DNA of 64,000 nucleotides, taken from Agrobacterium salinitolerans (GTDB lineage: Bacteria; Pseudomonadota; Alphaproteobacteria; Rhizobiales; Rhizobiaceae). How positions within the stretch are numbered: the stretch's first letter is position 1; each line of letters begins with the position of its first letter. The position numbers were made by a program, and so were the translations under genes. The notes below the pieces were generated by a model that ran no database searches, was not told where the DNA came from, and was given only the letters and a program-made list of their open reading frames with translations. Shown in pieces: positions 1 to 64,000 of the stretch. The stretch is from positions 1 through 64,000 of the forward strand of contig NZ_MRDH01000006.1 of NCBI RefSeq assembly GCF_002008225.1, written 5' to 3'.

Positions 1-40
1 AAAAGACCACAACAAAACGTCATCATCCCGAAAAAGAAAA

Positions 41-106
41 AACCCGCCGAAAATATCGACGGGTTTGTCAGCGGTCTGAAGGCGGGGCTTTTACCCCGCC
101 TTTTTT
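41..106. terminator. Back-to-back hairpin terminators
   Basis: Two hairpins. AACCCG-CGA...TCG-CGGGTT (41-66) has an A-rich run on its left, so it reads as an intrinsic terminator for leftward transcription. AAGGCGGGG...CCCCGCCTT (80-99) is followed by six T residues, a classical rightward terminator for a gene that lies before the window. Seen directly in sequence. Confidence 0.75.
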
Positions 107-149
107 AATTCTAGGCTGAGGCTCGCGAGCACGGAAGACGGGGAAGGTA

Positions 150-533
150 ATGCGCTTTGTAAATCCCATCCCTTTTGCGCGCGACATAGACCGCTCCAGA
201 GCGTTTTATCGCGACCGGCTCGGCCTCAAAATATTGCAGGATTTCGGAAGTTTCGTTCTCTTTGAGGGCGGCTTCGCCATCCATGAGGGACGCTCGCTCG
301 AGGAGACTGTCTGGCAGATAACGTCAGGCACGGAAGAGCCCTATGGCAGGCGAAACCTGCTGCTTTACTTTGAGCATGAAGATGTGGATGCGGCTTTTCG
401 GAATATCGCGCCGTATGTGGAGCTCATCCATCCCGTTCAGAAACAGGCCTGGGGACAGAGGGTATTCCGCTTTTATGATCCGGACGGGCATGCAATCGAG
501 ATCGGAGAGCCACTCCGCCTGTCCGACGTATAG
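150..533 (+). CDS. VOC-superfamily (glyoxalase/bleomycin-resistance fold) protein
   Basis: A 127-residue single-domain protein of the vicinal-oxygen-chelate superfamily. The N-terminal 'FARDIDRSRAFYRDRLGL' is the usual first beta-alpha-beta module, and the C-terminal 'FYDPDGHAIEIGEP' (about residues 109-121) carries the typical metal-ligand Glu. The start is backed by GGGGAAGG a few bases upstream. It is convergent with the glutathione S-transferase gene. The substrate cannot be deduced; members include dioxygenases, glyoxalases and fosfomycin or bleomycin resistance proteins. Family assignment is secure, function unknown. Confidence 0.85.
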   Translation: MRFVNPIPFARDIDRSRAFYRDRLGLKILQDFGSFVLFEGGFAIHEGRSLEETVWQITSGTEEPYGRRNLLLYFEHEDVDAAFRNIAPYVELIHPVQKQAWGQRVFRFYDPDGHAIEIGEPLRLSDV

Positions 534-606
534 ACCCGCCGCGAAGATCGACCCTGTGGGTGATTTTCGGACGGGCCATGGTTTGTTTTTGGCGAAACAG
601 GGGCGA

Positions 607-1233
607 TTATCCCGTCGCCTGCAAGTCCTTCGCTGCCTCTTCGTCAAGCTGGGCGGCGCGCTTGAAGGCCGGTCGGTCAGTGAGATGCGCCATGTATTCC
701 AGAAACGCCGGGCGTTTTTCGATCGTGCCGAAATGCAGCCCCCAACCGACATGCGCGCCGACATAGACATCCGCGGCGGTAAAGAGATCACCGGCGATGA
801 AGCGGTTTTCACTGACCGCGCGTTCGAGCGTATTCATCACATCCGCATAGCTGCCGCAGCCGGCCATGCGCAACTTCTCCTTGGACACTTCAAAACCCAT
901 GGCCTTCATGCTTGCCGCCATTTCCAGGGGGCCGGCGGCGAAAAACATCCAGCGGTAATAAAGGCCGCGCGCCTTCGGCGTCGGGGCAAGGTTTGCGCCC
1001 GGAAAGGCGTCAGCCAGATAAGCGCAGATCGCCGCCGCCTCGGTGACGATGGTATCGCCGTGCTTGATCGCCGGCACCTTCGCCATCGGGTTTATCAGCC
1101 GGTAGGCGGGCGATTTCATCGAGGTTTCGAAACCAAGTATTTCGGTCTTATAGGGAACGCCCACTTCCTCGAGCATCCATCGCGCAATGCGCCCGCGCGA
1201 CATGGGATTGGTGTAGAAGATCAGTTCACTCAT
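607..1233 (-). CDS. Glutathione S-transferase family protein
   Basis: A 208-residue cytosolic GST. The N-terminal thioredoxin-like domain begins 'MSELIFYTNPMSRGRIARW', with Ser near positions 8-11 in the place of the catalytic thiolate-stabilising residue. 'NPMAKVPAIKHGDTIVTEAAAI' contains the cis-Pro and the glutathione gamma-Glu-binding E-A/S motif. An all-helical C-terminal domain follows (about 90-208). I chose the ATG at 1233 because CTTGGGGAGG lies just upstream; a longer frame opens at 1281 but lacks this support. It probably conjugates glutathione to electrophiles; the substrate is unknown. Confidence 0.9.
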   Translation of the reverse strand: MSELIFYTNPMSRGRIARWMLEEVGVPYKTEILGFETSMKSPAYRLINPMAKVPAIKHGDTIVTEAAAICAYLADAFPGANLAPTPKARGLYYRWMFFAAGPLEMAASMKAMGFEVSKEKLRMAGCGSYADVMNTLERAVSENRFIAGDLFTAADVYVGAHVGWGLHFGTIEKRPAFLEYMAHLTDRPAFKRAAQLDEEAAKDLQATG

Positions 1234-1614
1234 GCTTTTGCCTCCCCAAGCAAAATCGTCGAAGCATCGTGTAAAACCCAACAGAATTTCATGCCTGCGC
1301 TTCGCATTTTATGTCCGCAACATCCCTCGCATGTTCCCTGGGGCCGCATGGATGTTACGGTGACTGTGCCGGGCAAGTTATGTGCAAGTAGATGCTGTTT
1401 ATCTTAGTTTTATTGTTGTGCTGGCCCTAAGCACGCGGAATCAAATTTTGCGCCTAGTGCAACGGCTAATCAAGGTGCCGTGAACAAAAAAGAAACCTGG
1501 TATTGCGCCGGACTTCTTTCTCCTATTTCGGCGCCTCTGGCACTCGATGATGTTTGTTCGCTATCTAGTTGTCCATTTCGTTTCTACTGGACTGACGTTT
1601 CTTCTATACCGTGC
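1234..1614. other. Intergenic stretch without a recognisable gene
   Basis: About 380 bases between the GST start and the icd terminator. It is less GC-rich in 1380-1610 than its surroundings. It presumably holds the GST promoter, but no convincing ORF, RNA fold or repeat was seen on either strand. Confidence 0.6.
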
Positions 1615-1646
1615 AAATAAAAAACCCGGCGCTGAGGCCGGGTTTT
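1615..1646 (-). terminator. icd intrinsic terminator
   Basis: AAAACCCGGC-GCTGA-GGCCGGGTTTT hairpin (1621-1646) about 20 bases past the icd stop. On the minus strand it is followed by TTTTTATTTG, a standard rho-independent terminator for icd. Confidence 0.85.
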
Positions 1647-1667
1647 GAAGTCTCGGGGAAAGCAGGC

Positions 1668-2882
1668 TTAAGCCGCCATCGCCTTCTTGAGGTTTTCGTC
1701 GATCTTGTCGAGGAAAGCGGTGGTGGAAAGCCAGGGCTGGTCCGGTCCGATGAGCAGCGCCAGGTCCTTGGTCATGAAGCCGCTTTCGACGGTATCGACG
1801 CAGACGGTTTCGAGCGTTGCCGCGAACTTTGCCAGTTCCGCATTGTCGTCCAGCTTGGCGCGGTGGGCGAGGCCACGGGTCCAGGCGAAGATCGAAGCGA
1901 TCGAGTTGGTGGAGGTTTCCTGACCCTTCTGGTGCTGGCGGTAGTGGCGCGTGACCGTGCCGTGCGCAGCTTCGGCTTCGACCGTGCGGCCATCGGGCGA
2001 CAGCAGAACCGAGGTCATCAGGCCGAGCGAGCCGAAGCCCTGCGCGACCGTGTCGGACTGAACGTCGCCGTCATAGTTCTTGCAGGCCCAGATGTAGCCG
2101 CCGGACCACTTCAGCGCGGAAGCGACCATGTCGTCGATGAGGCGGTGCTCATAGGTGATGCCGGCTTCGTCGAACTGCGCCTTGAACTCGGTCTGGTACA
2201 CTTCCTCGAAGATATCCTTGAAGCGGCCGTCATAGGCCTTGAGGATGGTGTTCTTCGTGGAGAGGTAAACCGGCCACTTGCGCATCAGGCCATAGTTCAT
2301 GGAGGCGCGGGCGAATTCGCGGATGGATTCATCGAGGTTGTACATGGCCAGTGCCACGCCGGCGCTCGGGGCGTCGAAGACGTCTTTTTCGATGACCTGG
2401 CCGTCTTCACCGACGAACTTGATGGTCAGCTTGCCCTTGCCGGGGAACTTGAAATCGGTTGCCTTGTACTGGTCGCCGAAAGCGTGACGGCCGACGACGA
2501 TCGGCTTCGTCCAGCCGGGAACGAGGCGCGGAACGTTCTTGCAGATGATCGGCTCGCGGAAGATGACGCCGCCCAGAATGTTGCGGATGGTGCCGTTCGG
2601 GCTCTTCCACATCTGCTTCAGGCCGAATTCCTCGACGCGCTGCTCATCGGGGGTGATGGTGGCGCATTTGATGCCGACGCCATGCTTCTTGATGGCGTGT
2701 GCCGCATCGACCGTGACCTGGTCGTTGGTGGCGTCGCGGTTTTCAACCGAGAGATCGTAATATTCGATGTCGAGATCGAGGTAAGGCAGGATCAGCTTGT
2801 CCTTGATCAGCTGCCAGATGATACGGGTCATTTCGTCGCCGTCGAGATCGACGACCGGATTGGCTACCTTGATCTTTGCCAT
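1668..2882 (-). CDS. icd: NADP-dependent isocitrate dehydrogenase
   Basis: A 404-residue TCA-cycle enzyme converting isocitrate to 2-oxoglutarate and CO2 with NADPH production. It is of the eukaryote-like homodimeric subclass (about 400 aa) and not the E. coli type. Visible landmarks: '[14 protein letters not shown]' near the N-terminus, the substrate-binding 'SPNGTIRN' (about 94-101), '[20 protein letters not shown]' with the metal-binding Asp residues, and '[22 protein letters not shown]' with the NADP-binding loop. Monocistronic, with its own terminator. Full length; identification is near certain. Confidence 0.98.
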
Positions 2883-3096
2883 GAATTCCTCACCTTCGAA
2901 GCTGTGGCGCCGGATGGCGCCGGTATCCGGAAAAATATCCGGTGCGGCTATAGCATCGCGCGCGCCTGAGGCAAAGCCATTGGGGGCGCTTTTTTGGCGC
3001 AGCGCAATAACGCTTTACGCATTGCCAAACCATAACGCCGGAATACAGTCAGGCGAATCGCTTCGCCCGTCTCTGGGCCTCTACCGGGATAACACC

Positions 3097-3630
3097 ATGC
3101 GGAAAATTCTGCTTCTGACTGCCGCCGTCCTCTTTTCCCACAGCGCGCTCGCTGCCGGGCCGGCCGATCCCGTTCAGAAGGTGATGGATATCACCGTGAA
3201 GAACTGGTCCGGCGATGCGGAAAACTGGAAATACATTTTCGACGAGGACATGCTGACCAGCCTGTTCAGCAAGGATTTCGTCGCGCAATATCGCGAAGCG
3301 TCCAAAAAGCCGGCTTACGAGGCCGAAAGCGGTGAGACCGGCGATCCCTTCGGTTACGATGTCGTGACGAACTCGCAGGATGGCTGCCCGCTGGCCGATG
3401 TTTCCGTGACGCCGGGCGCGGTCAAGGACGGCGTGACGGACGTGACGGCGAAATTCAAGCTCTGGGCTTGCATGGATGAGGCGGAGATGAAGGCGACGGT
3501 TGACGAAGTTCATTTCGATGTCGTCGAGGAAGACGGCCGCCCTGTCATCAGCGATATTCACCGGGTTGGCGATGAGGGCAGGGATTCGCTGCGCGAAGAG
3601 ATGGCAACGATCATCAAGGGAGAGCAATAA
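3097..3630 (+). CDS. Secreted protein, possibly DUF3828-like
   Basis: A 177-residue protein with a clear Sec signal peptide (MRKILLLTAAVLFSHSALA, cleavage probably after ALA at residue 19). The mature part is acidic, with two cysteines (in 'QDGCPLADV' and 'WACMDEAEM') that could form a disulfide in the periplasm. The pattern 'DPFGYDVVTNSQDG...ISDI' recalls DUF3828-type periplasmic proteins, but I cannot confirm this without a profile search. The ATG at 3097 is the first that gives the signal peptide; a longer frame opens at 2797 across the icd promoter region and is not credible. No operon partner is obvious. Confidence 0.75.
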   Translation: MRKILLLTAAVLFSHSALAAGPADPVQKVMDITVKNWSGDAENWKYIFDEDMLTSLFSKDFVAQYREASKKPAYEAESGETGDPFGYDVVTNSQDGCPLADVSVTPGAVKDGVTDVTAKFKLWACMDEAEMKATVDEVHFDVVEEDGRPVISDIHRVGDEGRDSLREEMATIIKGEQ

Positions 3631-3769
3631 GGGGCGTCTTTGCCAGCGGGGCGGGTCCGGGCTTTCTCCGCGCCGGCTTTGATTTTGGCGTCGATCTGTG
3701 CCAGTGAAGCGCGCTTTAGCGCGTCGGGCTGAAAATCGATGCGACGCTTCAACAAACGGACAAAAGACG

Positions 3770-4603
3770 ATGGCAGGCACAAACAGCGATCTCGAACTTG
3801 TGGCGGAAGGCCCGGCGATCATTCTTGTCGAACCGCAGCTTGGCGAAAATATCGGCATGGTGGCGCGGGCTATGGCCAATTTCGGCCTGGCCGAATTGCG
3901 GCTGGTCAATCCGCGTGACGGCTGGCCGAGCGAGAAGGCGCGCGCCGCGGCCTCCAAGGCCGATCACGTCATTGACGGCACCAAGGTGTTCGAGACGCTG
4001 GAAGAGGCGATCAAGGATCTGAATTTCGTTTATGCCACAACGGCGCGCGAGCGTTACGGGTTCAAGCCGGTGCGTGCGCCCGTTACTGCCGCCGATACGC
4101 TCAGGGCAAAATTCAAGGCCGGCGAAAAGACAGGCATCCTGTTCGGGCGCGAGCGCTGGGGGCTGACGAACGAGGAAGTGGCGCTGGCCGACGAGATCGT
4201 GACCTTCCCGGTCAATCCCGCCTTCGCCTCGCTGAACATCGCGCAGGCCGTGCTTTTGATGTCCTATGAATGGATGAAGTCAGGCATGGACGATCTGGGC
4301 GAGACGCTGTTCCAGTCCGTCGAGCAGCGGCCTTCGACCAAGGAGCAGGTTTTCGGCCTGTTCGAACATATCGAGGAAGCGCTGGATGCGCGCGGTTATT
4401 TTCATCCGGCTGAAAAAAAACCGAAAATGGTCGACAATCTGCGCGCCGTGCTGTCGCGACGCGGTTTTTCCGAGCAGGAGATCAGCGTTTTCCGCGGCGT
4501 GATCAATTCGCTCGACCGTTTCCCGCGGCAATGGCCGAAGAAGACGGGCCGGGCTGCAGGGCCGTCGGTTGAGGGAGCAGGGGAGAATGCTGAAGACGAG
4601 TGA
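3770..4603 (+). CDS. trmJ: TrmJ-like RNA 2'-O-ribose methyltransferase (SPOUT)
   Basis: A 277-residue SpoU/TrmH-family methyltransferase, expected to 2'-O-methylate the anticodon loop (position 32) of tRNAs using S-adenosylmethionine. The SPOUT fold starts with '[23 protein letters not shown]'. The SAM-binding trefoil knot contains '[15 protein letters not shown]' (about 120-134) and '[18 protein letters not shown]'. The C-terminal helical extension (after about 170) is characteristic of TrmJ. The stop overlaps the murI start by 17 bases, which suggests cotranscription. TrmJ substrate specificity is inferred by family only. Confidence 0.9.
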
Positions 4604-5408
4604 GGCGGCGGCCGATGTGATGAAACCGGTGCTGGTGTTCGATTCCGGCATTGGCGGGCTGACGGTTCTGCGCGAGGCGCGGGTGCTGATGCCCGAGCGC
4701 GGCTTCATCTATGTGGCTGACGATGCGGGTTTTCCCTATGGCGGCTGGGAAGAGGAGGCGCTGAAAGCCCGTATTCTCTCGCTCTTCGAGACGCTGCTGC
4801 AGGATTACAGCCCGGAAGTCTGCATCATCGCCTGCAACACCGCTTTTACGCTTGCGGGCGCCGATCTTCGCGCCCGGTTTCCGGACATGACCTTCGTCGG
4901 CACCGTTCCCGCCATCAAGCCGGCGGCGGAGCGGACCCGCTCCGGCCTCGTTTCCGTGCTGGCGACGCCCGGCACCGTCAAGCGCGCCTATACGCGCGAT
5001 CTCATCCAGTCCTTCGCCACGCAATGCCATGTTCGTCTTGTGGGGTCGGAAAATCTGGCGCGCATGGCGGAAAGCTGGATCAGAGGTGAACCCGTGCCCG
5101 ACGAGGCGGTGCTGGCCGAAATCGAACCTTGCTTCATCGACAGCGATGGCAAGCGTACCGATATCGTCGTTCTCGCCTGCACGCATTACCCCTTCATGGC
5201 CAATGTGTTCCGCCGGCTGGCGCCATGGCCGGTGGACTGGCTGGATCCCGCCGAGGCGATTGCGAGGCGGGCCCGCCATCTGGTGCCGCTGCCACAGGAT
5301 GCGGAGCATCCCGACGGTTTCGACTTTGCCGTCTTCACGTCAGGCAAGCCGGATTTCGCCACGCGGCGGCTAATGCAGGGTTTCGGTCTCAGCGTTTCCG
5401 CTACCTGA
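4587..5408 (+). CDS. murI: Glutamate racemase
   Basis: Interconverts L- and D-glutamate, supplying D-Glu for peptidoglycan. 273 residues. Both catalytic cysteines are present, in 'IIACNTAF' (first half) and 'VLACTHYPF' (second half), and the N-terminal '[12 protein letters not shown]' signature is intact. I chose ATG 4587 because GGGGAG sits 7-8 bases upstream; a TTG at 4569 and an ATG at 4620 are alternatives. It overlaps the trmJ end by 17 bases, so translational coupling is likely. This pairing is by position and has no evident biochemical link. Confidence 0.93.
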
Positions 5409-5533
5409 TCACCTGTTGCATTTTTGCATCGCCACTATTCGTCTTTTGCAATTCGAGATTGCGACCTCTTGTCGCGTCTGTTTTCCTGTGTAAGATGTAT
5501 TTTGTCTGTAACCGCACTAAATGGAGGCGTGGA

Positions 5534-5629
5534 ATGAGCAATGACATGAATATGCGCCTTAATGGCATTTCGGGCCTCCTTGGCGTGATTGTCGGCGGTT
5601 ATGTGGTGCGAGGCATCTCCCTCCGATAA
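5534..5629 (+). CDS. Possible 31-residue hydrophobic small protein
   Basis: A short ORF preceded by GGAGG (5523-5527) at good spacing. The product begins MSNDMNMRLNGISG, then a glycine/valine-rich hydrophobic stretch (LLGVIVGGYVVRGISL) too short for a secure transmembrane helix. No family is recognised. Support rests on the ribosome-binding site and the intact frame; it may be chance. Confidence 0.4.
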   Translation: MSNDMNMRLNGISGLLGVIVGGYVVRGISLR

Positions 5630-5786
5630 GGCTTATGGCCTGATTCTCCTGCCGTTTGGCATTTTCACTTCGTCCGACATGTGACTTGCGCGTCCGCGTG
5701 GCATGCGTGCTGCGTCCGTCGTTTCGTCCTGTCGTTTTCCATCGATAGAGGACCTGGCCGCTTTGCCGCGCCGGGATGGATTTCCC

Positions 5787-6026
5787 ATGCAAAATGATCA
5801 ACCATTGGTAGCATATGCGCTGCCGGATGCGGTGGACCGTCTGTTCGTCACATTCGGCGTCTGGAAGACCCTGAAGACGGTCGTCTTCGCGGCTGTCGTG
5901 CCACGCGCGCCGCCGACCGATCCTGCCGATCTGCCAGAGCGCCTTCTGGCCGATATCGGCCTTGACCCGTCGCGGGTGAAGCGGCGGCGGGATTGGGAGG
6001 TTCCTTACTGGGCGCCCCGGTTTTGA
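5787..6026 (+). CDS. Small DUF1127-like protein
   Basis: A 79-residue basic protein. The C-terminal half 'LPERLLADIGLDPSRVKRRRDWEVPYWAPRF' fits the DUF1127 (YjiS-like) pattern in which a short helix ends in 'L-x-DIGL-x-R'. DUF1127 proteins are frequent in Rhizobiaceae; in Agrobacterium short members have been linked to RNA interaction and to phosphate or stress metabolism (family knowledge, not shown here). The start at 5787 is preceded by GGGATGGA; a longer frame opens at 5703. Confidence 0.7.
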   Translation: MQNDQPLVAYALPDAVDRLFVTFGVWKTLKTVVFAAVVPRAPPTDPADLPERLLADIGLDPSRVKRRRDWEVPYWAPRF

Positions 6027-6195
6027 TTGGCAAAGGCCTCTCCGGCAAAGAAATGTCGGGGAGGCTTCGTCGTCGAATTACGCCCGCTGGCAAACCACGA
6101 AATGCAGGCGGCCGCGGCGCGATCTGCGAAAAATCCTGCTTGATGCGGAGTTTTTTCCGTGGCTTGCTCCCCCAATATGAGACAGGAGACTCATC

Positions 6196-6831
6196 ATGCC
6201 GATAGAAAACTGGCTGGCCTTCGTGGCCGCATCTGCCATCATGCTCGCCATTCCGGGACCGACGATCCTTTTGGTGATTTCTTATGCGCTGGGCCACGGC
6301 CGCAAGGCCAGCACGGCGACGGTGACGGGTGTGGCGCTCGGCGATTTCACCGCCATGACGGCCTCGATGCTGGGACTTGGCGCGCTGCTTGCCACGTCGG
6401 CTGCACTTTTCACCGGTCTGAAATGGATCGGTGCGGCTTACCTCATCTATCTCGGCATCAAGCTGTGGCGTTCGCCGGTTGGTGACGCGGCGGAAAACAC
6501 GGGCGTGACGGGACGCGAAAAGCCGCTCAAAATCTTCCTGCACGCCTATATCGTCACGGCCTTGAACCCGAAGAGCATCGTGTTTTTCGTGGCCTTCCTG
6601 CCGCAGTTTCTGGTGCCGACATTACCCTTCTGGCCGCAGGTGCTGATTTTTGAAGTCACATTCCTGGTGCTTGCTACTGTCAATGCAGCGCTTTATGGAC
6701 TTCTGGCAAGCGCCGCTCGTAATACGATCCGCAAGCCGAAGGTTCAGCGTATCGTCAACCGTACGGGCGGCGGTCTCCTTGTTGGCGCCGGTCTCATTGC
6801 CTTTGGCTGGAAGAGGGCGGTCGCGCCGTAA
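6196..6831 (+). CDS. LysE/RhtB-family amino-acid exporter
   Basis: A 211-residue inner-membrane protein with about six hydrophobic segments. It has the family's N-terminal 'LAIPGPTILLVISYALGHGRK' (Gly-Pro motif in TM1) and 'YLIYLGIKLWR' after TM3. The conserved 'LNPKSIVFFVAFLPQF' lies in the centre. Such proteins export amino acids such as lysine, homoserine or threonine by proton antiport; the substrate here is unknown. ACAGGAGAC upstream supports the ATG at 6196. An EamA-type exporter follows 37 bases downstream, so the two may be cotranscribed. Confidence 0.9.
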   Translation: MPIENWLAFVAASAIMLAIPGPTILLVISYALGHGRKASTATVTGVALGDFTAMTASMLGLGALLATSAALFTGLKWIGAAYLIYLGIKLWRSPVGDAAENTGVTGREKPLKIFLHAYIVTALNPKSIVFFVAFLPQFLVPTLPFWPQVLIFEVTFLVLATVNAALYGLLASAARNTIRKPKVQRIVNRTGGGLLVGAGLIAFGWKRAVAP

Positions 6832-6868
6832 GGCACATCTCGATCGCCTGAAATTCGGACATAACAAA

Positions 6869-7762
6869 ATGGCATTGCCGCATATATTTCTCGCCCTGAT
6901 CACCGTGTTTTTGTGGGGCTTCAACTTCGTTGCCATCAAGATCGGGGTTACGGACATGCCGCCCCTGTTTCTGACGGGGGTGCGTTATCTTGTTGCGGCG
7001 GTGCCCCTGGTGTTCTTCCTGCCGAAACCCAATGTGCCGTGGCGACATATGGTCGTTTACGGCATGGCGATGGGTTTCGTGCAATTCGGCCTGCTCTATC
7101 CCGCCATCAAGCTCGGCCTGCCGGCCGGTCTTGCGTCGCTGGTCATGCAGTCGCAGGCTTTCTTCACGCTGGCGCTTGCCGTGGTGTTTCTGGGCGAACG
7201 GCCGTTGCCGTCGCAGATTCTTGGCGCACTCATCGCTTTTGGCGGGCTGGCGGTCATCGGTGTGGAGCGCATGACGGCGGCAGGGTTGGTGCCGCTTCTG
7301 ATGGGCGTCGGTTCCGCGATTGCGTGGGCCTGCGGTAACATCGTCAATCGCCGCATCGGGCAGGTCAATGCGGTGTCCTTCATTGCCTGGACCAGCCTTG
7401 TGCCCGTTCTGCCGCTGATCCTGCTTTCACTGGTCGTGGAAGGGCCGGAAGCGATTGCCGAAGGAGTGATCAATGCGACGCCGACCATGGCTCTCGTGGT
7501 GATCTATATGGCCTATGGTGCAACCATCGTCGGCGCGGGCATCTGGAGTTATCTGCTTCTGCGGTATCCCGCCGGAACGGTGGCGCCGTTTTCGCTGCTG
7601 GTGCCTGTTGTCGGGTTCATCAGCGCCTATCTGGCTTTTGCAGAACACATCACCGTTTTCGAAATCATCGGTGCGGCGCTGGTCATTCTCGGGCTGGCAC
7701 TTAACGTCTTCGGTCGGCGCATCGGCATTGCACGCTTCTGGGTCAGGTCTCCGCAGGGCTGA
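6869..7762 (+). CDS. EamA-family (drug/metabolite transporter) permease
   Basis: A 297-residue integral membrane protein with about ten predicted helices arranged as two EamA repeats: first from 'LALITVFLWGFNFVAIKIG', second from 'VGSAIAWACGNIVNRRIG'. 'AITLGLALNV'-type glycine-rich final helices end the protein before a short basic tail. The E. coli EamA homologue exports O-acetylserine and cysteine; the substrate here is not deducible. The chosen ATG at 6869 lies 37 bases after the LysE-type exporter; the long upstream frame (from 6650) overlaps that gene and is rejected. Confidence 0.88.
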   Translation: MALPHIFLALITVFLWGFNFVAIKIGVTDMPPLFLTGVRYLVAAVPLVFFLPKPNVPWRHMVVYGMAMGFVQFGLLYPAIKLGLPAGLASLVMQSQAFFTLALAVVFLGERPLPSQILGALIAFGGLAVIGVERMTAAGLVPLLMGVGSAIAWACGNIVNRRIGQVNAVSFIAWTSLVPVLPLILLSLVVEGPEAIAEGVINATPTMALVVIYMAYGATIVGAGIWSYLLLRYPAGTVAPFSLLVPVVGFISAYLAFAEHITVFEIIGAALVILGLALNVFGRRIGIARFWVRSPQG

Positions 7763-7884
7763 GCGTGAATTGCCTGTGCATTATCGGCACGGATGAGACG
7801 CAAGAGCCGATTTTTTGGTAAAGAGCATGTTCGGCCGTCCTTCAGGGAATCGGTCGGGTGAGATGCAGCACGAGGAATGGAACA

Positions 7885-9402
7885 TTGCAGGTCGGTATCG
7901 ACATGGGGACCCTATCGGGCGGGCAGCAGGCCAAGCTCGATATCGAGGAATTGCTTGCGACGCGTTTGCTGGTGCAGGGCAATTCCGGTTCCGGCAAGTC
8001 GCATCTGCTGCGGCGGCTGCTGGAGCAATCGGCGCCATGGGTGCAACAGGTCATCATCGATCCCGAGGGCGATTTCGTCACGCTTTCCGACAGGTTCGGC
8101 CATGTAGTGGTCGATGGCGAGCGCACGGAAGCCGAGCTGGCCGGTATTGCCAACCGCATCCGCCAGCACCGTGTCTCCTGCGTGCTGACGCTGGAAGGGT
8201 TGGATATCGAGCAACAGATGCGGGCCGCCGCCGCCTTCCTCAACGGCCTGTTCGATGCGGACCGTGAATTCTGGTATCCCGTACTTGTCGTGGTAGACGA
8301 GGCGCAGATGTTTGCGCCCTCCGTCGCCGGCGAGGTGACTGAGGATGCGCGCAAGGCGTCGCTTGGCGCCATGACCAATCTGATGTGCCGCGGCCGTAAA
8401 CGCGGTCTTGCGGGCGTCATCGCCACGCAGCGCCTTGCCAAGCTTGCCAAGAACGTCGCGGCGGAAGCCTCGAACTTCCTGATGGGCCGAACCTTCCTCG
8501 ATATCGACATGGCGCGTGCCGCCGATCTGCTCGGCATGGACCGTCGCCAGGCGGAAATGTTCCGTGATCTCCAGCGTGGCAATTTCGTGGCGCTCGGGCC
8601 GGCGCTGTCGCGCCGTCCGCTGCCAATCGTCATCGGGGCGGTGGAAACCTCGGCGCGGTCCTCTTCACCGAAGCTGATGCCGCTACCGGATGCCCCGCAG
8701 GATGTCGAAGACCTTATCTTCACGCCTGATCCGGAAGAGTTCACGCGCGCAGCCGTGCGCCGTACACCCCCCGCACCGCGCCCGACCACCGATATTCTGG
8801 CAGAGCTTTCCCGCTCCACGCCCGCTGCCGTTGGCCCTTCATCGGAGCAGTCGCAGCGTGCAGGCCAGCCGGAGATGACACCGGAGGAGCGCGAGGAAAA
8901 GATCGGGGCGGTTCTCGTCGAAATTCTCGATGATCCGCAATCGGCCTATCGCACGGATGCCGTGCTTTATCAGGATTTTCTGGTTCGCGCCCGCATGCGC
9001 CGCATTCCCGGCACGCCGATGACGCTTCCCGAATTCCGCCGACAGGTGGCGATTGCCCGCTCCGGCGTGGATGCGGCGATGGCGGCAAGCGAAGGCTGGC
9101 AAAAGGCACTGGAGCTTTCGACCTCGGTTTCCGATGACCTGCAGGGTGTTTTCCTGCTTCTGGTCAAGGCGGCGCTTGGTGAAGAGCCTTGCCCCTCAGA
9201 CGCCCGTATTGCCCGCGCCTATGGCACCCATTCCGCCCGCCGTGCCCGCCGTCTTCTCGGTTATTTCGAGGAGAAGGAGCTTGTGGTGGTGCATGCCGAT
9301 TTCTCGGGCAAGCGCATCGTGGCGTTTCCCGATCTCGACGCGAAGACCGCACCCGGCGATGCGGATGCGGCTGAGGATGATAAGAGGCTTGCGGCTGAGT
9401 GA
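7885..9402 (+). CDS. HerA-like hexameric ATPase (DUF87 family)
   Basis: A protein of about 505 residues of the HerA/FtsK P-loop class. Walker A 'QGNSGSGKSHLLRR' lies near residue 32 and Walker B 'VLVVVDEAQMF' near residue 135. 'CRGRKRGLAGVIATQRLAKL' contains the sensor Gln typical of these DNA-translocating ATPases. A Pro/Ala-rich linker (about 280-330) leads to a C-terminal basic helical domain ('YGTHSARRARRLLGYFEEKEL') that looks like a winged-helix DNA-binding unit. No NurA nuclease gene lies nearby. The start is uncertain: TTG 7885 (after GAGGAATGGA), GTG 7858 or ATG 7903. Confidence 0.85.
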   Translation: MQVGIDMGTLSGGQQAKLDIEELLATRLLVQGNSGSGKSHLLRRLLEQSAPWVQQVIIDPEGDFVTLSDRFGHVVVDGERTEAELAGIANRIRQHRVSCVLTLEGLDIEQQMRAAAAFLNGLFDADREFWYPVLVVVDEAQMFAPSVAGEVTEDARKASLGAMTNLMCRGRKRGLAGVIATQRLAKLAKNVAAEASNFLMGRTFLDIDMARAADLLGMDRRQAEMFRDLQRGNFVALGPALSRRPLPIVIGAVETSARSSSPKLMPLPDAPQDVEDLIFTPDPEEFTRAAVRRTPPAPRPTTDILAELSRSTPAAVGPSSEQSQRAGQPEMTPEEREEKIGAVLVEILDDPQSAYRTDAVLYQDFLVRARMRRIPGTPMTLPEFRRQVAIARSGVDAAMAASEGWQKALELSTSVSDDLQGVFLLLVKAALGEEPCPSDARIARAYGTHSARRARRLLGYFEEKELVVVHADFSGKRIVAFPDLDAKTAPGDADAAEDDKRLAAE

Positions 9403-9441
9403 GGTTGCGGCAGGTTTCCCTGCCGCTTGCCGTTGGAAGCC

Positions 9442-10425
9442 TTACTCGATGGCCTTTTCTTCCTTCCGCGTCGCGATCAGCGAACCGATAATGCCGGTTG
9501 CGAGGATGGCGACGGTGACGCCGAGAGAGACGGCGGGCGGGATCTTGGCGATGCCAAGCATGTCCGCCACGAAAATCTTCGAACCGACAAAGACCAGAAC
9601 CGCAGCCAGCGCATATTTCAGATAAGCGAAGCGGTGGATCAGGGCGGCGAGTGCGAAATAGAGCGCGCGCAGGCCGAGGATCGCGAAGATGTTCGAGGTA
9701 TAGACGATAAACGGATCGGTGGTGATCGCGAAGATTGCCGGGATCGAATCGACCGCGAAGATGAGGTCGGCGATTTCGACCATGATGAGCGCCAGGAAGA
9801 GCGGCGTTACGAAGGTCTTGAGCTTGCCGGTGGCCTCATCGGTTTCCTTGACGAAGAATTTCTCGCCATGCAGCCTGTTTGTCACCGGAAGGTGGCTGCG
9901 CAGGAATTTCAGGATGCGGTTATTGCCGATATCCGATTCATCATGGTCGGACGAAAACAGCATCTTGAGGCCGGTGAAGACGAGGAAGGCCGCGAAGAGA
10001 TAAAGCACCCAGTGGAAGTTTTCGACGATGGCCGCGCCGCCTGCAATCATGATGCCGCGCAGAACGATCACGCCGAGGATGCCCCAGAGCAGCACGCGGT
10101 GCTGATATTGGCGGGGAATGGCGAAATAGGAGAAGATCATGGCAATGATGAAGATATTGTCCATCGCCAGGCTTTTTTCGACAACGAAGCCGGTGACATA
10201 TTCCATCGCCGACTGTTCGCCGGATTGATACCAGATCCAGCCGCCAAAGGCCAAGCCGATGACGATATAAAAGCCCGACATCAGCAGGCTTTCACGAACG
10301 CCGATTTCCTTGGAGTTCTTGTGCAGCACGCCGAGATCGAGTGCGAGCAGGCCAAGCACGAGAGAAATAAAGACAGCCCACATCCATGTGGGGGTGCCGA
10401 GAAAATCCGATAGAAGAAAGTCCAT
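9442..10425 (-). CDS. TerC/Alx-family membrane protein
   Basis: A 327-residue protein with about nine transmembrane segments and the TerC signature: acidic residues within membrane helices ('LALDLGVLHK', 'FVVEKSLAMDNIFI', 'VEIADLIFAVDSIPA'). Family members (E. coli Alx, B. subtilis MeeF/YceF) act in manganese homeostasis and metal loading of exported enzymes; others are linked to tellurite resistance. Alx genes often carry a yybP-ykoY riboswitch. I could not recognise that motif here, but the leader contains an inverted repeat (see 10447-10500). Convergent with the HerA-like gene. Confidence 0.92.
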   Translation of the reverse strand: MDFLLSDFLGTPTWMWAVFISLVLGLLALDLGVLHKNSKEIGVRESLLMSGFYIVIGLAFGGWIWYQSGEQSAMEYVTGFVVEKSLAMDNIFIIAMIFSYFAIPRQYQHRVLLWGILGVIVLRGIMIAGGAAIVENFHWVLYLFAAFLVFTGLKMLFSSDHDESDIGNNRILKFLRSHLPVTNRLHGEKFFVKETDEATGKLKTFVTPLFLALIMVEIADLIFAVDSIPAIFAITTDPFIVYTSNIFAILGLRALYFALAALIHRFAYLKYALAAVLVFVGSKIFVADMLGIAKIPPAVSLGVTVAILATGIIGSLIATRKEEKAIE

Positions 10426-10628
10426 CAGTCAACCTTTAGCCGGACGAGGTTGGCTTTACGGATGGGGAACGTGCGTCAAAAATATACGTGGCCCCAACCT
10501 TAACAAACTCGACATCACGTGTTGTCCGGTAACACGCCAGAGGGGCCCGAGTTCTGATCACGACGAAGAGATGGGTGGGCACTGTCGCTTTTCAAGAGGA
10601 GACTTCATAAAAAAGCGAAAGGGCTTGT
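10426..10628. other. terC leader region with inverted repeat
   Basis: No ORF. On the minus strand, AGGTTGG and CCAACCT (10447-10453 and 10494-10500) form a perfect 7-bp stem enclosing a further ACGT...ACGT pairing, in the presumed terC 5' leader. This may be a structured leader. I see no convincing gene in the stretch. Confidence 0.35.
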
Positions 10629-10657
10629 TTGACAAAACCGTGAAAGCTCTGTAGAAG
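10629..10657 (+). promoter_or_regulatory. Putative rpsD promoter
   Basis: TTGACA (10629-10634), 17 bases, then TAGAAG (10652-10657). This is a consensus -35 and a partial -10 for the vegetative sigma factor. It would give a leader of about 210 nt before rpsD. Confidence 0.45.
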
Positions 10658-10875
10658 CCGCCCCAACGCCGGGCAGTGATGTCCGGTGTGTTTTGTTGAC
10701 TGCCCTGCAGTTTAAGAACTGACGTTCGGCGGTCAATATCACCGACATGTCCCGTGGTTTCTCCATTTGCATGTGAGAAGCCTGTCAGAGGCCCTGAAAC
10801 GGGCCTCAGAGGAGGGCGTGTTTCCTTAAACCGGTCTGGCAACAGATCGGTATAACCTTTTGAGAAGGAAATACG

Positions 10876-11493
10876 ATGAGCAAGCGCGAATCGGCTAAGT
10901 ATAAAATTGACCGCCGCATGGGCGAAAACATCTGGGGCCGTCCGAAGTCCCCGGTTAACCGCCGCGAATACGGCCCGGGCCAGCACGGCCAGCGCCGCAA
11001 GGGCAAGATGAGCGACTTCGGCACGCAGCTGCGCGCCAAGCAGAAGCTCAAGGGCTATTATGGCGAACTGCGCGAAAAGCAGTTCCGCGCCACTTTCGAC
11101 GAAGCAAACCGTCGCAAGGGTGACACTTCCGAAAACCTGATCGGCCTGCTCGAGTCGCGTCTGGACGCCATCGTCTACCGCGCCAAGTTCGTTCCGACCG
11201 TTTTCGCATCGCGCCAGTTCATCAACCATGGCCACGTCACGGTTAACGGCGTTCGCGTCAACATCGGTTCCTACCGCTGCAAGCCGGGCGACGTCATCGA
11301 AGTTCGCCAGAAGTCCAAGCAGCTGGTTACGGTTCTCGAAGCCGTTCAGCTCGCAGAGCGCGACGTTCCGGACTACATCGAAGTTGATCACAACAAGATG
11401 GTTGCGACCTATGCTCGCGTTCCTTCGCTCTCCGACGTTCCGTACCCGGTCGTCATGGAACCGCATCTGGTCGTCGAATTCTACTCGCGTTAA
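10876..11493 (+). CDS. rpsD: 30S ribosomal protein S4
   Basis: A 205-residue primary 16S rRNA-binding protein that nucleates small-subunit assembly. The N-terminal domain '[21 protein letters not shown]' is the alphaproteobacterial form without the Cys zinc ligands. The S4 RNA-binding domain spans about residues 95-160 ('[36 protein letters not shown]'). AGAAGGAAATACG precedes the ATG. Monocistronic, with a strong terminator, as is common for rpsD in Rhizobiales. The leader of about 210 nt could be the site of S4 autoregulation (inference). Confidence 0.99.
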
Positions 11494-11515
11494 TCGACGC
11501 GTTTCAGTATTCAGA

Positions 11516-11542
11516 AAGCCGCCCTTCGGGGCGGCTTTTTTG
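11516..11542 (+). terminator. rpsD intrinsic terminator
   Basis: AAGCCGCC-cttcgg-GGCGGCTT hairpin with a UUCG-type loop, followed by a T run, 22 bases after the rpsD stop. Confidence 0.9.
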
Positions 11543-11562
11543 TTGGTTGGGGAAGGCTTTGC

Positions 11563-12492
11563 ATGCAAGACATTCAGGGTATCGTCGATTCCATCTATGA
11601 CAGCATGCTGCCGAGATTGGGTGAGGGGAAGGTTGCGGATTACATTCCCGAACTCGCCAAGGTCGATCCCAACCAGTTCGGCATTGCCATCACCACTGTC
11701 GATGGAACCACCTATACGGCCGGCAATGCGCTAACGCCGTTTTCGATCCAGAGCATTTCCAAGGTCTTCATGCTGACGCTGGCGCTCGGCAAGGCCGGTG
11801 AGACGGTGTGGAACCGGGTAGGGCGCGAGCCTTCAGGCTCTTCCTTCAACTCCATCGTCCAGCTGGAGCACGAGCACGGAATCCCACGCAATCCCTTCGT
11901 CAATGCCGGCGCCATCGTGGTGACCGATATCGTGCTTGCCGGCCACCAGCCGCGCGAGGCTATCGGCGAGCTTCTGCGTTTCGTTCGTTACCTCGCGGAT
12001 GACGATACGATCAGCATTGACGACACGGTGGCGAAATCCGAGCAGGCGACGGGGTTCCGCAATTTTGCGCTCGCCAATTTCATGCGCTCCTTCGGCAATC
12101 TGCACCATCCCGTGGAATATACGCTCGGCGTTTATTTCCACCAGTGCGCGCTTTCCATGACCTGCGCTCAGCTGTCCCGCGCCGGGCTGTTTCTTGCCAA
12201 TCGTGGCCGCAACCCGCTGACGGGGCATACAGTTGTGTCGGACCGGCGGGCGCGGCGTATCAATGCGCTGATGCTGACCTGCGGCCATTATGACGGATCG
12301 GGCGATTTCGCCTATCATGTCGGCCTGCCGGGCAAGAGCGGTGTCGGCGGCGGCATCATGGCGGTGGCGCCGGGCAAGGCTTCGATCGCCGTCTGGTCGC
12401 CGGGTCTCAACAAGGTCGGAAACTCGGCGCTCGGGTCACAGGCGCTGGAATTGCTGGCAACGAAAACCGGCTGGTCGGTATTCGGGGCTTGA
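11563..12492 (+). CDS. glsA: Glutaminase A
   Basis: A 309-residue hydrolase of the beta-lactamase-like fold converting glutamine to glutamate and ammonia. The catalytic SxxK motif is 'SISK' (Ser64-Lys67). '[13 protein letters not shown]' and '[19 protein letters not shown]' near the C-terminus are diagnostic of the family. Full length. It starts soon after the rpsD terminator, with GGGGAAGG upstream of the ATG. ttcA starts about 60 bases downstream on the same strand. In rhizobia glutaminase is linked to nitrogen and acid-stress physiology; no regulatory site was seen here. Confidence 0.97.
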
Positions 12493-12553
12493 TCTTGCCG
12501 GCGGATGGGGGCATTGCCTGCATGAAGAACGGCAGTCGTGCCGGAGCGAGCGG

Positions 12554-13480
12554 ATGATGAACATTCTCACCAGGATCGATGACATCGCGGAGAAGGTCGG
12601 GGCAGATCAGGAACCGCCGGAAGAGAGCGGTAACTCGCACCCGCTGTTCGACAACGCGCCGCGCTCGGTCTCGTTCAACAAGCTGCGCAAGCGGCTGCTG
12701 CGCAACGTCCGCCAGGCCTTTGAAGATTTCGGCATGCTGAAGGGCCAGAAGCGCTGGCTGGTCGGCCTTTCCGGCGGCAAGGACAGTTACGGTCTTCTGG
12801 CGCTGCTGCTCGATCTCAAATGGCGCGGCCTTTTGCCGGTGGAACTGGTCGCCTGCAATCTCGATCAGGGCCAGCCGAATTTTCCAAAGCATGTCCTGCC
12901 GGAATATCTGGCGAAGATCGGTGTGCCCCATCGCATCGAATATCGTGACACCTATTCCGTGGTGAAGGAAAAGGTGCCGTCCGGCGGCACCTACTGTTCG
13001 CTCTGTTCGCGGCTCAGGCGCGGCAATCTCTACCGCATCGCGCGGGAGGAGGGCTGCGACGCGCTGCTGCTCGGCCATCACCGCGAGGATATTCTCGAAA
13101 CCTTCTTCATGAACTTCTTCCATGGCGGCCGTCTGGCCGGCATGCCGGCGAAGCTTTTGAATGATGAGGGCGACCTGATGGTCATGCGCCCGCTCGCCTA
13201 TTGCGCCGAGGAAGATATGGCGAAATTCGCGGCGGCGATGGAATTCCCGATCATTCCCTGCGACCTCTGCGGCTCGCAGGACGGGCTTCAGCGCAATGCC
13301 ATGAAGGAGATGCTGGCCGACATCGAGCGGCGTATGCCGGGCCGCAAGGACGTGATGCTGAGGGCGCTTGCCCATGTCAATCCGTCGCATCTGCTCGATC
13401 CCAAGCTTTTTGATTTTTCGGCGCTTTCTGTCACCGGGGCGTCACCTGAAGAGCGTAGGGAGGCCAACTCCCCCTTATGA
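12554..13480 (+). CDS. ttcA: tRNA 2-thiocytidine biosynthesis protein TtcA
   Basis: A 308-residue enzyme that thiolates C32 of certain tRNAs. The PP-loop ATP pyrophosphatase motif '[14 protein letters not shown]' lies near residue 72. CxxC '[13 protein letters not shown]' and a further cysteine pair '[14 protein letters not shown]' are consistent with the [4Fe-4S]-binding cysteines of TtcA. '[16 protein letters not shown]' is the conserved His/Asp block. The ATG at 12554 (or 12557) is chosen because the long upstream frame overlaps glsA. It depends on cellular Fe-S supply, such as the suf operon in this window. Confidence 0.95.
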
Positions 13481-13496
13481 AGAAGTGCCCCGCCCG

Positions 13497-14324
13497 ATGA
13501 CCCTTTCCGACAAAGATATCGATTTTCTTATTTCCACCGTTGCCGCTGCCGGCGCAAATGAAATTCTTCCCCGCTTCCGAAACCTGAGCGCCGGTGCGAT
13601 CTCCGAAAAGACCTCGGCCGTCGATCTGGTCACCGAGGCCGATGTTCTGGCGGAAAAGGCGATCACCGCTGCTCTCCTTCAGCGATTTCCGAAGGCCCAT
13701 ATCGTCGGCGAAGAGGCCTATGAGGCGGACCAATCCGTCATTCCAGCCCTTGCCGATGCGCCGCTTGCCTTCGTGATCGATCCCATCGACGGCACTTTCA
13801 ATTACGCTTCCGGTTTTCCCGCTTTCGGCACGCTGCTTGCGGTCACCGTCAAGGGCGAGACGGTGGCGGGCATCATCCACGATCCCGTGATGGGCGATAC
13901 CATCGTTGCCCTGAAAGGCGAGGGCGCGTTTCTCAACCGCAGGAACGGTTCGCAGGCGAAGCTCAGTGTTGCCGATCCCGCGCCATTGTCCGATATGGTC
14001 GGCATCTTTTCCTGGGGCCACAGCCATCAGGATCGCCGGCCGGTGATTGCCGCCAATATGGCCAAGATCAAGATGGCACTGTCGCTCAACTGCTCGGCAC
14101 ATGAATATTGGCTCGCCTCGGCCGGCAAGCTGCATTTCATCGGCCATGAAAAGCTGATGCCGTGGGATCATCTCGCCGGCGTGCTCATTCATCAAGAGGC
14201 GGGTGGCTACACGGCCCGTTTCGACAATACGCCCTATCGGCCGGGACAAACGGAGGGCGGCATCCTATCCGCCCCCGACAAGGAAAGCTGGAAGATGCTG
14301 CGACGGGAAATCGTCGCCTTATAA
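13497..14324 (+). CDS. Inositol monophosphatase family protein (first of tandem pair)
   Basis: A 275-residue Mg-dependent, Li-sensitive phosphatase-fold protein. Metal-binding motifs: 'GEEAYEADQ' (Glu), 'VIDPIDGTFNYASG' (DPxDGT, near residue 92) and 'MPWDHLAGVLIHQEAGG' (second motif, near 222). The substrate could be inositol-1-phosphate, PAP or histidinol-phosphate; rhizobial genomes carry several paralogues and motifs alone do not separate them. The start ATG at 13497 lies 16 bases after the ttcA stop, so cotranscription with ttcA is probable. Confidence 0.9.
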   Translation: MTLSDKDIDFLISTVAAAGANEILPRFRNLSAGAISEKTSAVDLVTEADVLAEKAITAALLQRFPKAHIVGEEAYEADQSVIPALADAPLAFVIDPIDGTFNYASGFPAFGTLLAVTVKGETVAGIIHDPVMGDTIVALKGEGAFLNRRNGSQAKLSVADPAPLSDMVGIFSWGHSHQDRRPVIAANMAKIKMALSLNCSAHEYWLASAGKLHFIGHEKLMPWDHLAGVLIHQEAGGYTARFDNTPYRPGQTEGGILSAPDKESWKMLRREIVAL

Positions 14325-14353
14325 CATCACGCCCAAATAGAAGGATATCGCCC

Positions 14354-15178
14354 ATGGCTCTCGAACTCGACATCGCCTCTCTTGCCAATGCGCTTCAGGA
14401 GGCGGCGGCAGTGGAAATCTTACCAAGGTTCCGCAATCTGGGCGAAGGCGATGTACGGATGAAGACCGAGGCGATAGACCTCGTCACAGAGGGCGACGAG
14501 GCCGCCGAGCGGTTGATCCGCGCCCGCGTTCAGGAGATCATGCCTGACGCCCTGTTCATCGGTGAAGAGGCGGTGGCGGCGGATGCCTCGCTGCTCGGCA
14601 AGCTTGCCGATGCCGATCTGGCTGTGGTGGTCGATCCCATCGACGGCACCTATAATTTCGCTTCCGGCCTGCCGCTCTTCGGCGTGATGATGAGCGTCAT
14701 TTCCAAGGGCGAGACCGTTGCGGGGCTGATCTTCGACCCCATGGGCAACGACTGGGCGATTGCCGAAAAGGGCTCCGGCGCATGGCTGTGCAGCGCCGAT
14801 GGTTCGCAGACGCAGATGTCGGTCGTGCCGGCGCCGGAACTGTCGCAGATGGTCGGCATCGCCAATACCGGCTATTTCGAGGTGGAAACACGGCGCAAGA
14901 TCCTGATGAATCTGGCGGATGTGCGGCTCTTCACCAGCTACCGTTGTGCTGCGCACGAATATCGCCTGTTCTGCGGCGGCCACATGCATTTCCTGATGTA
15001 CAACAAGCTGATGCCCTGGGACCATCTGGCCGGCACGCTGCTGTCGCAGGAAGCGGGCGCCTATGCGGCGCGCCTCGACGGCTCGCCCTATCTGCCAAGC
15101 CATGTGGATGGCGGGCTGCTGCTTGCGCCTGACCAGCAGACATGGGAGCTGCTGCGGGAGAAGATTTTTACGGTTTGA
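14354..15178 (+). CDS. Inositol monophosphatase family protein (second of tandem pair)
   Basis: A 274-residue paralogue of the preceding protein with the same motif order: 'GEEAVAADA', 'VVDPIDGTYNFASG' and 'MPWDHLAGTLLSQEAGAYAA'. The two proteins align along their whole length and share many blocks (EILPRFRNL, LVTE.D, KLMPWDHLAG), so they arose by tandem duplication. AAGGA precedes the ATG by 8 bases, 29 bases after the first paralogue. Histidinol-phosphatase, inositol phosphatase or PAP phosphatase activity are all possible. Confidence 0.9.
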   Translation: MALELDIASLANALQEAAAVEILPRFRNLGEGDVRMKTEAIDLVTEGDEAAERLIRARVQEIMPDALFIGEEAVAADASLLGKLADADLAVVVDPIDGTYNFASGLPLFGVMMSVISKGETVAGLIFDPMGNDWAIAEKGSGAWLCSADGSQTQMSVVPAPELSQMVGIANTGYFEVETRRKILMNLADVRLFTSYRCAAHEYRLFCGGHMHFLMYNKLMPWDHLAGTLLSQEAGAYAARLDGSPYLPSHVDGGLLLAPDQQTWELLREKIFTV

Positions 15179-15230
15179 GGTGGCGTGACAAGGTTGCGGC
15201 TTGATGGTGGACATCATCTACCTCACCTCT

Positions 15231-15304
15231 GTCATCCTCGCCCTTGAGGCGAGGATCCACAGGCGGTTGAAGCGATGGATCCTCGGGTCAGGCCCGAGGA
15301 TGAC
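15231..15304. repeat. Two-hairpin palindromic repeat element (gene-less)
   Basis: Two 28-base units in inverted orientation. The left unit begins GTCATCCTCG and folds as ATCCTCGCC-cttga-GGCGAGGAT. The right unit ends CGAGGATGAC and folds as ATCCTCGGG-tcagg-CCCGAGGAT. An 18-base spacer separates them. Each is a 9-bp stem with a 5-nt loop. The architecture equals the boundaries of the GIY-YIG cassette at 48091-48515, but without a gene. Confidence 0.85.
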
Positions 15305-15371
15305 GCCAAGAGTGGGGAATGGGTGCTGAAACTGGCCGACGCTGAGTGTTACGCCAGCCGTCAATCAAATA

Positions 15372-15410
15372 AAAAGGGCGCGGAACAGAATTCCGCGCCC
15401 TTTTCTTTTT
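15372..15410 (-). terminator. Terminator of the MFS gene (bidirectional)
   Basis: AAAAGGGCGCGGAA-cagaa-TTCCGCGCCCTTTT, a 14-bp perfect stem with T runs on both strands, immediately after the MFS stop codon on the minus strand. It can also stop rightward transcription from the phosphatase genes. Confidence 0.85.
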
Positions 15411-15419
15411 CAACCGGTG

Positions 15420-16670
15420 TTACCGTGTCGGCTTGTTATGCGCCTGAAACAGCATGCCCTTTTCGCCGATCAGCACGAAGATCAGGCCGATGATGGAGAC
15501 CACGAAAAAGCCTGCCACCATGGGCAGCGCAGTGCCGTTAAACGCCTGGCCGATGGCCGCACCGATCAGCGAGCCGCCCACGGTTCCCATGAAACCGATA
15601 ACGGAAGAGGCGGTGCCGGCGACATGGCCGAGCGGCTCCATGGCGAGCGAGTTGAAGTTCGAGCCGATCCAGCCGAACTGGAACATGGCAAGCGCAAAGA
15701 ACACGATGAAGATGGCGAAAGGCATCGGCTCCGGCCCCAGCACCTGCACCACCAGCCAGACGAAGGTGATGGCGATGAAGCCCAGCAGCGATCCGTGCGA
15801 CAGCTTGCGCATGCCGAACCGGCCGACCAGCCTGGCGTTAATGAAGGACGAGAAGGCCATGAACAGGGCAACGCCCGCAAAGGCCGCCGCAAACCATGCG
15901 CCAAGGCCGTATATGCCCTTGTAGACCTGCTCAGCCGAGTTGATGAAGCCGAACAGCGCGCCGAAGATGAAGGTGCTGGAAAGCGTATAACAGAGCGCGA
16001 TACGGTTGGTGAGCACGATCTTGAAGCCGCTAAGGATCGAACGAGCCGTGAAAGGCCTGACGTCATCAGGATGCAGGGTTTCCGGCAGGCGGAAATACAT
16101 CCAGGCCGTCACGATGGCAGCAATTCCGGCCATGAAGGCGAAGATCAGGTGCCAGTTGCCGAAAAAAAGCACGATCTGACCGGTGCCGGGCGCGATGACC
16201 GGAACAACCATGAAGACCATCATGATCAGCGACATGACTTCCGCCATCTGGCGGCCGCCATAGATATCGCGCACGATCGAGATGGTGATGACGCGCGTTG
16301 CTGCCGAACCGATGCCCTGAATGAAGCGCAGGAACAGCAGGCCCGCAAAGGACGGCACGAAGACGACGGCAACGGCTGAAACGATGTAGATCGCAAGGCC
16401 GAAAAGCATTGGCTTGCGACGTCCGAAACGGTCCGAGATCGGTCCGTAGACGAGCTGGGCTATGCCCAAGCCGAGAAGATAGGTGGAGATGACGTACTGG
16501 CGATGGTTCTCATTCTCCACGCCCAGCGAGGCGCCGATTTCCTGAAGACCGGGTAGCATGATGTCGATGGCGAGCGCATTCATTGCCATCAGCATGGCTG
16601 CCAGCGCAATGAATTCCGTACGCCCCATCGAGCCTGCGCGCGAAGCGGTGGATTGTGAAAGTTCTGTCAC
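15420..16670 (-). CDS. MFS drug-resistance transporter (Bcr/CflA-like)
   Basis: A protein of about 416 residues with 12 predicted transmembrane helices. It carries the DHA1 motif A 'GPISDRFGRRKPMLFGL' between TM2 and TM3, 'FIQGIGSAATRV' in TM4, and motif C-like 'VIAPGTGQIVL' in TM5. Proton-driven exporter of small hydrophobic drugs or amino acid derivatives; substrate unknown. I favour the GTG at 16670, with GGGG upstream, over ATG 16706, which lies in a hairpin loop, and TTG 16736. It is co-oriented with the glutaredoxin gene upstream. Confidence 0.88.
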   Translation of the reverse strand: MTELSQSTASRAGSMGRTEFIALAAMLMAMNALAIDIMLPGLQEIGASLGVENENHRQYVISTYLLGLGIAQLVYGPISDRFGRRKPMLFGLAIYIVSAVAVVFVPSFAGLLFLRFIQGIGSAATRVITISIVRDIYGGRQMAEVMSLIMMVFMVVPVIAPGTGQIVLFFGNWHLIFAFMAGIAAIVTAWMYFRLPETLHPDDVRPFTARSILSGFKIVLTNRIALCYTLSSTFIFGALFGFINSAEQVYKGIYGLGAWFAAAFAGVALFMAFSSFINARLVGRFGMRKLSHGSLLGFIAITFVWLVVQVLGPEPMPFAIFIVFFALAMFQFGWIGSNFNSLAMEPLGHVAGTASSVIGFMGTVGGSLIGAAIGQAFNGTALPMVAGFFVVSIIGLIFVLIGEKGMLFQAHNKPTR

Positions 16671-16695
16671 AGGATTGCCCCAAAAAGAACGGCAA

Positions 16696-16718
16696 AGGCG
16701 TTGCATGAAGCAACGCCT
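16696..16718 (-). terminator. Hairpin between grxD and the MFS gene
   Basis: AGGCGTTGC-atgaa-GCAACGCCT, a perfect 9-bp inverted repeat. On the minus strand it is followed by TTTGCCGTTCTTTTT, so it may be a weak terminator for the glutaredoxin gene. It also lies in the MFS leader and could be an operator. Confidence 0.45.
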
Positions 16719-16765
16719 GGCATAAATTTCTGACAATCAGGGTGGGCCGGATGAACCGGCCGAAA

Positions 16766-17101
16766 TCAGGCCGCGCCGCGGACGCTGATACCCTGTTCTT
16801 GGAAGTGGCTCTGCAACTCGCCCGACTGGAACATCTCTCTTACGATGTCACAGCCGCCGACGAATTCGCCCTTGACGTAGAGCTGCGGGATGGTCGGCCA
16901 GTTGGAATAGTCCTTGATGCCCTGACGGATGTCCGCATCGGCAAGCACGTTGATGCCTTTGTAGTCGACGCCGAGATAATCGAGGATCTGTACCACCTGG
17001 CCGGAAAAACCGCATTGCGGAAATTGCGGGGTGCCCTTCATGAAAAGAACGATGTCGTTGCTCTTCACTTCGCTGTCGATCATGTCGTGAATGCCGCTCA
17101 T
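16766..17101 (-). CDS. grxD: Monothiol glutaredoxin, Grx4/GrxD type
   Basis: A 111-residue CGFS glutaredoxin with '[21 protein letters not shown]' (active Cys at about residue 30), the cis-Pro motif '[20 protein letters not shown]' and GSH-binding residues. Such proteins bind a bridging [2Fe-2S] cluster with glutathione, pair with BolA proteins and deliver or sense Fe-S clusters; they do not act as classical oxidoreductases. A BolA gene lies 1.8 kb away on the same strand (18898-19131). An AAAGGAAT-like Shine-Dalgarno precedes the ATG. Confidence 0.97.
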
Positions 17102-17247
17102 AGGCCTATTCCTTTCACATGCGGTTCAAGGCCGCTGCTTTCTGTTAGCCTCTAAATAACATGTCGCGCCGTGATTTCCACCCGGGGGAGCGTAAAAAAT
17201 GCGTCTCGATGGCATGGCGTGAGGGGGGAAATCCGGCCTGCGGCTTT

Positions 17248-17496
17248 TTATTTATACCGCTGCCGGCTGCGGGCAGCCGCGGTGCGCTTTTTGCTGACCT
17301 GTTTCCGGGCGGGTTTCGGTTTGACGGCGGCCTTGATTGCGGCTTCCAGCACGGAACCGAGGATACCGCCGGCCGCAGAGCGGGTACTTTTCGTCCGGCG
17401 CGCGCGGCGTGTCTTGCGGATGCCGGATTTGGTCAGCACTTCGGCGAGAGCGCCTTTGACGACGCCGTTGAGCAATTGATCGACGATGCCAGACAA
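17248..17496 (-). CDS. Small basic protein of unknown function
   Basis: An 82-residue protein. The N-terminal amphipathic part (MSGIVDQLLNGVVKGALAEVL) is followed by two strongly basic segments (KTRRARRTKSTR and a C-terminal KKRTAAARSRQR tail) around a hydrophobic stretch 'GGILGSVLEAAIKAAV'. No family is recognised. Nucleic acid or membrane-surface interaction is possible from composition alone. It starts at TTG with GTGAGGG 6 bases upstream. It lies upstream of grxD, separated by about 150 bases. Confidence 0.6.
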   Translation of the reverse strand: MSGIVDQLLNGVVKGALAEVLTKSGIRKTRRARRTKSTRSAAGGILGSVLEAAIKAAVKPKPARKQVSKKRTAAARSRQRYK

Positions 17497-17606
17497 ATTT
17501 CCCTCACCGATAAATAAATCATATTTCTGTCGCGTTTTTTACTATACGTGCATCGCCCACTGTATCAAGCGATCCTTTCGGGTGTCTCCAGCCTGAAGGT
17601 CTATGC

Positions 17607-18755
17607 ATGCCAGCCGTCAAGTCACGACTTGTTCTTTATTTTCCCGGTTTCGATCCGCTCGATGCGGCCGCCCATCATCTGCGTTACCAGCGGGCGGCGG
17701 CGCTCGCCGGCAAAACCTGGGATGTGGATTACACGGTGGGGCCGCTGGAAAATGCGCCCGGGGGCGAGACTTTCACGGTGGAGGCCGCGGCGGGCGACTG
17801 GCGGACGCGCTCCGACATTTTCGTTTACGACCATAATGCGGTGATATCGCAATTGCGCGATGCGCCGGTCTGGCGGCAGATCTGGCTGGGCTTCAAGGCC
17901 GGGGCGGGCATTGTCAGTGAGGGCGGTGCGGCGCGTTATTTCCGCCATGCCTGGCGTTTTGGCCTGTTCTTCATCTTCCCGTTCCTGCTGATGCTTGTCG
18001 GTGGCGCGCTTGCGGCGACTATCGCCCTTTCGCCCTGGCTTTTCGCTTTACCGCTCTGGCTCTTTGCGATCAGCCTTCCCGCCGCCGCCCTGTTCTTCGT
18101 GAAGGCTTTCCTGCCGTTTGCGGAGCGGTTTCACACGCTGCATCTTTATGCAGACTGGCGATTCGCGCTTGCGGTCGGCCGTGATGAGCCGATTGCCCGC
18201 GACTGGATCGAGGAGAGGGCCGCACTTGTTCTGACGGCGCTGGAGCAGCCTTCGGATGAGGTTCTGGTGGTTTCCCATAGCATGGGCGCCAGCCTTGCGC
18301 TTGCCACGATCGGCCGCGTGCTGGAGCAGAAACCGGATGCGCTGGATGGCCGGACACTGTCTTTCGCGACGCTGGGCGGCGCGGCTTTGCAATGCGCGTT
18401 CCTGGCGAGCGCTGAACGGCTTCGTCAAAGCGTAGGCATAATAGCGCGTCACGCCGAGGTGACATGGTTCGACATCCAGTGTCTCACCGATCCGATCCAT
18501 CTTTATCGCTGCAATACGGTTACCCTGACCGGTCACGGCGATGCGCCGCAGCCGAAGATCGTGCCGATCCGCTTCAAGCATTCGCTTTCGCCGGAGCGCT
18601 ATAAGAAGAACAAGCGCAACTTCCTGCGCATGCACCGGCAATATGTTCTGGGGCCGGATCGCAGATCCGGTTACGATTTTACCCTGCTGACGGCAGGCCC
18701 TTTGCCGGCCGCCTCCTTCGCCGATCTGGATTCGCAGACGCCGCCTGTTCTGTAA
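17607..18755 (+). CDS. Membrane protein with alpha/beta-hydrolase-like features
   Basis: A 382-residue protein. The N-terminus 'SRLVLYFPGFDPLDAAAHHLRY' reads like the first strand and oxyanion loop of an alpha/beta hydrolase. Two adjacent hydrophobic segments (about residues 115-175) are inserted in the middle. 'DEVLVVSHSMGASLALATIG' (about 218-237) has the G/S-x-S-x-G nucleophile elbow. The C-terminal part ends in a basic segment with 'YKKNKRNFLRMHRQY'. No named family recognised; a lipid- or envelope-related esterase is a guess. Its terminator is shared with bolA. Confidence 0.7.
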   Translation: MPAVKSRLVLYFPGFDPLDAAAHHLRYQRAAALAGKTWDVDYTVGPLENAPGGETFTVEAAAGDWRTRSDIFVYDHNAVISQLRDAPVWRQIWLGFKAGAGIVSEGGAARYFRHAWRFGLFFIFPFLLMLVGGALAATIALSPWLFALPLWLFAISLPAAALFFVKAFLPFAERFHTLHLYADWRFALAVGRDEPIARDWIEERAALVLTALEQPSDEVLVVSHSMGASLALATIGRVLEQKPDALDGRTLSFATLGGAALQCAFLASAERLRQSVGIIARHAEVTWFDIQCLTDPIHLYRCNTVTLTGHGDAPQPKIVPIRFKHSLSPERYKKNKRNFLRMHRQYVLGPDRRSGYDFTLLTAGPLPAASFADLDSQTPPVL

Positions 18756-18785
18756 GCGGCATCCGATCCTTATATCGGACATGAA

Positions 18786-18822
18786 AAAGGCCCGCGTGAG
18801 AGTCTCAAGCGGGCCTTTGATT
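18786..18822. terminator. Bidirectional terminator between converging genes
   Basis: AAAGGCCCGC...GCGGGCCTTT with inner GTGAG/CTCAA pairing. It has a five-T run on the minus strand (bolA side) and a weaker T-rich flank on the plus strand. Confidence 0.8.
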
Positions 18823-18897
18823 TATTCAGCAGATTTCACGCCCAGCCGCAGATGGGACAGAGACGGATTGTTACCGGAGCCGCTTTCACGGGCGCAA

Positions 18898-19131
18898 TCA
18901 TTCGGGAGCGGAGGTCTGCAGGGCAAGGGCATGCAGAACGCCGCCCATATTGCCCTTCAGTGCGTCATAGACCATCTGGTGCTGCTGCACGCGGGTCTTG
19001 CCCTTGAACGCATCTGCAACGACTTCTGCCGCGTAATGGTCGCCGTCACCGGCCAGATCGCGGATCGTGACCTTTGCCCCGGGAATTCCCGCCTTAATCA
19101 TGTCTTCAATGTCGCCGGGTTTCATGGGCAT
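18898..19131 (-). CDS. bolA: BolA-family protein
   Basis: A 77-residue protein of the short BolA (IbaG/YrbA-like) class. 'MPMKPGDIEDMIKAGIPGAKVTIRDLAGDGDHYAAEVVADAF' is followed by the invariant His region 'TRVQQHQMVYDALKG'. BolA proteins bind Grx4-type glutaredoxins via a shared [2Fe-2S] cluster; in rhizobia this is connected to iron signalling. AAGGAG lies 8 bases before the ATG at 19131. It follows purL by 16 bases, so it is probably cotranscribed with purL. Confidence 0.95.
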   Translation of the reverse strand: MPMKPGDIEDMIKAGIPGAKVTIRDLAGDGDHYAAEVVADAFKGKTRVQQHQMVYDALKGNMGGVLHALALQTSAPE

Positions 19132-19147
19132 GGTGTTTCTCCTTAAT

Positions 19148-21382
19148 TCATTCTGCGGCGAGCAAAGTTTCGCCATCCATGAATTGAGGGAACCACGATT
19201 CATAGGCCAAGTGCAATTCTTTAATCTCGACTGCCCGCGCCGTGCCCAGCTTTACGCTCGCACCGCCGGTAACACCGATGACCGGGCAGGAAACGCCCGC
19301 TGCCTTCGCCGCTGTCTGCACCTCGTCGAGATCGGCCTTTTTGACCGTCATGACGTAGCGGCCCTGATCTTCACCATAGAAGGTGAGAACCGGATTGTGA
19401 CCTTCGACCGCGTCGATGGTCGCGCCGATGCCCGACGAGATCGCCATTTCGGCAACCGCAAGCGCGAGACCGCCCGAGGAGCAATCGTGAACGGCGGTGG
19501 CAAGACCATCGGTGATCAGGCTGCGAACGAAATCGCCGTTCCTCTTTTCGGCGGCCAGATCGACATGCGGCGCAGGGCCATCGATGCGGCCGTGGACGTC
19601 ACGCATGTAAACCGACTGGGCGATGTGGGTGCCGAGGCCGGCAGGAGCGCCGACAAGCAGCACCACTTCGTCAGCGGCGGCGAAACGGATGCGCGCCATG
19701 CGGCCCCAATCCTTCAGGAGGCCAACGCCGCCGATGGTGGGGGTGGGCAGGATCGCCTGACCGTTGGTTTCGTTATAGAGCGAGACGTTGCCGGAAACGA
19801 TCGGAAATTCCAGTACCCGGCAGGCTTCGCCGATGCCCTTGATGGCATGAACCAACTGGCTCATGATCTCGGGCTTTTCCGGGTTGCCGAAGTTCAGGTT
19901 GTCGGTGGCCGCGAGCGGCAGAGCGCCGGTTGCGGTGATGTTGCGCCAGCATTCGGCAACGGCCTGCTTGCCGCCTTCGAAGGGATCGGCCTCGACATAA
20001 CGCGGTGTGACGTCGGAGGAGAAGGCGAGCGCCTTCTTATCATGGCCTTCGACGCGAACCACGCCGGCGTCGCCGCCGGGAAGCTGCAGGGAATTGCCCT
20101 GGATCAGCGTGTCATACTGTTCGTAGACCCAGCGGCGCGATGAGCTGTTGGCCGAACCGACCAGCGATACCAGCGCATCGGCGATATCGGCGGCGGGGAC
20201 GTCGTTTTCCGAAAGCGGTGCGGGAACCTTGGCGGGCGTCCACGGGCGGTCATATTCCGGGGCCTGATCGCCCAGTTCCTTGATCGGCAGGTTGGCGACT
20301 TCCTCGCCATTGTGCAGCACGCGGAAACGCAGATCGTCGGTGGTCTTGCCAACGATGGCGAAATCCAGCCCCCATTTGACGAAGATCGCCTTGGCGACTT
20401 CTTCCTTGGAAGGTTCGAGAACCATGAGCATGCGCTCCTGGCTTTCCGAGAGCATCATTTCGTAAGCCGTCATGCGCTCTTCGCGCACCGGTACGGCGTT
20501 CAAGTCAAGCTCGATGCCGAGATCGCCCTTGGCGCCCATCTCGACGGCCGAGCAGGTGAGGCCGGCGGCGCCCATGTCCTGAATGGCGATGACCGCACCT
20601 GTTTTCATCAGCTCAAGGCAGGCTTCCAGCAGGCACTTTTCGGTGAAGGGATCGCCGACCTGAACGGTCGGGCGCTTTTCTTCGATGGATTCGTCGAATT
20701 CGGCGGACGCCATGGTCGCACCGCCGACGCCGTCGCGGCCGGTTTTTGCACCAAGATAAACGACCGGCAGGCCGACGCCCTTGGCTTCCGAGAGGAAGAT
20801 CGCATCGGACTTGGCAAGACCGGCGGCAAAGGCGTTGACGAGGATATTGCCGTTATAACGCGGGTCGAATTCCACTTCGCCGCCAACCGTCGGCACGCCG
20901 AAGGAATTACCGTAACCGCCGACACCGGCGACGACGCCGGCCACGAGGTGGCGGGTCTTCGGATGATCCGGCGCGCCGAAACGCAGGGCGTTCATGGCGG
21001 CAATCGGGCGCGCTCCCATGGTGAAGACGTCACGCAGGATACCGCCGACGCCGGTCGCCGCACCCTGATAGGGCTCGATATAGGACGGATGGTTGTGGCT
21101 TTCCATCTTGAAGACGACGCAGTCGCCATCGTCGATATCCACCACGCCGGCATTTTCACCCGGACCCTGAATGACGCGCGGTCCCTTGGTCGGCAGGGTC
21201 TTCAGCCACTTCTTGGAGGACTTGTAGGAGCAGTGCTCGTTCCACATGGCCGAGAAGATGCCAAGCTCGGTAAAGCTAGGCTCCCGTCCGATCAGGTCGA
21301 GGATACGCTGGTATTCGTCGGGCTTCAGCCCGTGGGATGCAACGAGTTCCGGGGTGATCTTGATGGAGTTTGAAATCGACAT
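19148..21382 (-). CDS. purL: Phosphoribosylformylglycinamidine synthase subunit II
   Basis: A 744-residue small-type PurL catalysing ATP-dependent conversion of FGAR to FGAM in step 4 of purine biosynthesis. Length and content match the small PurL that needs separate PurQ (glutaminase) and PurS, both present in this window. Landmarks: '[14 protein letters not shown]', '[23 protein letters not shown]' (nucleotide-binding), '[12 protein letters not shown]' and '[16 protein letters not shown]'. The ATG at 21382 gives [14 protein letters not shown], as usual for rhizobial PurL; another ATG lies 9 bases upstream. Confidence 0.98.
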
Positions 21383-21496
21383 AGGTCTCACGCGGTTCGA
21401 GCCGAGGAAAGTTTCCGGTTCTTTAGCGCAAGAGGCTCAAAGGTGCGACAGGAAAATGCGCTGTTTTACCCGCAAAACGCCGCTTTGTTGGCTTCT

Positions 21497-22087
21497 TCAG
21501 AACTTGTATCCGACCATCAGGCCGACGCGGGTGAGCCCGTCATTGGGGCCGTCGCATAGATTGGCGTGGGAGGCGTGTTCGATCTGGGTCGAAATATTCC
21601 AGCTGTTGTCGAAGCGATATCCGATGGCGGCATATTCATGGAAAAGCAGGTGGCAACCGAATTCCGCTCCCGTTTCGCCCGGGCCGTTTCTCAGTTTGCC
21701 ATCGTGCCACAGGCCGCCAAAGCCGAGGTCGACGAAAATTTTCGGATTGAGGTCGAAGGTCCAGTTGACGCCGCCATAAACGGTGTTCGCTTCACCCTCT
21801 GTGCTGATTTCCGCGCCCAGATGCAGGCGGGGCCGGGCAAGCTTTTCACCAAGTGTGACGGCCGAGGCGCCGGCGAAGGGATCAAAATAGGCGGTGAAGG
21901 CCGGGAATACGCCATCTTCGCCGCCGCCATCACGATTTGAGAGTGAAGTGGTAATCCCAAACCGCAATTCATCAAAGACAGCGCCGTCCGCGGCGGCGGC
22001 CGGCACTAGGCTGAGGAGGAGGTATGCTGCAAACATCGTCGCCAGCAAGAAGAACACCCTGGCATTTTTCAATCCGACTGCTGCCAT
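21497..22087 (-). CDS. PagL-like lipid A deacylase (acyloxyacyl hydrolase)
   Basis: A 196-residue outer-membrane protein. It has an N-terminal signal peptide (hydrophobic residues 10-32 ending AAAADG), then beta-strand-rich sequence with alternating residues and the C-terminal aromatic 'GYKF' of a beta-barrel. 'STQIEHASHANLCDGPNDGLTRVGLMVGYKF' carries the His-x-Ser pair (HAS) and the N-x-G arrangement of the PagL active site. PagL removes the 3-O acyl chain from lipid A. The acidic residue of the triad cannot be placed by eye. Start at ATG 22087. Confidence 0.8.
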   Translation of the reverse strand: MAAVGLKNARVFFLLATMFAAYLLLSLVPAAAADGAVFDELRFGITTSLSNRDGGGEDGVFPAFTAYFDPFAGASAVTLGEKLARPRLHLGAEISTEGEANTVYGGVNWTFDLNPKIFVDLGFGGLWHDGKLRNGPGETGAEFGCHLLFHEYAAIGYRFDNSWNISTQIEHASHANLCDGPNDGLTRVGLMVGYKF

Positions 22088-22199
22088 CGAATCATTCCTC
22101 GCTGTGAATTTTGCAAAGGATGGCAGGTTTGGCGGTGCGGTAAATGATCAGTTACTGAATTAGGCAGGGTGTTGCAGGAAAGACTCTGTGCGCCGGTGT

Positions 22200-23618
22200 T
22201 TACGCCACGCTTTCATAGCCGGCGGAGCCGTTATCCAGCAGATGGCGGAGGATGCCGAAGGCATGGGTCAGCTCCTTGCGGGTGGAAGGCCCGGAAAAAC
22301 TGATGCGAACGCGGTGGAAAACCTTGTCCGTCCGCCCGGCCTTGAATTCGTCCTCGTCATCGATCAGCACCCCTTCCTTCATCGCCGCATTGCGGAAGGT
22401 GCCGGAAAGCCAGGGTTCGGGCAGCCTCAGCCACAGGAAGGCGATATCGGGCAGGGAGTTGAAATCCAGCCCGGTAAATACCTGTCTGGCGATTGCCTCG
22501 CGTTGATTGATCTCGGTTATACAATCTTTGCGGATATCGTCTGCGTCGCCGCTATTGACGAGGCGTGCATTCAGTTCGGCCAGCATGAAGGGCAGGCCGC
22601 CGGTCAGCATCGAGTGGGAAATGCGGATGCGTGAGGAATATTGTGCGGGACAGGCGACCCAGCCGCCGCGCACGCCGGCGGCGACGGATTTCGACAGGCC
22701 GCCAACCACAAAGGTGATATCGGGTGCGAACTCGGCGATCAGCGGGATCGCCTCGCGCGTCATCGCGCCATAAAGATTGTCCTCGACGATCCAGACACCA
22801 TATCGGCGGGCGATGTCCGCAATCGCGCGGCGGCGGTCTTCCGGAAGGGTGGCGCAGGTCGGGTTCTGGCCGGCCGACATCAGAAAGATCATCTTGGGAT
22901 GCTGCTGGGCGCAGACCCGCTCAAAATCCTCGGGAATGATGCCGTTTTCATCCGCATCGACCAACGTTACCCGTCGTCCTGCAAGGGCGGCGCTACGGCT
23001 GATATGGGAATAGGTGACCTGTTCGAAGACGATACGGTCGCCCGGCGCGGTCATCGCCGTCACCACACTCATCACCGCCGCATGGGCGCCGAGCGTCGAG
23101 ACGATATTTTCCGGCTGCGGCGACCAGCCATTCTGTGAAAGCCAGCGAGCCCCCGCTTTACACCAGTTATCCGGGAAGGTCCGGGCATAATTGGTGATGT
23201 CATAGCCATGCTCGCGCGTCAGCGCCTCTATATGACGAGCGATCACCACGCTCTGGCCGACATCCGGGGCAGCTGTGGTGTTCAGGCGATATTCGCCGGT
23301 GGCCTCAATGGCATGCCGGGTGCCGCCGAAGGCTGGGGCAGCCTGTTCCATTGGCGAGGAGGGTGCCGGCATCTTCCGCTCATTGACATAAGTGCCGCGG
23401 CCGACTTCGCCGCTGACGAGGCCTCGCTCGTGGATGAGCGCATAGGCGCGGCTGATTGTGCCGATTGTCACGCCGAGATCGTAAGCAAGATTGCGCTGCG
23501 GTGGCAATTTCGAGCCAGCCTGCAAGGTGCCATCGGAAATCGCGCCTTCGATACTGTCGGCGAGGCGCAGGTAAATCGGGCCGTCGCCCTCGGTAATGTC
23601 GGGAAGCCAATTTGTCAT
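22200..23618 (-). CDS. MocR-type transcriptional regulator (GntR wHTH plus aminotransferase-like domain)
   Basis: A 472-residue fusion. The N-terminal GntR winged helix (about 15-80) contains 'GTLQAGSKLPPQRNLAYDLGVTIGTISRAYALI'. The C-terminal fold-type I aminotransferase-like domain (about 110-460) has 'VEDNLYGAM' (the Asp that contacts PLP N1) and 'VGGLSKSVAAGVRGGW' with the PLP-binding Lys. MocR regulators sense PLP or amino-donor ligands and often control a divergent neighbour, here the DUF1127 gene. Direct repeats are in the intergenic region. Effector unknown. Confidence 0.92.
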   Translation of the reverse strand: MTNWLPDITEGDGPIYLRLADSIEGAISDGTLQAGSKLPPQRNLAYDLGVTIGTISRAYALIHERGLVSGEVGRGTYVNERKMPAPSSPMEQAAPAFGGTRHAIEATGEYRLNTTAAPDVGQSVVIARHIEALTREHGYDITNYARTFPDNWCKAGARWLSQNGWSPQPENIVSTLGAHAAVMSVVTAMTAPGDRIVFEQVTYSHISRSAALAGRRVTLVDADENGIIPEDFERVCAQQHPKMIFLMSAGQNPTCATLPEDRRRAIADIARRYGVWIVEDNLYGAMTREAIPLIAEFAPDITFVVGGLSKSVAAGVRGGWVACPAQYSSRIRISHSMLTGGLPFMLAELNARLVNSGDADDIRKDCITEINQREAIARQVFTGLDFNSLPDIAFLWLRLPEPWLSGTFRNAAMKEGVLIDDEDEFKAGRTDKVFHRVRISFSGPSTRKELTHAFGILRHLLDNGSAGYESVA

Positions 23619-23633
23619 GGTGACAATTTATGC

Positions 23634-23661
23634 ATTGTATCTGTCGCCAAGTCAATTGTAT
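23634..23661. promoter_or_regulatory. ATTGTAT direct repeats between the MocR and DUF1127 genes
   Basis: ATTGTAT at 23634-23640 and 23655-23661, start-to-start 21 bases (two helical turns), with related ATTGTC and GACAAT copies beside them. MocR proteins (GabR, PdxR) bind direct repeats of this spacing class; assignment as the operator is inference. Confidence 0.45.
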
Positions 23662-23711
23662 TTATTGTCTGCATTGAATGACCTTAAACGCACGGAGACA
23701 ATAGGTGCAAT

Positions 23712-24017
23712 ATGCGCAAGATGAATCAATACCTTTCGACAGCGGATACACTCTATCCTGATGGCTACGAACGGGAACGCGTGTTCCGCGATGCCGGCGA
23801 CATGGTCGCACCGGCGCCCTTTCCGGCCAAGATCGCCCGCACGCTTATTGGTCGTCTGATTGCGGGCATGGCCCGTTGGCAGCAGAAACGACGGGGACGG
23901 CTCGCCTTGCGCGAACTGTCGGACGATCTGCTGGAGGATATTGGCGTTACGCGTGATGAAGCCTTGAAGGAAGCAGCGAAATCCCGACTCCTTTCCTGGC
24001 CGCCGCGGCCGCTTTGA
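23712..24017 (+). CDS. DUF1127 domain protein
   Basis: A 101-residue protein. The C-terminal DUF1127 motif is 'RRGRLALRELSDDLLEDIGVTRDEALKEAAK', preceded by a hydrophobic/basic segment 'LIGRLIAGMARWQQK'. Divergent from the MocR regulator with a 93-base shared promoter region, so it is the natural candidate target of that regulator. A strong terminator follows, giving a single-gene transcript. The molecular role is unknown; family members are small and often stress-regulated. Confidence 0.88.
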   Translation: MRKMNQYLSTADTLYPDGYERERVFRDAGDMVAPAPFPAKIARTLIGRLIAGMARWQQKRRGRLALRELSDDLLEDIGVTRDEALKEAAKSRLLSWPPRPL

Positions 24018-24070
24018 TTTTGTCGGAGAGCGGCGCCTTCTTTCCCCGGCGCCAAGCAGCCATTCGGCAG

Positions 24071-24110
24071 CCCGCCACGCCAATCCCAACCGGCGTTGGC
24101 GGGTTTTTTT
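24071..24110 (+). terminator. Terminator of the DUF1127 gene
   Basis: CCCGCCA-CGCC...GGCG-TTGGCGGG hairpin followed by seven T residues, about 55 bases after the stop. Confidence 0.85.
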
Positions 24111-24146
24111 AGTGGATTGCCGAGGGCCCGTTTTCGCGCTTGTCGA

Positions 24147-24551
24147 TCAGCAGCCCTTGCCGCCGTTCGCCCAGCGTTTGACGTCGGTTGCGATGCGGCC
24201 GGACATGGGTTCGTTCATGACAGGGCCGAATGCATCGAGCTTTGCCGGGTTACCTTCGGCCTGAACCACCAGCATGGGGCGCGATTCCGGGCTGTTGCGC
24301 GGCACGAGCAGGATGCGCGGACGGCCGGAGAAGGAGTTGAGTTCCGGCGCCAGACGATAGGCCTTGAAGGCAGCGTCGCCCGATTTGAACCAGCAGACAT
24401 TCGCGCCAAGCGCAATGCGTTCCATGGTTGGCAGGGCCGCGCGGGAGATGGAGGAGGAAGGTTGCGGTTTCGGCTGGCAGGCGGCAAGCGCCACTGCCGC
24501 AAGGATCAATCCGGCGGCTTTGCAGGCATCGTGTCGAAAAAGACGGGGCAT
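24147..24551 (-). CDS. Small lipoprotein of unknown function
   Basis: A 134-residue protein with a lipoprotein signal: hydrophobic 'AGLILAAVALAAC' gives a lipobox LAAC with the acylated Cys near residue 25, followed by a Pro/Ser-rich linker. The mature part contains two further cysteines ('ANVCWFKSGD' and the C-terminal 'GGKGC') that may form a disulfide. The ATG at 24551 is chosen so that the signal peptide starts with MPRLFRHDACK. It lies downstream of the purQ terminator on the same strand. No family recognised. Confidence 0.75.
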   Translation of the reverse strand: MPRLFRHDACKAAGLILAAVALAACQPKPQPSSSISRAALPTMERIALGANVCWFKSGDAAFKAYRLAPELNSFSGRPRILLVPRNSPESRPMLVVQAEGNPAKLDAFGPVMNEPMSGRIATDVKRWANGGKGC

Positions 24552-24597
24552 CAGGTCATCCAGAAGAGAAGCCGAAACATAGCCGGAAACCGGCATC

Positions 24598-24624
24598 AAA
24601 AAAGGCGGGCTTGAAACCCGCCTT
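24598..24624 (-). terminator. purQ terminator
   Basis: AAGGCGGG-cttgaaa-CCCGCCTT with a six-A run on the left (T run on the minus strand), just after the purQ stop. It marks the end of the purC-purS-purQ transcript. Confidence 0.85.
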
Positions 24625-24630
24625 GGTCTA

Positions 24631-25302
24631 TCAGGCTGCGATGACGCCCAGCGCCGAAGCGAAGAGGCCGCGGCCGTCATTACCGCCATGGGCGGCCTCG
24701 ATCAGGTTTTCTGGATGCGGCATCATGCCGAGGACATTGCCCTTGGTATTGATGACGCCGGCAATGTCGTTCAGCGAACCGTTGGGGTTGGTGCCCTCGG
24801 CATAACGGAACACGACCTGACCATTGCCTTCTACGGACTTCAGCTCATCCGCATCAAGGAAGTAGTTGCCATCGTGATGGGCGACTGGGCAGCGCAGGAT
24901 CTGGCCCTTGTCGTAGGCGCGGGTGAAGTCCGTGTCGCTATTGGCGACTTCGAGCTTCACTTCACGGCAGACGAATTTCAGCGAGGCGTTGCGCATCAAA
25001 GCACCCGGCAGCATGCCCGCCTCGACCAGAATCTGGAAGCCGTTGCAGACGCCGAGAACCTTCACGCCCTTTTCCGCTTTTTCGCGAATGGCCTGCATGA
25101 CCGGCATGCGGGCGGCAATCGCGCCGCAGCGCAGATAGTCACCATAGGAGAAGCCGCCCGGAATGACGATCAGGTCGACATCGGGAATATCCGTTTCCGT
25201 CTGCCAGATGGTGACGGGCGCCTGACCGGAGATTTTCGTCAGAGCCGCGATCATGTCGCGGTCGCGATTGAGGCCGGGAAGTTGGACGACAGCGGATTTC
25301 AT
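24631..25302 (-). CDS. purQ: Phosphoribosylformylglycinamidine synthase subunit I (glutaminase)
   Basis: A 223-residue class I glutamine amidotransferase that supplies ammonia to PurL. The nucleophile elbow is '[11 protein letters not shown]' (Cys near 86); the His and Glu of the triad lie in '[10 protein letters not shown]' near the C-terminus. '[17 protein letters not shown]' is the oxyanion region. It begins 19 bases after the purS stop, and PurS-PurQ-PurL form one complex. Full length. Confidence 0.98.
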
Positions 25303-25321
25303 GGACGGCGGCTCCTAGAGC

Positions 25322-25564
25322 TTAGAGAATGGCGATGGCGTAGTTTTCGATGACCGTATTGGCCAGAAGCTTTTCGCACATTGCCTTCAGGTCGGTTTCG
25401 GCCTTGGCCTTATCGGCGCCTTCCAGCTCCAGATCGAAGACCTTGCCCTGACGTACATGGCCGACGCCACCGAAACCGAGGCTGCCGAGCGCGCCTTCGA
25501 TTGCCTTGCCCTGCGGATCGAGAACGCCGTTCTTCAGCGTAACAGTCACCCGTGCCTTGATCAC
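25322..25564 (-). CDS. purS: Phosphoribosylformylglycinamidine synthase subunit PurS
   Basis: An 80-residue structural subunit that bridges PurL and PurQ. The sequence 'VTVTLKNGVLDPQGKAIEGALGSLGFGGVGHVRQGKVFDLEL' is the family hallmark. It starts with GTG, with AGGAG 8 bases upstream. Located between purC and purQ in the order usual for Rhizobiales. Confidence 0.97.
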   Translation of the reverse strand: MIKARVTVTLKNGVLDPQGKAIEGALGSLGFGGVGHVRQGKVFDLELEGADKAKAETDLKAMCEKLLANTVIENYAIAIL

Positions 25565-25618
25565 CTGATCTTCTCCTGATTTACCCTACGAGGCCAATAT
25601 AACTTTACGAGGCCGATA

Positions 25619-26383
25619 CTACTTTACCAGAACGGGGCCGGTGCCGCGGATCGGTTCGTTTTCATTGATGATGCCGAGACGGCGCGCGACCTCGGAATAG
25701 GCTTCCACAAGCCCGCCCATATCGCGGCGGAACAGGTCCTTGTCCATCTTTTTCTGGGTCTCGATGTCCCACAGGCGGCAGCTGTCCGGCGAAATCTCGT
25801 CGGCGAGGATGATGCGCATCATGTCGCCTTCAAACAGCCGACCGCATTCGATCTTGAAATCGACGAGCTGGATGCCGACGCCGAGGAAGAGACCGGAGAG
25901 GAAGTCGTTGACGCGGATGGCGAGCGCCATGATATCGTCGAGCTCGGCAGGGTTGGCCCATCCGAAAGCCGTGATGTGCTCTTCGGAGACCATCGGGTCT
26001 TCAAGCTCATCCGACTTGTAATAGAATTCGATGATGGAGCGCGGCAGAACCACGCCTTCCTCAATGCCGAGGCGCTTCGACAGCGAGCCGGCGGCGACAT
26101 TGCGCACGACGACTTCGAGCGGGATCATCTCCACTTCCTTGATCAGCTGCTCGCGCATGTTGAGGCGGCGGATGAAGTGCGTGGGAATGCCGATCTTGTT
26201 CAGATGCGTGAAGACGTATTCGCAGATACGGTTATTCAGCACGCCCTTGCCGTCGATGACTTCATGCTTCTTCTTGTTGAAGGCGGTCGCATCGTCCTTG
26301 AAGAACTGGATAAGCGTGCCTGGCTCCGGACCCTCGTAGAGGATCTTGGCCTTGCCTTCGTAAATACGGCGGCGACGGTTCAT
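25619..26383 (-). CDS. purC: SAICAR synthetase
   Basis: A 254-residue enzyme of purine biosynthesis (CAIR plus aspartate to SAICAR). '[34 protein letters not shown]' is the N-terminal ATP-site signature; '[12 protein letters not shown]' and '[14 protein letters not shown]' are the SAICAR synthetase signatures. The ATG at 26383 is chosen because the family always begins close to '[10 protein letters not shown]'; the longer frame to 26449 lacks support. Upstream of purS by 54 bases. Confidence 0.98.
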
Positions 26384-26586
26384 AATTGCAGGTCTCTTGG
26401 TTGACGCCGATTCTGGTGGCGTTGCGTTTGGTCTTTGAAGCGGTCCCATAAAGGAAAAGCGTGCATTCTACAATGCGGCTCGCATATTTCCCTTCAATTC
26501 TTGTGACAGGCCGGGAAACGGCTTTGCCTGAAAAATCGGCTTGCGGAGCCGATAGAGAAGGCGGCGGCCTGCATGGCTGCCACCAA

Positions 26587-27150
26587 TCAGCGCTCGACTG
26601 CCTTCAGCCGGCTCAGGAACTGCGCGAAGACCATGCCGCCTTCCGGCCACGGACCATGGCCGGACTCCGCGTTGATGTGGCCGGACATGCCGGCGTCGAT
26701 CAAAAGCGAGCCCCAGGCGGCGGCGATGTCATCGGCATGTTCATAGGAGCCGAAAGGGTCGTTGCGGCTGGCGATGGTGATCGCCGGGAAAGGCAGCGGG
26801 TCGCGCGGGTAAGGCCCGAAGGTCATCAGGTGTTTTGGCCGGATATCGGGATTGGCGACATCGGGCGGCGCGACAAACAGCGCGCCGGACACCTTCTTGC
26901 CGATTTCCGGCAAGGCGTGGATCACGGTCGGTACGCCGAGCGAATGGGCGACGAGCACAATGGGCTTGGTGGAAGCGTTGACCTCTTCCACCAGCCGGGC
27001 GACCCAGTCTTCCTTCACGGGTTTGGACCATTCCGCCTGCTCGACACGGCGGGCGGTGGAAAGCTTGCGCTCCCAGCGGCTCTGCCAGTGGTCGGGGCCG
27101 GAATTGGTATAACCGGGGACGATCAGGATATCTGCTTCTGAAACTTTCAT
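26587..27150 (-). CDS. RBBP9/YdeN-family alpha/beta hydrolase
   Basis: A 187-residue serine-hydrolase-fold protein. 'ILIVPGYTNSGPDHWQSRWE' is the N-terminal motif of the RBBP9 (YdeN) family. The nucleophile elbow is 'VLVAHSLGVPTV' (Ser near 76), the acid is probably in 'ASRNDPFGSYE', and the His in 'AESGHGPWPEG'. The physiological substrate of this family is unknown. It lies between purB and purC on the same strand, 68 bases after the purB stop; a link to purine synthesis is not implied. Confidence 0.9.
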   Translation of the reverse strand: MKVSEADILIVPGYTNSGPDHWQSRWERKLSTARRVEQAEWSKPVKEDWVARLVEEVNASTKPIVLVAHSLGVPTVIHALPEIGKKVSGALFVAPPDVANPDIRPKHLMTFGPYPRDPLPFPAITIASRNDPFGSYEHADDIAAAWGSLLIDAGMSGHINAESGHGPWPEGGMVFAQFLSRLKAVER

Positions 27151-27218
27151 GCGCCCATATCTGTGTTGTGATGCCGCCGCGATCAAGGCCGCGGCGGCAT
27201 TAACTTCAGGGAGTTCTC

Positions 27219-28526
<1,308 letters not shown>

Positions 28527-28607
28527 GGCAATGACTTTCTTAGTGGAGGAAATTTGCTGCCCGTTTAGCAAAGTGTTCCACTAATCTCAATCTATCAAGC
28601 TGCATGG

Positions 28608-29114
28608 CTATGCCGCTCGTCGCGCAGGCCGGCAGAGGATTGCGCCAGCGGCCAAGAGCGGAACAATGGAAAAAGGAAAATAAAGCCCAAGACCGAGAAT
28701 TGCGAATTGATAGACCGCGCCGAGCGACGTGAAGAGTTGTTGGAAAAACCAGATGCGTGAAAAAGCCGGTGCGTGCCATTGCGCATAAAAGATGCGGTAT
28801 TCGAATGCGAACAATGCTGCCGCAACGGCCAGCGTGAAAAAAACGATGGCGAGACAAGCGGCCGCAAAACGTAATGGCCGGGATGTCGAGGCGGGGAGAA
28901 AGCGCAATGCGGCGAGCGCCAGTAGCCAGCCGAAAAAGCCGCCCACGAAAAAAAGCGTGATGATATCGGCGGCGTGGTCCGTTTCCAGCCTGTTTCGGAC
29001 ATAGAGGCCAATGCCGGCGGAAGCGGTCGAGCAGACGCCCCAGCCAAGCGCGCCGAGCAGAATCAACAGAGTTGGAAGAGCCTTGCCACGGAAGCTCTTC
29101 ATGCCGCTTTCCAT
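28608..29114 (-). CDS. Four-helix membrane protein of unknown function
   Basis: A 168-residue protein with four hydrophobic segments (about residues 12-35, 50-70, 80-103 and 130-160). No motif is recognised. The start at 29114 has GGGGGA about 5 bases upstream; ATG 29102 is an alternative with GGAA. It lies between rpe and purB, about 45 bases after the rpe stop, so may be cotranscribed with rpe. Confidence 0.7.
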   Translation of the reverse strand: MESGMKSFRGKALPTLLILLGALGWGVCSTASAGIGLYVRNRLETDHAADIITLFFVGGFFGWLLALAALRFLPASTSRPLRFAAACLAIVFFTLAVAAALFAFEYRIFYAQWHAPAFSRIWFFQQLFTSLGAVYQFAILGLGLYFPFSIVPLLAAGAILCRPARRAA

Positions 29115-29159
29115 GACAATCCCCCGATGCCTCGTTCTGCCGCATTCAGCCGTGGTGGT

Positions 29160-29837
29160 TTACGTCCGTCCGGCTTCGGCTGCCGTGCGCAGCAGGGCGA
29201 CCGTTTTGCGATAGTCATCGACGCCATCGCCTTTGAAGACCGCCGAGCCGGCGACGAGCGCATTGGCGCCGGCGGCGATGATGTCACCTGCTGTCTGCGC
29301 TGTCACGCCGCCATCCACCTCCAGTTCGATCGGCCGTTCACCGATCATCGCCTTTGCTGCACGAATCTTGTCGAGCATGGCGGGAATGAATTTCTGACCG
29401 CCGAAGCCGGGATTGACGCTCATGATCAGCACGAGGTCGACATCATCCAGCACGTTTTCGATGACGGAAAGCGGCGTTGCCGGATTGACCGTGACGCCGG
29501 CCTTCAGGCCAAGTCCGCGGATGGTCTGGAGAGAACGGTGAAGGTGCGGTCCGGCTTCCGCATGCACGGTGATGCTATCGCAGCCCGCCTTGGCGAAAGC
29601 TTCGAGATAAGGATCGACGGGCGCAATCATCAGGTGGCAATCGAAGAAGGCATTGCTGTGCGGACGAAGCGCCTTGATGACGTCAGGGCCAAAGGAGATA
29701 TTGGGGACGAAGTGGCCGTCCATGACATCGAGATGAATCCAGTCCGCGCCCGCTTCCGTGACATCGGCGACTTCCTGTCCGAGCTTGGCGAAATTTGCAG
29801 CCAGAATGGACGGGGCTATGCGGATGGGCAGGGACAT
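29160..29837 (-). CDS. rpe: Ribulose-phosphate 3-epimerase
   Basis: A 225-residue TIM-barrel enzyme of the pentose phosphate pathway. '[14 protein letters not shown]' (N-terminal strand), '[19 protein letters not shown]' (metal-binding His/Asp), '[15 protein letters not shown]' and '[20 protein letters not shown]' (phosphate loop) are all intact. Full length. A common rhizobial neighbour of purB. Confidence 0.98.
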
Positions 29838-29969
29838 GGGGCAAACTCCTCTCGACGCGTTGCGTAAGCTGCCTTTAACACCAAGTATCCGGGTTTGGAA
29901 CGGCTGGCATCGCGGTTGCCGGGGGTTTTAAGCTACGTTTCCTCGAAATTTCGGCCGCGCGGGTTTCGC

Positions 29970-31049
29970 CTATGGTCTTTCCGCCTTGTCCGCCGGTTCG
30001 AAGCGCTGGCCGTTCCATCGCTGCAGGCGGTAAGGATTGTCCGAAAGGTCATGCGAGGGGTTGAAGCCGAGCTCGCCGATGACTGTCCTGAACACGGCGC
30101 CGCCCGCCAGTATCTCCGGCGCGGGTTTCGACTGCGCCTGCGTGGCTTCCGCAAGGGCGGCAGTCAGTTCCGCAGCCGCATAGGCCGGCAGGACATAACC
30201 TTCCGGCTCGATGCCGGCGCCGCGCAGTTCGCCGGCGACGGCCTGGGCCGATGGCAGGGTATCATAGGCCGGGCGGGTGACCGCCAACACATTCGCGGCG
30301 AGGGGAACCGGGTTGTTGGCGGCGTTCATGGCGTCGCCGCCCATGATGGTCAAAGGAAGGTTTTCCGACCCGGCATCTCTGGCGATGATGGCCACGTCGT
30401 TGCGCTCCGCACCGACGAAGACATGGGAGACGCCAGTGCGCGCCAGTCGGCGCACCAGCGCCACCTGCTGTTCCTGATTGGGTCGCATCGTGTCGGCAAA
30501 GGTGGGTTTGAGACCGTTTTCCTCGAGCGAAGAGCGGATGCGGTCGACCAGCTCGCGGCTGTAGATCGTGCCGTCATCCACAAGCCCGATGGAATGTCCC
30601 TTCCAGTCGCGCAGCATGATCTCCAAGATCCTGTCCGATTCGGCCCTGTCGGACGGGGCGAGACGAAAGAGCGGCCAGCCGTATTTCAGGGCGTCTTCCA
30701 TCAGGATCGGTGCGCGGCTGGAAAGCGTGATGGCGGGTATGGCGGCCGCCTTCAAGGGCGGCAGAACGCCCTGAAGCGTTTCCGTGCATAAAAACCCAAT
30801 CGCGGTGCTGACCTTGGCGGCTACAAGGCCGTCGGCAATAGCGCCGCCGCTGCCATCTTCGCAGCTTTCATGGATTTCGACGACATCAAGGCCGAGCTTG
30901 GCCGCCGCCGCCTTCGCCCCCTGCCGTATCTGCTGTCCCAGAAGTTCGTAAGGACCGCTCTGTGGAGCAACGATGCCAATCGATGCCGCGCTTGCTGAGC
31001 CCGCAAGGGCAAAACCGGCGATGATCGTTAGCAGGCGAAGTGAAAGCAT
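29970..31049 (-). CDS. Periplasmic binding protein type 1 (branched-chain amino acid ABC type)
   Basis: A 359-residue protein with a signal peptide (MLSLRLLTIIAGFALAGSASA). The LivJ-type fold begins 'IGIVAPQSGPYELLGQQIRQGAKAAA'. 'GHSIGLVDDGTIYSRELVDRI' and 'GVSHVFVGAERNDVAII' are the second-domain strands. Unlike usual cases there is no permease or ATPase gene near it, so it may serve a distant ABC transporter or a sensory role. The ATG at 31049 is chosen for the signal peptide; the longer frame to 31109 is rejected. Confidence 0.85.
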   Translation of the reverse strand: MLSLRLLTIIAGFALAGSASAASIGIVAPQSGPYELLGQQIRQGAKAAAAKLGLDVVEIHESCEDGSGGAIADGLVAAKVSTAIGFLCTETLQGVLPPLKAAAIPAITLSSRAPILMEDALKYGWPLFRLAPSDRAESDRILEIMLRDWKGHSIGLVDDGTIYSRELVDRIRSSLEENGLKPTFADTMRPNQEQQVALVRRLARTGVSHVFVGAERNDVAIIARDAGSENLPLTIMGGDAMNAANNPVPLAANVLAVTRPAYDTLPSAQAVAGELRGAGIEPEGYVLPAYAAAELTAALAEATQAQSKPAPEILAGGAVFRTVIGELGFNPSHDLSDNPYRLQRWNGQRFEPADKAERP

Positions 31050-31185
31050 GACGCGATGGAAATCCTGTTGTCTCGGCTTGATGTTTATCGGCAACAACCG
31101 GTTTTCCAAAGGAAAAATATACGCTTCACGGTCATTCCCGGAAAACTATCACATTGCACGCGCGTCGCGCCCTGCCACCAATAAA

Positions 31186-31716
31186 TCAACCTGTCGATCT
31201 TTTATTGCCTTCGGCGTCCGCTCGTTTCGAACGCAGTTCCTCCGCAAGGCTTTGCTCCACCCAGGGCAACTGCGACATCAGATCGTTCCATTCGAAAGAG
31301 GGGCCGGCGCGGCTCGTCAGATTGTTATGCCATCTCGTCAGCTCCGCGAAGCGCTGATCGTCGGTTATCCTGACTTGCTGGTCACGGTAAACTTTGTTTA
31401 TCAGCCTCCCGAGCGGATTGATCAGATCGACCAGAAGCTGATGTGAGCCATGCTCCGTGTTTGTTGATTGCCCGGTCTCGAACATATCGCCTTGCCCCGT
31501 GACAAGCCAGGATATGTTGACGCCGAATTCACGGTGATAGGCGCAAAGCAGTTCGGCGTCGGGCACGCGTTCGCCCCGCTCATAATGAGCCAGTCCGCTT
31601 TTACTGATCGAAAGCCGGCTCGCAAAGACATTCCGGTCATCGATATCGAAAGCTGCCCTCACAGCTCTGAGGCGTCTTCCAAGGTCTGTCTTGGACTCGA
31701 CTTCTTTCCTAGCCAA
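31186..31716 (-). CDS. XRE-family (Cro/CI-like) transcriptional regulator
   Basis: A 176-residue DNA-binding protein. The helix-turn-helix lies at about residues 28-55 ('NVFASRLSISKSGLAHYERGERVPDAELLCAY'). 'FGVNISWLVTGQGDMFE' is the segment seen after the HTH in phage-repressor-like proteins. A helical C-terminal part without LexA-type protease residues follows. It starts at TTG, with AAGAGA just upstream. A palindromic pair of TTAAATCACA sites lies directly upstream, so autoregulation is likely. It borders the AT-rich islet, which suggests acquisition by transfer. Confidence 0.85.
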   Translation of the reverse strand: MARKEVESKTDLGRRLRAVRAAFDIDDRNVFASRLSISKSGLAHYERGERVPDAELLCAYHREFGVNISWLVTGQGDMFETGQSTNTEHGSHQLLVDLINPLGRLINKVYRDQQVRITDDQRFAELTRWHNNLTSRAGPSFEWNDLMSQLPWVEQSLAEELRSKRADAEGNKRSTG

Positions 31717-31727
31717 ATTCTCTTAAA

Positions 31728-31770
31728 TTAAATCACAAATGGAGTTTACAAAAATCCAAATGTGATTTAA
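31728..31770. promoter_or_regulatory. Palindromic operator upstream of the XRE regulator
   Basis: TTAAATCACA (31728-31737) and its exact reverse complement TGTGATTTAA (31761-31770). Extending inward, 14 of 16 bases match (TTAAATCACAaatGGA versus TTAAATCACAtttGGA). Inversely placed half-sites in the promoter region fit an XRE dimer or tetramer operator. Confidence 0.6.
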
Positions 31771-31970
31771 TCCTCTCTGTGTTCGTATATCACCAGTTTG
31801 AAGGGCGTCTGCCGGGACGCACCTGTTTTAGAAGGTTATTTAGCACTGTGTTAAAGGCATCAGCAAGATAGGCGCATGCTTCGTGCTCCCTGCACTGACC
31901 CACATATCGCGCCATAGATGCTTCATGACTCCTCAGCGGTCTTGAAGGCGATGCGGTTTTGAGGGGGGCG
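31771..31970. other. Islet intergenic region, divergent promoter space
   Basis: About 200 bases between the XRE operator and the first small plus-strand ORF. No ORF is supported; a 65-codon minus-strand frame (31923-32120) lacks a ribosome-binding site. It may hold the rightward promoter controlled by the operator. Confidence 0.4.
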
Positions 31971-32024
31971 ATGACAATATTTGAATATATAGATTTCCAA
32001 AAAGGCGGTCACGATGTGCGTTGA
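31971..32024 (+). CDS. Possible 17-codon leader ORF
   Basis: ATG at 31971, after GAGGGGGG, encodes MTIFEYIDFQKGGHDVR and stops at 32022-32024. It overlaps the start of the next ORF (32014) by 11 bases in another frame, the layout of a translationally coupled leader. Too short for certainty. Confidence 0.35.
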   Translation: MTIFEYIDFQKGGHDVR

Positions 32025-32178
32025 GAGACCGAAGCAAATTCTCAAGGTGCCCGGTATGATCGTCAAGGGCCTTGCGATGCTCGTTTTGTGCCCATTCATA
32101 TTGTTGTTCGCGATAATCATGATGGCAATGGTGGCGATCTCTCCTGAGATAAAGCCGCGAGAAGAAAGGCGTGACTGA
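32014..32178 (+). CDS. 54-residue single-pass membrane protein
   Basis: The ORF encodes MCVERPKQILKVPGMIVKG, then a hydrophobic stretch of about 24 residues (LAMLVLCPFILLFAIIMMAM and following), then a charged tail ending KPREERRD. The basic N-terminal side, one transmembrane helix and a charged end are typical of small membrane proteins. GGCGG lies just upstream, and translation may be coupled to the overlapping leader ORF at 31971. Base composition is AT-richer than in surrounding genes. No family recognised. Confidence 0.55.
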   Translation: MCVERPKQILKVPGMIVKGLAMLVLCPFILLFAIIMMAMVAISPEIKPREERRD

Positions 32179-32219
32179 TCAGGTTTTCTGTCGCGAAGGA
32201 GGGGTGGCCGCGCACTAAT

Positions 32220-32372
32220 ATGAATGTGTCGTCATCGGAAAATATGGAGAAAATTGCAAAAGCATTCGTACTTTACTTTACGCGCAGGCCTCATTTGCTG
32301 GTTTTAGTCGTCTCTATCGTCATGTGGGGGATTATCATTTTTTTTGCCCGATTCATCATGTCGCCGTATTAG
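32220..32372 (+). CDS. 50-residue single-pass membrane protein
   Basis: The ORF encodes MNVSSSENMEKIAKAFVLYF, a basic TRRPH turn, then about 20 hydrophobic residues (LLVLVVSIVMWGIIIFFARF) and a short tail MSPY. A strong GAAGGAGGGG lies at 32196-32205, about 15 bases before the ATG, longer than ideal. It follows the 54-residue ORF by 41 bases, so both may be in one transcript. No family recognised. Confidence 0.5.
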   Translation: MNVSSSENMEKIAKAFVLYFTRRPHLLVLVVSIVMWGIIIFFARFIMSPY

Positions 32373-32827
32373 GTGCAGCAAGGCATGCGCTTAGTATGAT
32401 TATTGCATCCTGAAATGCCCACTCAACAGCAGAAAATCGCCTGAAGTTTGGTCGTGGATTTCAGCGTGAACCTTCATGTTTTAGTCACCTATAGAAATAT
32501 CAAGTTTTAGTTGTTCTGCGTCTTGCAAACCGAAGCAGCCATAGTCGTTAATTTTCCGTGGATCATCCTCGATTTACTCTGATTGCTACAGGAATAAACT
32601 CTGTGCGGAGGAGCGACCGTTTTACTTTATAAAACTATCATATTTGTGGAGTAGATATGAAATTTAGAACCTGTGCATCTTGGCCGTGCCTTTTATAGTG
32701 CAGCCCACAAAAATGCACATTTTGTTCTCATTTCCGTAACTATCTGATATATATTAGAAATATATAAAGCTTCACCTCATTGGCAGGTTTGTTTTTCCGG
32801 TTTTTTCGCAATTGCGAGAAGATTTGC
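32373..32827. other. AT-rich non-coding stretch
   Basis: About 455 bases of markedly AT-rich sequence. The only small frame with a Shine-Dalgarno-like GGAG is 13 codons (32657-32698, MKFRTCASWPCLL). A CGCAATTGCG palindrome is at about 32808-32818. No protein family or repeat recognised. Confidence 0.5.
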
Positions 32828-32856
32828 TTGACGCAAAGTAAATGATTAGCTTAAAT
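32828..32856 (+). promoter_or_regulatory. Promoter of candidate small RNA
   Basis: TTGACG (32828-32833), 17 bases, TTAAAT (32851-32856): good -35 and -10 elements with optimal spacing, leading directly into a series of hairpins and a terminator without an ORF. Confidence 0.6.
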
Positions 32857-32862
32857 GTAATT

Positions 32863-33002
32863 GTTTCAGGGGACGACTGAAATTGGCCTTAACCGGCCTC
32901 GGAAAGTGTTCCGATTGTAAGCACTGCCAGACTATATTGCTTCATATATTGTATTTTTTTCATTACGTATAAACCGCTTCAGGAAACTGGGGCGGTTTTT
33001 TA
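32863..33002 (+). ncRNA. Candidate small RNA of about 140 nt
   Basis: Four ordered structures follow the promoter: TTTCAG-gggacga-CTGAAA (32864-32882), GGCC-ttaacc-GGCC (32885-32898), TCGGAA-agtg-TTCCGA (32899-32914), a single-stranded AU-rich linker, then the intrinsic terminator at 32972-33002. The first loop shows an exposed GGA, a feature of CsrA/RsmA ligands. No coding potential; it does not resemble 6S, AbcR or tmRNA as far as I can tell. Boundaries are predicted, not measured. Confidence 0.6.
32972..33002 (+). terminator. Terminator of candidate small RNA
   Basis: AACCGCTTCAG-gaaa-CTGGGGCGGTT (11 pairs including two G-U) with a GAAA tetraloop, followed by six T residues. Confidence 0.85.
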
Positions 33003-33180
33003 TGTGGGGCTAAATTCAGCAATTTTAAATTGAATTCGGAAAGCCTTACGCCAAGGCGTGCTTCCCTCTGCCGTTTGTTGAAAAAATATAGCGCGGAGAC
33101 GGCGATACCGGCTCTCGCGCGTCATTCGCGCGGCTGTTTGACGATGCGCTTTGACTGGCCTCGCCCAACAGGCGGCCGGC

Positions 33181-33615
33181 TCAGTTTTCTGGCTGGCCTT
33201 TTTTCAGGGCGGCCAGGGCGTCCCTGGCGAAGGCGGAGATGGGTTCGGGAAGCTTATTCGGATCGAACCAGCCAATGGCGGAAAGCTTGTCGGGCTCGGT
33301 CAGTGCCGGCTCACCCTGCGCATCGCGGGTGACGAAGATCAGCGAAACCCAATGGTGACGGTCTTCCGTATCGATGAATTCGCTATGGCAGAGGAATTCG
33401 ACGTCACCGATCTTGAGCCCGGTTTCTTCTTCGGCTTCCCGACGTGCTGCGGCGAGGGATGTTTCAAGGTGATCGACCTTGCCGCCCGGAATGTTCCAGT
33501 ATCCGGCTTCCGGCGCCTTCAAGCGCCGGCATAAAAGTATGCGTTCGTCACGCAATATGACAAGGCCGACGCCGACGCCTGGAAAATCAAGGCCGGGCCT
33601 GGTGGTCGATGTCAT
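33181..33615 (-). CDS. Nudix hydrolase
   Basis: A 144-residue protein with an intact Nudix box, 'GGKVDHLETSLAAARREAEEETGL' split as GGKVDHLE at about residue 44 and REAEEETGL at about 59. It hydrolyses nucleoside-diphosphate-linked compounds; the 'WNIPGGKVD' context is common in MutT/ADP-ribose-type enzymes but does not fix the substrate. ATG 33615 is chosen because GGGA lies 9 bases upstream; ATG 33624 has no spaced site. It follows rhlE, whose stop is at 33633, so overlap or cotranscription is likely. Confidence 0.92.
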   Translation of the reverse strand: MTSTTRPGLDFPGVGVGLVILRDERILLCRRLKAPEAGYWNIPGGKVDHLETSLAAARREAEEETGLKIGDVEFLCHSEFIDTEDRHHWVSLIFVTRDAQGEPALTEPDKLSAIGWFDPNKLPEPISAFARDALAALKKGQPEN

Positions 33616-33632
33616 GCTGCCCATTCCCGCGG

Positions 33633-35129
33633 TCAGCCCTTGGCGTTGGCGACAATCAGCATGAAAGCGGGGATGTCGTCGCCGAAACCAACCGGTGTCG
33701 GGCCATCGTCGTGGTCGCGATAATGGCGGCGGCGGTCGCGGTTGTCGTCATTGGCGTGCAACGGGTTGCGGCTGTTGCGGTCGGAATTGCGCGGGGTCTT
33801 TTCCGATTTACGTTCTGCTCTCACCTTGTCGTCTCCATGAGCCGCGACATCAGCGTCCGCAGCGGATTGTGCACCCTGATTGATGTTGTCGACCGGCGCT
33901 GCGTCGCGACGGTTGCGGTCGCGGCCCCTGCCGCCCCGTTCCTTGCCCCGGCGGCCGGAGTTGCTTTCAAAGCTCTCCATCGGCGCGGGAAGGGTGGAGA
34001 GGTCACCGTTCTGCCACTCGATCTTTTCGCCGATCAGCTTTTCGATCGCGTCGAGATATTTGGTGTCGTTTCTGGTGACGATGGTGAAGGCCTTGCCCGA
34101 GCGGCCGGCGCGACCGGTGCGGCCGATGCGGTGGACATAGTCTTCCGAATGAATGGGAATATCGAAGTTGAAGACGTGGCTGACATCGGGGATGTCGAGG
34201 CCGCGTGCGGCGACGTCAGAGGCGACGAGCAGCTTCAGGTTGCCGTCCTTGAAGCTCTGCAGCATCGTGGTGCGCGAACGCTGGTCCATGTCGCCATGCA
34301 GCGCGCCGACGGAAAAGCCGTGACGGTCGAGCGAGCGGAACAGGTCGGCCACATCCTTCTTGCGGTTGCAGAAGATGATGGCGTTCTTCAGTTCGGCTTC
34401 TTCGGCGCGGACGAGATCGCGCAGCACGGCGCGCTTTTCATAGTCCTTGTTGTGCGCGGCGACGATGCGCTGGGCAACGGTCTTTGCCGTGGAGGAGGGC
34501 TTGGCAACCTCGACACGGACGGGGTTCTGCAGGAAGCGATCAGCCAGCTTCTGGATTTCCGGCGGCATGGTGGCCGAAAAGAACAGCGTCTGCCGGGTAA
34601 AGGGGATCATCTTGGCGATGCGCTCGATATCGGGAATGAAGCCCATGTCCAGCATGCGGTCGGCTTCATCGATGACGAGGATTTCCACGCCGGTCATCAA
34701 AAGCTTGCCGCGTTCGCAATGGTCGAGAAGACGGCCGGGGGTGCAGATGAGAACATCGGCGCCGCGCTCAAGCTTGCGGTCCTGGTCTTCGAAGGAAACG
34801 CCGCCGATGAGAAGGGCGACGTTCAGCTTGTGATTCTTGCCGTATTTCTCGAAGTTCTCCGCCACCTGCGCTGCCAGCTCACGGGTCGGCTCGAGGATCA
34901 GCGTGCGCGGCATTCTTGCGCGGGCGCGGCCCTTCTCGAGCAGGGTAAGCATCGGCAGAACGAAGGACGCGGTTTTGCCCGTGCCGGTCTGTGCGATACC
35001 GCAGATATCACGCTTTTCCAGCGCCGGCGGAATGGCGCCAGCCTGAATGGGTGTCGGCGTCGTGTAGCCGGCATCTGCAATAGCGGAAAGAACTTTTTGG
35101 CTCAGGCCAAGATCAGAGAATGTTGTCAA
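33633..35129 (-). CDS. rhlE: DEAD-box RNA helicase, RhlE-like
   Basis: A protein of about 498 residues. Q motif 'PTPIQAGAIPP'; motif I 'AQTGTGKT'; Ia 'PTRELAAQ'; Ib 'TPGR'; II 'VIDEADRMLDMGF'; III 'FSATMP'; V 'VASDVAARGLDIPDV'; VI 'HRIGRTGRAG'. The C-terminal tail (after about residue 385) is rich in Arg, Asp, Asn and Gly with RGG-like runs, typical of RNA-binding tails. The start is uncertain: TTG 35129 gives the family's usual start (M)TTFSDLGLSQ; the open frame extends to 35216. Role in RNA or ribosome remodelling, often cold-related. Confidence 0.93.
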   Translation of the reverse strand: MTTFSDLGLSQKVLSAIADAGYTTPTPIQAGAIPPALEKRDICGIAQTGTGKTASFVLPMLTLLEKGRARARMPRTLILEPTRELAAQVAENFEKYGKNHKLNVALLIGGVSFEDQDRKLERGADVLICTPGRLLDHCERGKLLMTGVEILVIDEADRMLDMGFIPDIERIAKMIPFTRQTLFFSATMPPEIQKLADRFLQNPVRVEVAKPSSTAKTVAQRIVAAHNKDYEKRAVLRDLVRAEEAELKNAIIFCNRKKDVADLFRSLDRHGFSVGALHGDMDQRSRTTMLQSFKDGNLKLLVASDVAARGLDIPDVSHVFNFDIPIHSEDYVHRIGRTGRAGRSGKAFTIVTRNDTKYLDAIEKLIGEKIEWQNGDLSTLPAPMESFESNSGRRGKERGGRGRDRNRRDAAPVDNINQGAQSAADADVAAHGDDKVRAERKSEKTPRNSDRNSRNPLHANDDNRDRRRHYRDHDDGPTPVGFGDDIPAFMLIVANAKG

Positions 35130-35348
35130 AGGAAGAACTTTTTCCGTTCTGGTTCGGTACGATATACCTGCGTGCGCTCTGGCACTTGCAAAGACTTGGC
35201 GCGGGGATAGGCCCAAATTGCCGGAAAGTCAAGGAAACAACGGGAAAAGCACGCGAAACGTGATGCCTCGGGCTGGGCTTTTAAGCCTTGGGCGCATATT
35301 TGTGCGGTTTATCGTTAAAATAGCAAAAGAAGCGTTAAAATCGGGCTG

Positions 35349-36647
35349 CTATTTCAGGTAGGTTTTGAGTTCCGTTCCCGCGATCAGGAACCGCATGGGA
35401 TCAACGGGCACATCGTTGCGGCGTACCTCATAATGTACATGCGGGCCGGTGGAGCGGCCGGTGCTGCCGGCGCGGCCGATGATATCGCCGGTTTCGACCC
35501 TGTCGCCGACTTTCACCAGAATTGCGGAAAGATGGCCGAATCGCGTCGAGACGCCCTGGCCGTGATCGATCTCGACCATATTACCATAGCCGCCGGAATT
35601 TTCCGCCACCGTCACCTTGCCCGCGCCGGTGGATTTGACGTCAGCGCCGGTTTCTGCACGAAAATCGATGCCGGTATGAAGGGCCGGGCGGCCGAGAAAC
35701 GGATCCATCCTGTTGCCGAATCGGCTGGTGATCGCCCGGCCGGGGGCCGGGTTGCCGAAGGGCAGGTTGGTCGCGGTTTCCTTGACGATGTCGAGCCGGT
35801 TCAGCGCATTGTCGAGATTGGTAAGCGACAGGTTGAAAGGATCGGTTTCGCCGCGCTCGGGATCCGCATAGGGGCCGCCAATGTCGTCGTTGCCGTTTTC
35901 TTCGATTTTCAGGCCTGCCTGCCGGATGATGTCCTGCATCGCATTCGCCTTGTCCTCGGCGTCGCTGGTCAGTCTGGCGATGCGCGATATCTGCTGGTGT
36001 TCGATATTCTTCAGCGACAGCGTCACCTTGGAAAACACCCGGTCGGCCCGGTCGGATGGCGTTTCGCCGGCTTCCGGCACATAGGCGGCGTGTCTGTCGG
36101 ATGTGGCCGGCTTTTCCGCCTGCGGCCTGCGTGGGGTCATCAGCTTTTCAATGGCCGAGAGGCCGCCGGAGAGGTCGGCGCGTTTTTCCGGCGCCATGGC
36201 GTTCGAAAGAGACGAGGGCGCGATAGGGGAGGCGGCAATGCCGGAATTTTCGGCGCGCTCAAGCAATTCGCTCATGCGACCGTGCCGCGAGGCCAGCGCC
36301 GCCTGCTGCTCCAGCAGCTTTTCCACTTTCTTTTCAACAACCTGCTGATCGAGCAATTGCCGGGAGGTGACACGGTCCACCTGGGCTCTGAGCGCCGCGA
36401 TGCGGTCTTCATAGTCGTTCTGCATGCGGGTCTGGCGCGCCATGGTCGCGCCGATCAGGTCGTCACGCAAAATGAGATAGCCTGTGGCGCCGAGATATCC
36501 GAGCGAAAAAAGCCCGATCGCGCAGCCGGCAAGCGCCGCCATCCACGGCCGAATGGTCATGTGCCGCACGCTTTCGCCGCGCGCGAGAATGAGCACGTGG
36601 GGCTCACGCTTTTTGCCGAATACCCGGTTTTCCGCCGTATCAGTCAC
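35349..36647 (-). CDS. Membrane-anchored M23 metallopeptidase with coiled coil
   Basis: A 432-residue protein: basic cytoplasmic N-terminus, one transmembrane segment (about 32-58), a long coiled-coil region (about 65-140 and 190-240) and a C-terminal LytM/M23 domain (about 305-425). Metal ligands are visible in 'LHTGIDFRAETGADV' (HxxxD) and 'GRSTGPHVHYEV' (HxH), so it is probably an active peptidoglycan endopeptidase acting in the periplasm. It starts at GTG, after GGAGAG. Likely role in cell separation or wall growth, as for similar DipM/EnvC-related proteins. Confidence 0.93.
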   Translation of the reverse strand: MTDTAENRVFGKKREPHVLILARGESVRHMTIRPWMAALAGCAIGLFSLGYLGATGYLILRDDLIGATMARQTRMQNDYEDRIAALRAQVDRVTSRQLLDQQVVEKKVEKLLEQQAALASRHGRMSELLERAENSGIAASPIAPSSLSNAMAPEKRADLSGGLSAIEKLMTPRRPQAEKPATSDRHAAYVPEAGETPSDRADRVFSKVTLSLKNIEHQQISRIARLTSDAEDKANAMQDIIRQAGLKIEENGNDDIGGPYADPERGETDPFNLSLTNLDNALNRLDIVKETATNLPFGNPAPGRAITSRFGNRMDPFLGRPALHTGIDFRAETGADVKSTGAGKVTVAENSGGYGNMVEIDHGQGVSTRFGHLSAILVKVGDRVETGDIIGRAGSTGRSTGPHVHYEVRRNDVPVDPMRFLIAGTELKTYLK

Positions 36648-36737
36648 AATCTCTCTCCGGACTGGCCGATTTCTTAACGGAAATCATAATTCGTTAAGGT
36701 TAACGAAGTTTTGCCGGAGAGGTTTTAGCCGTGTCAG

Positions 36738-37562
36738 CTATCGGCTGACGGATGTCAGCGAGCGGTAAAAGGATGGCGTCAGGCCGGCCTCGGCGCGGGC
36801 GAGGTCGTTGAAAGGCGGTTTCAGGGGGCCGCGGAAATTGGCGCGGACCAGTTGCCTGAAGGTTGCCGCCGGGTCCTTCTTTTCACGCGCGCACAGGAAA
36901 CGGAACCATTTCGCGCCGATGGCGACGTGGCCCTTCTCGTCATTGTAGATCACGTCAAGAACCGCAGCGCTTTCTAGATCGCCGGTCTCGCGCATCTTGG
37001 CCTGCAGGGAAGGGGTGACATCAAGCCCACGCGCCTCCAGGATGAGCGGCACGACCGCAAGCCGCGCGGTCAGATCGTTGCGGGTGGAATGCGCAGCCTG
37101 CCACAGCCCGTCATGGGCGGGCAAGTCACCATAATCGGCCCCGAGGCTTCGCAGCCGGTCGCGAACCAGCCGGAAGTGCTTTGCTTCCTCGAAGGCGACC
37201 TGCATCCAGCCGTCGAAAAAGGAGTGCGGCACCGGCTCGCCGGCATAACGGGCGACGATATCGAGCGCGAGATCGACGGCATTGAGTTCGATATGGGCGA
37301 TGGCGTGCAAGAGGGCGATGCGACCCTTGACGCTGTGCAGCGAACGTCGTTCCACCGCGGTTGGCGGAACGAGTTCAGGCTTCTTCGGCCGGCCCGGCCG
37401 CTCGGGCAGCGGCGGATCGAGCGGGGAGCGCAATGACAGCCGGCGCTCGAACCAGCGCGTTGCCGTTTCCTGCGCGAGTTCGGTTTTTCGGTCGAGATCG
37501 GCGCTTGCGATCGCATTCGTCGCGCCGCCTCGCAGCGAGATGATTTTGAAGGGGGGCGTCAC
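36738..37562 (-). CDS. DUF455 ferritin-like protein
   Basis: A 274-residue protein of the DUF455 family. Metal-ligand candidates occur in helix motifs: 'ALLHAIAHIELNAVDLALD' (E/H), 'FEEAKHFRLVRDRL' (ExxxH) and 'VIYNDEKGHVAIGAKWF' (ExxH), the pattern of a diiron carboxylate (ferritin-like) protein, distantly similar to MiaE. Enzymatic function of DUF455 is unsettled. GTG start. Its start lies 14 bases from the bcp stop, so the two genes are likely cotranscribed. Confidence 0.88.
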   Translation of the reverse strand: MTPPFKIISLRGGATNAIASADLDRKTELAQETATRWFERRLSLRSPLDPPLPERPGRPKKPELVPPTAVERRSLHSVKGRIALLHAIAHIELNAVDLALDIVARYAGEPVPHSFFDGWMQVAFEEAKHFRLVRDRLRSLGADYGDLPAHDGLWQAAHSTRNDLTARLAVVPLILEARGLDVTPSLQAKMRETGDLESAAVLDVIYNDEKGHVAIGAKWFRFLCAREKKDPAATFRQLVRANFRGPLKPPFNDLARAEAGLTPSFYRSLTSVSR

Positions 37563-37576
37563 GATGAAGTGATCCC

Positions 37577-38044
37577 TCAGAGCTTTTTTGCAGCCTCGAG
37601 AACGGCCTGTGCATGGCCCACGACCTTCACCTTGTTCCAGATTTCCGCGATTTTTCCATCCGGAGCCACAAGGAAAGTGGTGCGTTCGACACCCATGTAT
37701 TTTTTCCCATACATGCTTTTTTCCTTCCAGACGCCGTAGGCCTCCAGAACCTTCCTCTCCTCGTCGGAAGCGAGCATGACGGAAAGGGAATGTTTTGCCG
37801 CGAACTTGTCATGGCTTTTGACGCTGTCGGGCGAAATGCCGATAACGACGGCGTTGGCGGCCTCGAATTCGCCGCCCAGCGCGCTGAAGTCGATGGCTTC
37901 TGCGGTGCAGCCGGAAGTATCGTCCTTCGGGTAGAAATAAAGAATGACCGCCTTGCCTTGCAGTTTCGACAATGTCACCGTCCCTTCACCGTTACGGGGC
38001 AAGGTGAAGTCGGGGGCGGGGCTGCCAATCGTCAAGTCTGTCAT
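37577..38044 (-). CDS. bcp: Thioredoxin-dependent thiol peroxidase, Bcp-type peroxiredoxin
   Basis: A 155-residue AhpC/TSA-fold peroxiredoxin of the Bcp/PrxQ class. The peroxidatic cysteine is in 'FYPKDDTSGCTAEAIDF' (about residue 46). Unlike E. coli Bcp there is no second cysteine five residues later, nor any other Cys in the protein, so resolution must come from an external thiol. The usual P-x-x-x-T/S-x-x-C proline context is also altered (DDTSGC). Detoxifies H2O2 or organic hydroperoxides. Upstream of the DUF455 gene on the same strand. Confidence 0.93.
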   Translation of the reverse strand: MTDLTIGSPAPDFTLPRNGEGTVTLSKLQGKAVILYFYPKDDTSGCTAEAIDFSALGGEFEAANAVVIGISPDSVKSHDKFAAKHSLSVMLASDEERKVLEAYGVWKEKSMYGKKYMGVERTTFLVAPDGKIAEIWNKVKVVGHAQAVLEAAKKL

Positions 38045-38163
38045 ATTCTACCTTTCTTTCGCCGGGATGTTGAGGGAAAGTCGCCACATTCGATATATAG
38101 CGAAACCGCGCGTCGTCCAGTGTTGCGGCGAAACAAAAGCTACTTAGAGGCAAACACGGGCGT

Positions 38164-41100
38164 ATGGCTGAAATAAGGGGTGAAAAGGTTACGTTCGGCA
38201 GGCGCGATATGGTTGCGCTGCACGAGCTTCCTTCGGCTCAGGCCGAAGACCCGATCATCGTGCATTGCCCGCCGCCGCGCTCCATGGCGCGCGCTTTCTG
38301 CAAGATTTTTGCGGCCCTTTTCGTGCTGGCTTTCCTGTCCATCGGCGGCATCATCCTGTCGGTCGAGACCGGTTCCATCGATAAGACGCTTTCGAGCCAG
38401 GCGCAGCAGGCGCTGGAAAAGGCACTCGGTCCCCATTACAGCGCGCGGATAGGCTCCTCGGCGATCCGGTTTTCCACCGGGCTGAGGCTGGCGCTGGTGG
38501 CCGAGGACGTGGATATCATCGAGAAGGAATCCGGCCAGCATCTGAGCCGGGCGCGGGCGATTGGCATGGCGCTCGACCCGCTTGCGCTTCTGGCCGGCCA
38601 TGTGTCGGTGCAGAGCCTCGAGGCCGACGGGATGGAACTCGATACGGCGCTTTTGCCGAAAGGCAACGGTTTCGATCTCGCCAGCATCAAGCTCGACGCC
38701 GTGCCGCAACAATTGCAGATGGCGTTCGGGCAACTCGACAAGCTTGCCCAGGCGTTTCTCAGCAGCGGCACCGAGGAAATCGATATTTCCAGCGTTTCGG
38801 TTCACCTGCCGCCCGGTGAACAGGGCAAGCCGCGCACCATCGAGGTGCGGGAACTGTCGCTGACACCGGATCAGCAGGGCGGATATTCGCTTGATGGAGA
38901 AACCCTGTTTAACGGGGAAATCGCCAGCGTGTCGCTCAGAACCTCCGGCGCTGGCGGCGTGATTGATGGCTTCGAGGCGCGTATCGATGGTTTCGATATC
39001 GGCCCGTTCCTGGAAAAATTCGATCCCGATGGAAATCTCCATGAAGGCCTGAATGTCAAGACAGGCGTGAATATCGTCGCGCGGCGTGCCACGGCGGCCC
39101 AGGAACCACGTCTGGACGTTTCGCTCGGCCTTGGCAATGGAACGCTTATGATTGGCGGCGAGTCCCAGCCGTTCACAACCGGCACGGTGCATGCGCGTTA
39201 TGATTTTGCAAAAAACAGCGTGGTCATCGACAATTCGCGGTTGGAACTCGGGCGGACGATTATTCCCGTCAGCGGTGAAATCAGCGATACGGAAGAGGGT
39301 TTCGGCCTTTCACTGAGAGTAGACAACGGCGTCGCTTCTTCCGAAGCCTCGGGTGAAGCACCCGTTTCTTTCAACCTGAAAGCGGACGGTCATTTTACAA
39401 CGGCCGCGAAGCAGCTCGACGTTCCCTCGCTTTACGTCAGCGGCCCGCTCGGAGATATGGCGGGGTCGCTGAAAATCCGGTTTGGCGAGGGGTCGCCGGA
39501 AATCAGCTTTGGCGGCCAGATTCCGAAGATGGAGGCGACGGCCGTCAAGCAGCTTTGGCCGTTCTGGATGGCGCACAAGCCGCGCGACTGGGTGGTCTCC
39601 AATCTTTACGGCGGCACCGTCACCAATGGGTCAATCGCAATCTTCATCCCGCAGGGACGGATGTGCGGCCCCGGCTGCCCGCTGGTGCTTGGCGAAAGCG
39701 AAATGCAAATCCGCTTCGACATCGACGAGACGCGCCTCAACACGACGGGCGACATTCCACCGCTGCGGGATGTCGATGCGCATTTCGACCTCGTCGGCGG
39801 CAAGATGGTCGTCGATATCAAGGAGGGTACATCCTATTTCCCTTCCAACCGGACGCTTTCATTGGAGAACAGCCGCTTTCTCATTTCAGATGTGTATGAG
39901 AAGCCGCTGCTCGGAAATCTTGAGCTGAACGTGTCCGGTGCGGCCGATGCCGTGGCGGAGCTTGCGACGCTCAAGCCCATCAATGCGCTCAAGGATACGC
40001 AGTTCAAGCCAGAGGATTTCACCGGCGACGTCAAGGTCAGTGCGAAGCTGACCGTTGGCATGCTTTCCAGCCAGAACCCGCCCCCGCCGGTGTGGACGGC
40101 CGATCTCGACCTGAAGAACCTGGCGCTGACCAAGCCCTTCGCCGGCCACAAGGTGACCGCGCTTGATGGTTTCATGTCGCTGAACGACCACCAGCTCAAA
40201 CTGGAGGGCAAGGGTCGGGTGGACGATGTGCCGATGGACATCGTGATGACGGAGCCGGTGCGCAAGAACAGCGATATCGCGCCGACGCTGTCGTTGAAGG
40301 CTAGCCTGAACGAAACGCAGGTTGCCAAGCTCGCTCCGGAACTCTCCACGGTTCTTGGCGGCACAACGGCGATTGAAATCGACGGTGCCGACCCGAAACG
40401 CCAGGATATCCGGCTCGATCTGACCAAGGCGTCGATCATTCTGCCCGGGCTCGGCTGGAGCAAGGGCATCGGCATTCCCGCCAGCGCCGCCTTCACCATG
40501 GAAACGGGAGACGGGCGCACAACGATCAGCGACTTCTCGCTCGATGGCGACGGCTTCGGCGCTGCCGGCGATATCGCCTTCAGCAAGAACGGGCTGATTT
40601 CGGCCGATCTCAGCCGCGTGCAGCTCTCGCCCTCGGATAATTACGCCGTTTCGGTCGCCGCTTCGAAGAACGGCTATATCATCAATGCCTCGGGAAAATC
40701 CGCCGATCTCAGGCCTTTCCTCTCGAAGCTTCGCAGCTCTTCCGGTGGCGGCGACGGAACGTCGCGTGCACAGCCATCCCTTGCCATCAAGACGCAATTC
40801 GACAAGGTCTACGGGTTCAACGACGAAATTCTTGCCAATGTCAGTTCCGATGTCAGCGTGCGGGACGGCAAGGTCCGCTCCATCGATTTCCGTGGCGTCA
40901 CCGGCAACGGCCAGGCGGTCGTGGCGCAGACCGTCAATCGCGGGGCGACGGGAACCGTGACGCTGACCAGCAGCGACGCGGGGTCGCTCGCCCGTTTCGC
41001 CAATATCTACAGCCGCATTCGCGGCGGCCTTCTCAACCTTGCGCTGACGACCTCCAATGGCAGCGACTGGAGCGGATCGCTCGACCTGCGCAATTTTGCC

Positions 41101-41547
41101 GTCGTCAACGAAGCCAAGCTTCAGGACATCGTCGCCACGCCGACGGGCGAGGACGGCAGGAGCCTCAACAATGCGGTGCGTCGCAATATCGACGTGAGCT
41201 CGGAAAAGTTCCAGCGCGGGTTTGCCCGGCTCGTTTATGTCAACGGTTCGGTGGCGGTGGAAAACGGCGTCGTGCGCGGCGAGCAGATCGGCGCGACCTT
41301 CCAGGGGTTGCTGAAGGATCAGAATGGCCGCATGGACATGACCGGCACCTTCATGCCCGCCTATGGGCTGAACCGGCTGTTCGGCGAGTTGCCCTTCATC
41401 GGCATCTTCCTCGGCAACGGCCGCGACCGCGGCCTGCTCGGCATCACCTTCAAGCTTTCCGGCCAGACGGACCAGCCGAAGCTGACGATCAATCCGCTGT
41501 CGCTGATTGCACCGGGCGTCTTCCGGCAAATCTTCGAGTTCCAATAA
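38164..41547 (+). CDS. Giant AsmA-like (DUF3971/YhdP-related) envelope protein
   Basis: A 1127-residue protein. The N-terminal transmembrane helix (about 40-65) follows a cytoplasmic segment. A very long beta-rich region with AsmA-type repeats follows ('NGEIASVSLRTSGAGGVIDGFEARI', 'DIAFSKNGLISADLSRVQLSPSDNYAV'). A C-terminal AsmA-like part ends 'LLGITFKLSGQTDQPKLTINPLSLIAPGVFRQIFEF'. Such proteins (YhdP, TamB, AsmA) are believed to bridge the periplasm and carry phospholipids to the outer membrane. Single gene, no clear operon partner. Length fits the YhdP class. Confidence 0.85.
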   Translation: MAEIRGEKVTFGRRDMVALHELPSAQAEDPIIVHCPPPRSMARAFCKIFAALFVLAFLSIGGIILSVETGSIDKTLSSQAQQALEKALGPHYSARIGSSAIRFSTGLRLALVAEDVDIIEKESGQHLSRARAIGMALDPLALLAGHVSVQSLEADGMELDTALLPKGNGFDLASIKLDAVPQQLQMAFGQLDKLAQAFLSSGTEEIDISSVSVHLPPGEQGKPRTIEVRELSLTPDQQGGYSLDGETLFNGEIASVSLRTSGAGGVIDGFEARIDGFDIGPFLEKFDPDGNLHEGLNVKTGVNIVARRATAAQEPRLDVSLGLGNGTLMIGGESQPFTTGTVHARYDFAKNSVVIDNSRLELGRTIIPVSGEISDTEEGFGLSLRVDNGVASSEASGEAPVSFNLKADGHFTTAAKQLDVPSLYVSGPLGDMAGSLKIRFGEGSPEISFGGQIPKMEATAVKQLWPFWMAHKPRDWVVSNLYGGTVTNGSIAIFIPQGRMCGPGCPLVLGESEMQIRFDIDETRLNTTGDIPPLRDVDAHFDLVGGKMVVDIKEGTSYFPSNRTLSLENSRFLISDVYEKPLLGNLELNVSGAADAVAELATLKPINALKDTQFKPEDFTGDVKVSAKLTVGMLSSQNPPPPVWTADLDLKNLALTKPFAGHKVTALDGFMSLNDHQLKLEGKGRVDDVPMDIVMTEPVRKNSDIAPTLSLKASLNETQVAKLAPELSTVLGGTTAIEIDGADPKRQDIRLDLTKASIILPGLGWSKGIGIPASAAFTMETGDGRTTISDFSLDGDGFGAAGDIAFSKNGLISADLSRVQLSPSDNYAVSVAASKNGYIINASGKSADLRPFLSKLRSSSGGGDGTSRAQPSLAIKTQFDKVYGFNDEILANVSSDVSVRDGKVRSIDFRGVTGNGQAVVAQTVNRGATGTVTLTSSDAGSLARFANIYSRIRGGLLNLALTTSNGSDWSGSLDLRNFAVVNEAKLQDIVATPTGEDGRSLNNAVRRNIDVSSEKFQRGFARLVYVNGSVAVENGVVRGEQIGATFQGLLKDQNGRMDMTGTFMPAYGLNRLFGELPFIGIFLGNGRDRGLLGITFKLSGQTDQPKLTINPLSLIAPGVFRQIFEFQ

Positions 41548-41548
41548 A

Positions 41549-41570
41549 AAGGGCCGCTTTCGCGGCCCTT
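41549..41570. terminator. Bidirectional terminator between converging genes
   Basis: AAGGGCCGC-tttc-GCGGCCCTT with an A/T-rich flank; T run on the minus strand (tyrS side). It begins within bases of the AsmA-like stop and serves both converging genes. Confidence 0.8.
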
Positions 41571-41590
41571 GATGCGGGTTTGGTGCTGGC

Positions 41591-42844
41591 TTACGCCGGG
41601 CGAACCAGAACGTGCTTTTTCTTGCCAACCGATAGCTTGATGACGCCGTCGCCGGTCACTTCGCCGGTGCCGACCATCTGACGCTCGTCGGAAATGCCCT
41701 GATCGTTGATCTTCACCGCACCGCCCTGAACGTGGCGGCGAGCTTCGCCATTCGAGCCGGCAAGGCCGGCACGGACGATGAGGGAGAGGACGCCAACGCC
41801 GGCTTCGAGTTCGGCTGTGGGAACCTCGATCGAAGGCAGGTTTTCGGCGAGCGCGCCTTCCTCGAAGGTCTTGCGCGCCGTTTCGGCCGCTTCTTCCGCA
41901 GCGGCGCGGCCATGCAGGATCGCCGTCACTTCGGTTGCGAGGATCTTCTTCGCTTCGTTGATCTCAGACCCGCCAAGCGCCGCGATGCGAGCGATTTCGT
42001 CCATCGGCAGGGTGGTGAACAGCTTGGCGAAGCGCACGACATCCGCATCTTCCGTGTTGCGCCAGTATTGCCAGAAATCATAGACCGGCAGCAGGTCTTT
42101 GTTCAGCCATACGGCGCCCGAGGCCGACTTGCCCATCTTGGCACCCGAAGAGGTGGTGAGCAGCGGCGAGGTCAGCGCGTAAAGCTGCGGTGTCCCCATG
42201 CGGTGACCGAGGTCGATGCCGTTGATGATGTTGCCCCACTGGTCAGAGCCGCCCATCTGCAGGCGGCAGCCGGTGCGCTGGTTCAGCTCCACAAAGTCGT
42301 AGGCCTGCAGGATCATGTAGTTGAATTCGAGGAAGGACAGCGACTGCTCGCGGTCGAGGCGGGTCTTCACGCTGTCGAAGGACAGCATGCGGTTGACCGA
42401 GAAATGGCGGCCGACATCGCGCAGGAATTCGAGATAGTTCAGACCACGCAGCCAGTCGGCATTGTTGATCATCAGCGCCGGATTGTTGGCGCGGTCGTAG
42501 TCGAGGTAATTGGCGAAGACATGCTTGAGCGAGGTGATGTTGTCCTCGATCATGTCGATCGTCATCAGCTTGCGGGCTTCTTCCTTGAAGGAGGGGTCAC
42601 CCACCATGCCGGTGCCGCCGCCCATCAGGGAAATCGGCTGGTGGCCGGTCTTCTGCATCCAGTGCAGCATCATGATCTGGGTGAGGTGGCCGACATGCAA
42701 ACTGGAGGCCGTCGGGTCATAGCCGATATAGGCGGTCACGGTTTCCTTGGCGAACAGTTCGTCGAGACCTGCCTCATCGGAGATCTGGTGAATGAAGCCG
42801 CGCTCATCGAGCGTGCGGAGGAAATCGGACTTGAACCTGGACAT
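41591..42844 (-). CDS. tyrS: Tyrosyl-tRNA synthetase
   Basis: A 417-residue class Ic aminoacyl-tRNA synthetase. HIGH motif as '[12 protein letters not shown]', KMSKS as '[14 protein letters not shown]', and '[17 protein letters not shown]' in the tyrosine site. The C-terminal S4-like RNA-binding domain (about 350-417) contains '[19 protein letters not shown]'. The ATG at 42844 yields [20 protein letters not shown], the family's normal start, with AAAGG just before it; a longer frame to 42967 is rejected. Divergent from anmK. Confidence 0.98.
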
Positions 42845-42993
42845 AACCTTTGACTTTCTGGTTTGATCTTTGCCGTCATTGAGAACCAATGAACGTCGCG
42901 GCTTTATCATTGTTTTTTGAAATGTGCACCCGTTTCGGCCATGAATATCGGGATTCAAGGTAAGCATGATTCGAGATTGCAGGGGAGCGGCAG

Positions 42994-44115
42994 GTGGGCG
43001 AGGTCAAAACGGCAATCGGGCTGATGAGCGGCACATCGATGGACGGCATCGATATCGCCCTTTTGTGCACGGATGGCGAGAGCGTGGTGCGGCATGGGCC
43101 GAGCGGTTATTTCCCCTATGATCCGGGTCTGCGTGCCATCTGGCAGAAGGCGCTCACGACGGCCAAATCCATTCGCGAGCGGCGCGAACGTCCCGGCGAT
43201 CTGGCGGAGGCTGAGCGCAAGCTGACGCTTGCCCATGCGGCGGCGGTGAAATCCTTTCTCCATCGTCACCGGCTCCAGCCCGGTGATATCGATGTCATCG
43301 GTTTTCATGGCCAGACGGTGCTGCACCGGCCGGATGAGGCGCTGACCGTGCAGATCGGCGACGGCGCGCTTCTGGCTGAGGAAACCGGTATCGATGTGGT
43401 TTATGACATGCGTGCCAACGACATGGTGCATGGCGGGCAGGGTGCGCCGCTGATCCCCGCCTATCATATGGCACTTTCCGCCAACCTGCCTGAAGGCTTC
43501 GAAACGCCCGCCGTCTTCGTCAATATTGGGGGGATCTCCAATCTGACCTATATTGGCGAGGGTAGGCGGCTTGCTGCCTTCGACAGCGGGCCGGGCAATA
43601 TGCTGATCGACCAGTGGATCGAGGCGCATACCGGCGAAGCGTTCGACAAGGGCGGCAGGACGGCGGCGGGTGGCAGCGTCGTTGGCTCGTTGGTGGCGCG
43701 TTATATGGAAAGCCCGTTTTTTTCGGCCAATATCCGTCGGTCGCTTGACCGCGGTGATTTTGTGCCGCCGAAAAAAGGTGAGGTTTCTCTTGCGGATGGG
43801 GCACGGACGCTGGCGCATCTGACAGGTGCTGCCATTCTGAAATCGGCGAGCTATCTGCCGGAGGCGGCGAAAACCTATGTGGTTTGCGGTGGTGGGCGGC
43901 TCAACCCGGTGATCATGGGAGAATTTGCCGAGCTTGCAGCAAAGTCGGGTGCGCGGGTGATCGCGGCGGAGGAGGCGGGTTTTGATGGCGGGGCGATGGA
44001 GGCGGAGGCCTGGGCCTATCTGGCCGTGCGTTCGCTCAAGGGTTTGCCGCTGACATATCCCGGGACTACGGGGGTGAGCGAGCCGGTGACGGGTGGGGTT
44101 TTGGTGCGGGCGTAG
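42994..44115 (+). CDS. anmK: Anhydro-N-acetylmuramic acid kinase
   Basis: A 373-residue ASKHA-fold kinase that hydrolyses and phosphorylates 1,6-anhydro-MurNAc during peptidoglycan recycling. '[18 protein letters not shown]' is the N-terminal phosphate-binding loop; '[12 protein letters not shown]', '[10 protein letters not shown]' and '[13 protein letters not shown]' are further family blocks, and '[13 protein letters not shown]' the adenosine motif. GTG start with AGGGGAG upstream. Divergent from tyrS, and close to other wall genes (M23 peptidase) in this window. Confidence 0.97.
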
Positions 44116-44116
44116 T

Positions 44117-44313
44117 GATCGACGGCGGGTGTGGCTCACCCCCCTCTGCCCTGCCGGGCATCTCCCCCTCAAGGGGGGAGATCGAATCGTGGCGACCTTC
44201 CGGCCATCTTTAACGTATAAGCTTGGGCGAGGAGCAGGCGTCTGGCTGATCTCCCCCCTTGAGGGGGAGATGCCCGGCAGGGCAGAGGGGGTGAGCCACA
44301 CCCACCGTCGATC
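44117..44313. repeat. Large inverted repeat (about 66-bp arms)
   Basis: Left arm 44117-44183 and right arm 44248-44313 are near-perfect reverse complements (one substitution and small length differences in C/G runs), with a 64-base centre. Arms contain CTCCCCCTCAAGGGGGGAG-type palindromes. It lies between anmK and the hydrolase gene. A Rhizobiaceae-type intergenic palindromic element; no ORF inside. Confidence 0.85.
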
Positions 44314-44355
44314 ATTAGCGATAAATCAAGACGTGCGCTAGAAATGCGCCGCCAA

Positions 44356-45033
44356 TCACCGAATACGCTTGGCCGCCGGCTCCGGCACAAGTTCGCCGTT
44401 GAGGCGACGATCAAGATAGTCCTCGCATTCGCCCATCAGCTCATCCACCTTGCCGTTGAAGAAGTGGTTGGCTCCGGGAAGCGTGCGGTGGGTGATGAGG
44501 ATGCCCTTCTGGGTCTTCAGTTTTTCGACCAGGCCGTTCACATCCTTCTCAGGCGCGACCTTGTCGGCGTCGCCATTGATGATGAGGCCCGAAGACGGGC
44601 AGGGGGCGAGGAAGGAGAAGTCGTAGGTATTGGGCTGCGGCGCAATCGACATGAAGCCTTCGATTTCCGGGCGGCGCATCAGAAGCTGCATGCCGATCCA
44701 GGCGCCGAAGGAATAACCGGCAACCCAGCAGCTCTTGGAATCGGGATGCAGGCTCTGCACCCAGTCGAGCGCCGAGGCGGCGTCAGACAGCTCGCCGGCA
44801 CCGTGGTCGAATTCGCCCTGGCTGCGACCGATGGAACGGAAGTTGAACCGGAGCGTCGTGAAGCCGCGCTTCTGGAAAAGATAAAAGAGCTGATAGACGA
44901 TCTGGTTGTTCATCGTGCCGCCAAACTGCGGGTGCGGATGAAGGATGATCGCAATCGGCGCGCTCTTTTCCTTGGAGGGTTGATAACGGCCTTCGAGGCG
45001 ACCCGCAGGGCCGTTAAAAATGACTTCGGGCAT
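44356..45033 (-). CDS. Alpha/beta hydrolase (COG2945-like)
   Basis: A 225-residue hydrolase-fold protein. 'IAIILHPHPQFGGTMNNQIVY' matches the oxyanion region of the COG2945 family, the nucleophile elbow is 'CWVAGYSFGAWIGM' (Ser near 108), and the His lies in 'LPGANHFFNGK'. 'TLRFNFRSIGRSQGEFDHG' is highly conserved in this family. Substrate unknown; predicted cytosolic esterase or lipase-like. Divergently placed relative to the suf operon, sharing the iron-controlled upstream region. Confidence 0.9.
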   Translation of the reverse strand: MPEVIFNGPAGRLEGRYQPSKEKSAPIAIILHPHPQFGGTMNNQIVYQLFYLFQKRGFTTLRFNFRSIGRSQGEFDHGAGELSDAASALDWVQSLHPDSKSCWVAGYSFGAWIGMQLLMRRPEIEGFMSIAPQPNTYDFSFLAPCPSSGLIINGDADKVAPEKDVNGLVEKLKTQKGILITHRTLPGANHFFNGKVDELMGECEDYLDRRLNGELVPEPAAKRIR

Positions 45034-45088
45034 TGGTACTCCGGTCGTGTTTTTTCATTCTCCAACCGCATTCTTCCGATGAGAAGAC

Positions 45089-45138
45089 TTGACGAACTGT
45101 GTCATCTTTTCTAGAACGCAGTTTAGAATAATTCGAAA
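45089..45138 (+). promoter_or_regulatory. suf operon promoter with IRO-type and ICE-type iron motifs
   Basis: A probable -35 TTGACG (45089-45094) and -10 TAGAAC (45112-45117) are spaced 17. TGA-N9-TCA at 45090-45104, the rhizobial RirA box pattern, overlaps the -35. TTTAGAATAATTCGAAA at 45122-45138, a near-perfect Irr/ICE palindrome, lies at about the transcription start. Both would place suf under iron control. Sequence pattern seen directly; regulators inferred from family knowledge. Confidence 0.65.
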
Positions 45139-45244
45139 CTTTGCGTGTGCTTAAGCACTCGGGTCGTGTCATAAGGCAAGCGCAACTGTAATTTCAAGAA
45201 AAATGCGTTTTGGCGCATATAAGATTGAGCGAAGCTTTTCCGCT

Positions 45245-46414
45245 ATGACGGGTTTAACGCGCACATATATGGACTGGAACGCCACGGCGCCGCTTCTGCC
45301 CGCCGTGCGGGATGTTCTTGTCTCTGCGCTGGAAATTGCCGGCAACCCGTCTTCCGTGCATCGGGAAGGGCGCGCTGCCCGCGCCGCCGTGGAGGCTGCC
45401 CGTCGCGATGTTGCCGCCCTTGCCGGCGCGCAGGCGTCGCATGTCACCTTCACCAGCGGTGCGACAGAAGCGGCCAATCTGGTTTTGACGACGGATTTCA
45501 AAATGGGGCGCGCGCCTGTGCGTTATGGCCGCCTTTACGCGTCTGCCATCGAGCATCCCGCTTTCCGGGAAGGCGGCCGGTTCGGCAAGGCTGACGTTAC
45601 GGAAATTCCCGTTACGTCAGCGGGTGTCATCGATCTCGCGGCGCTTGAGGTGCTGCTCGCATCGCATGACAAGTCCACTGGTCTGCCGATGGTCGCCTGC
45701 ATGCTGGTCAATAATGAGACCGGCATTCTCCAGCCTGTGGCGGAAGCCGCGCGGCTTGTGCATGCGGCAGGCGGATTGATGGTGGTCGATGCCGTGCAGG
45801 CGGCGGGCCGCATTCCGCTCGATATCAATGCTCTCGATGCAGATTTCCTCGTTCTCTCGTCTCACAAGCTCGGTGGCCCGAAGGGTGCCGGCGCTCTCAT
45901 TTCGCGCGGCGAGGTGATGATGCCGAAACCGCTGATCCATGGCGGCGGTCAGGAGAAGGGCCATCGCTCGGGTACGGAAAATACCCTGTCGGTCATTGGT
46001 TTCGGTGCAGCGGCCGTCGTGGCTGCCGAGAAGCTGGCGGACGAAGCGGCGCGTCTTGGCGCGCTGCGGGCGAAGCTGGAAAACGGCATGCGGGTCAATG
46101 CGCCCGACGTCATCATCCATGGTGCGGATGTTGCCCGTGTGGGGAATACGACCTTCTTCACCCTGCCGGGCCTCAAAGCGGAAACGGGACAGATCGCCTT
46201 CGATATAGAGGGTATTGCGCTCTCGGCCGGTTCGGCCTGCTCTTCCGGCAAGGTGGGCGAAAGCCATGTGCTGAGCGCGATGGGGCACGATCCCAAGCTC
46301 GGCGCGCTCAGGATTTCCCTCGGTCACGCGACTGACGAGGCGGATATAGACAGAACGCTTGCGGCGTTCACGAAAATTGCCGGGCGGCGCAGGCTTTCCG
46401 GTCAGGCCGCTTAA
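45245..46414 (+). CDS. sufS2: Cysteine desulfurase, NifS/IscS-like (first of suf operon)
   Basis: A 389-residue PLP enzyme providing sulfur for Fe-S assembly. 'TYMDWNATAPLLPAVRD' (N-terminal), 'VLSSHKLGGPKGAGALI' with the PLP Lys, 'HGGGQEKGHRSGTENTLSVIGF', and the catalytic Cys in 'LSAGSACSSGKVGESHVL'. This is the class I (NifS/IscS) pattern, different from the class II SufS at 50639. The ATG at 45245 is chosen over 45203. It is the first gene after the iron-regulated promoter; about 200 bases separate it from sufB. Confidence 0.93.
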   Translation: MTGLTRTYMDWNATAPLLPAVRDVLVSALEIAGNPSSVHREGRAARAAVEAARRDVAALAGAQASHVTFTSGATEAANLVLTTDFKMGRAPVRYGRLYASAIEHPAFREGGRFGKADVTEIPVTSAGVIDLAALEVLLASHDKSTGLPMVACMLVNNETGILQPVAEAARLVHAAGGLMVVDAVQAAGRIPLDINALDADFLVLSSHKLGGPKGAGALISRGEVMMPKPLIHGGGQEKGHRSGTENTLSVIGFGAAAVVAAEKLADEAARLGALRAKLENGMRVNAPDVIIHGADVARVGNTTFFTLPGLKAETGQIAFDIEGIALSAGSACSSGKVGESHVLSAMGHDPKLGALRISLGHATDEADIDRTLAAFTKIAGRRRLSGQAA

Positions 46415-46612
46415 AATGCGGCAAAGAATTGCGGAATAGCAATTTTCCGCTTGCCGGGATGTGTGAAAAGCGCCATCCCGCACTTACATGGGTATAAGCT
46501 CCGCCCCGTTTAACGGCTCGGAACGATTTGCCCGAAGATGAATAAGGCGGCTTTCCGCCTTGATACGTTGACAAGCCACCGGACCTTGGCTCCGGCGAGA
46601 TTGGAGAACGAC

Positions 46613-48082
<1,470 letters not shown>

Positions 48083-48090
48083 GTCTTCCT

Positions 48091-48515
48091 CGTCATCCTC
48101 GGGCTTGTCCCGAGGATCTGCTGTCGCGGGATGCGGAGATGAGCGGTGTCGTTTACATGATGTCCGATAAACCGCGCGGTGTGATCTATACTGGCGTCAC
48201 CAGCGACCTGCCGGGAAGGGTTTATGAACACCGCACCACGTTGCATAAGGGTTACACCGAGAAATACAGGGCAAAGAACCTCGTCTGGTTTGAAACCCAC
48301 CCCAATATCGTGCTGGCAATCCAGCGGGAGAAATCATTGAAGCGTTACATGCGCGAGTGGAAAATTCGGTTGATCGAAGAATTAAATCCGACCTGGTTGG
48401 ACCTTTACGAGCGCATAAACGAAATCGGCAACGCCTATCGGCCGCATGAAAATACGCGGAAGTGGGGCGACTATAATTGACGTGATTAGATCCTCGGGAC
48501 AAGCCCGAGGATGAC
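48091..48515. mobile_element. Palindrome-bounded GIY-YIG cassette inserted between sufB and sufC
   Basis: Perfect 28-bp inverted repeats at 48091-48118 and 48488-48515 (beginning GTCATCCTCGGG, ending CCCGAGGATGAC) enclose one GIY-YIG gene. Each end folds as a 9-bp hairpin with a 5-nt loop. It lies wholly in the sufB-sufC gap, leaving both frames intact. The same hairpin pair without the gene occurs at 15231-15304. I read it as a mobile or formerly mobile REP/MITE-like element. Confidence 0.7.
48139..48480 (+). CDS. GIY-YIG nuclease family protein (UPF0213/UvrC-like domain)
   Basis: A 113-residue single-domain GIY-YIG protein. The hallmark is 'VVYMMSDKPRGVIYTGVTSDLPGRVYEHR' (VYM and IYTG for the two tyrosine motifs, Arg in the next helix), then 'YTEKYRAKNLVWFE' and 'REKSLKRYMREWKIRLI', with a Glu-containing alpha helix. 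Such stand-alone proteins cleave DNA in some systems. It sits between palindromes and is co-oriented with suf genes, but is unlikely to be part of SufBCD assembly. GGAG lies near the ATG. Confidence 0.88.
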   Translation: MSGVVYMMSDKPRGVIYTGVTSDLPGRVYEHRTTLHKGYTEKYRAKNLVWFETHPNIVLAIQREKSLKRYMREWKIRLIEELNPTWLDLYERINEIGNAYRPHENTRKWGDYN

Positions 48516-48594
48516 GGATGCAAAAGTTGAGGCAGGCCCGTAACAGGGCTTACGAGGCGGTCCTTGAAACCGCAATACGGATAGGAACTAAAAC

Positions 48595-49350
48595 ATGCTT
48601 GAAATCATCGACCTGCACGCAAAGATCGCCGATACCGAAACAGAGATCATCAAGGGCCTCAACCTGAAGGTTGCCGCTGGTGAAGTTGCCGCCATCATGG
48701 GGCCGAACGGTTCCGGCAAATCGACGCTCTCCTACATCCTGTCGGGCCGTGAGGACTACGAAGTCACCTCCGGTGACATTCTCTATAACGGCGAGAGCAT
48801 TCTGGAACTGGACGCCGCCGAGCGCGCTGCCAAGGGTATTTTCCTGGCCTTCCAGTATCCGGTCGAAATTCCGGGCGTTGCGACGATGCAATTCCTGAAG
48901 GTTGCGATGAACGAGCAGCGCAAGGCGCGTGGCGAGTCCGAGCTGACGACGCCGGACTTCATCCGCCGCGTCAAGGAAGCTGCCGGCGACCTGAAGATCG
49001 ACATGGAGATGCTGAAGCGTCCGCTGAATGTCGGTTTCTCCGGTGGTGAGAAGAAGCGCGCTGAAATCCTGCAGATGGCGCTGCTTGAGCCGAAACTCTG
49101 CGTTCTCGACGAAACCGATAGCGGTCTCGACATCGACGCGCTGAAGATCGTGGCTGACGGCGTCAACGCGCTGAAGTCGCCGGATCGCGCCACCGTCGTC
49201 ATCACCCACTATCAGCGCCTGCTCGACTACATCGTGCCTGACAGCGTTCACGTTCTCTACAAGGGCAAGATCATCCGCTCGGGTGACAAGGCGCTGGCGC
49301 TGGAGCTGGAAAACAACGGTTACGCCGACATCATCGGTGAAGCGGCCTAA
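48595..49350 (+). CDS. sufC: Fe-S assembly ATPase SufC
   Basis: A 251-residue ABC-type ATPase driving SufBCD. Walker A 'MGPNGSGKSTLSYIL', ABC signature 'GFSGGEKKRAEILQMALLEP', Walker B 'LCVLDETDSGLDIDALK' and H-loop 'VVITHYQRLLDYI' are intact. It follows the inserted cassette by about 80 bases and precedes sufD by 24 bases. Cytosolic. Confidence 0.98.
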   Translation: MLEIIDLHAKIADTETEIIKGLNLKVAAGEVAAIMGPNGSGKSTLSYILSGREDYEVTSGDILYNGESILELDAAERAAKGIFLAFQYPVEIPGVATMQFLKVAMNEQRKARGESELTTPDFIRRVKEAAGDLKIDMEMLKRPLNVGFSGGEKKRAEILQMALLEPKLCVLDETDSGLDIDALKIVADGVNALKSPDRATVVITHYQRLLDYIVPDSVHVLYKGKIIRSGDKALALELENNGYADIIGEAA

Positions 49351-49374
49351 GTCAAAGGCCAGGAGGTGATGTCC

Positions 49375-50646
49375 ATGAACATTCAAGCTACCAACCGGCT
49401 GACGCCAGCGGAAACCGCGCTGGTCGACGCCTACACCGCCAAGTTCAGCGAATTGCCGGGCGACGGCGCTGTTGTTGCCGCGCGTGACGTGCTGTTCGAC
49501 GATCTGAAGACCGGCGGTCTTCCGACCCGCCGCATCGAGGCGTGGCACTATACCGATCTGAAGAGCCTGCTGCGCGCCGTTCCGGAAGACCAGCCGGCGC
49601 CTGTTATCGAGAAGCTGGCGCCGACGGTTGCCGGCTCGCTGGTTGCCTATCTGCAGCATGGCACGGCCGATATCGGCAAGATTGAAGATGTTCGCGTGTC
49701 GCGCTTTGCCGAAAGCCTGCTCGATGGTTCCGCCGCCGCCGGCCTTGCTGAAGCCAGCAAGGATGACGCGATTGGCCGCATCAATGGCAGCTTCGTGCGC
49801 GATGGCCTGGTGCTCGATATACCGGCCGATGCCGATATCGAGAAGCCGATCGAATTGCAGGCGGTCCATGGCGCAGGCCAGGTTCACAGCCGCTTCCCGG
49901 TCCGTTTCGGCAAGGGTTCCAAGGCAACCGTCATCGAGCGTCACCTTTCGGTGACTTCTGATGCGGCCCTCGTGTCCTCGGTCAGCGATATCGTTGTCGA
50001 GGATGGCGCGGAAGTGACCTGGATCATCCTGCAGCAACAGGGGGCGGCCGATATCCATCTTGGCCAGCTGCGCATGAAAATCGGCGCGGACGCCAAGATT
50101 CGCCTGTTCATTGTCAATGCCGGCGGCAAGCTGGTGCGCCAGGAACTGCGCATCGATGTGCAAGGCGAGGGCACTGACCTCATCGTTCGCGGCGTCAACC
50201 TCCTGGGCGGCGAAACCCATACCGACGTGACGATGGTTCTCGGCCACAACGTGCCGAACACGACCTCGACGGAAGTATTCCGCAACGTGGTGTTTGACCG
50301 TGCCAAAGGCATTTTCCAGGGCATGATCCGGGTGGCGCCCGATGCCCAGAAGACCGACGCGAAGATGGCCTGCAATACGCTGCTGATGTCCGACGATGGC
50401 GAGTTCTCGGCAAAGCCGGAACTGGAAATCTTTGCCGATGACGTTCAGTGCGGCCATGGCGCGACGGTTGCCGATATCAGCGACAATCATCTCTATTACC
50501 TGATGGCGCGCGGCGTGCCGCGGGCGAAGGCACGGGCGATGCTCGTCAACGCCTTCGTTGCCGAGATCGTCGAGGAACTGGAAGAAGAAAATCTGGTAGA
50601 GGCGCTGGAGACGATCATCTCCGGCTGGCTGGAACATCATGCCTGA
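49375..50646 (+). CDS. sufD: Fe-S cluster assembly protein SufD
   Basis: A 423-residue SufBCD subunit with the SufB-type beta-helix core and a C-terminal 'QCGHGATVADISDNHLYYLMARGVPRAKARAMLVNAF' that resembles the SufB end, containing the conserved His. The N-terminal helical domain is typical of SufD. ATG 49375 is preferred because AGGAGG lies 8 bases upstream; GTG 49366 and ATG 49369 are too close to that site. It overlaps sufS1 by 8 bases. Confidence 0.97.
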   Translation: MNIQATNRLTPAETALVDAYTAKFSELPGDGAVVAARDVLFDDLKTGGLPTRRIEAWHYTDLKSLLRAVPEDQPAPVIEKLAPTVAGSLVAYLQHGTADIGKIEDVRVSRFAESLLDGSAAAGLAEASKDDAIGRINGSFVRDGLVLDIPADADIEKPIELQAVHGAGQVHSRFPVRFGKGSKATVIERHLSVTSDAALVSSVSDIVVEDGAEVTWIILQQQGAADIHLGQLRMKIGADAKIRLFIVNAGGKLVRQELRIDVQGEGTDLIVRGVNLLGGETHTDVTMVLGHNVPNTTSTEVFRNVVFDRAKGIFQGMIRVAPDAQKTDAKMACNTLLMSDDGEFSAKPELEIFADDVQCGHGATVADISDNHLYYLMARGVPRAKARAMLVNAFVAEIVEELEEENLVEALETIISGWLEHHA

Positions 50647-51889
50647 GAGCGAACGCGCCGCATTGGCGGCCCCTTATGACATCGAAGCCGTGCGGAAGGA
50701 TTTCCCGATCCTGTCGCGCGAGGTCTATGGCAAGCCGCTCACCTATCTCGACAACGGCGCGTCCGCTCAAAAACCGCAGGTGGTGATCGACGCCGTTTCG
50801 CATGCTTATGCGAACGAATACGCCAATGTGCATCGCGGCCTGCATTTTCTCTCCAATGCCGCAACCGACGCCTATGAGGCGGCGCGCGAAAAGGTGCGCC
50901 GGTTCCTCAATGCCGGTTCGGTGGACGAGATCGTCTTCACCAAATCCTCCACCGAGGCGATCAATACGGTTGCCTATGGTTACGGCATGCCCAAGATCGG
51001 CGAGGGCGACGAGATCGTCATCTCGATCATGGAGCACCACTCCAATATCGTGCCGTGGCACTTCATTCGCGAGCGGCAAGGCGCCAAGCTCGTGTGGGTG
51101 CCTGTTGACGATGATGGCGCGTTCCATATCGAGGCTTTCGAAAAGAGCCTGACGGAGCGTACCAAGCTCGTTGCCATCACCCATATGTCGAATGCGCTCG
51201 GCACCATCGTGCCGGTCAAGGAAATCTGCCGCATCGCCCATGAGCGCGGCATTCCGGTGTTGATCGATGGTTCGCAGGGTGCCGTTCACATGCCGGTCGA
51301 TGTTCGTGACATCGATTGCGACTGGTATGTGATGACCGGCCACAAGCTCTACGGCCCCTCGGGCATCGGTGTGCTCTATGGCAAGGCCGACCGGCTGCGC
51401 GAGATGCGGCCGTTTCAGGGCGGCGGCGAGATGATCCTCGACGTTTCCGAAGAAAATGTCACCTATAACGAGCCGCCGCATCGTTTCGAAGCCGGCACGC
51501 CGCCCATCGTGCAGGCGATCGGGCTCGGTTATGCGCTCGATTATATGGATAATCTCGGCCGCGCCGCGATTGCGGCACACGAGGCCGATCTTGCCGCTTA
51601 TGCCGCCGAGCGGTTGCGCGAGATCAATTCGCTGCGCATCATCGGCAATGCGCCTGACAAGGGCGGTATCTTCTCTTTTGAGCTTGAGGGCATTCACGCC
51701 CATGACGTCTCGATGGTGATCGACCGGCGCGGCGTTGCGGTACGTGCGGGCACCCATTGCGCCATGCCGCTCTTGAAACGCTTCGGCGTCACCTCCACAT
51801 GCCGGGCGTCGTTCGGCCTTTACAATACCCGCGCCGAAGTAGACTCTCTTGTTGAGGCGCTGGAATATGCGCGCAAATTTTTCGCCTGA
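50639..51889 (+). CDS. sufS1: Cysteine desulfurase SufS (class II)
   Basis: A 416-residue PLP-dependent desulfurase. 'YDIEAVRKDFPILSREVYGKPLTYLDNGASAQKP' is the SufS N-terminus. The PLP Lys is in 'YVMTGHKLYGPSGIGVLYGK', and the catalytic Cys in the short class II loop 'VRAGTHCAMPLL'. It thus differs from the class I desulfurase at 45245, so the operon carries two desulfurase classes. It overlaps the sufD end by 8 bases. No SufE gene is seen in the window. Confidence 0.97.
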   Translation: MPESERAALAAPYDIEAVRKDFPILSREVYGKPLTYLDNGASAQKPQVVIDAVSHAYANEYANVHRGLHFLSNAATDAYEAAREKVRRFLNAGSVDEIVFTKSSTEAINTVAYGYGMPKIGEGDEIVISIMEHHSNIVPWHFIRERQGAKLVWVPVDDDGAFHIEAFEKSLTERTKLVAITHMSNALGTIVPVKEICRIAHERGIPVLIDGSQGAVHMPVDVRDIDCDWYVMTGHKLYGPSGIGVLYGKADRLREMRPFQGGGEMILDVSEENVTYNEPPHRFEAGTPPIVQAIGLGYALDYMDNLGRAAIAAHEADLAAYAAERLREINSLRIIGNAPDKGGIFSFELEGIHAHDVSMVIDRRGVAVRAGTHCAMPLLKRFGVTSTCRASFGLYNTRAEVDSLVEALEYARKFFA

Positions 51890-51926
51890 TATCGGCATGA
51901 ATGAGATCAGGATTGAGGATCAGACC

Positions 51927-52310
51927 ATGACTGCGGAAGCCACTGCAAAGACATCCGATGCGACCGAAGAAGCGGCAAAGCCGTCTTCCATTCCGCCTGA
52001 CGAGCTGGCGCGTCTCAGCGACGACGTGATCTCGGCGTTGAAAACCGTCTACGACCCGGAAATTCCAGCCGATATTTTCGAACTCGGCCTGATCTACAAG
52101 ATCGACATCGAGGACGACCGGATGGTCAAGATCGTCATGACGCTGACGGCACCCGGTTGCCCGGTGGCGGGCGAAATGCCCGGTTGGGTGGAAAACGCGG
52201 TCGGCGCCGTCGAGGGTGTTTCCGGCGTTACCGTCGAAATGACCTTTGACCCGCCGTGGACGCCGGACCGGATGTCGGAAGAAGCGCAGGTCGCCGTCGG
52301 CTGGTACTGA
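51927..52310 (+). CDS. sufX: SUF-linked DUF59 (MIP18/SufT-like) protein
   Basis: A 127-residue protein with the DUF59/MIP18 domain 'DDVISALKTVYDPEIPADIFELGLIYKI' (DPEIP motif) and the Cys motif 'LTAPGCPVAGEMPGW'. Related PaaD and SufT proteins act in Fe-S cluster maturation or transfer. ATG 51927 has GAGGA at ideal spacing, though the frame begins at 51849; the N-terminal 40 residues are Ala/Glu-rich. Fifth Suf-type protein in the sufS2-B-C-D-S1-X-A order. Confidence 0.92.
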   Translation: MTAEATAKTSDATEEAAKPSSIPPDELARLSDDVISALKTVYDPEIPADIFELGLIYKIDIEDDRMVKIVMTLTAPGCPVAGEMPGWVENAVGAVEGVSGVTVEMTFDPPWTPDRMSEEAQVAVGWY

Positions 52311-52415
52311 TTTGATTTTGACTGAAGTCATCCCTTGATGACATCGTCAGGCGAACTTAAATTGAATTCCATAAGCATCGAGCCTTGAACTCGATTGTCG
52401 AAGGAGAATGGGCCC

Positions 52416-52805
52416 ATGGGCTTCGCAGTTATGACCATGACCGGGGCTGCCGCCTCGCGCGTTAAAGCAATCGTCGAAAATTCCGGACCGGACGCCAAGG
52501 GCGTGCGCGTCGGCATCAAGAAGGGCGGCTGCGCAGGCATGGAATATACCATCGACCTCGTGACCGAGCCGGATGCGAAGGACGATCTCGTGGAATTCGA
52601 GGGCGCGAAGGTCTGGGTTCAGCCCTCTGCCGTGCTTTATCTGCTCGGCACCCAGATGGATTTCGAGGTGACCAAGATGCGCTCGGGTTTCACCTTCAAC
52701 AACCCGAACCAGACTTCCGCCTGCGGCTGCGGCGAGTCGGTCGAGCTAAAGCCCGCGGATCTCGCGGCGCTGGCGAAGCAGCGCGAGGCAGAGGCCAGCG
52801 TTTGA
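52416..52805 (+). CDS. sufA: A-type Fe-S carrier SufA/IscA-like
   Basis: A 129-residue A-type carrier with the three conserved cysteines in 'KKGGCAGMEYTI' and 'QTSACGCGESVEL', ready to bind a [2Fe-2S] or [4Fe-4S] cluster and pass it to apoproteins. AAGGAG lies 9 bases before the ATG at 52416. Last gene of the suf operon, about 105 bases after sufX. No terminator was obvious; a palindromic element follows. Confidence 0.97.
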   Translation: MGFAVMTMTGAAASRVKAIVENSGPDAKGVRVGIKKGGCAGMEYTIDLVTEPDAKDDLVEFEGAKVWVQPSAVLYLLGTQMDFEVTKMRSGFTFNNPNQTSACGCGESVELKPADLAALAKQREAEASV

Positions 52806-52926
52806 TTTGATGCGGCTGCGCGTCATTTTCGGGCGCGACCAAAAGACCTTTGGCTCTCAACGCCTTGTAAAACCCTCCATATGTTATCACCTTTACCGTG
52901 CTTATAGAGCGAGCGGTTGCCGCTTG

Positions 52927-53049
52927 TTTCTTCTCCCCGCCGGGGAGAAGGTCGCGGCAGCGGGATGAGGGGGCGAGGGTGGTGGGATACGGCAACGTTG
53001 CCCCCTCATCCGACCCTTCGGGCCACCTTCTCCCCGGCGGGGAGAAGAA
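52927..53049. repeat. Palindromic intergenic element with hairpin ends
   Basis: Both ends carry CTTCTCCCCGCCGGGGAGAAG, a 21-bp palindrome, and the arms pair further: left 52927-52974, right 53000-53049, with imperfect stretches, and a GGCAACGTTGCC palindrome in the middle. A Rhizobiaceae-type repeat, distinct from those at 44117 and 48091. It occupies most of the sufA-macB gap. Confidence 0.8.
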
Positions 53050-53084
53050 ATATGCCGCTACGTGGTGCGAAGCTGATTACATTT

Positions 53085-54293
53085 TCACTCGTGCCGCAGC
53101 GCCTCGATCGGGCTCAAACTCGCTGCCCGCCGCGCCGGGAAATAGCCGAAAATAACCCCGATGGCCGCTGAAAAAGCGAAGGCGAGGAAGATGATCGACG
53201 GGCTGGTAACGAAGGGCACGTTGAGGAAGCTGACGACGCCATAAGCAAGGCCGAGACCCGTGAGAATTCCGACGAGACCGCCGAAGGCGGAGAGCATGAC
53301 GGCTTCCACTAGAAACTGCGTCAGCACCTGTTTTTCCAGCGCGCCGATGGCAAGACGAATGCCGATTTCGCGGGTGCGCTCGGTTACCGACACCAGCATG
53401 ATGTTCATGATGCCGATGCCGCCGACCAGCAGGCTGACCGCCGCGACCGCACCCAGAAGCCCGGTCAGCAACGTCGTCGTGCCGGTCATGGCCGAGGCGA
53501 TCTGCGTCATGTCGTTGACGGTGAAATCATCCTCGCGGCCGATGTTGATGCGGCGGCGCTCGCGTAGCAGGTTCTGCAGGTCGCTCTGCACCTTGGCGGT
53601 GGAAACGCCATCCTGCGCCGAAACCATGATCGAGGAAATGGTGGTGGTGCCGCCGATGCGCCGCTGATGGATTTTCAGCGGCATGATGATGGTGTCGTCC
53701 TGATCGTCTCCGAGGCCGGACTGGCCTTTTCGGGCGAGAACACCGATGACGGGGCAGGAGATGTTGCTGACGCGGATCGTCTGCCCGACAGGGTTTTCCG
53801 CGCCGAAGAGTTCCTGACGCACCGTTTCGCCGATGATGCAGCCGATCTGGCCGCCTCGATCCTCGGCGGGCTGGAAGTCGCGGCCGAGCGCGATGGTCCA
53901 GTCCTGCGCGATCAGATAGTCATTGGTGGTGCCGATGACGCTCGTCTGGTGGTTCTTGCCGCCGAAAATGACGGTTGCGGCGGAACTGCGGTTCTGCGGG
54001 GCAACGGCGCGGATGCCCGATATCTGATTGCGGATGGCCTCGACATCGCGGTCATCGAAGCGCTTGGCCTCGGTGCTGGCGCGGCCGGGGCCAAACTGAC
54101 CGGGACGAACGAACAGCATGTTGGTACCGAGCCGCGACAATTCCGATTTCACCTGTTCCGTCGTGCCGTTGCCGATGGTGACCATGGCGATGACGGCGGC
54201 GACACCGATGACGACGCCGAGCACGGTGAGGAAGGAGCGCAGCAGGTTGCGGCTGATGGCGCGCAGCGCAAGACGCGACGTTTCAAAGAACAT
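53085..54293 (-). CDS. ABC transporter permease, MacB-like (FtsX fold)
   Basis: A 402-residue permease with an N-terminal helix, a large periplasmic MacB_PCD domain (about 45-250) and three C-terminal helices with '[31 protein letters not shown]' typical of FtsX-like exporters. E. coli MacB is a fused ATPase-permease; here the ATPase is separate. ATG 54293 chosen; overlaps the ATPase gene by 11 bases. Export of macrolides, peptides or heme-like compounds is inferred only from family. Confidence 0.9.
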
Positions 54294-55002
54294 CGGCGGT
54301 CTCCTTGTCGGCGACCGCGCTGTCGGAGGCGAGGTGGCCATCAACGAAGCGCAGCAGGCGTCCGGCATGGGCGGCGATGTCCTCTTCATGGGTGACCATG
54401 ACGACCGTGATACCCCTGTCGCGATTGAGCGCGGTGATCAGCTCCATGATCTCGTTGCTGGTCTTCGTGTCGAGGTTACCTGTCGGTTCGTCTGCCAGAA
54501 GCAGGGCAGGGCGGGTGACGATGGCGCGCGCAATGGCCACACGCTGCTGCTGGCCGCCGGAAAGCTCCTGCGTGGTGTGATCCTCGCGACCCTTAAGACC
54601 CACCTGCGCCAGCGCCTCCATGGCGCGGGCGCGCCGCTCTGAGGCCTTCATGCCGCGATAAACCAGCGGCAGCTCGACATTTTCCACCGCCGAGGTGCGG
54701 GAGAGAAGATTGAAGCCCTGAAACACGAAACCCAGCATGTGCCGACGCAGCAGTGTCAGATGTTCATTGTCGAAGCCGCTGGTCGGCACGCCCTGAAACA
54801 GATATTCGCCAGCCGTGGGCACATCCAGACAGCCGATGATGTTCATCGAGGTGGATTTGCCCGACCCTGACGGCCCCATGATGGCGACGAATTCCTTTTC
54901 ACGAATGGACAGGCTGACGCCATCGAGCGCGCGGATGGTCGCTTCGCCCCGGCCATATTGCTTGACGACATCACGGAATTCGATGAGTGGCGGCTGTTGC
55001 AT
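54283..55002 (-). CDS. ABC transporter ATPase, MacB/LolD class
   Basis: A 239-residue ATP-binding subunit. Walker A '[16 protein letters not shown]', signature '[16 protein letters not shown]', Walker B '[16 protein letters not shown]', H-loop '[20 protein letters not shown]'. The LolD/MacB subgroup Q-loop '[23 protein letters not shown]' is clear. It overlaps the permease gene by 11 bases and follows the adaptor by 13 bases, forming a MacA-ATPase-permease operon. Confidence 0.95.
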
Positions 55003-55015
55003 GCGGTTCTCCCCG

Positions 55016-56314
55016 TCAGCCGGCGTTGCGGGCCGTAGCGTCGGTAATCACCTGGTCATCGGCTTTCAGCTCACCCGATTTTACAACCGTATGCTGGCCA
55101 TCGGTGGAGCCGGTTTCAATGGCGACGGAGACGGGCGCGTTGTTGCGCAGCACCCAGACCGTTCTTTTGCCCCGCGCCGCCTGGCCGGCGTCGCGGTTCT
55201 GCGAACGGCCCATGCGGGGCGGGCGGAACAGGCCCATCAACCCACCGCCACGGGAGGCGGATTCGCGCGGCGGGGTATAACGCAGCGCTGAATTCGGCAC
55301 CAGCAGCGCATCCTTGATCTCTTCGACGACGATATTGGCGGTCGCCGTCATGCCCGGGCGCAGCAGCAGTTCTTCATTATCGACCGTCAATATGCCCTTG
55401 TAGGTCACCACGTTGGAAACGGTTTCGGAGGCGAAGCGGACAGTCTCGATCTCGGCCGGGAAGCTGCGGTCGGGATAGGCATCGACATTGAAGGTGGCTT
55501 TCTGCCCGGTCTCCACCTTGCCGACATCGGCCTCATCCACCGAAACCTGCAATTCCATGTGACGCAGATCACCGGCGATGGTGAAGAGCACAGGGGCGTT
55601 GAGCGAGGAGGCGACGGTGGCGCCGGGATCGACGCTGCGGGTGAGGATCACGCCATCGATGGGCGAGACGATCTTGGCCTTGCCGAGATTGACCTCGGCA
55701 AGCCGCAGATCGGCTTCCGCCGAAAGCACGGTTGCCTCGTTCACCTCCAGCGTCGCGGCGGCGGCATCATGGGTGAATTGTGCGGCATCCAGATCCTGCT
55801 GGCTGGACACCCGGTTCTGCACCAGCGACCGCAGGCGCTCCATGGATGTCTTGGCCGAGCCGAGATCGGCGCGCGCCTTCAGCACATTGGCCTTGGCGGA
55901 GGCGAGCTTGGCGCGGGCGCTCTGGACGTCGGCCTCCAGCTTGTTGGTATCCAGCTCCGCCAGAACGTCTCCGGCCTTTACCGGGCTATTATAGGTGACG
56001 TTGACCTTGCGCACCGTGCCAGACAATTCGCTCGATATATCGACCTGATCCGTCGGCTGAACCGAACCGGTGGAGGTGACGATGACGGAAAGATCGCCCT
56101 GACGGGCCGCTTCCGTGGTGTAGTTGTAGGCAACCCCCGCCGCGCGCGACTGGTAATAATAACCAAGACCGCCGCCGATCAAAATGATGGCCGCCGCGAC
56201 ATAGAGAAACCGGCGCGATTTCTTCTTTCGGCCGTTTCTGTTCGTTCCCAGAATCTCCCGCAGATCGGGCTGGGTGTCTGGTGTATCGCGGCCACTGCCG
56301 TTGGCGTCATTCAT
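55016..56314 (-). CDS. Periplasmic adaptor (MacA/HlyD-like) of the ABC export set
   Basis: A 432-residue membrane-fusion protein: N-terminal cytoplasmic basic tail, one transmembrane segment (about 36-58), lipoyl-like half-motif 'GSVQPTDQVDISSELSGTVRKVNVT', a coiled-coil hairpin (about 130-225), then 'VEIVSPIDGVILTRSVDPG'-type second lipoyl half and beta-barrel. The C-terminal Arg/Gly-rich insertion is unusual. ATG 56314 chosen. Works with the ATPase and permease to export to a TolC-like channel, which is not in the window. Confidence 0.92.
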   Translation of the reverse strand: MNDANGSGRDTPDTQPDLREILGTNRNGRKKKSRRFLYVAAAIILIGGGLGYYYQSRAAGVAYNYTTEAARQGDLSVIVTSTGSVQPTDQVDISSELSGTVRKVNVTYNSPVKAGDVLAELDTNKLEADVQSARAKLASAKANVLKARADLGSAKTSMERLRSLVQNRVSSQQDLDAAQFTHDAAAATLEVNEATVLSAEADLRLAEVNLGKAKIVSPIDGVILTRSVDPGATVASSLNAPVLFTIAGDLRHMELQVSVDEADVGKVETGQKATFNVDAYPDRSFPAEIETVRFASETVSNVVTYKGILTVDNEELLLRPGMTATANIVVEEIKDALLVPNSALRYTPPRESASRGGGLMGLFRPPRMGRSQNRDAGQAARGKRTVWVLRNNAPVSVAIETGSTDGQHTVVKSGELKADDQVITDATARNAG

Positions 56315-56552
56315 TCTCGTCACCCGCAAAATTCAAAATGCCACAGAGGGTTGTTTCCGCTCCGCGATTTGTCTGTCCATCTGTCGCCGTTGTATTCCTC
56401 TGATTGTGGGAAGTGACATAGCTTGCCCTAAGGGTGAAGTGAAAACTTGGTAATATTTATGATAGTTCTGGTCTGCTAGAGATAGGTATTGGAAAAGCCG
56501 ATGCCATCTTTAGGGCAGAGGTTTCAGCAGCGACACTCAGGACGATGATGAA

Positions 56553-56708
56553 ATGAACGACAACGTGGTGAAGTTCCGCAAACCGGCGCCGCCGAAAAAA
56601 CCGCGCCAGCCGATGGGTCCGAAAGGGAAGAAGGCGCTGACGATTGTTGCTGTCATCGCGTTTTTTGTGGCGGCTTGGGGGTATTTCACGCTGATGGGGC
56701 AGGGGTAG
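56553..56708 (+). CDS. 51-residue single-pass membrane protein
   Basis: The ORF encodes a basic, proline-rich N-terminus (MNDNVVKFRKPAPPKKPRQ) and a single hydrophobic helix (LTIVAVIAFFVAAWGYFTL). Such small proteins often sit between transporter operons in rhizobia. No strong ribosome-binding site, only a GGA-containing stretch. It lies in the divergent region between the adaptor and DUF429 genes. No family recognised. Confidence 0.5.
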   Translation: MNDNVVKFRKPAPPKKPRQPMGPKGKKALTIVAVIAFFVAAWGYFTLMGQG

Positions 56709-56747
56709 GGCTCGGCTGCTTGCGGCGGGTACGCTGGGGGCGATGGT

Positions 56748-57542
56748 GTGAGCGCCATATTGGGGATTGACGCCGCGTGGACGGCGACCGAGCCGAGCGG
56801 CGTGGCGCTGGTCGTCAAGGACGGCCTTCACTGGCGCCTGCGGGCTGCCGCCTCGTCCTATGATCATTTTCTCGCACTTCTACTGGAAACATCCGCCCGC
56901 ACTGATCGTCCCCGGGGTTCGGTTGCGCAGGCGACAGCGCTTCTGAATGCCGCGGAATCGCTTGCCGGATGCAACGTCAGTCTCATCGCGATTGATATGC
57001 CGCTCTCCAATGCCCCGATCAGGGCCCGCAGAGTGTCGGATAATCGTGTGTCATCGGCTTACGGCGCGCGTTATTGCAGCACCCACACCCCGAATGCACT
57101 GAGGCCGGGCAAGATCAGCGACGATCTCAAGCTCGCATTTGAAAGCGCGGGTTATCCATTGTTGACTAGGGAAATTTCCGGGCGGGGACTGCTCGAGGTC
57201 TATCCACACCCGGCACTGGTCGAATTGACGAAATCCGAGAAGCGGCTTCCCTATAAACACTCGAAAATCGGTAACTACTGGCGATCAGATCCCATTCCTG
57301 TCCGGCGCGCCAAACTCATCGACGTATGGCGTTTCATTGTCGCTCATCTCGATGAGCGTATCGCGGGCGTCGCCGATGCATTGATCGTTCCGCAGGCGAA
57401 TGCTCGCGCCTGGGAGATGAAGGCCTTCGAAGACATGATGGATGCCGTGGTGTGCGCCTGGATCGGCATCTGCGCGCTGGAGGGCGATGCGATACCTTAC
57501 GGCGACGACAGCTCCGCGATCTGGATTCCCTCGGCTGGCTGA
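56748..57542 (+). CDS. DUF429 protein
   Basis: A 264-residue protein with DUF429 landmarks: 'ILGIDAAWTATEPSGVALV' (Asp near residue 8), 'LIAIDMPLSNAPI' (DMPL), 'GRGLLEVYPHPALVEL' (EVYPHP) and a late 'GVADALIVPQANAR...DDMMDAVVCAW' (DA and ExMDA motifs). The pattern of acidic residues resembles an RNase H-like nuclease fold (family knowledge), but activity is undemonstrated. GTG start. Not related to its neighbours in any obvious way. Confidence 0.85.
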   Translation: MSAILGIDAAWTATEPSGVALVVKDGLHWRLRAAASSYDHFLALLLETSARTDRPRGSVAQATALLNAAESLAGCNVSLIAIDMPLSNAPIRARRVSDNRVSSAYGARYCSTHTPNALRPGKISDDLKLAFESAGYPLLTREISGRGLLEVYPHPALVELTKSEKRLPYKHSKIGNYWRSDPIPVRRAKLIDVWRFIVAHLDERIAGVADALIVPQANARAWEMKAFEDMMDAVVCAWIGICALEGDAIPYGDDSSAIWIPSAG

Positions 57543-57564
57543 GCCGCAATCGTCAAATGGAAGG

Positions 57565-57641
57565 TGGCGACCCCTGCAGGACTCGAACCTGCGACCTACT
57601 GCTTAGAAGGCAGTTGCTCTATCCAGTTGAGCTAAGGGGCC
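57565..57641 (-). tRNA. tRNA-Arg (anticodon TCT)
   Basis: Reading the minus strand: acceptor GGCCCCT, D-arm AGCTCAACTGGATAGAGC, anticodon loop CT-TCT-AA, T-arm GGTTCGAGTCC, closing AGGGGTC, discriminator G and encoded CCA. Cloverleaf complete; decodes AGA. Confidence 0.96.
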
Positions 57642-57690
57642 GTTATGCCGGGCAATCGATACTCCGGCAAAAAACTTTGATCGTCGTGTT

Positions 57691-57996
57691 TCAGTGCGTC
57701 CAGGGCTGGGTGCGGTTGAAACGGAAATTGTCGGTGTAGGAAACCACCTTGCGGGTCGCTTCCTTCGGCTGGATGACACGGTATTCGATGCCCTTGCGCT
57801 GTGCATAGGCTTCGGCCTGTTCCTGCGTCTCGAAATTCAGCTTCACCTGCTGCTTCATGTCGGAACTGGAGGTATAGCCCATGATCGGATCGATCTTGCG
57901 CGGAACCTCGGCGTCGAATTCCAGAACCCAGACATTGGTCTTCGCCTTGCCGGATTGCATGGCGGTTTTTGCAGGGCGGTAAATCTTCGCAGACAT
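57691..57996 (-). CDS. NDUFS4-like respiratory complex I accessory subunit
   Basis: A 101-residue protein matching the ETC_C1_NDUFA4/NDUFS4 family: 'IYRPAKTAMQSGKAKTNVWVLEF', 'PIMGYTSSSDMKQQVKLNF', 'ETQEQAEAYAQRKGIEYRV' and a C-terminal 'YTDNFRFNRTQPWTH'. In mitochondria and alphaproteobacteria this is an accessory subunit of NADH:quinone oxidoreductase, a mark of the alphaproteobacterial lineage. ATG 57996 chosen over a longer frame. No other complex I genes in the window. Confidence 0.95.
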   Translation of the reverse strand: MSAKIYRPAKTAMQSGKAKTNVWVLEFDAEVPRKIDPIMGYTSSSDMKQQVKLNFETQEQAEAYAQRKGIEYRVIQPKEATRKVVSYTDNFRFNRTQPWTH

Positions 57997-58262
57997 GTCG
58001 AAACTGCTCCGGTTGGACAGTGGGGCGCAACACCCCGAATTGTTCATCACGTACCTGAATACAATAACCAAATCGTGTCAGGAACGTTGAATTTGAAATG
58101 GACTGACTTCAGGTGAGAGTCAAGACGATTATCCCCCAGCAGCCAGATCGCACTCTGTCGTTTCGATGTTACGTTTTGCTCGCCAAAGCCGAGAGTGAAC
58201 AAAGATGAATTTCCCTGTTGCGCAGTCTGGGTGAACCGTGTATTCCCCAGCCATCGCCTCGG

Positions 58263-58339
<77 letters not shown>

Positions 58340-58392
58340 TTTTAAAGCAAAACATCAGCTTTCCGGCGTAACGTCTTCCAAATAGCTGTGAT

Positions 58393-59535
58393 TTATTCCG
58401 TTGATGGACCGGCCAGGGTGCTTTCTGCCGTGCCGATTGTCATGACATTGCCGCGCCATGCCACCGCGCTGCCGATCCAGCTTCGCGCCCAGACGATGGG
58501 CATGATCATGTCGCGGGCGATCATCGCCGGCAGTGTGTGGAGCGATACCGGCCAGCGGTTTAGGGCCGCGAGCGCAAGTTCCGGCACGTACATGAGGGCG
58601 AGGACGGCAAAGGCGGTTGCGACGAGGTTTAGATCCATCATCGCCGCGGCGGCAAGCGCGAAGAGGAGCGGGGGAAGCGCCCCGGTTAAGATTTCCGGCG
58701 CGAAATATTGCGGGAAGGTCACGCGTCGCAACCGCGCCCAGCGGGTCTGGCGCGACCAGATCTCGCCGGCATGGCGCTGGCCGAGCGGCTGCTCGAACGG
58801 GGCAAAGACCAGATGCACCTTGCGGCCGGCGTTTCGCACCAGCTTCGTCGAAGCGGCGTCCTCGGCGATTTCTGCGGCAAGGGCGCGAATGCCGCCGTGG
58901 TCTTCGAGAAACGGCTTGTTCCACAACATAGATTTGCCCTGCGCGAAACCGATGCCGATCGCTTCCGCCGCATATTGCCAGCGTCCCTGCGAGCCATTCA
59001 GGAAGGCGCATTCCACATTGGCCCAGAAACCGGCCGGACGGGAGCCGAGCGGCGGCGAGCAGACCAGCCCGCTGTCCGGCCGCCAGGCCGACATCATGGT
59101 GGCTATATAGGATTTTGGCATCAGCACGTTCGAATCGGCGAGAATCACCCATTCATGTTTGGCGGCGCGCCAGCCCTTGACGCAATTGTTCAGTTTCGGA
59201 TTGGCGCTGATACGGTCATCGCCAATGAGCAATTGCATGGAAACCGAGGGAAAGGCGGCTTGCGCGGTGCGAACTTCCTCGATCACGGGATCGAATTCAT
59301 CAGCGACGCAAAACAGCAGCTCATAATTGGGCCAGTTGAGTTCGAAGGCGCGCGACAGGGTCAGCGACGTGAAGTTTTCCACACCGCGCAGCGGCACCAC
59401 AAGCGAGACAGCCGGTGTTTGCCGGACAAGATCGTTTTCCGCGTCGGGTCTCGTCAGTCGCCAGCCGGCCAGAACGATGCCGAGAAGATTGAAGCCGAGG
59501 AGCAGAATTGCGCAAAGGGCAAAGACAGTTTCCAT
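58393..59535 (-). CDS. GT21-like ceramide glucosyltransferase (HpnI-type)
   Basis: A 380-residue membrane glycosyltransferase. An N-terminal hydrophobic segment (about 3-26), then a GT-A nucleotide-sugar domain: 'AVSLVVPLRGVENFTSLTLSRAF', 'NPKLNNCVKGWRAAKHEWVILADSNVLMPKSYI' (D-x-D-like region), 'EDHGGIRALAAEIAEDAA' (ED acid motif) and '(Q/R)TRWARLRR' (R/QxxRW-type motif). C-terminal membrane helices end the protein. Agrobacterium is known to carry a glucosylceramide-synthase homologue of this family; acceptor unproven here. ATG 59535 chosen. Confidence 0.85.
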   Translation of the reverse strand: METVFALCAILLLGFNLLGIVLAGWRLTRPDAENDLVRQTPAVSLVVPLRGVENFTSLTLSRAFELNWPNYELLFCVADEFDPVIEEVRTAQAAFPSVSMQLLIGDDRISANPKLNNCVKGWRAAKHEWVILADSNVLMPKSYIATMMSAWRPDSGLVCSPPLGSRPAGFWANVECAFLNGSQGRWQYAAEAIGIGFAQGKSMLWNKPFLEDHGGIRALAAEIAEDAASTKLVRNAGRKVHLVFAPFEQPLGQRHAGEIWSRQTRWARLRRVTFPQYFAPEILTGALPPLLFALAAAAMMDLNLVATAFAVLALMYVPELALAALNRWPVSLHTLPAMIARDMIMPIVWARSWIGSAVAWRGNVMTIGTAESTLAGPSTE

Positions 59536-59693
59536 GCTGGCCAGTTCCACTCCCAAGCTTCGGCGGTCTGCGCGCCAATCGATTCCATGGAATTCGTCTC
59601 TGCCGATTATAACGTTTGCGTGACAGTTACATGTCATCGTCGGCTTGTGGGGAGGCAACGCCGTGCATCAAGGCGCCGCAGAAGCTGCGTGCG

Positions 59694-59722
59694 CAAAAGA
59701 AAAGCCCTCCGCATGGAAGGGC
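59694..59722 (-). terminator. Terminator of the DUF982 gene
   Basis: On the minus strand GCCCTTCC-atgc-GGAGGGC hairpin followed by TTTTCTTTT, about 27 bases past the DUF982 stop. Confidence 0.75.
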
Positions 59723-59748
59723 GCAATCGTCATAACAGTCGATAAATT

Positions 59749-60018
59749 TTAGTGGACGTTCAGGATATGGGCATGACTGCTTGCGACGAGAAACGATTCC
59801 CGTGCTTTCTCGATGTCGCATCTGCCCGCGATGGCATCGAGGCAGTTCCTGCGCGCCTCTTCATATTCCGGCCCGTGTTCCTCGGGCCAGCGGTACATCA
59901 GCATGTCCAGCGCCACCAGCGGGCTGTAGATTTCTACGGCGACGCATAGCGGCAGGTGAATTGCCACCGGTTTCATCCACGAGGCGTGGTGACACGGCTC
60001 TGTTCTGTTAATCAGCAT
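59749..60018 (-). CDS. DUF982 protein
   Basis: An 89-residue protein. The central and C-terminal part 'VALDMLMYRWPEEHGPEYEEARRNCLDAIAGRCDIEKARESFLVASSHAHI' is a good match to DUF982, a small protein family almost confined to Rhizobiales and duplicated in many copies there. Function unknown. GGGAGG lies 8 bases before ATG 60018. Divergent from the BON-like gene, sharing about 210 bases of upstream DNA. Confidence 0.88.
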   Translation of the reverse strand: MLINRTEPCHHASWMKPVAIHLPLCVAVEIYSPLVALDMLMYRWPEEHGPEYEEARRNCLDAIAGRCDIEKARESFLVASSHAHILNVH

Positions 60019-60231
60019 GTCATTTTCCTCCCTGTTTTAGCTGTCTTGGAGGTCGTTCTCTCTCCTATGCGCGAAATGCCCGCCTCACGAAATGGTTCCC
60101 GATCACCAAAAATGTGATCGGTCAGGGGGTTCCAATTTTCCAAGATGAATGGAAGATGAACAAACAGATGAACCGGAGATGAACAAAACCGCCATCAGGG
60201 CGTTGTTATGTCCATAAGAAGGAGAACGCAT

Positions 60232-60480
60232 ATGTTCAATTTGTCAGGCATTCAGGAAAGCTTCTTCGGGGACCGCATGGCCGGCGTATGTCAGGCAATC
60301 ACGTCGGCTCTGGCTTTCGAATCCGGGTTAGAGAAGTCGCGGATTTCGGCAACTGTCGAAAATGATGTGATCTATCTGGAAGGTACGGCCGATTCGGTAG
60401 AGGCGATCGACATCGCCATCAACCTTGCCTCTTCCATTTCCAATTGCCGGATTCTGAGCCATATCGAGCCGGTCTACTGA
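60232..60480 (+). CDS. Small BON-domain-like protein
   Basis: An 82-residue protein. 'ITSALAFESGLEKSRISATVENDVIYLEGTADSVEAIDIAINLASSISN' follows the BON pattern (alpha-beta-beta-alpha-beta, V-x-N-x-V-x-L-x-G). Unlike OsmY-type proteins there is no signal peptide, so it is probably cytosolic. AAGGAG lies 8 bases before the ATG at 60232; a longer frame begins at 60208. Role unknown; BON domains bind lipids or membranes in other proteins. Confidence 0.75.
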   Translation: MFNLSGIQESFFGDRMAGVCQAITSALAFESGLEKSRISATVENDVIYLEGTADSVEAIDIAINLASSISNCRILSHIEPVY

Positions 60481-60540
60481 CCATTGCGCCAGCCGGGCGA
60501 AACCTCGTCCGGCTAATTCTAACGCAATGACGCGGCAATG

Positions 60541-61023
60541 TCATTTCCGGTTGCCGATTTGCGCGCTGCGAACCATATCACCCGGCTTGATGCCATAGCG
60601 CTTCGCAGTGCCTCCATTGAGTTCAAGCACAAATTTTACTGGCCCGCGGGAGCTGATGATTGCCTCCGAATGCGGAACCGCGTTTTCGTGAATATGGGTA
60701 ATACGGCCGTCACGGCCGATAAAAAGCATATCGAGCGGAATAAGCGTATTCCGCATCCACATGGCCACATCACGCGCTTCGCCGAAATCGAACAACATTC
60801 CGTTTTCAAGCGGCATGCTCTTGCGAAACATCAGCCCCTGTTCGCGCTGGGCATTGTTCAGCGCCAGTTCGGCAGTGAAATCGTGGCTCTTTCCCCCGGC
60901 GGTCTCAATCTGCAGCGGTTCGGACGTGAATGTCTGCTGTTGCTGGGCCTGCGCTGCGGCGGCCAGCGTAAAAAAAAGAAGCGCCATAACGGCGCTTTTC
61001 ACCATATGGGGCAGGGCGGACAT
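60541..61023 (-). CDS. Secreted DUF192 protein
   Basis: A 160-residue protein. Signal peptide: 'MVKSAVMALLFFTLAAAAQAQ'. DUF192 core: 'ELALNNAQREQGLMFRKSMPLENGMLFDFGEARDVAMWMRNTLIPLDMLFIG', containing the conserved 'GLM-R---' and 'MWM-NT--PLDM-F' blocks. The family is periplasmic or extracytoplasmic and of unsettled function. ATG 61023 overlaps the cold-shock gene stop by one base (TGATG), so translation is coupled. A longer frame to 61233 covers the cold-shock gene and is rejected. Confidence 0.9.
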   Translation of the reverse strand: MSALPHMVKSAVMALLFFTLAAAAQAQQQQTFTSEPLQIETAGGKSHDFTAELALNNAQREQGLMFRKSMPLENGMLFDFGEARDVAMWMRNTLIPLDMLFIGRDGRITHIHENAVPHSEAIISSRGPVKFVLELNGGTAKRYGIKPGDMVRSAQIGNRK

Positions 61024-61601
61024 CAATGCGACATCCCGATGGAAACCGGGTTGTCGGGGTGGATTTCCGCCGCCATCAGGCCCTTGTCGCCATCGCCGTA
61101 ACGCACCAGCACCACCTGGCCGGGGCGAAGCTCCGTCAGGCCGAAACGGCGCAGCGTTTCCATATGCACGAAAATATCTTCCGTTCCTTCGCCGCGCGTC
61201 AGGAAGCCGAAGCCCTTGGTGCGATTGAACCACTTGACGATGGCGCGCTCCAGCCCGCTGGACGGCGTTACCTGCACATGGGTGCGCACCGGCGGCATCT
61301 GCGAGGGATGGACAGCGGTCGACTGGTCCATGGAGAGAATACGGAACGCCTGAAAACCGCGGTCGCGCCGCTGTATGAGGGCAACGATGCGCGTGCCTTC
61401 AAGAATTGTCTGGTAACCGTCGCGGCGTAGGCAGGAGACGTGCAGCAGCACATCCTGTGTGCCATTGTCGGGCACGATGAAGCCGAAACCCTTGGCGACG
61501 TCGAACCACTTCACCACGCCGGTAATTTCGGTCAGGTCCACGGCATCGCCCGAAAGGTCCTCGACATCGACTATCGTTTTCGATGACATCCTATCAGCCA
61601 T
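61023..61601 (-). CDS. Double cold-shock-domain protein
   Basis: A 192-residue protein with two CSDs. First: 'GVVKWFDVAKGFGFIVPDNGTQDVLLHVSCL' (about 27-90). Second: 'AIVKWFNRTKGFGFLTRGEGTEDIFVHMETL' (about 122-185). Both RNP1-like KGFGF motifs are intact, so both should bind RNA or single-stranded DNA. Tandem-CSD proteins are typical of alphaproteobacteria. The start at 61601 is the better of two ATGs (61601, 61589). It forms an operon with DUF192 through a one-base overlap. Confidence 0.92.
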   Translation of the reverse strand: MADRMSSKTIVDVEDLSGDAVDLTEITGVVKWFDVAKGFGFIVPDNGTQDVLLHVSCLRRDGYQTILEGTRIVALIQRRDRGFQAFRILSMDQSTAVHPSQMPPVRTHVQVTPSSGLERAIVKWFNRTKGFGFLTRGEGTEDIFVHMETLRRFGLTELRPGQVVLVRYGDGDKGLMAAEIHPDNPVSIGMSH

Positions 61602-61793
61602 ATCCTGCCAACCCCTCAATTACGCGCCATACACCGGTCAACTGATTCCTGTGCGCCAGATTAACATCTTGGTAACGGTTTCACGCAAGCCCTAGTTTTT
61701 GATTTACGCAGCTGCTTTTATGTCGCCGTCCTTGTCCGGGGCTTGCCGTCATGCGTTTGACGGCTCCGGACCCGTGTAATGGAGAGGAAGAAA

Positions 61794-62234
61794 ATGCGGT
61801 ATCTGCACACAATGGTTCGCGTCAAAGACCTTGGCGAATCACTGAAATTCTATGTCGATCTGCTCGGCCTTACGGAAATACGCCGAATCGAGAACGAAAA
61901 AGGTCGGTTCACTCTGGTGTTTCTTGCGGCGCGCGATGACATTGCTGCGGCGAAGGAAAACAAGGCTCCCTGCCTAGAACTCACCTATAATTGGGATACC
62001 GAGGATTATACCGGCGGCCGCAACTTCGGCCATCTGGCTTACGAGGTCGACAATATCTACGATTTCTGCGCGCATCTGCAGCAGAACGGCATCGTCATCA
62101 ACCGGCCGCCGCGTGACGGGCACATGGCCTTCGTGCGCTCGCCGGATGGTATTTCGTTCGAGATTTTGCAGAAGGGCGAAAGCCTCGCACCAGCTGAGCC
62201 CTGGATATCTATGCAGAATACCGGTTCCTGGTAG
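61794..62234 (+). CDS. gloA: Lactoylglutathione lyase (glyoxalase I)
   Basis: A 146-residue VOC enzyme that converts the methylglyoxal-glutathione hemithioacetal to S-lactoylglutathione. All four metal ligands appear in place: His5 ('[10 protein letters not shown]'), Glu in '[14 protein letters not shown]', His in '[14 protein letters not shown]' and Glu in '[13 protein letters not shown]'. GAGAGGAAG upstream supports ATG 61794. Preceded by a divergent cold-shock gene. Confidence 0.95.
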
Positions 62235-62390
62235 GGACTTTCCGGTGAGCAGCGGCGTTTTCGGGTGCTCTTGCCTTGTCCCGAGGGGATGAGGCATAGT
62301 CCGCGAATCAAAACGGCCAGTCCCGTTTTGGGGAAGCACACGCGCCCGTTCCCGTGTTGCTGTTGGAAATGCAAGATACGGAGGCCACCC

Positions 62391-63665
62391 ATGAAAACTG
62401 TCGAGAGCGCGAAAGGACGTCTGCTTCGTCAGCGTCTTGTCATCGCGGTTTCACTGTTTGGGCTTTCCGGATGCGTTTCGGCGGTGACCGACGACGAGAT
62501 GGCCGGCACGACCAAAAAGCCGGAAATTTCCACACAACAGAAGCCGCAGACCGCCGCTTCAACTGCGGCGGCCGGCGCGCAACCGGGACATTATGTGGAT
62601 CCGGCCGTGGCGTCGGCGGCTGGAGCGGCCGCGCCGGTCCAGCCTCAGGCAGCGGGCGGCCCGGCGCAGGCCTATGGCGCCGCCCCCGATATCGCCGGGT
62701 TGACGACGCAGCCAACGGCGATCTCGGCAGGTACGGCAAGCATTTATTCGACCGCCTCCGCCGCAGCAGCGCCCGCGGGTGCCGCAGGGGCACCGGGCGC
62801 CGCCGTCGCTACGGGTGTTCCTTCCCAGAGAATCACTCCCGCCGTCAGCAGCGTCTATTCGGCGCCGGTGCAGGCCGCACAGCCGCAACCGGCGGCAGCG
62901 CCGGCTCAGGTCCCGCCAGCCGGACAGGCGTCGGCGGAGCAGCACAGCGAAAATCTTCAGCCGGCTCCCGTACCCCTTCCGCAATCGGCATCTGGACAGC
63001 TCGCGGCGGCTGCCGCGCAACCAGCCGCCAGCGCCGGAGCGACCGGCGAGAAGCAGGGAGCCGATGGGCAGGGCATGACGCTTGCAGCATTTTTTGCCGG
63101 TGCGGCCAAGAAACGTCTGCCGAAAATGATTGAAAGCGGGACTGCGGGCAATACGCAGGTCGCTGCGCTTCCCGGAGCCGCGGACGGGACGATGGGCATT
63201 GCGCTTTCCGGCCGCTCGGTGATGTCCGACGAATTCGACGATGCCCATCTCGATGAAGAGGATGACCAGCCGACAGGCCTGATGAAACTCGCTTCACTCT
63301 CCGGCCTCACCCGCGTCGCCCCGAACGGGCTTTTCCTGCAGACGGACCGTGTCGAAGTCGGCTGTTTCAAGCCGGAACTGGTGCGGATGATCAAGGATGT
63401 GGAGCGCCACTACAACAGACCGGCGATCGTCACCTCGGGTTATCGTCCGCCGAAGGGCATAAGGCGGGGCTCCAAGCACTATACCTGCGATGCCGCCGAT
63501 ATCCAGATCAAGGGCGTCTCCAAATGGGAGCTTGCGACCTATCTGCGTTCCCTGCCGGAACGCGGCGGCGTCGGCACCTATTGCCACACCGAGTCGGTCC
63601 ATATGGACACGGGTGAGCCGAGAGACTGGAACTGGCGTTGCCGCCGTACTGCCGCGCGCAAGTGA
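62391..63665 (+). CDS. Lipoprotein with C-terminal M15-type (DUF882) peptidase domain
   Basis: A 424-residue protein. The N-terminal signal ends in the lipobox 'FGLSGC', so it is anchored by lipid. A long Ala/Pro/Gly/Gln-rich low-complexity region (about 40-230) is probably a flexible periplasmic spacer. The C-terminal M15A domain (about 330-420) contains 'TSGYRPPKGIRRGSKHYTCDAADIQI' (SxHxxxxAxD) and 'TESVHMDTGEPRDWNW' (His). It is likely a zinc D,D- or L,D-peptidase on peptidoglycan. ATG 62391 has GGAGG upstream. Confidence 0.9.
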   Translation: MKTVESAKGRLLRQRLVIAVSLFGLSGCVSAVTDDEMAGTTKKPEISTQQKPQTAASTAAAGAQPGHYVDPAVASAAGAAAPVQPQAAGGPAQAYGAAPDIAGLTTQPTAISAGTASIYSTASAAAAPAGAAGAPGAAVATGVPSQRITPAVSSVYSAPVQAAQPQPAAAPAQVPPAGQASAEQHSENLQPAPVPLPQSASGQLAAAAAQPAASAGATGEKQGADGQGMTLAAFFAGAAKKRLPKMIESGTAGNTQVAALPGAADGTMGIALSGRSVMSDEFDDAHLDEEDDQPTGLMKLASLSGLTRVAPNGLFLQTDRVEVGCFKPELVRMIKDVERHYNRPAIVTSGYRPPKGIRRGSKHYTCDAADIQIKGVSKWELATYLRSLPERGGVGTYCHTESVHMDTGEPRDWNWRCRRTAARK

Positions 63666-63910
63666 TTTCCGGGTTTGGCCCTGAGCCTGAGGAACTATTC
63701 CTAGCGATCGAAAGCGACTGGCCCGGTTTTGCCGGGGTGCTGGTACGTGAGCCGGTGACCTTTGTCGCTGCGGCGGCGCTGAAACCAAGCTTGCGCTGGA
63801 TATCGCTGGCTGCATTGCGAAGACTGCGAGCGAATCTTTTCCGCTCCCATGGGAGTTTGATCACCTTCAGTGATAACTCTTTGTGAAATATCAGGAAATT
63901 GGACTTGAGG
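63666..63910. other. Gap before tRNA-Lys
   Basis: About 245 bases after the M15 lipoprotein gene. ORFs here are short and on both strands without ribosome-binding sites; nothing supported. Confidence 0.4.
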
Positions 63911-63986
63911 TGGTGAGAGCGCAGGGATTCGAACCCTGGACCTACTGATTAAAAGTCAGTTGCTCTACCGGCTGAGCTACGCTCTC
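63911..63986 (-). tRNA. tRNA-Lys (anticodon TTT)
   Basis: Reading the minus strand: acceptor GAGAGCG, D-arm AGCTCAGCCGGTAGAGC, anticodon stem TGACT with loop TT-TTT-AA, T-arm GGGTTCGAATCCC, CGCTCTC, discriminator A and encoded CCA. Complete cloverleaf. Confidence 0.96.
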
Positions 63987-64000
63987 CCGTGTCGGGGCTT

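Follow-up and report, generated by a model that had tools for sequence, protein, structure and literature searches.

A GIY-YIG nuclease gene between CGTC REPs in the suf operon of Agrobacterium and the association of its family with tagged hairpins across Pseudomonadota

Background

The closest described arrangement is the REP-RAYT system. According to the sections of PMC8266576 that treat it, it shares with the unit reported below a nuclease gene flanked by REPs, head-to-head REP pairs throughout the genome and a tetranucleotide tag, and in both cases enzyme and REPs vary together. RAYTs, however, are HUH tyrosine transposases with GTAG REPs, whereas the present unit combines a GIY-YIG nuclease with a CGTC tag; among the REP-RAYT traits it has the flanking by REPs of its own genome, but neither an HUH/Y1 enzyme nor GTAG REPs. 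For TnpAREP, cleavage and recombination in vitro are reported in the same source (PMC8266576), while cleavage by the present nuclease is a prediction. RAYT genes are mostly single-copy, in contrast to one to six family members per genome here.

The repeats themselves have been described before. CGTC REPs, as defined in the 2013 survey by Di Nocera et al. (PMC3733652), carry a CGTC tag (variants CCTC and TGTC), a stem of 8 or 9 bp that starts with AT, and a loop of 4 or 5 nt, and they also occur as dimers in head-to-head order. The survey lists A. tumefaciens CGTC-3 and Neisseria dRS3 as members and equates Neisseria CGTC-1 with dRS3. It found no dedicated transposase for these repeats and left their origin open; the term GIY has zero occurrences in its main text. 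Tens to hundreds of copies are present in many Pseudomonadota genomes.

The CGTC REP superfamily of PMC3733652 thus comes without an enzyme, and the enzyme link is what the present analysis adds. Each component, from the REPs and the GIY-YIG domain to the REPtron concept, was known before. Among the papers listed by full-text searches of an open-access library (preprints excluded), none was found to connect GIY-YIG genes with REP, RAYT, REPIN, or CGTC repeats; in PMC6006769 CGTC occurs once, within a reference.

Results

The cassette in the sufB-sufC gap

The window, i.e., the whole analysed stretch of 64,000 nucleotides (positions 1 to 64,000 of contig NZ_MRDH01000006.1, Agrobacterium salinitolerans assembly GCF_002008225.1), contains a short unit between sufB and sufC (Table 1). 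An earlier note on this DNA had described it as a 113-aa GIY-YIG protein enclosed by complementary 28-bp repeats, each of them a 9-bp hairpin, and inserted without damage to the neighbouring genes. This description holds, except that the two arms are perfect reverse complements over 29 bp, with 368 nt between them. Taken as single-stranded DNA, each arm folds on its own into a 9-bp stem closed by a 5-nt loop (−9.8 kcal/mol, z −4.3, for one and −10.1 kcal/mol, z −5.4, for the other). Read from the tag, the layout is CGTC, stem, loop CTTGT, stem, and CT, and both CGTC tags face outward. A REP pair folded as one hairpin is very stable (−37.8 kcal/mol, z −12.4). The cassette begins 8 bp after the end of sufB and ends 78 bp before the start of sufC, both frames being open. 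Within the sufC leader, a segment of the GAGGCGGTCCTTGAAACCGC type is kept, with variations, in 15 aligned gaps, whether the nuclease gene is present or absent.

Table 1. Positions of the cassette, its neighbours, and a further REP pair in the window
Feature	Coordinates	Strand	Details
sufB, upstream neighbour	46538..48082	+	open frame
5' CGTC-tagged REP	48091..48119	+	tag 48091-48094, stem 48095-48103, loop CTTGT, stem 48109-48117, tail CT
GIY-YIG nuclease gene, 113 aa, single domain	48139..48480	+	Pfam PF01541, alignment, dN/dS
3' REP, exact reverse complement of 5' REP	48488..48516	-	
sufC leader	48517..48594	+	alignment of 15 of 39 gaps
sufC, downstream neighbour	48595..49350	+	open frame
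REP pair elsewhere in window, two head-to-head hairpins, stems differ	15231..15304	.	inverted arms 15231-15259 / 15276-15304

The nuclease

The domain is the sole Pfam match of the protein, with an E-value of 1.9e-11 and 44.6 bits against a curated cut-off of 22.6. Residues Y6, Y17, G19, R27, H31, E64, and N83 are invariant in an alignment of 15 rows (A1), and E64 is nearly invariant (90% or more) in another set of 16 rows. The conserved GIY/YIG tyrosines, arginine, glutamate, and asparagine are presumably the catalytic residues. The family also has a C-terminal signature, R.WK..LIE..NP.W.DL. In a set of 34 rows (two of them with a stop), the gene has a median dN/dS of 0.087, computed from those 92 of the 561 pairs whose dS lies at 0.05-1.2, which is the mark of purifying selection. 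Among the 40 closest copies described below at least six are broken (an internal stop in L028 and L030, broken frames in L038-L041), the frame check having taken in all of them but L035, L037, and L042. Loss of the nuclease gene is therefore also common.

The own genome has two GIY-YIG matches, namely the cassette gene, present in one copy, and a domain within a 681-aa frame, which we take for uvrC. Regarding solved structures, the nearest by sequence are the UPF0213 or small GIY-YIG proteins 1zg2 (E 4.7e-7) and 1ywl (E 6e-4), with UvrC structure 1yd6 next (E 0.004). UPF0213-type proteins are distant, however, and the family here differs from them in its own C-terminal signature and its REP context. 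Two further candidates were rejected. A site-specific homing endonuclease does not suit a bare GIY-YIG domain whose relatives lie at many sites and whose recurrent neighbour is a hairpin, with no target gene. As for known defence or phage families, no PADLOC or PHROG model matched the three proteins searched at E 1e-3.

The hairpins as members of a REP population

The palindromes of the earlier note belong to a described class, the CGTC REPs as defined in PMC3733652, with the tag, stem start, stem and loop lengths, and head-to-head dimers given in that survey. The pattern ATCCTCGGG-N5-CCCGAGGAT with up to 2 mismatches occurs at 99 places in the 4.99-Mb own genome, and the reversed control at 0, so the cassette hairpin is not a product of chance. 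The second hairpin of the pair at the other site in Table 1 is also matched by this pattern, and the pair is a member of the same population. In 17 stretches of the own genome, mostly picked for two close pattern matches and hence giving no estimate of the paired share, 14 hairpin pairs were found. All 14 are head to head, one of them being tagged AGTC; the spacers measure 21-56 nt, and ten of them fall at 29-33 nt. The hairpin is present in all 39 searched genomes of the genus, at 3 to 160 places each.

The tail in the window is CTG, the classic form being near CCA, and other copies in the own genome end in CCA, CTA, or CTG. The tag and the AT-starting stem are present both in the window and in the own genome; the stems of some relatives differ, e.g., GC in Novosphingobium. 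A profile search for Y1_Tnp matched nothing in the own genome and hence turned up no RAYT there; 17 of 151 sampled genomes of the family have a match.

Distribution of the nuclease family

Scanning a species-genome collection with six short peptides yielded 47 loci. The 40 closest (L003-L042) are 58-90% identical and span Rhizobium, Agrobacterium, Roseibium, Pannonibacter, Jiella, and Mesorhizobium; 39 of them lie in the sufB-sufC gap and one (L034) elsewhere, which shows that the cassette is not a recent accident at this site. The remaining seven loci, with 45-53% identity, come from Sphingomonas, Methyloceanibacter, Legionella, and a betaproteobacterial MAG. In L043 and L047-L049 the gene is surrounded by hairpins in inverted order whose stems are of other types; L044 has two different hairpins, L046 has one, and L045 none.

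A match is present in 73 of the 151 family genomes (one in 39 of them, two to five in the others), so the family overall does not follow the strict single-copy habit of RAYTs. Many of these matches align over the first 90-95 residues only and lie at sites other than suf. In the phylum, 102 of 398 sampled genomes have a match, 37 of these outside the class, and up to six members of the nuclease family occur in one genome. Seven records were picked from 32 matches in a plasmid collection, and five of them are flanked by hairpins on both sides (N. gonorrhoeae, N. aromaticivorans pNL2, A. lipoferum, S. meliloti pSymB, and Rhizobium CIAT894); the N. gonorrhoeae gene lies inside an array of ATTCCCGC hairpins. 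Of the other two, R. tumorigenes has hairpins downstream only, and Planktothrix has none. The association is not confined to Rhizobiales, the order that the earlier note had in view, but spans alpha-, beta-, and gammaproteobacteria.

Pairwise distances of the nuclease correlate with those of SufB and SufC at 0.48 and 0.45, respectively, versus 0.74 between SufB and SufC (36 rows), and the Roseibium and Pannonibacter copies are near the Rhizobiaceae ones given the distance of their Suf proteins. This mismatch of sequence distances is a hint that the nuclease gene may have been transferred.

In Azospirillum lipoferum 4B (L337) a distant GIY-YIG relative lies between sufB and sufC, and in L060 and L065 one lies beside both genes. 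The gene thus seems either to have occupied this gap for a very long time or to have settled in it repeatedly.

Association between the gene and tagged hairpins

A profile made from alignment A1 was used to scan 171 loci, 164 of which have a distinct domain sequence and were kept, 159 of them strong matches and five remote ones. The window's own gene (L050 and L186) and two repeated loci (L185 and L187) had been dropped beforehand. Tagged hairpins within 300 bp are present on both sides of the gene in 101 of the 159 loci and on at least one side in 127, and a matched inverted pair with CGTC outward is found in 75. Control ORFs from the same loci, which are longer genes with 150 codons or more between stops (small intergenic genes fall outside this control), show 0/218 on both sides, 35/218 on at least one side, and 0 matched pairs. 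Random placements (n = 3543) gave 28 cases flanked on both sides and 2 matched pairs, and among remote GIY-YIG genes of the same genus 0/5 have a tagged hairpin.

The result does not come from the suf locus alone. When a list of suf loci drawn by hand is removed (L060 and L065, beside sufB and sufC, stayed in), flanking on both sides is seen in 64 of 115. Counted per source, with repeats and remote genes included, the values are 38/47, 21/29, 22/28, 6/20, and 21/47; in the set with 6/20, eight places come from genomes without the ATCCTCGGG REP. With untagged hairpins admitted as well, CGTC, CCTC, or TGTC is present at 274 of the 361 perfect hairpins close to the gene, compared with 38 of 148 hairpins more than 700 bp away, so the tag is no artefact of the search.

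The rule has its exceptions. Fifty-eight of the 159 loci are not flanked on both sides, and 32 have no tagged hairpin at all. In addition, no REP of the searched pattern occurs in 7 of the 68 family genomes that carry the gene, and several of their loci show no clear other hairpin. Overall, the association between the nuclease family and CGTC-type REPs across Pseudomonadota is strong. The parallel to REP-RAYT layout that the earlier note drew for a single cassette thus extends far beyond the suf locus, and homologues at many other sites are flanked by palindromes as well.

Stem type and nuclease clade

In 70 of 97 loci the nearest upstream and downstream stems agree at all 7 nt compared; the mean mismatch is 0.47 versus 1.80 after shuffling. 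Along a FastTree protein tree of 154 rows, the stem labels (29 types, assigned to 123 rows) change 44 times, while the minimum over 200 shuffles is 55. Without the suf set (112 rows, also FastTree) the corresponding values are 42 and 50. The genus tree of 20 rows, in which 11 of 16 inner branches have values under 80, needs 5 changes, whereas shuffled labels need at least 6 and on average 9.3.

In the genus, suf-site and type-A genes go with ATCCTCGGG REPs, a second clade with ATGCCGG (one row ACCCCGG), and a third clade with CCTC-tagged AT(C/T)CCTGTG REPs. Four genomes (G159, G162, G165, and G186) have genes of two clades, each beside its own REP. Phylum genomes from other classes often show CGTC-1 stems (ATTCCCGC). 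The REP stem thus varies with the nuclease clade.

Gene presence and REP number

Presence of the gene goes with more REPs at every level, all counts being made with kinship ignored. In the family, where presence was set at E < 1e-12, the median is 9 REPs in the 68 genomes with the gene, and at least 5 REPs are found in 50/68 (none in 7) versus 17/83 without it (78 with no match and 5 with a weak one). According to the CGTC-1 pattern in the phylum, 40/102 genomes with the gene and 29/296 without it have at least 5 REPs. In the genus the median is 91 REPs in 20 genomes with the gene versus 42 in 19 without it (p 0.002).

REP-rich genomes without the gene, however, occur at all three levels: the 17/83 in the family, the 29/296 in the phylum, several of which are incomplete, and some in the genus with over 80 REPs. 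They fit the proposal made below only if REPs outlast the gene.

Polymorphism and turnover

The earlier note would have been refuted by a cassette present in every relative at this one site with no copy elsewhere, which is not what is seen. Among 39 genus genomes, only 7 have the gene with a REP on each side in the sufB-sufC gap, 8 have a REP pair only (two degenerate), 1 a single REP, 3 a different ORF together with the 3' REP and a remnant similar to the end of the nuclease gene, and 20 no REP (the gap being 75 bp long in 12 of these 20). Cassette, REP pair, and REP-free states therefore alternate between relatives, and the alignment of 15 gaps shows that REP pair and cassette share their outer boundaries. 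At the second cassette site, 7 of the 30 loci examined hold a type-A gene and 1 holds REPs only, the rest having other fillers or just 6 bp. Of 30 loci examined for a REPIN near G000:C37:199.9 kb, 29 could be resolved; 8 of these have the REPIN and 21 lack it.

Eight sufB-sufC gaps (L082, L083, L095, L107, L109, L111, L114, and L117) hold unrelated, possibly coding stretches of 235-699 bp, and the gap thus looks like a general insertion hot spot in the suf operon.

Two genomes that are 98.4% alike over 360 kb allow a closer view of turnover. Five of 13 comparable REP pairs differ in the second genome, by collapse to one hairpin, deletion, or swap for another type, and two more collapses run in the reverse direction. 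At three of those sites a pair corresponds to a single hairpin with a tag or remnant on both sides. We read these differences as quick turnover of REPs. No exact empty junction or clean target-site duplication was seen among the sites compared, and the differences could stem from recombination rather than transposition.

At site 1 of L124 (L215, L217, and L223) the spacer of the REP pair has opposite orientations in different genomes, and others have a CCTC-type pair. Whole REP pairs thus seem to flip in place.

Discussion

Taken together, the unit is probably a REPtron-like cassette of a new type, in which a GIY-YIG gene lies between head-to-head CGTC REPs that populate the genome. Its nuclease family is at present the leading candidate for the enzyme that has been missing from these repeats. 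From this arrangement we infer that the nuclease may cleave and mobilise REPs. Its target would be the CGTC-tagged REP hairpin, folded in single-stranded or cruciform DNA, and it would cut close to the tag; REP pairs set free or broken in this way would then be copied or rejoined elsewhere with the help of host repair. Host repair is invoked because GIY-YIG enzymes hydrolyse DNA and are not known to rejoin it. This hydrolysis proceeds without a covalent intermediate. Strand transfer as described for TnpAREP in PMC8266576 is therefore not expected. The nuclease gene itself would seldom move, and REP pairs (REPINs) would be its non-autonomous dependants. As the earlier note proposed, the hairpins might in addition alter the SufB to SufCDS ratio.

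The main rival is that the nuclease does housekeeping, i.e., it resolves or trims hairpins and cruciforms that hamper replication, and so makes REPs bearable for the cell without spreading them. Such a role agrees with the purifying selection on the gene, the very stable fold of the pair, and the pairs collapsed to single hairpins at three sites of the 98.4% genomes, although the direct repeats in the stems permit collapse through slippage alone. Trimming would not account, however, for the position of the gene between cognate REPs, and REPs are more numerous, rather than scarcer, where the gene is present. Being in line with the collapses but not with the positive link to REP number, this explanation appears unlikely. 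A minimal transposon, with REPs as terminal inverted repeats, the GIY-YIG protein as transposase, and REPINs as MITEs, is a still weaker candidate and seems to us quite improbable. The matched inverted ends, the REP pairs that look like internal deletions at the same site, and the scattering of copies over different sites, with up to 6 members of the family in one genome, are what it would predict. In contrast, the own genome has one gene copy versus 99 REP places, 39 of the 40 closest loci are at one site, and no target duplication was seen; moreover, only 7 of the 171 scanned loci repeat the domain sequence of another, apparently from the same assembly taken twice, this count covering only some of the matches per genome.

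The opposite possibility is that there is no functional link at all, REPs and dispensable small genes merely settling as passengers in tolerant intergenic stretches. The unrelated ORFs in the sufB-sufC gap and the other fillers at the second site do mark both sites as hot spots. But none of the 218 control ORFs (longer genes, 150 codons or more) and none of the five remote GIY-YIG genes is flanked in this way, the stem type tracks the nuclease clade within one genus and even within single genomes, and the link spans several classes, which makes mere co-settlement very improbable indeed.

The REPtron-like reading can be widened. Small GIY-YIG nucleases might be the dedicated mobilising enzymes of CGTC REPs across Pseudomonadota, including Neisseria dRS3; they would have arisen independently of HUH transposases, spread the repeats by cutting and host repair, and co-evolved with the stem. 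We consider the chances of this wider claim to be even. If true, it would mean a REP system independent of HUH transposases, and the same arrangement built twice from unrelated nuclease folds. The origin of CGTC REPs, left open in the defining paper (PMC3733652), also becomes testable with an enzyme family whose substrate is matched to its clade, using one protein and a set of oligonucleotides.

Other repeats in the window

Positions 44113-44317 of the window hold another palindromic element of about 205 bp, with perfect inner arms of 44 bp and outer arms of 31 bp (94%). Elements with the same core occupy the second cassette site in several Agrobacterium genomes without the GIY-YIG gene. Another small intergenic repeat type, a CTTCTCCCCGNCGGGGAGAAG palindrome pair with inverted 40-bp arms (88%), is found at 52916-53061.
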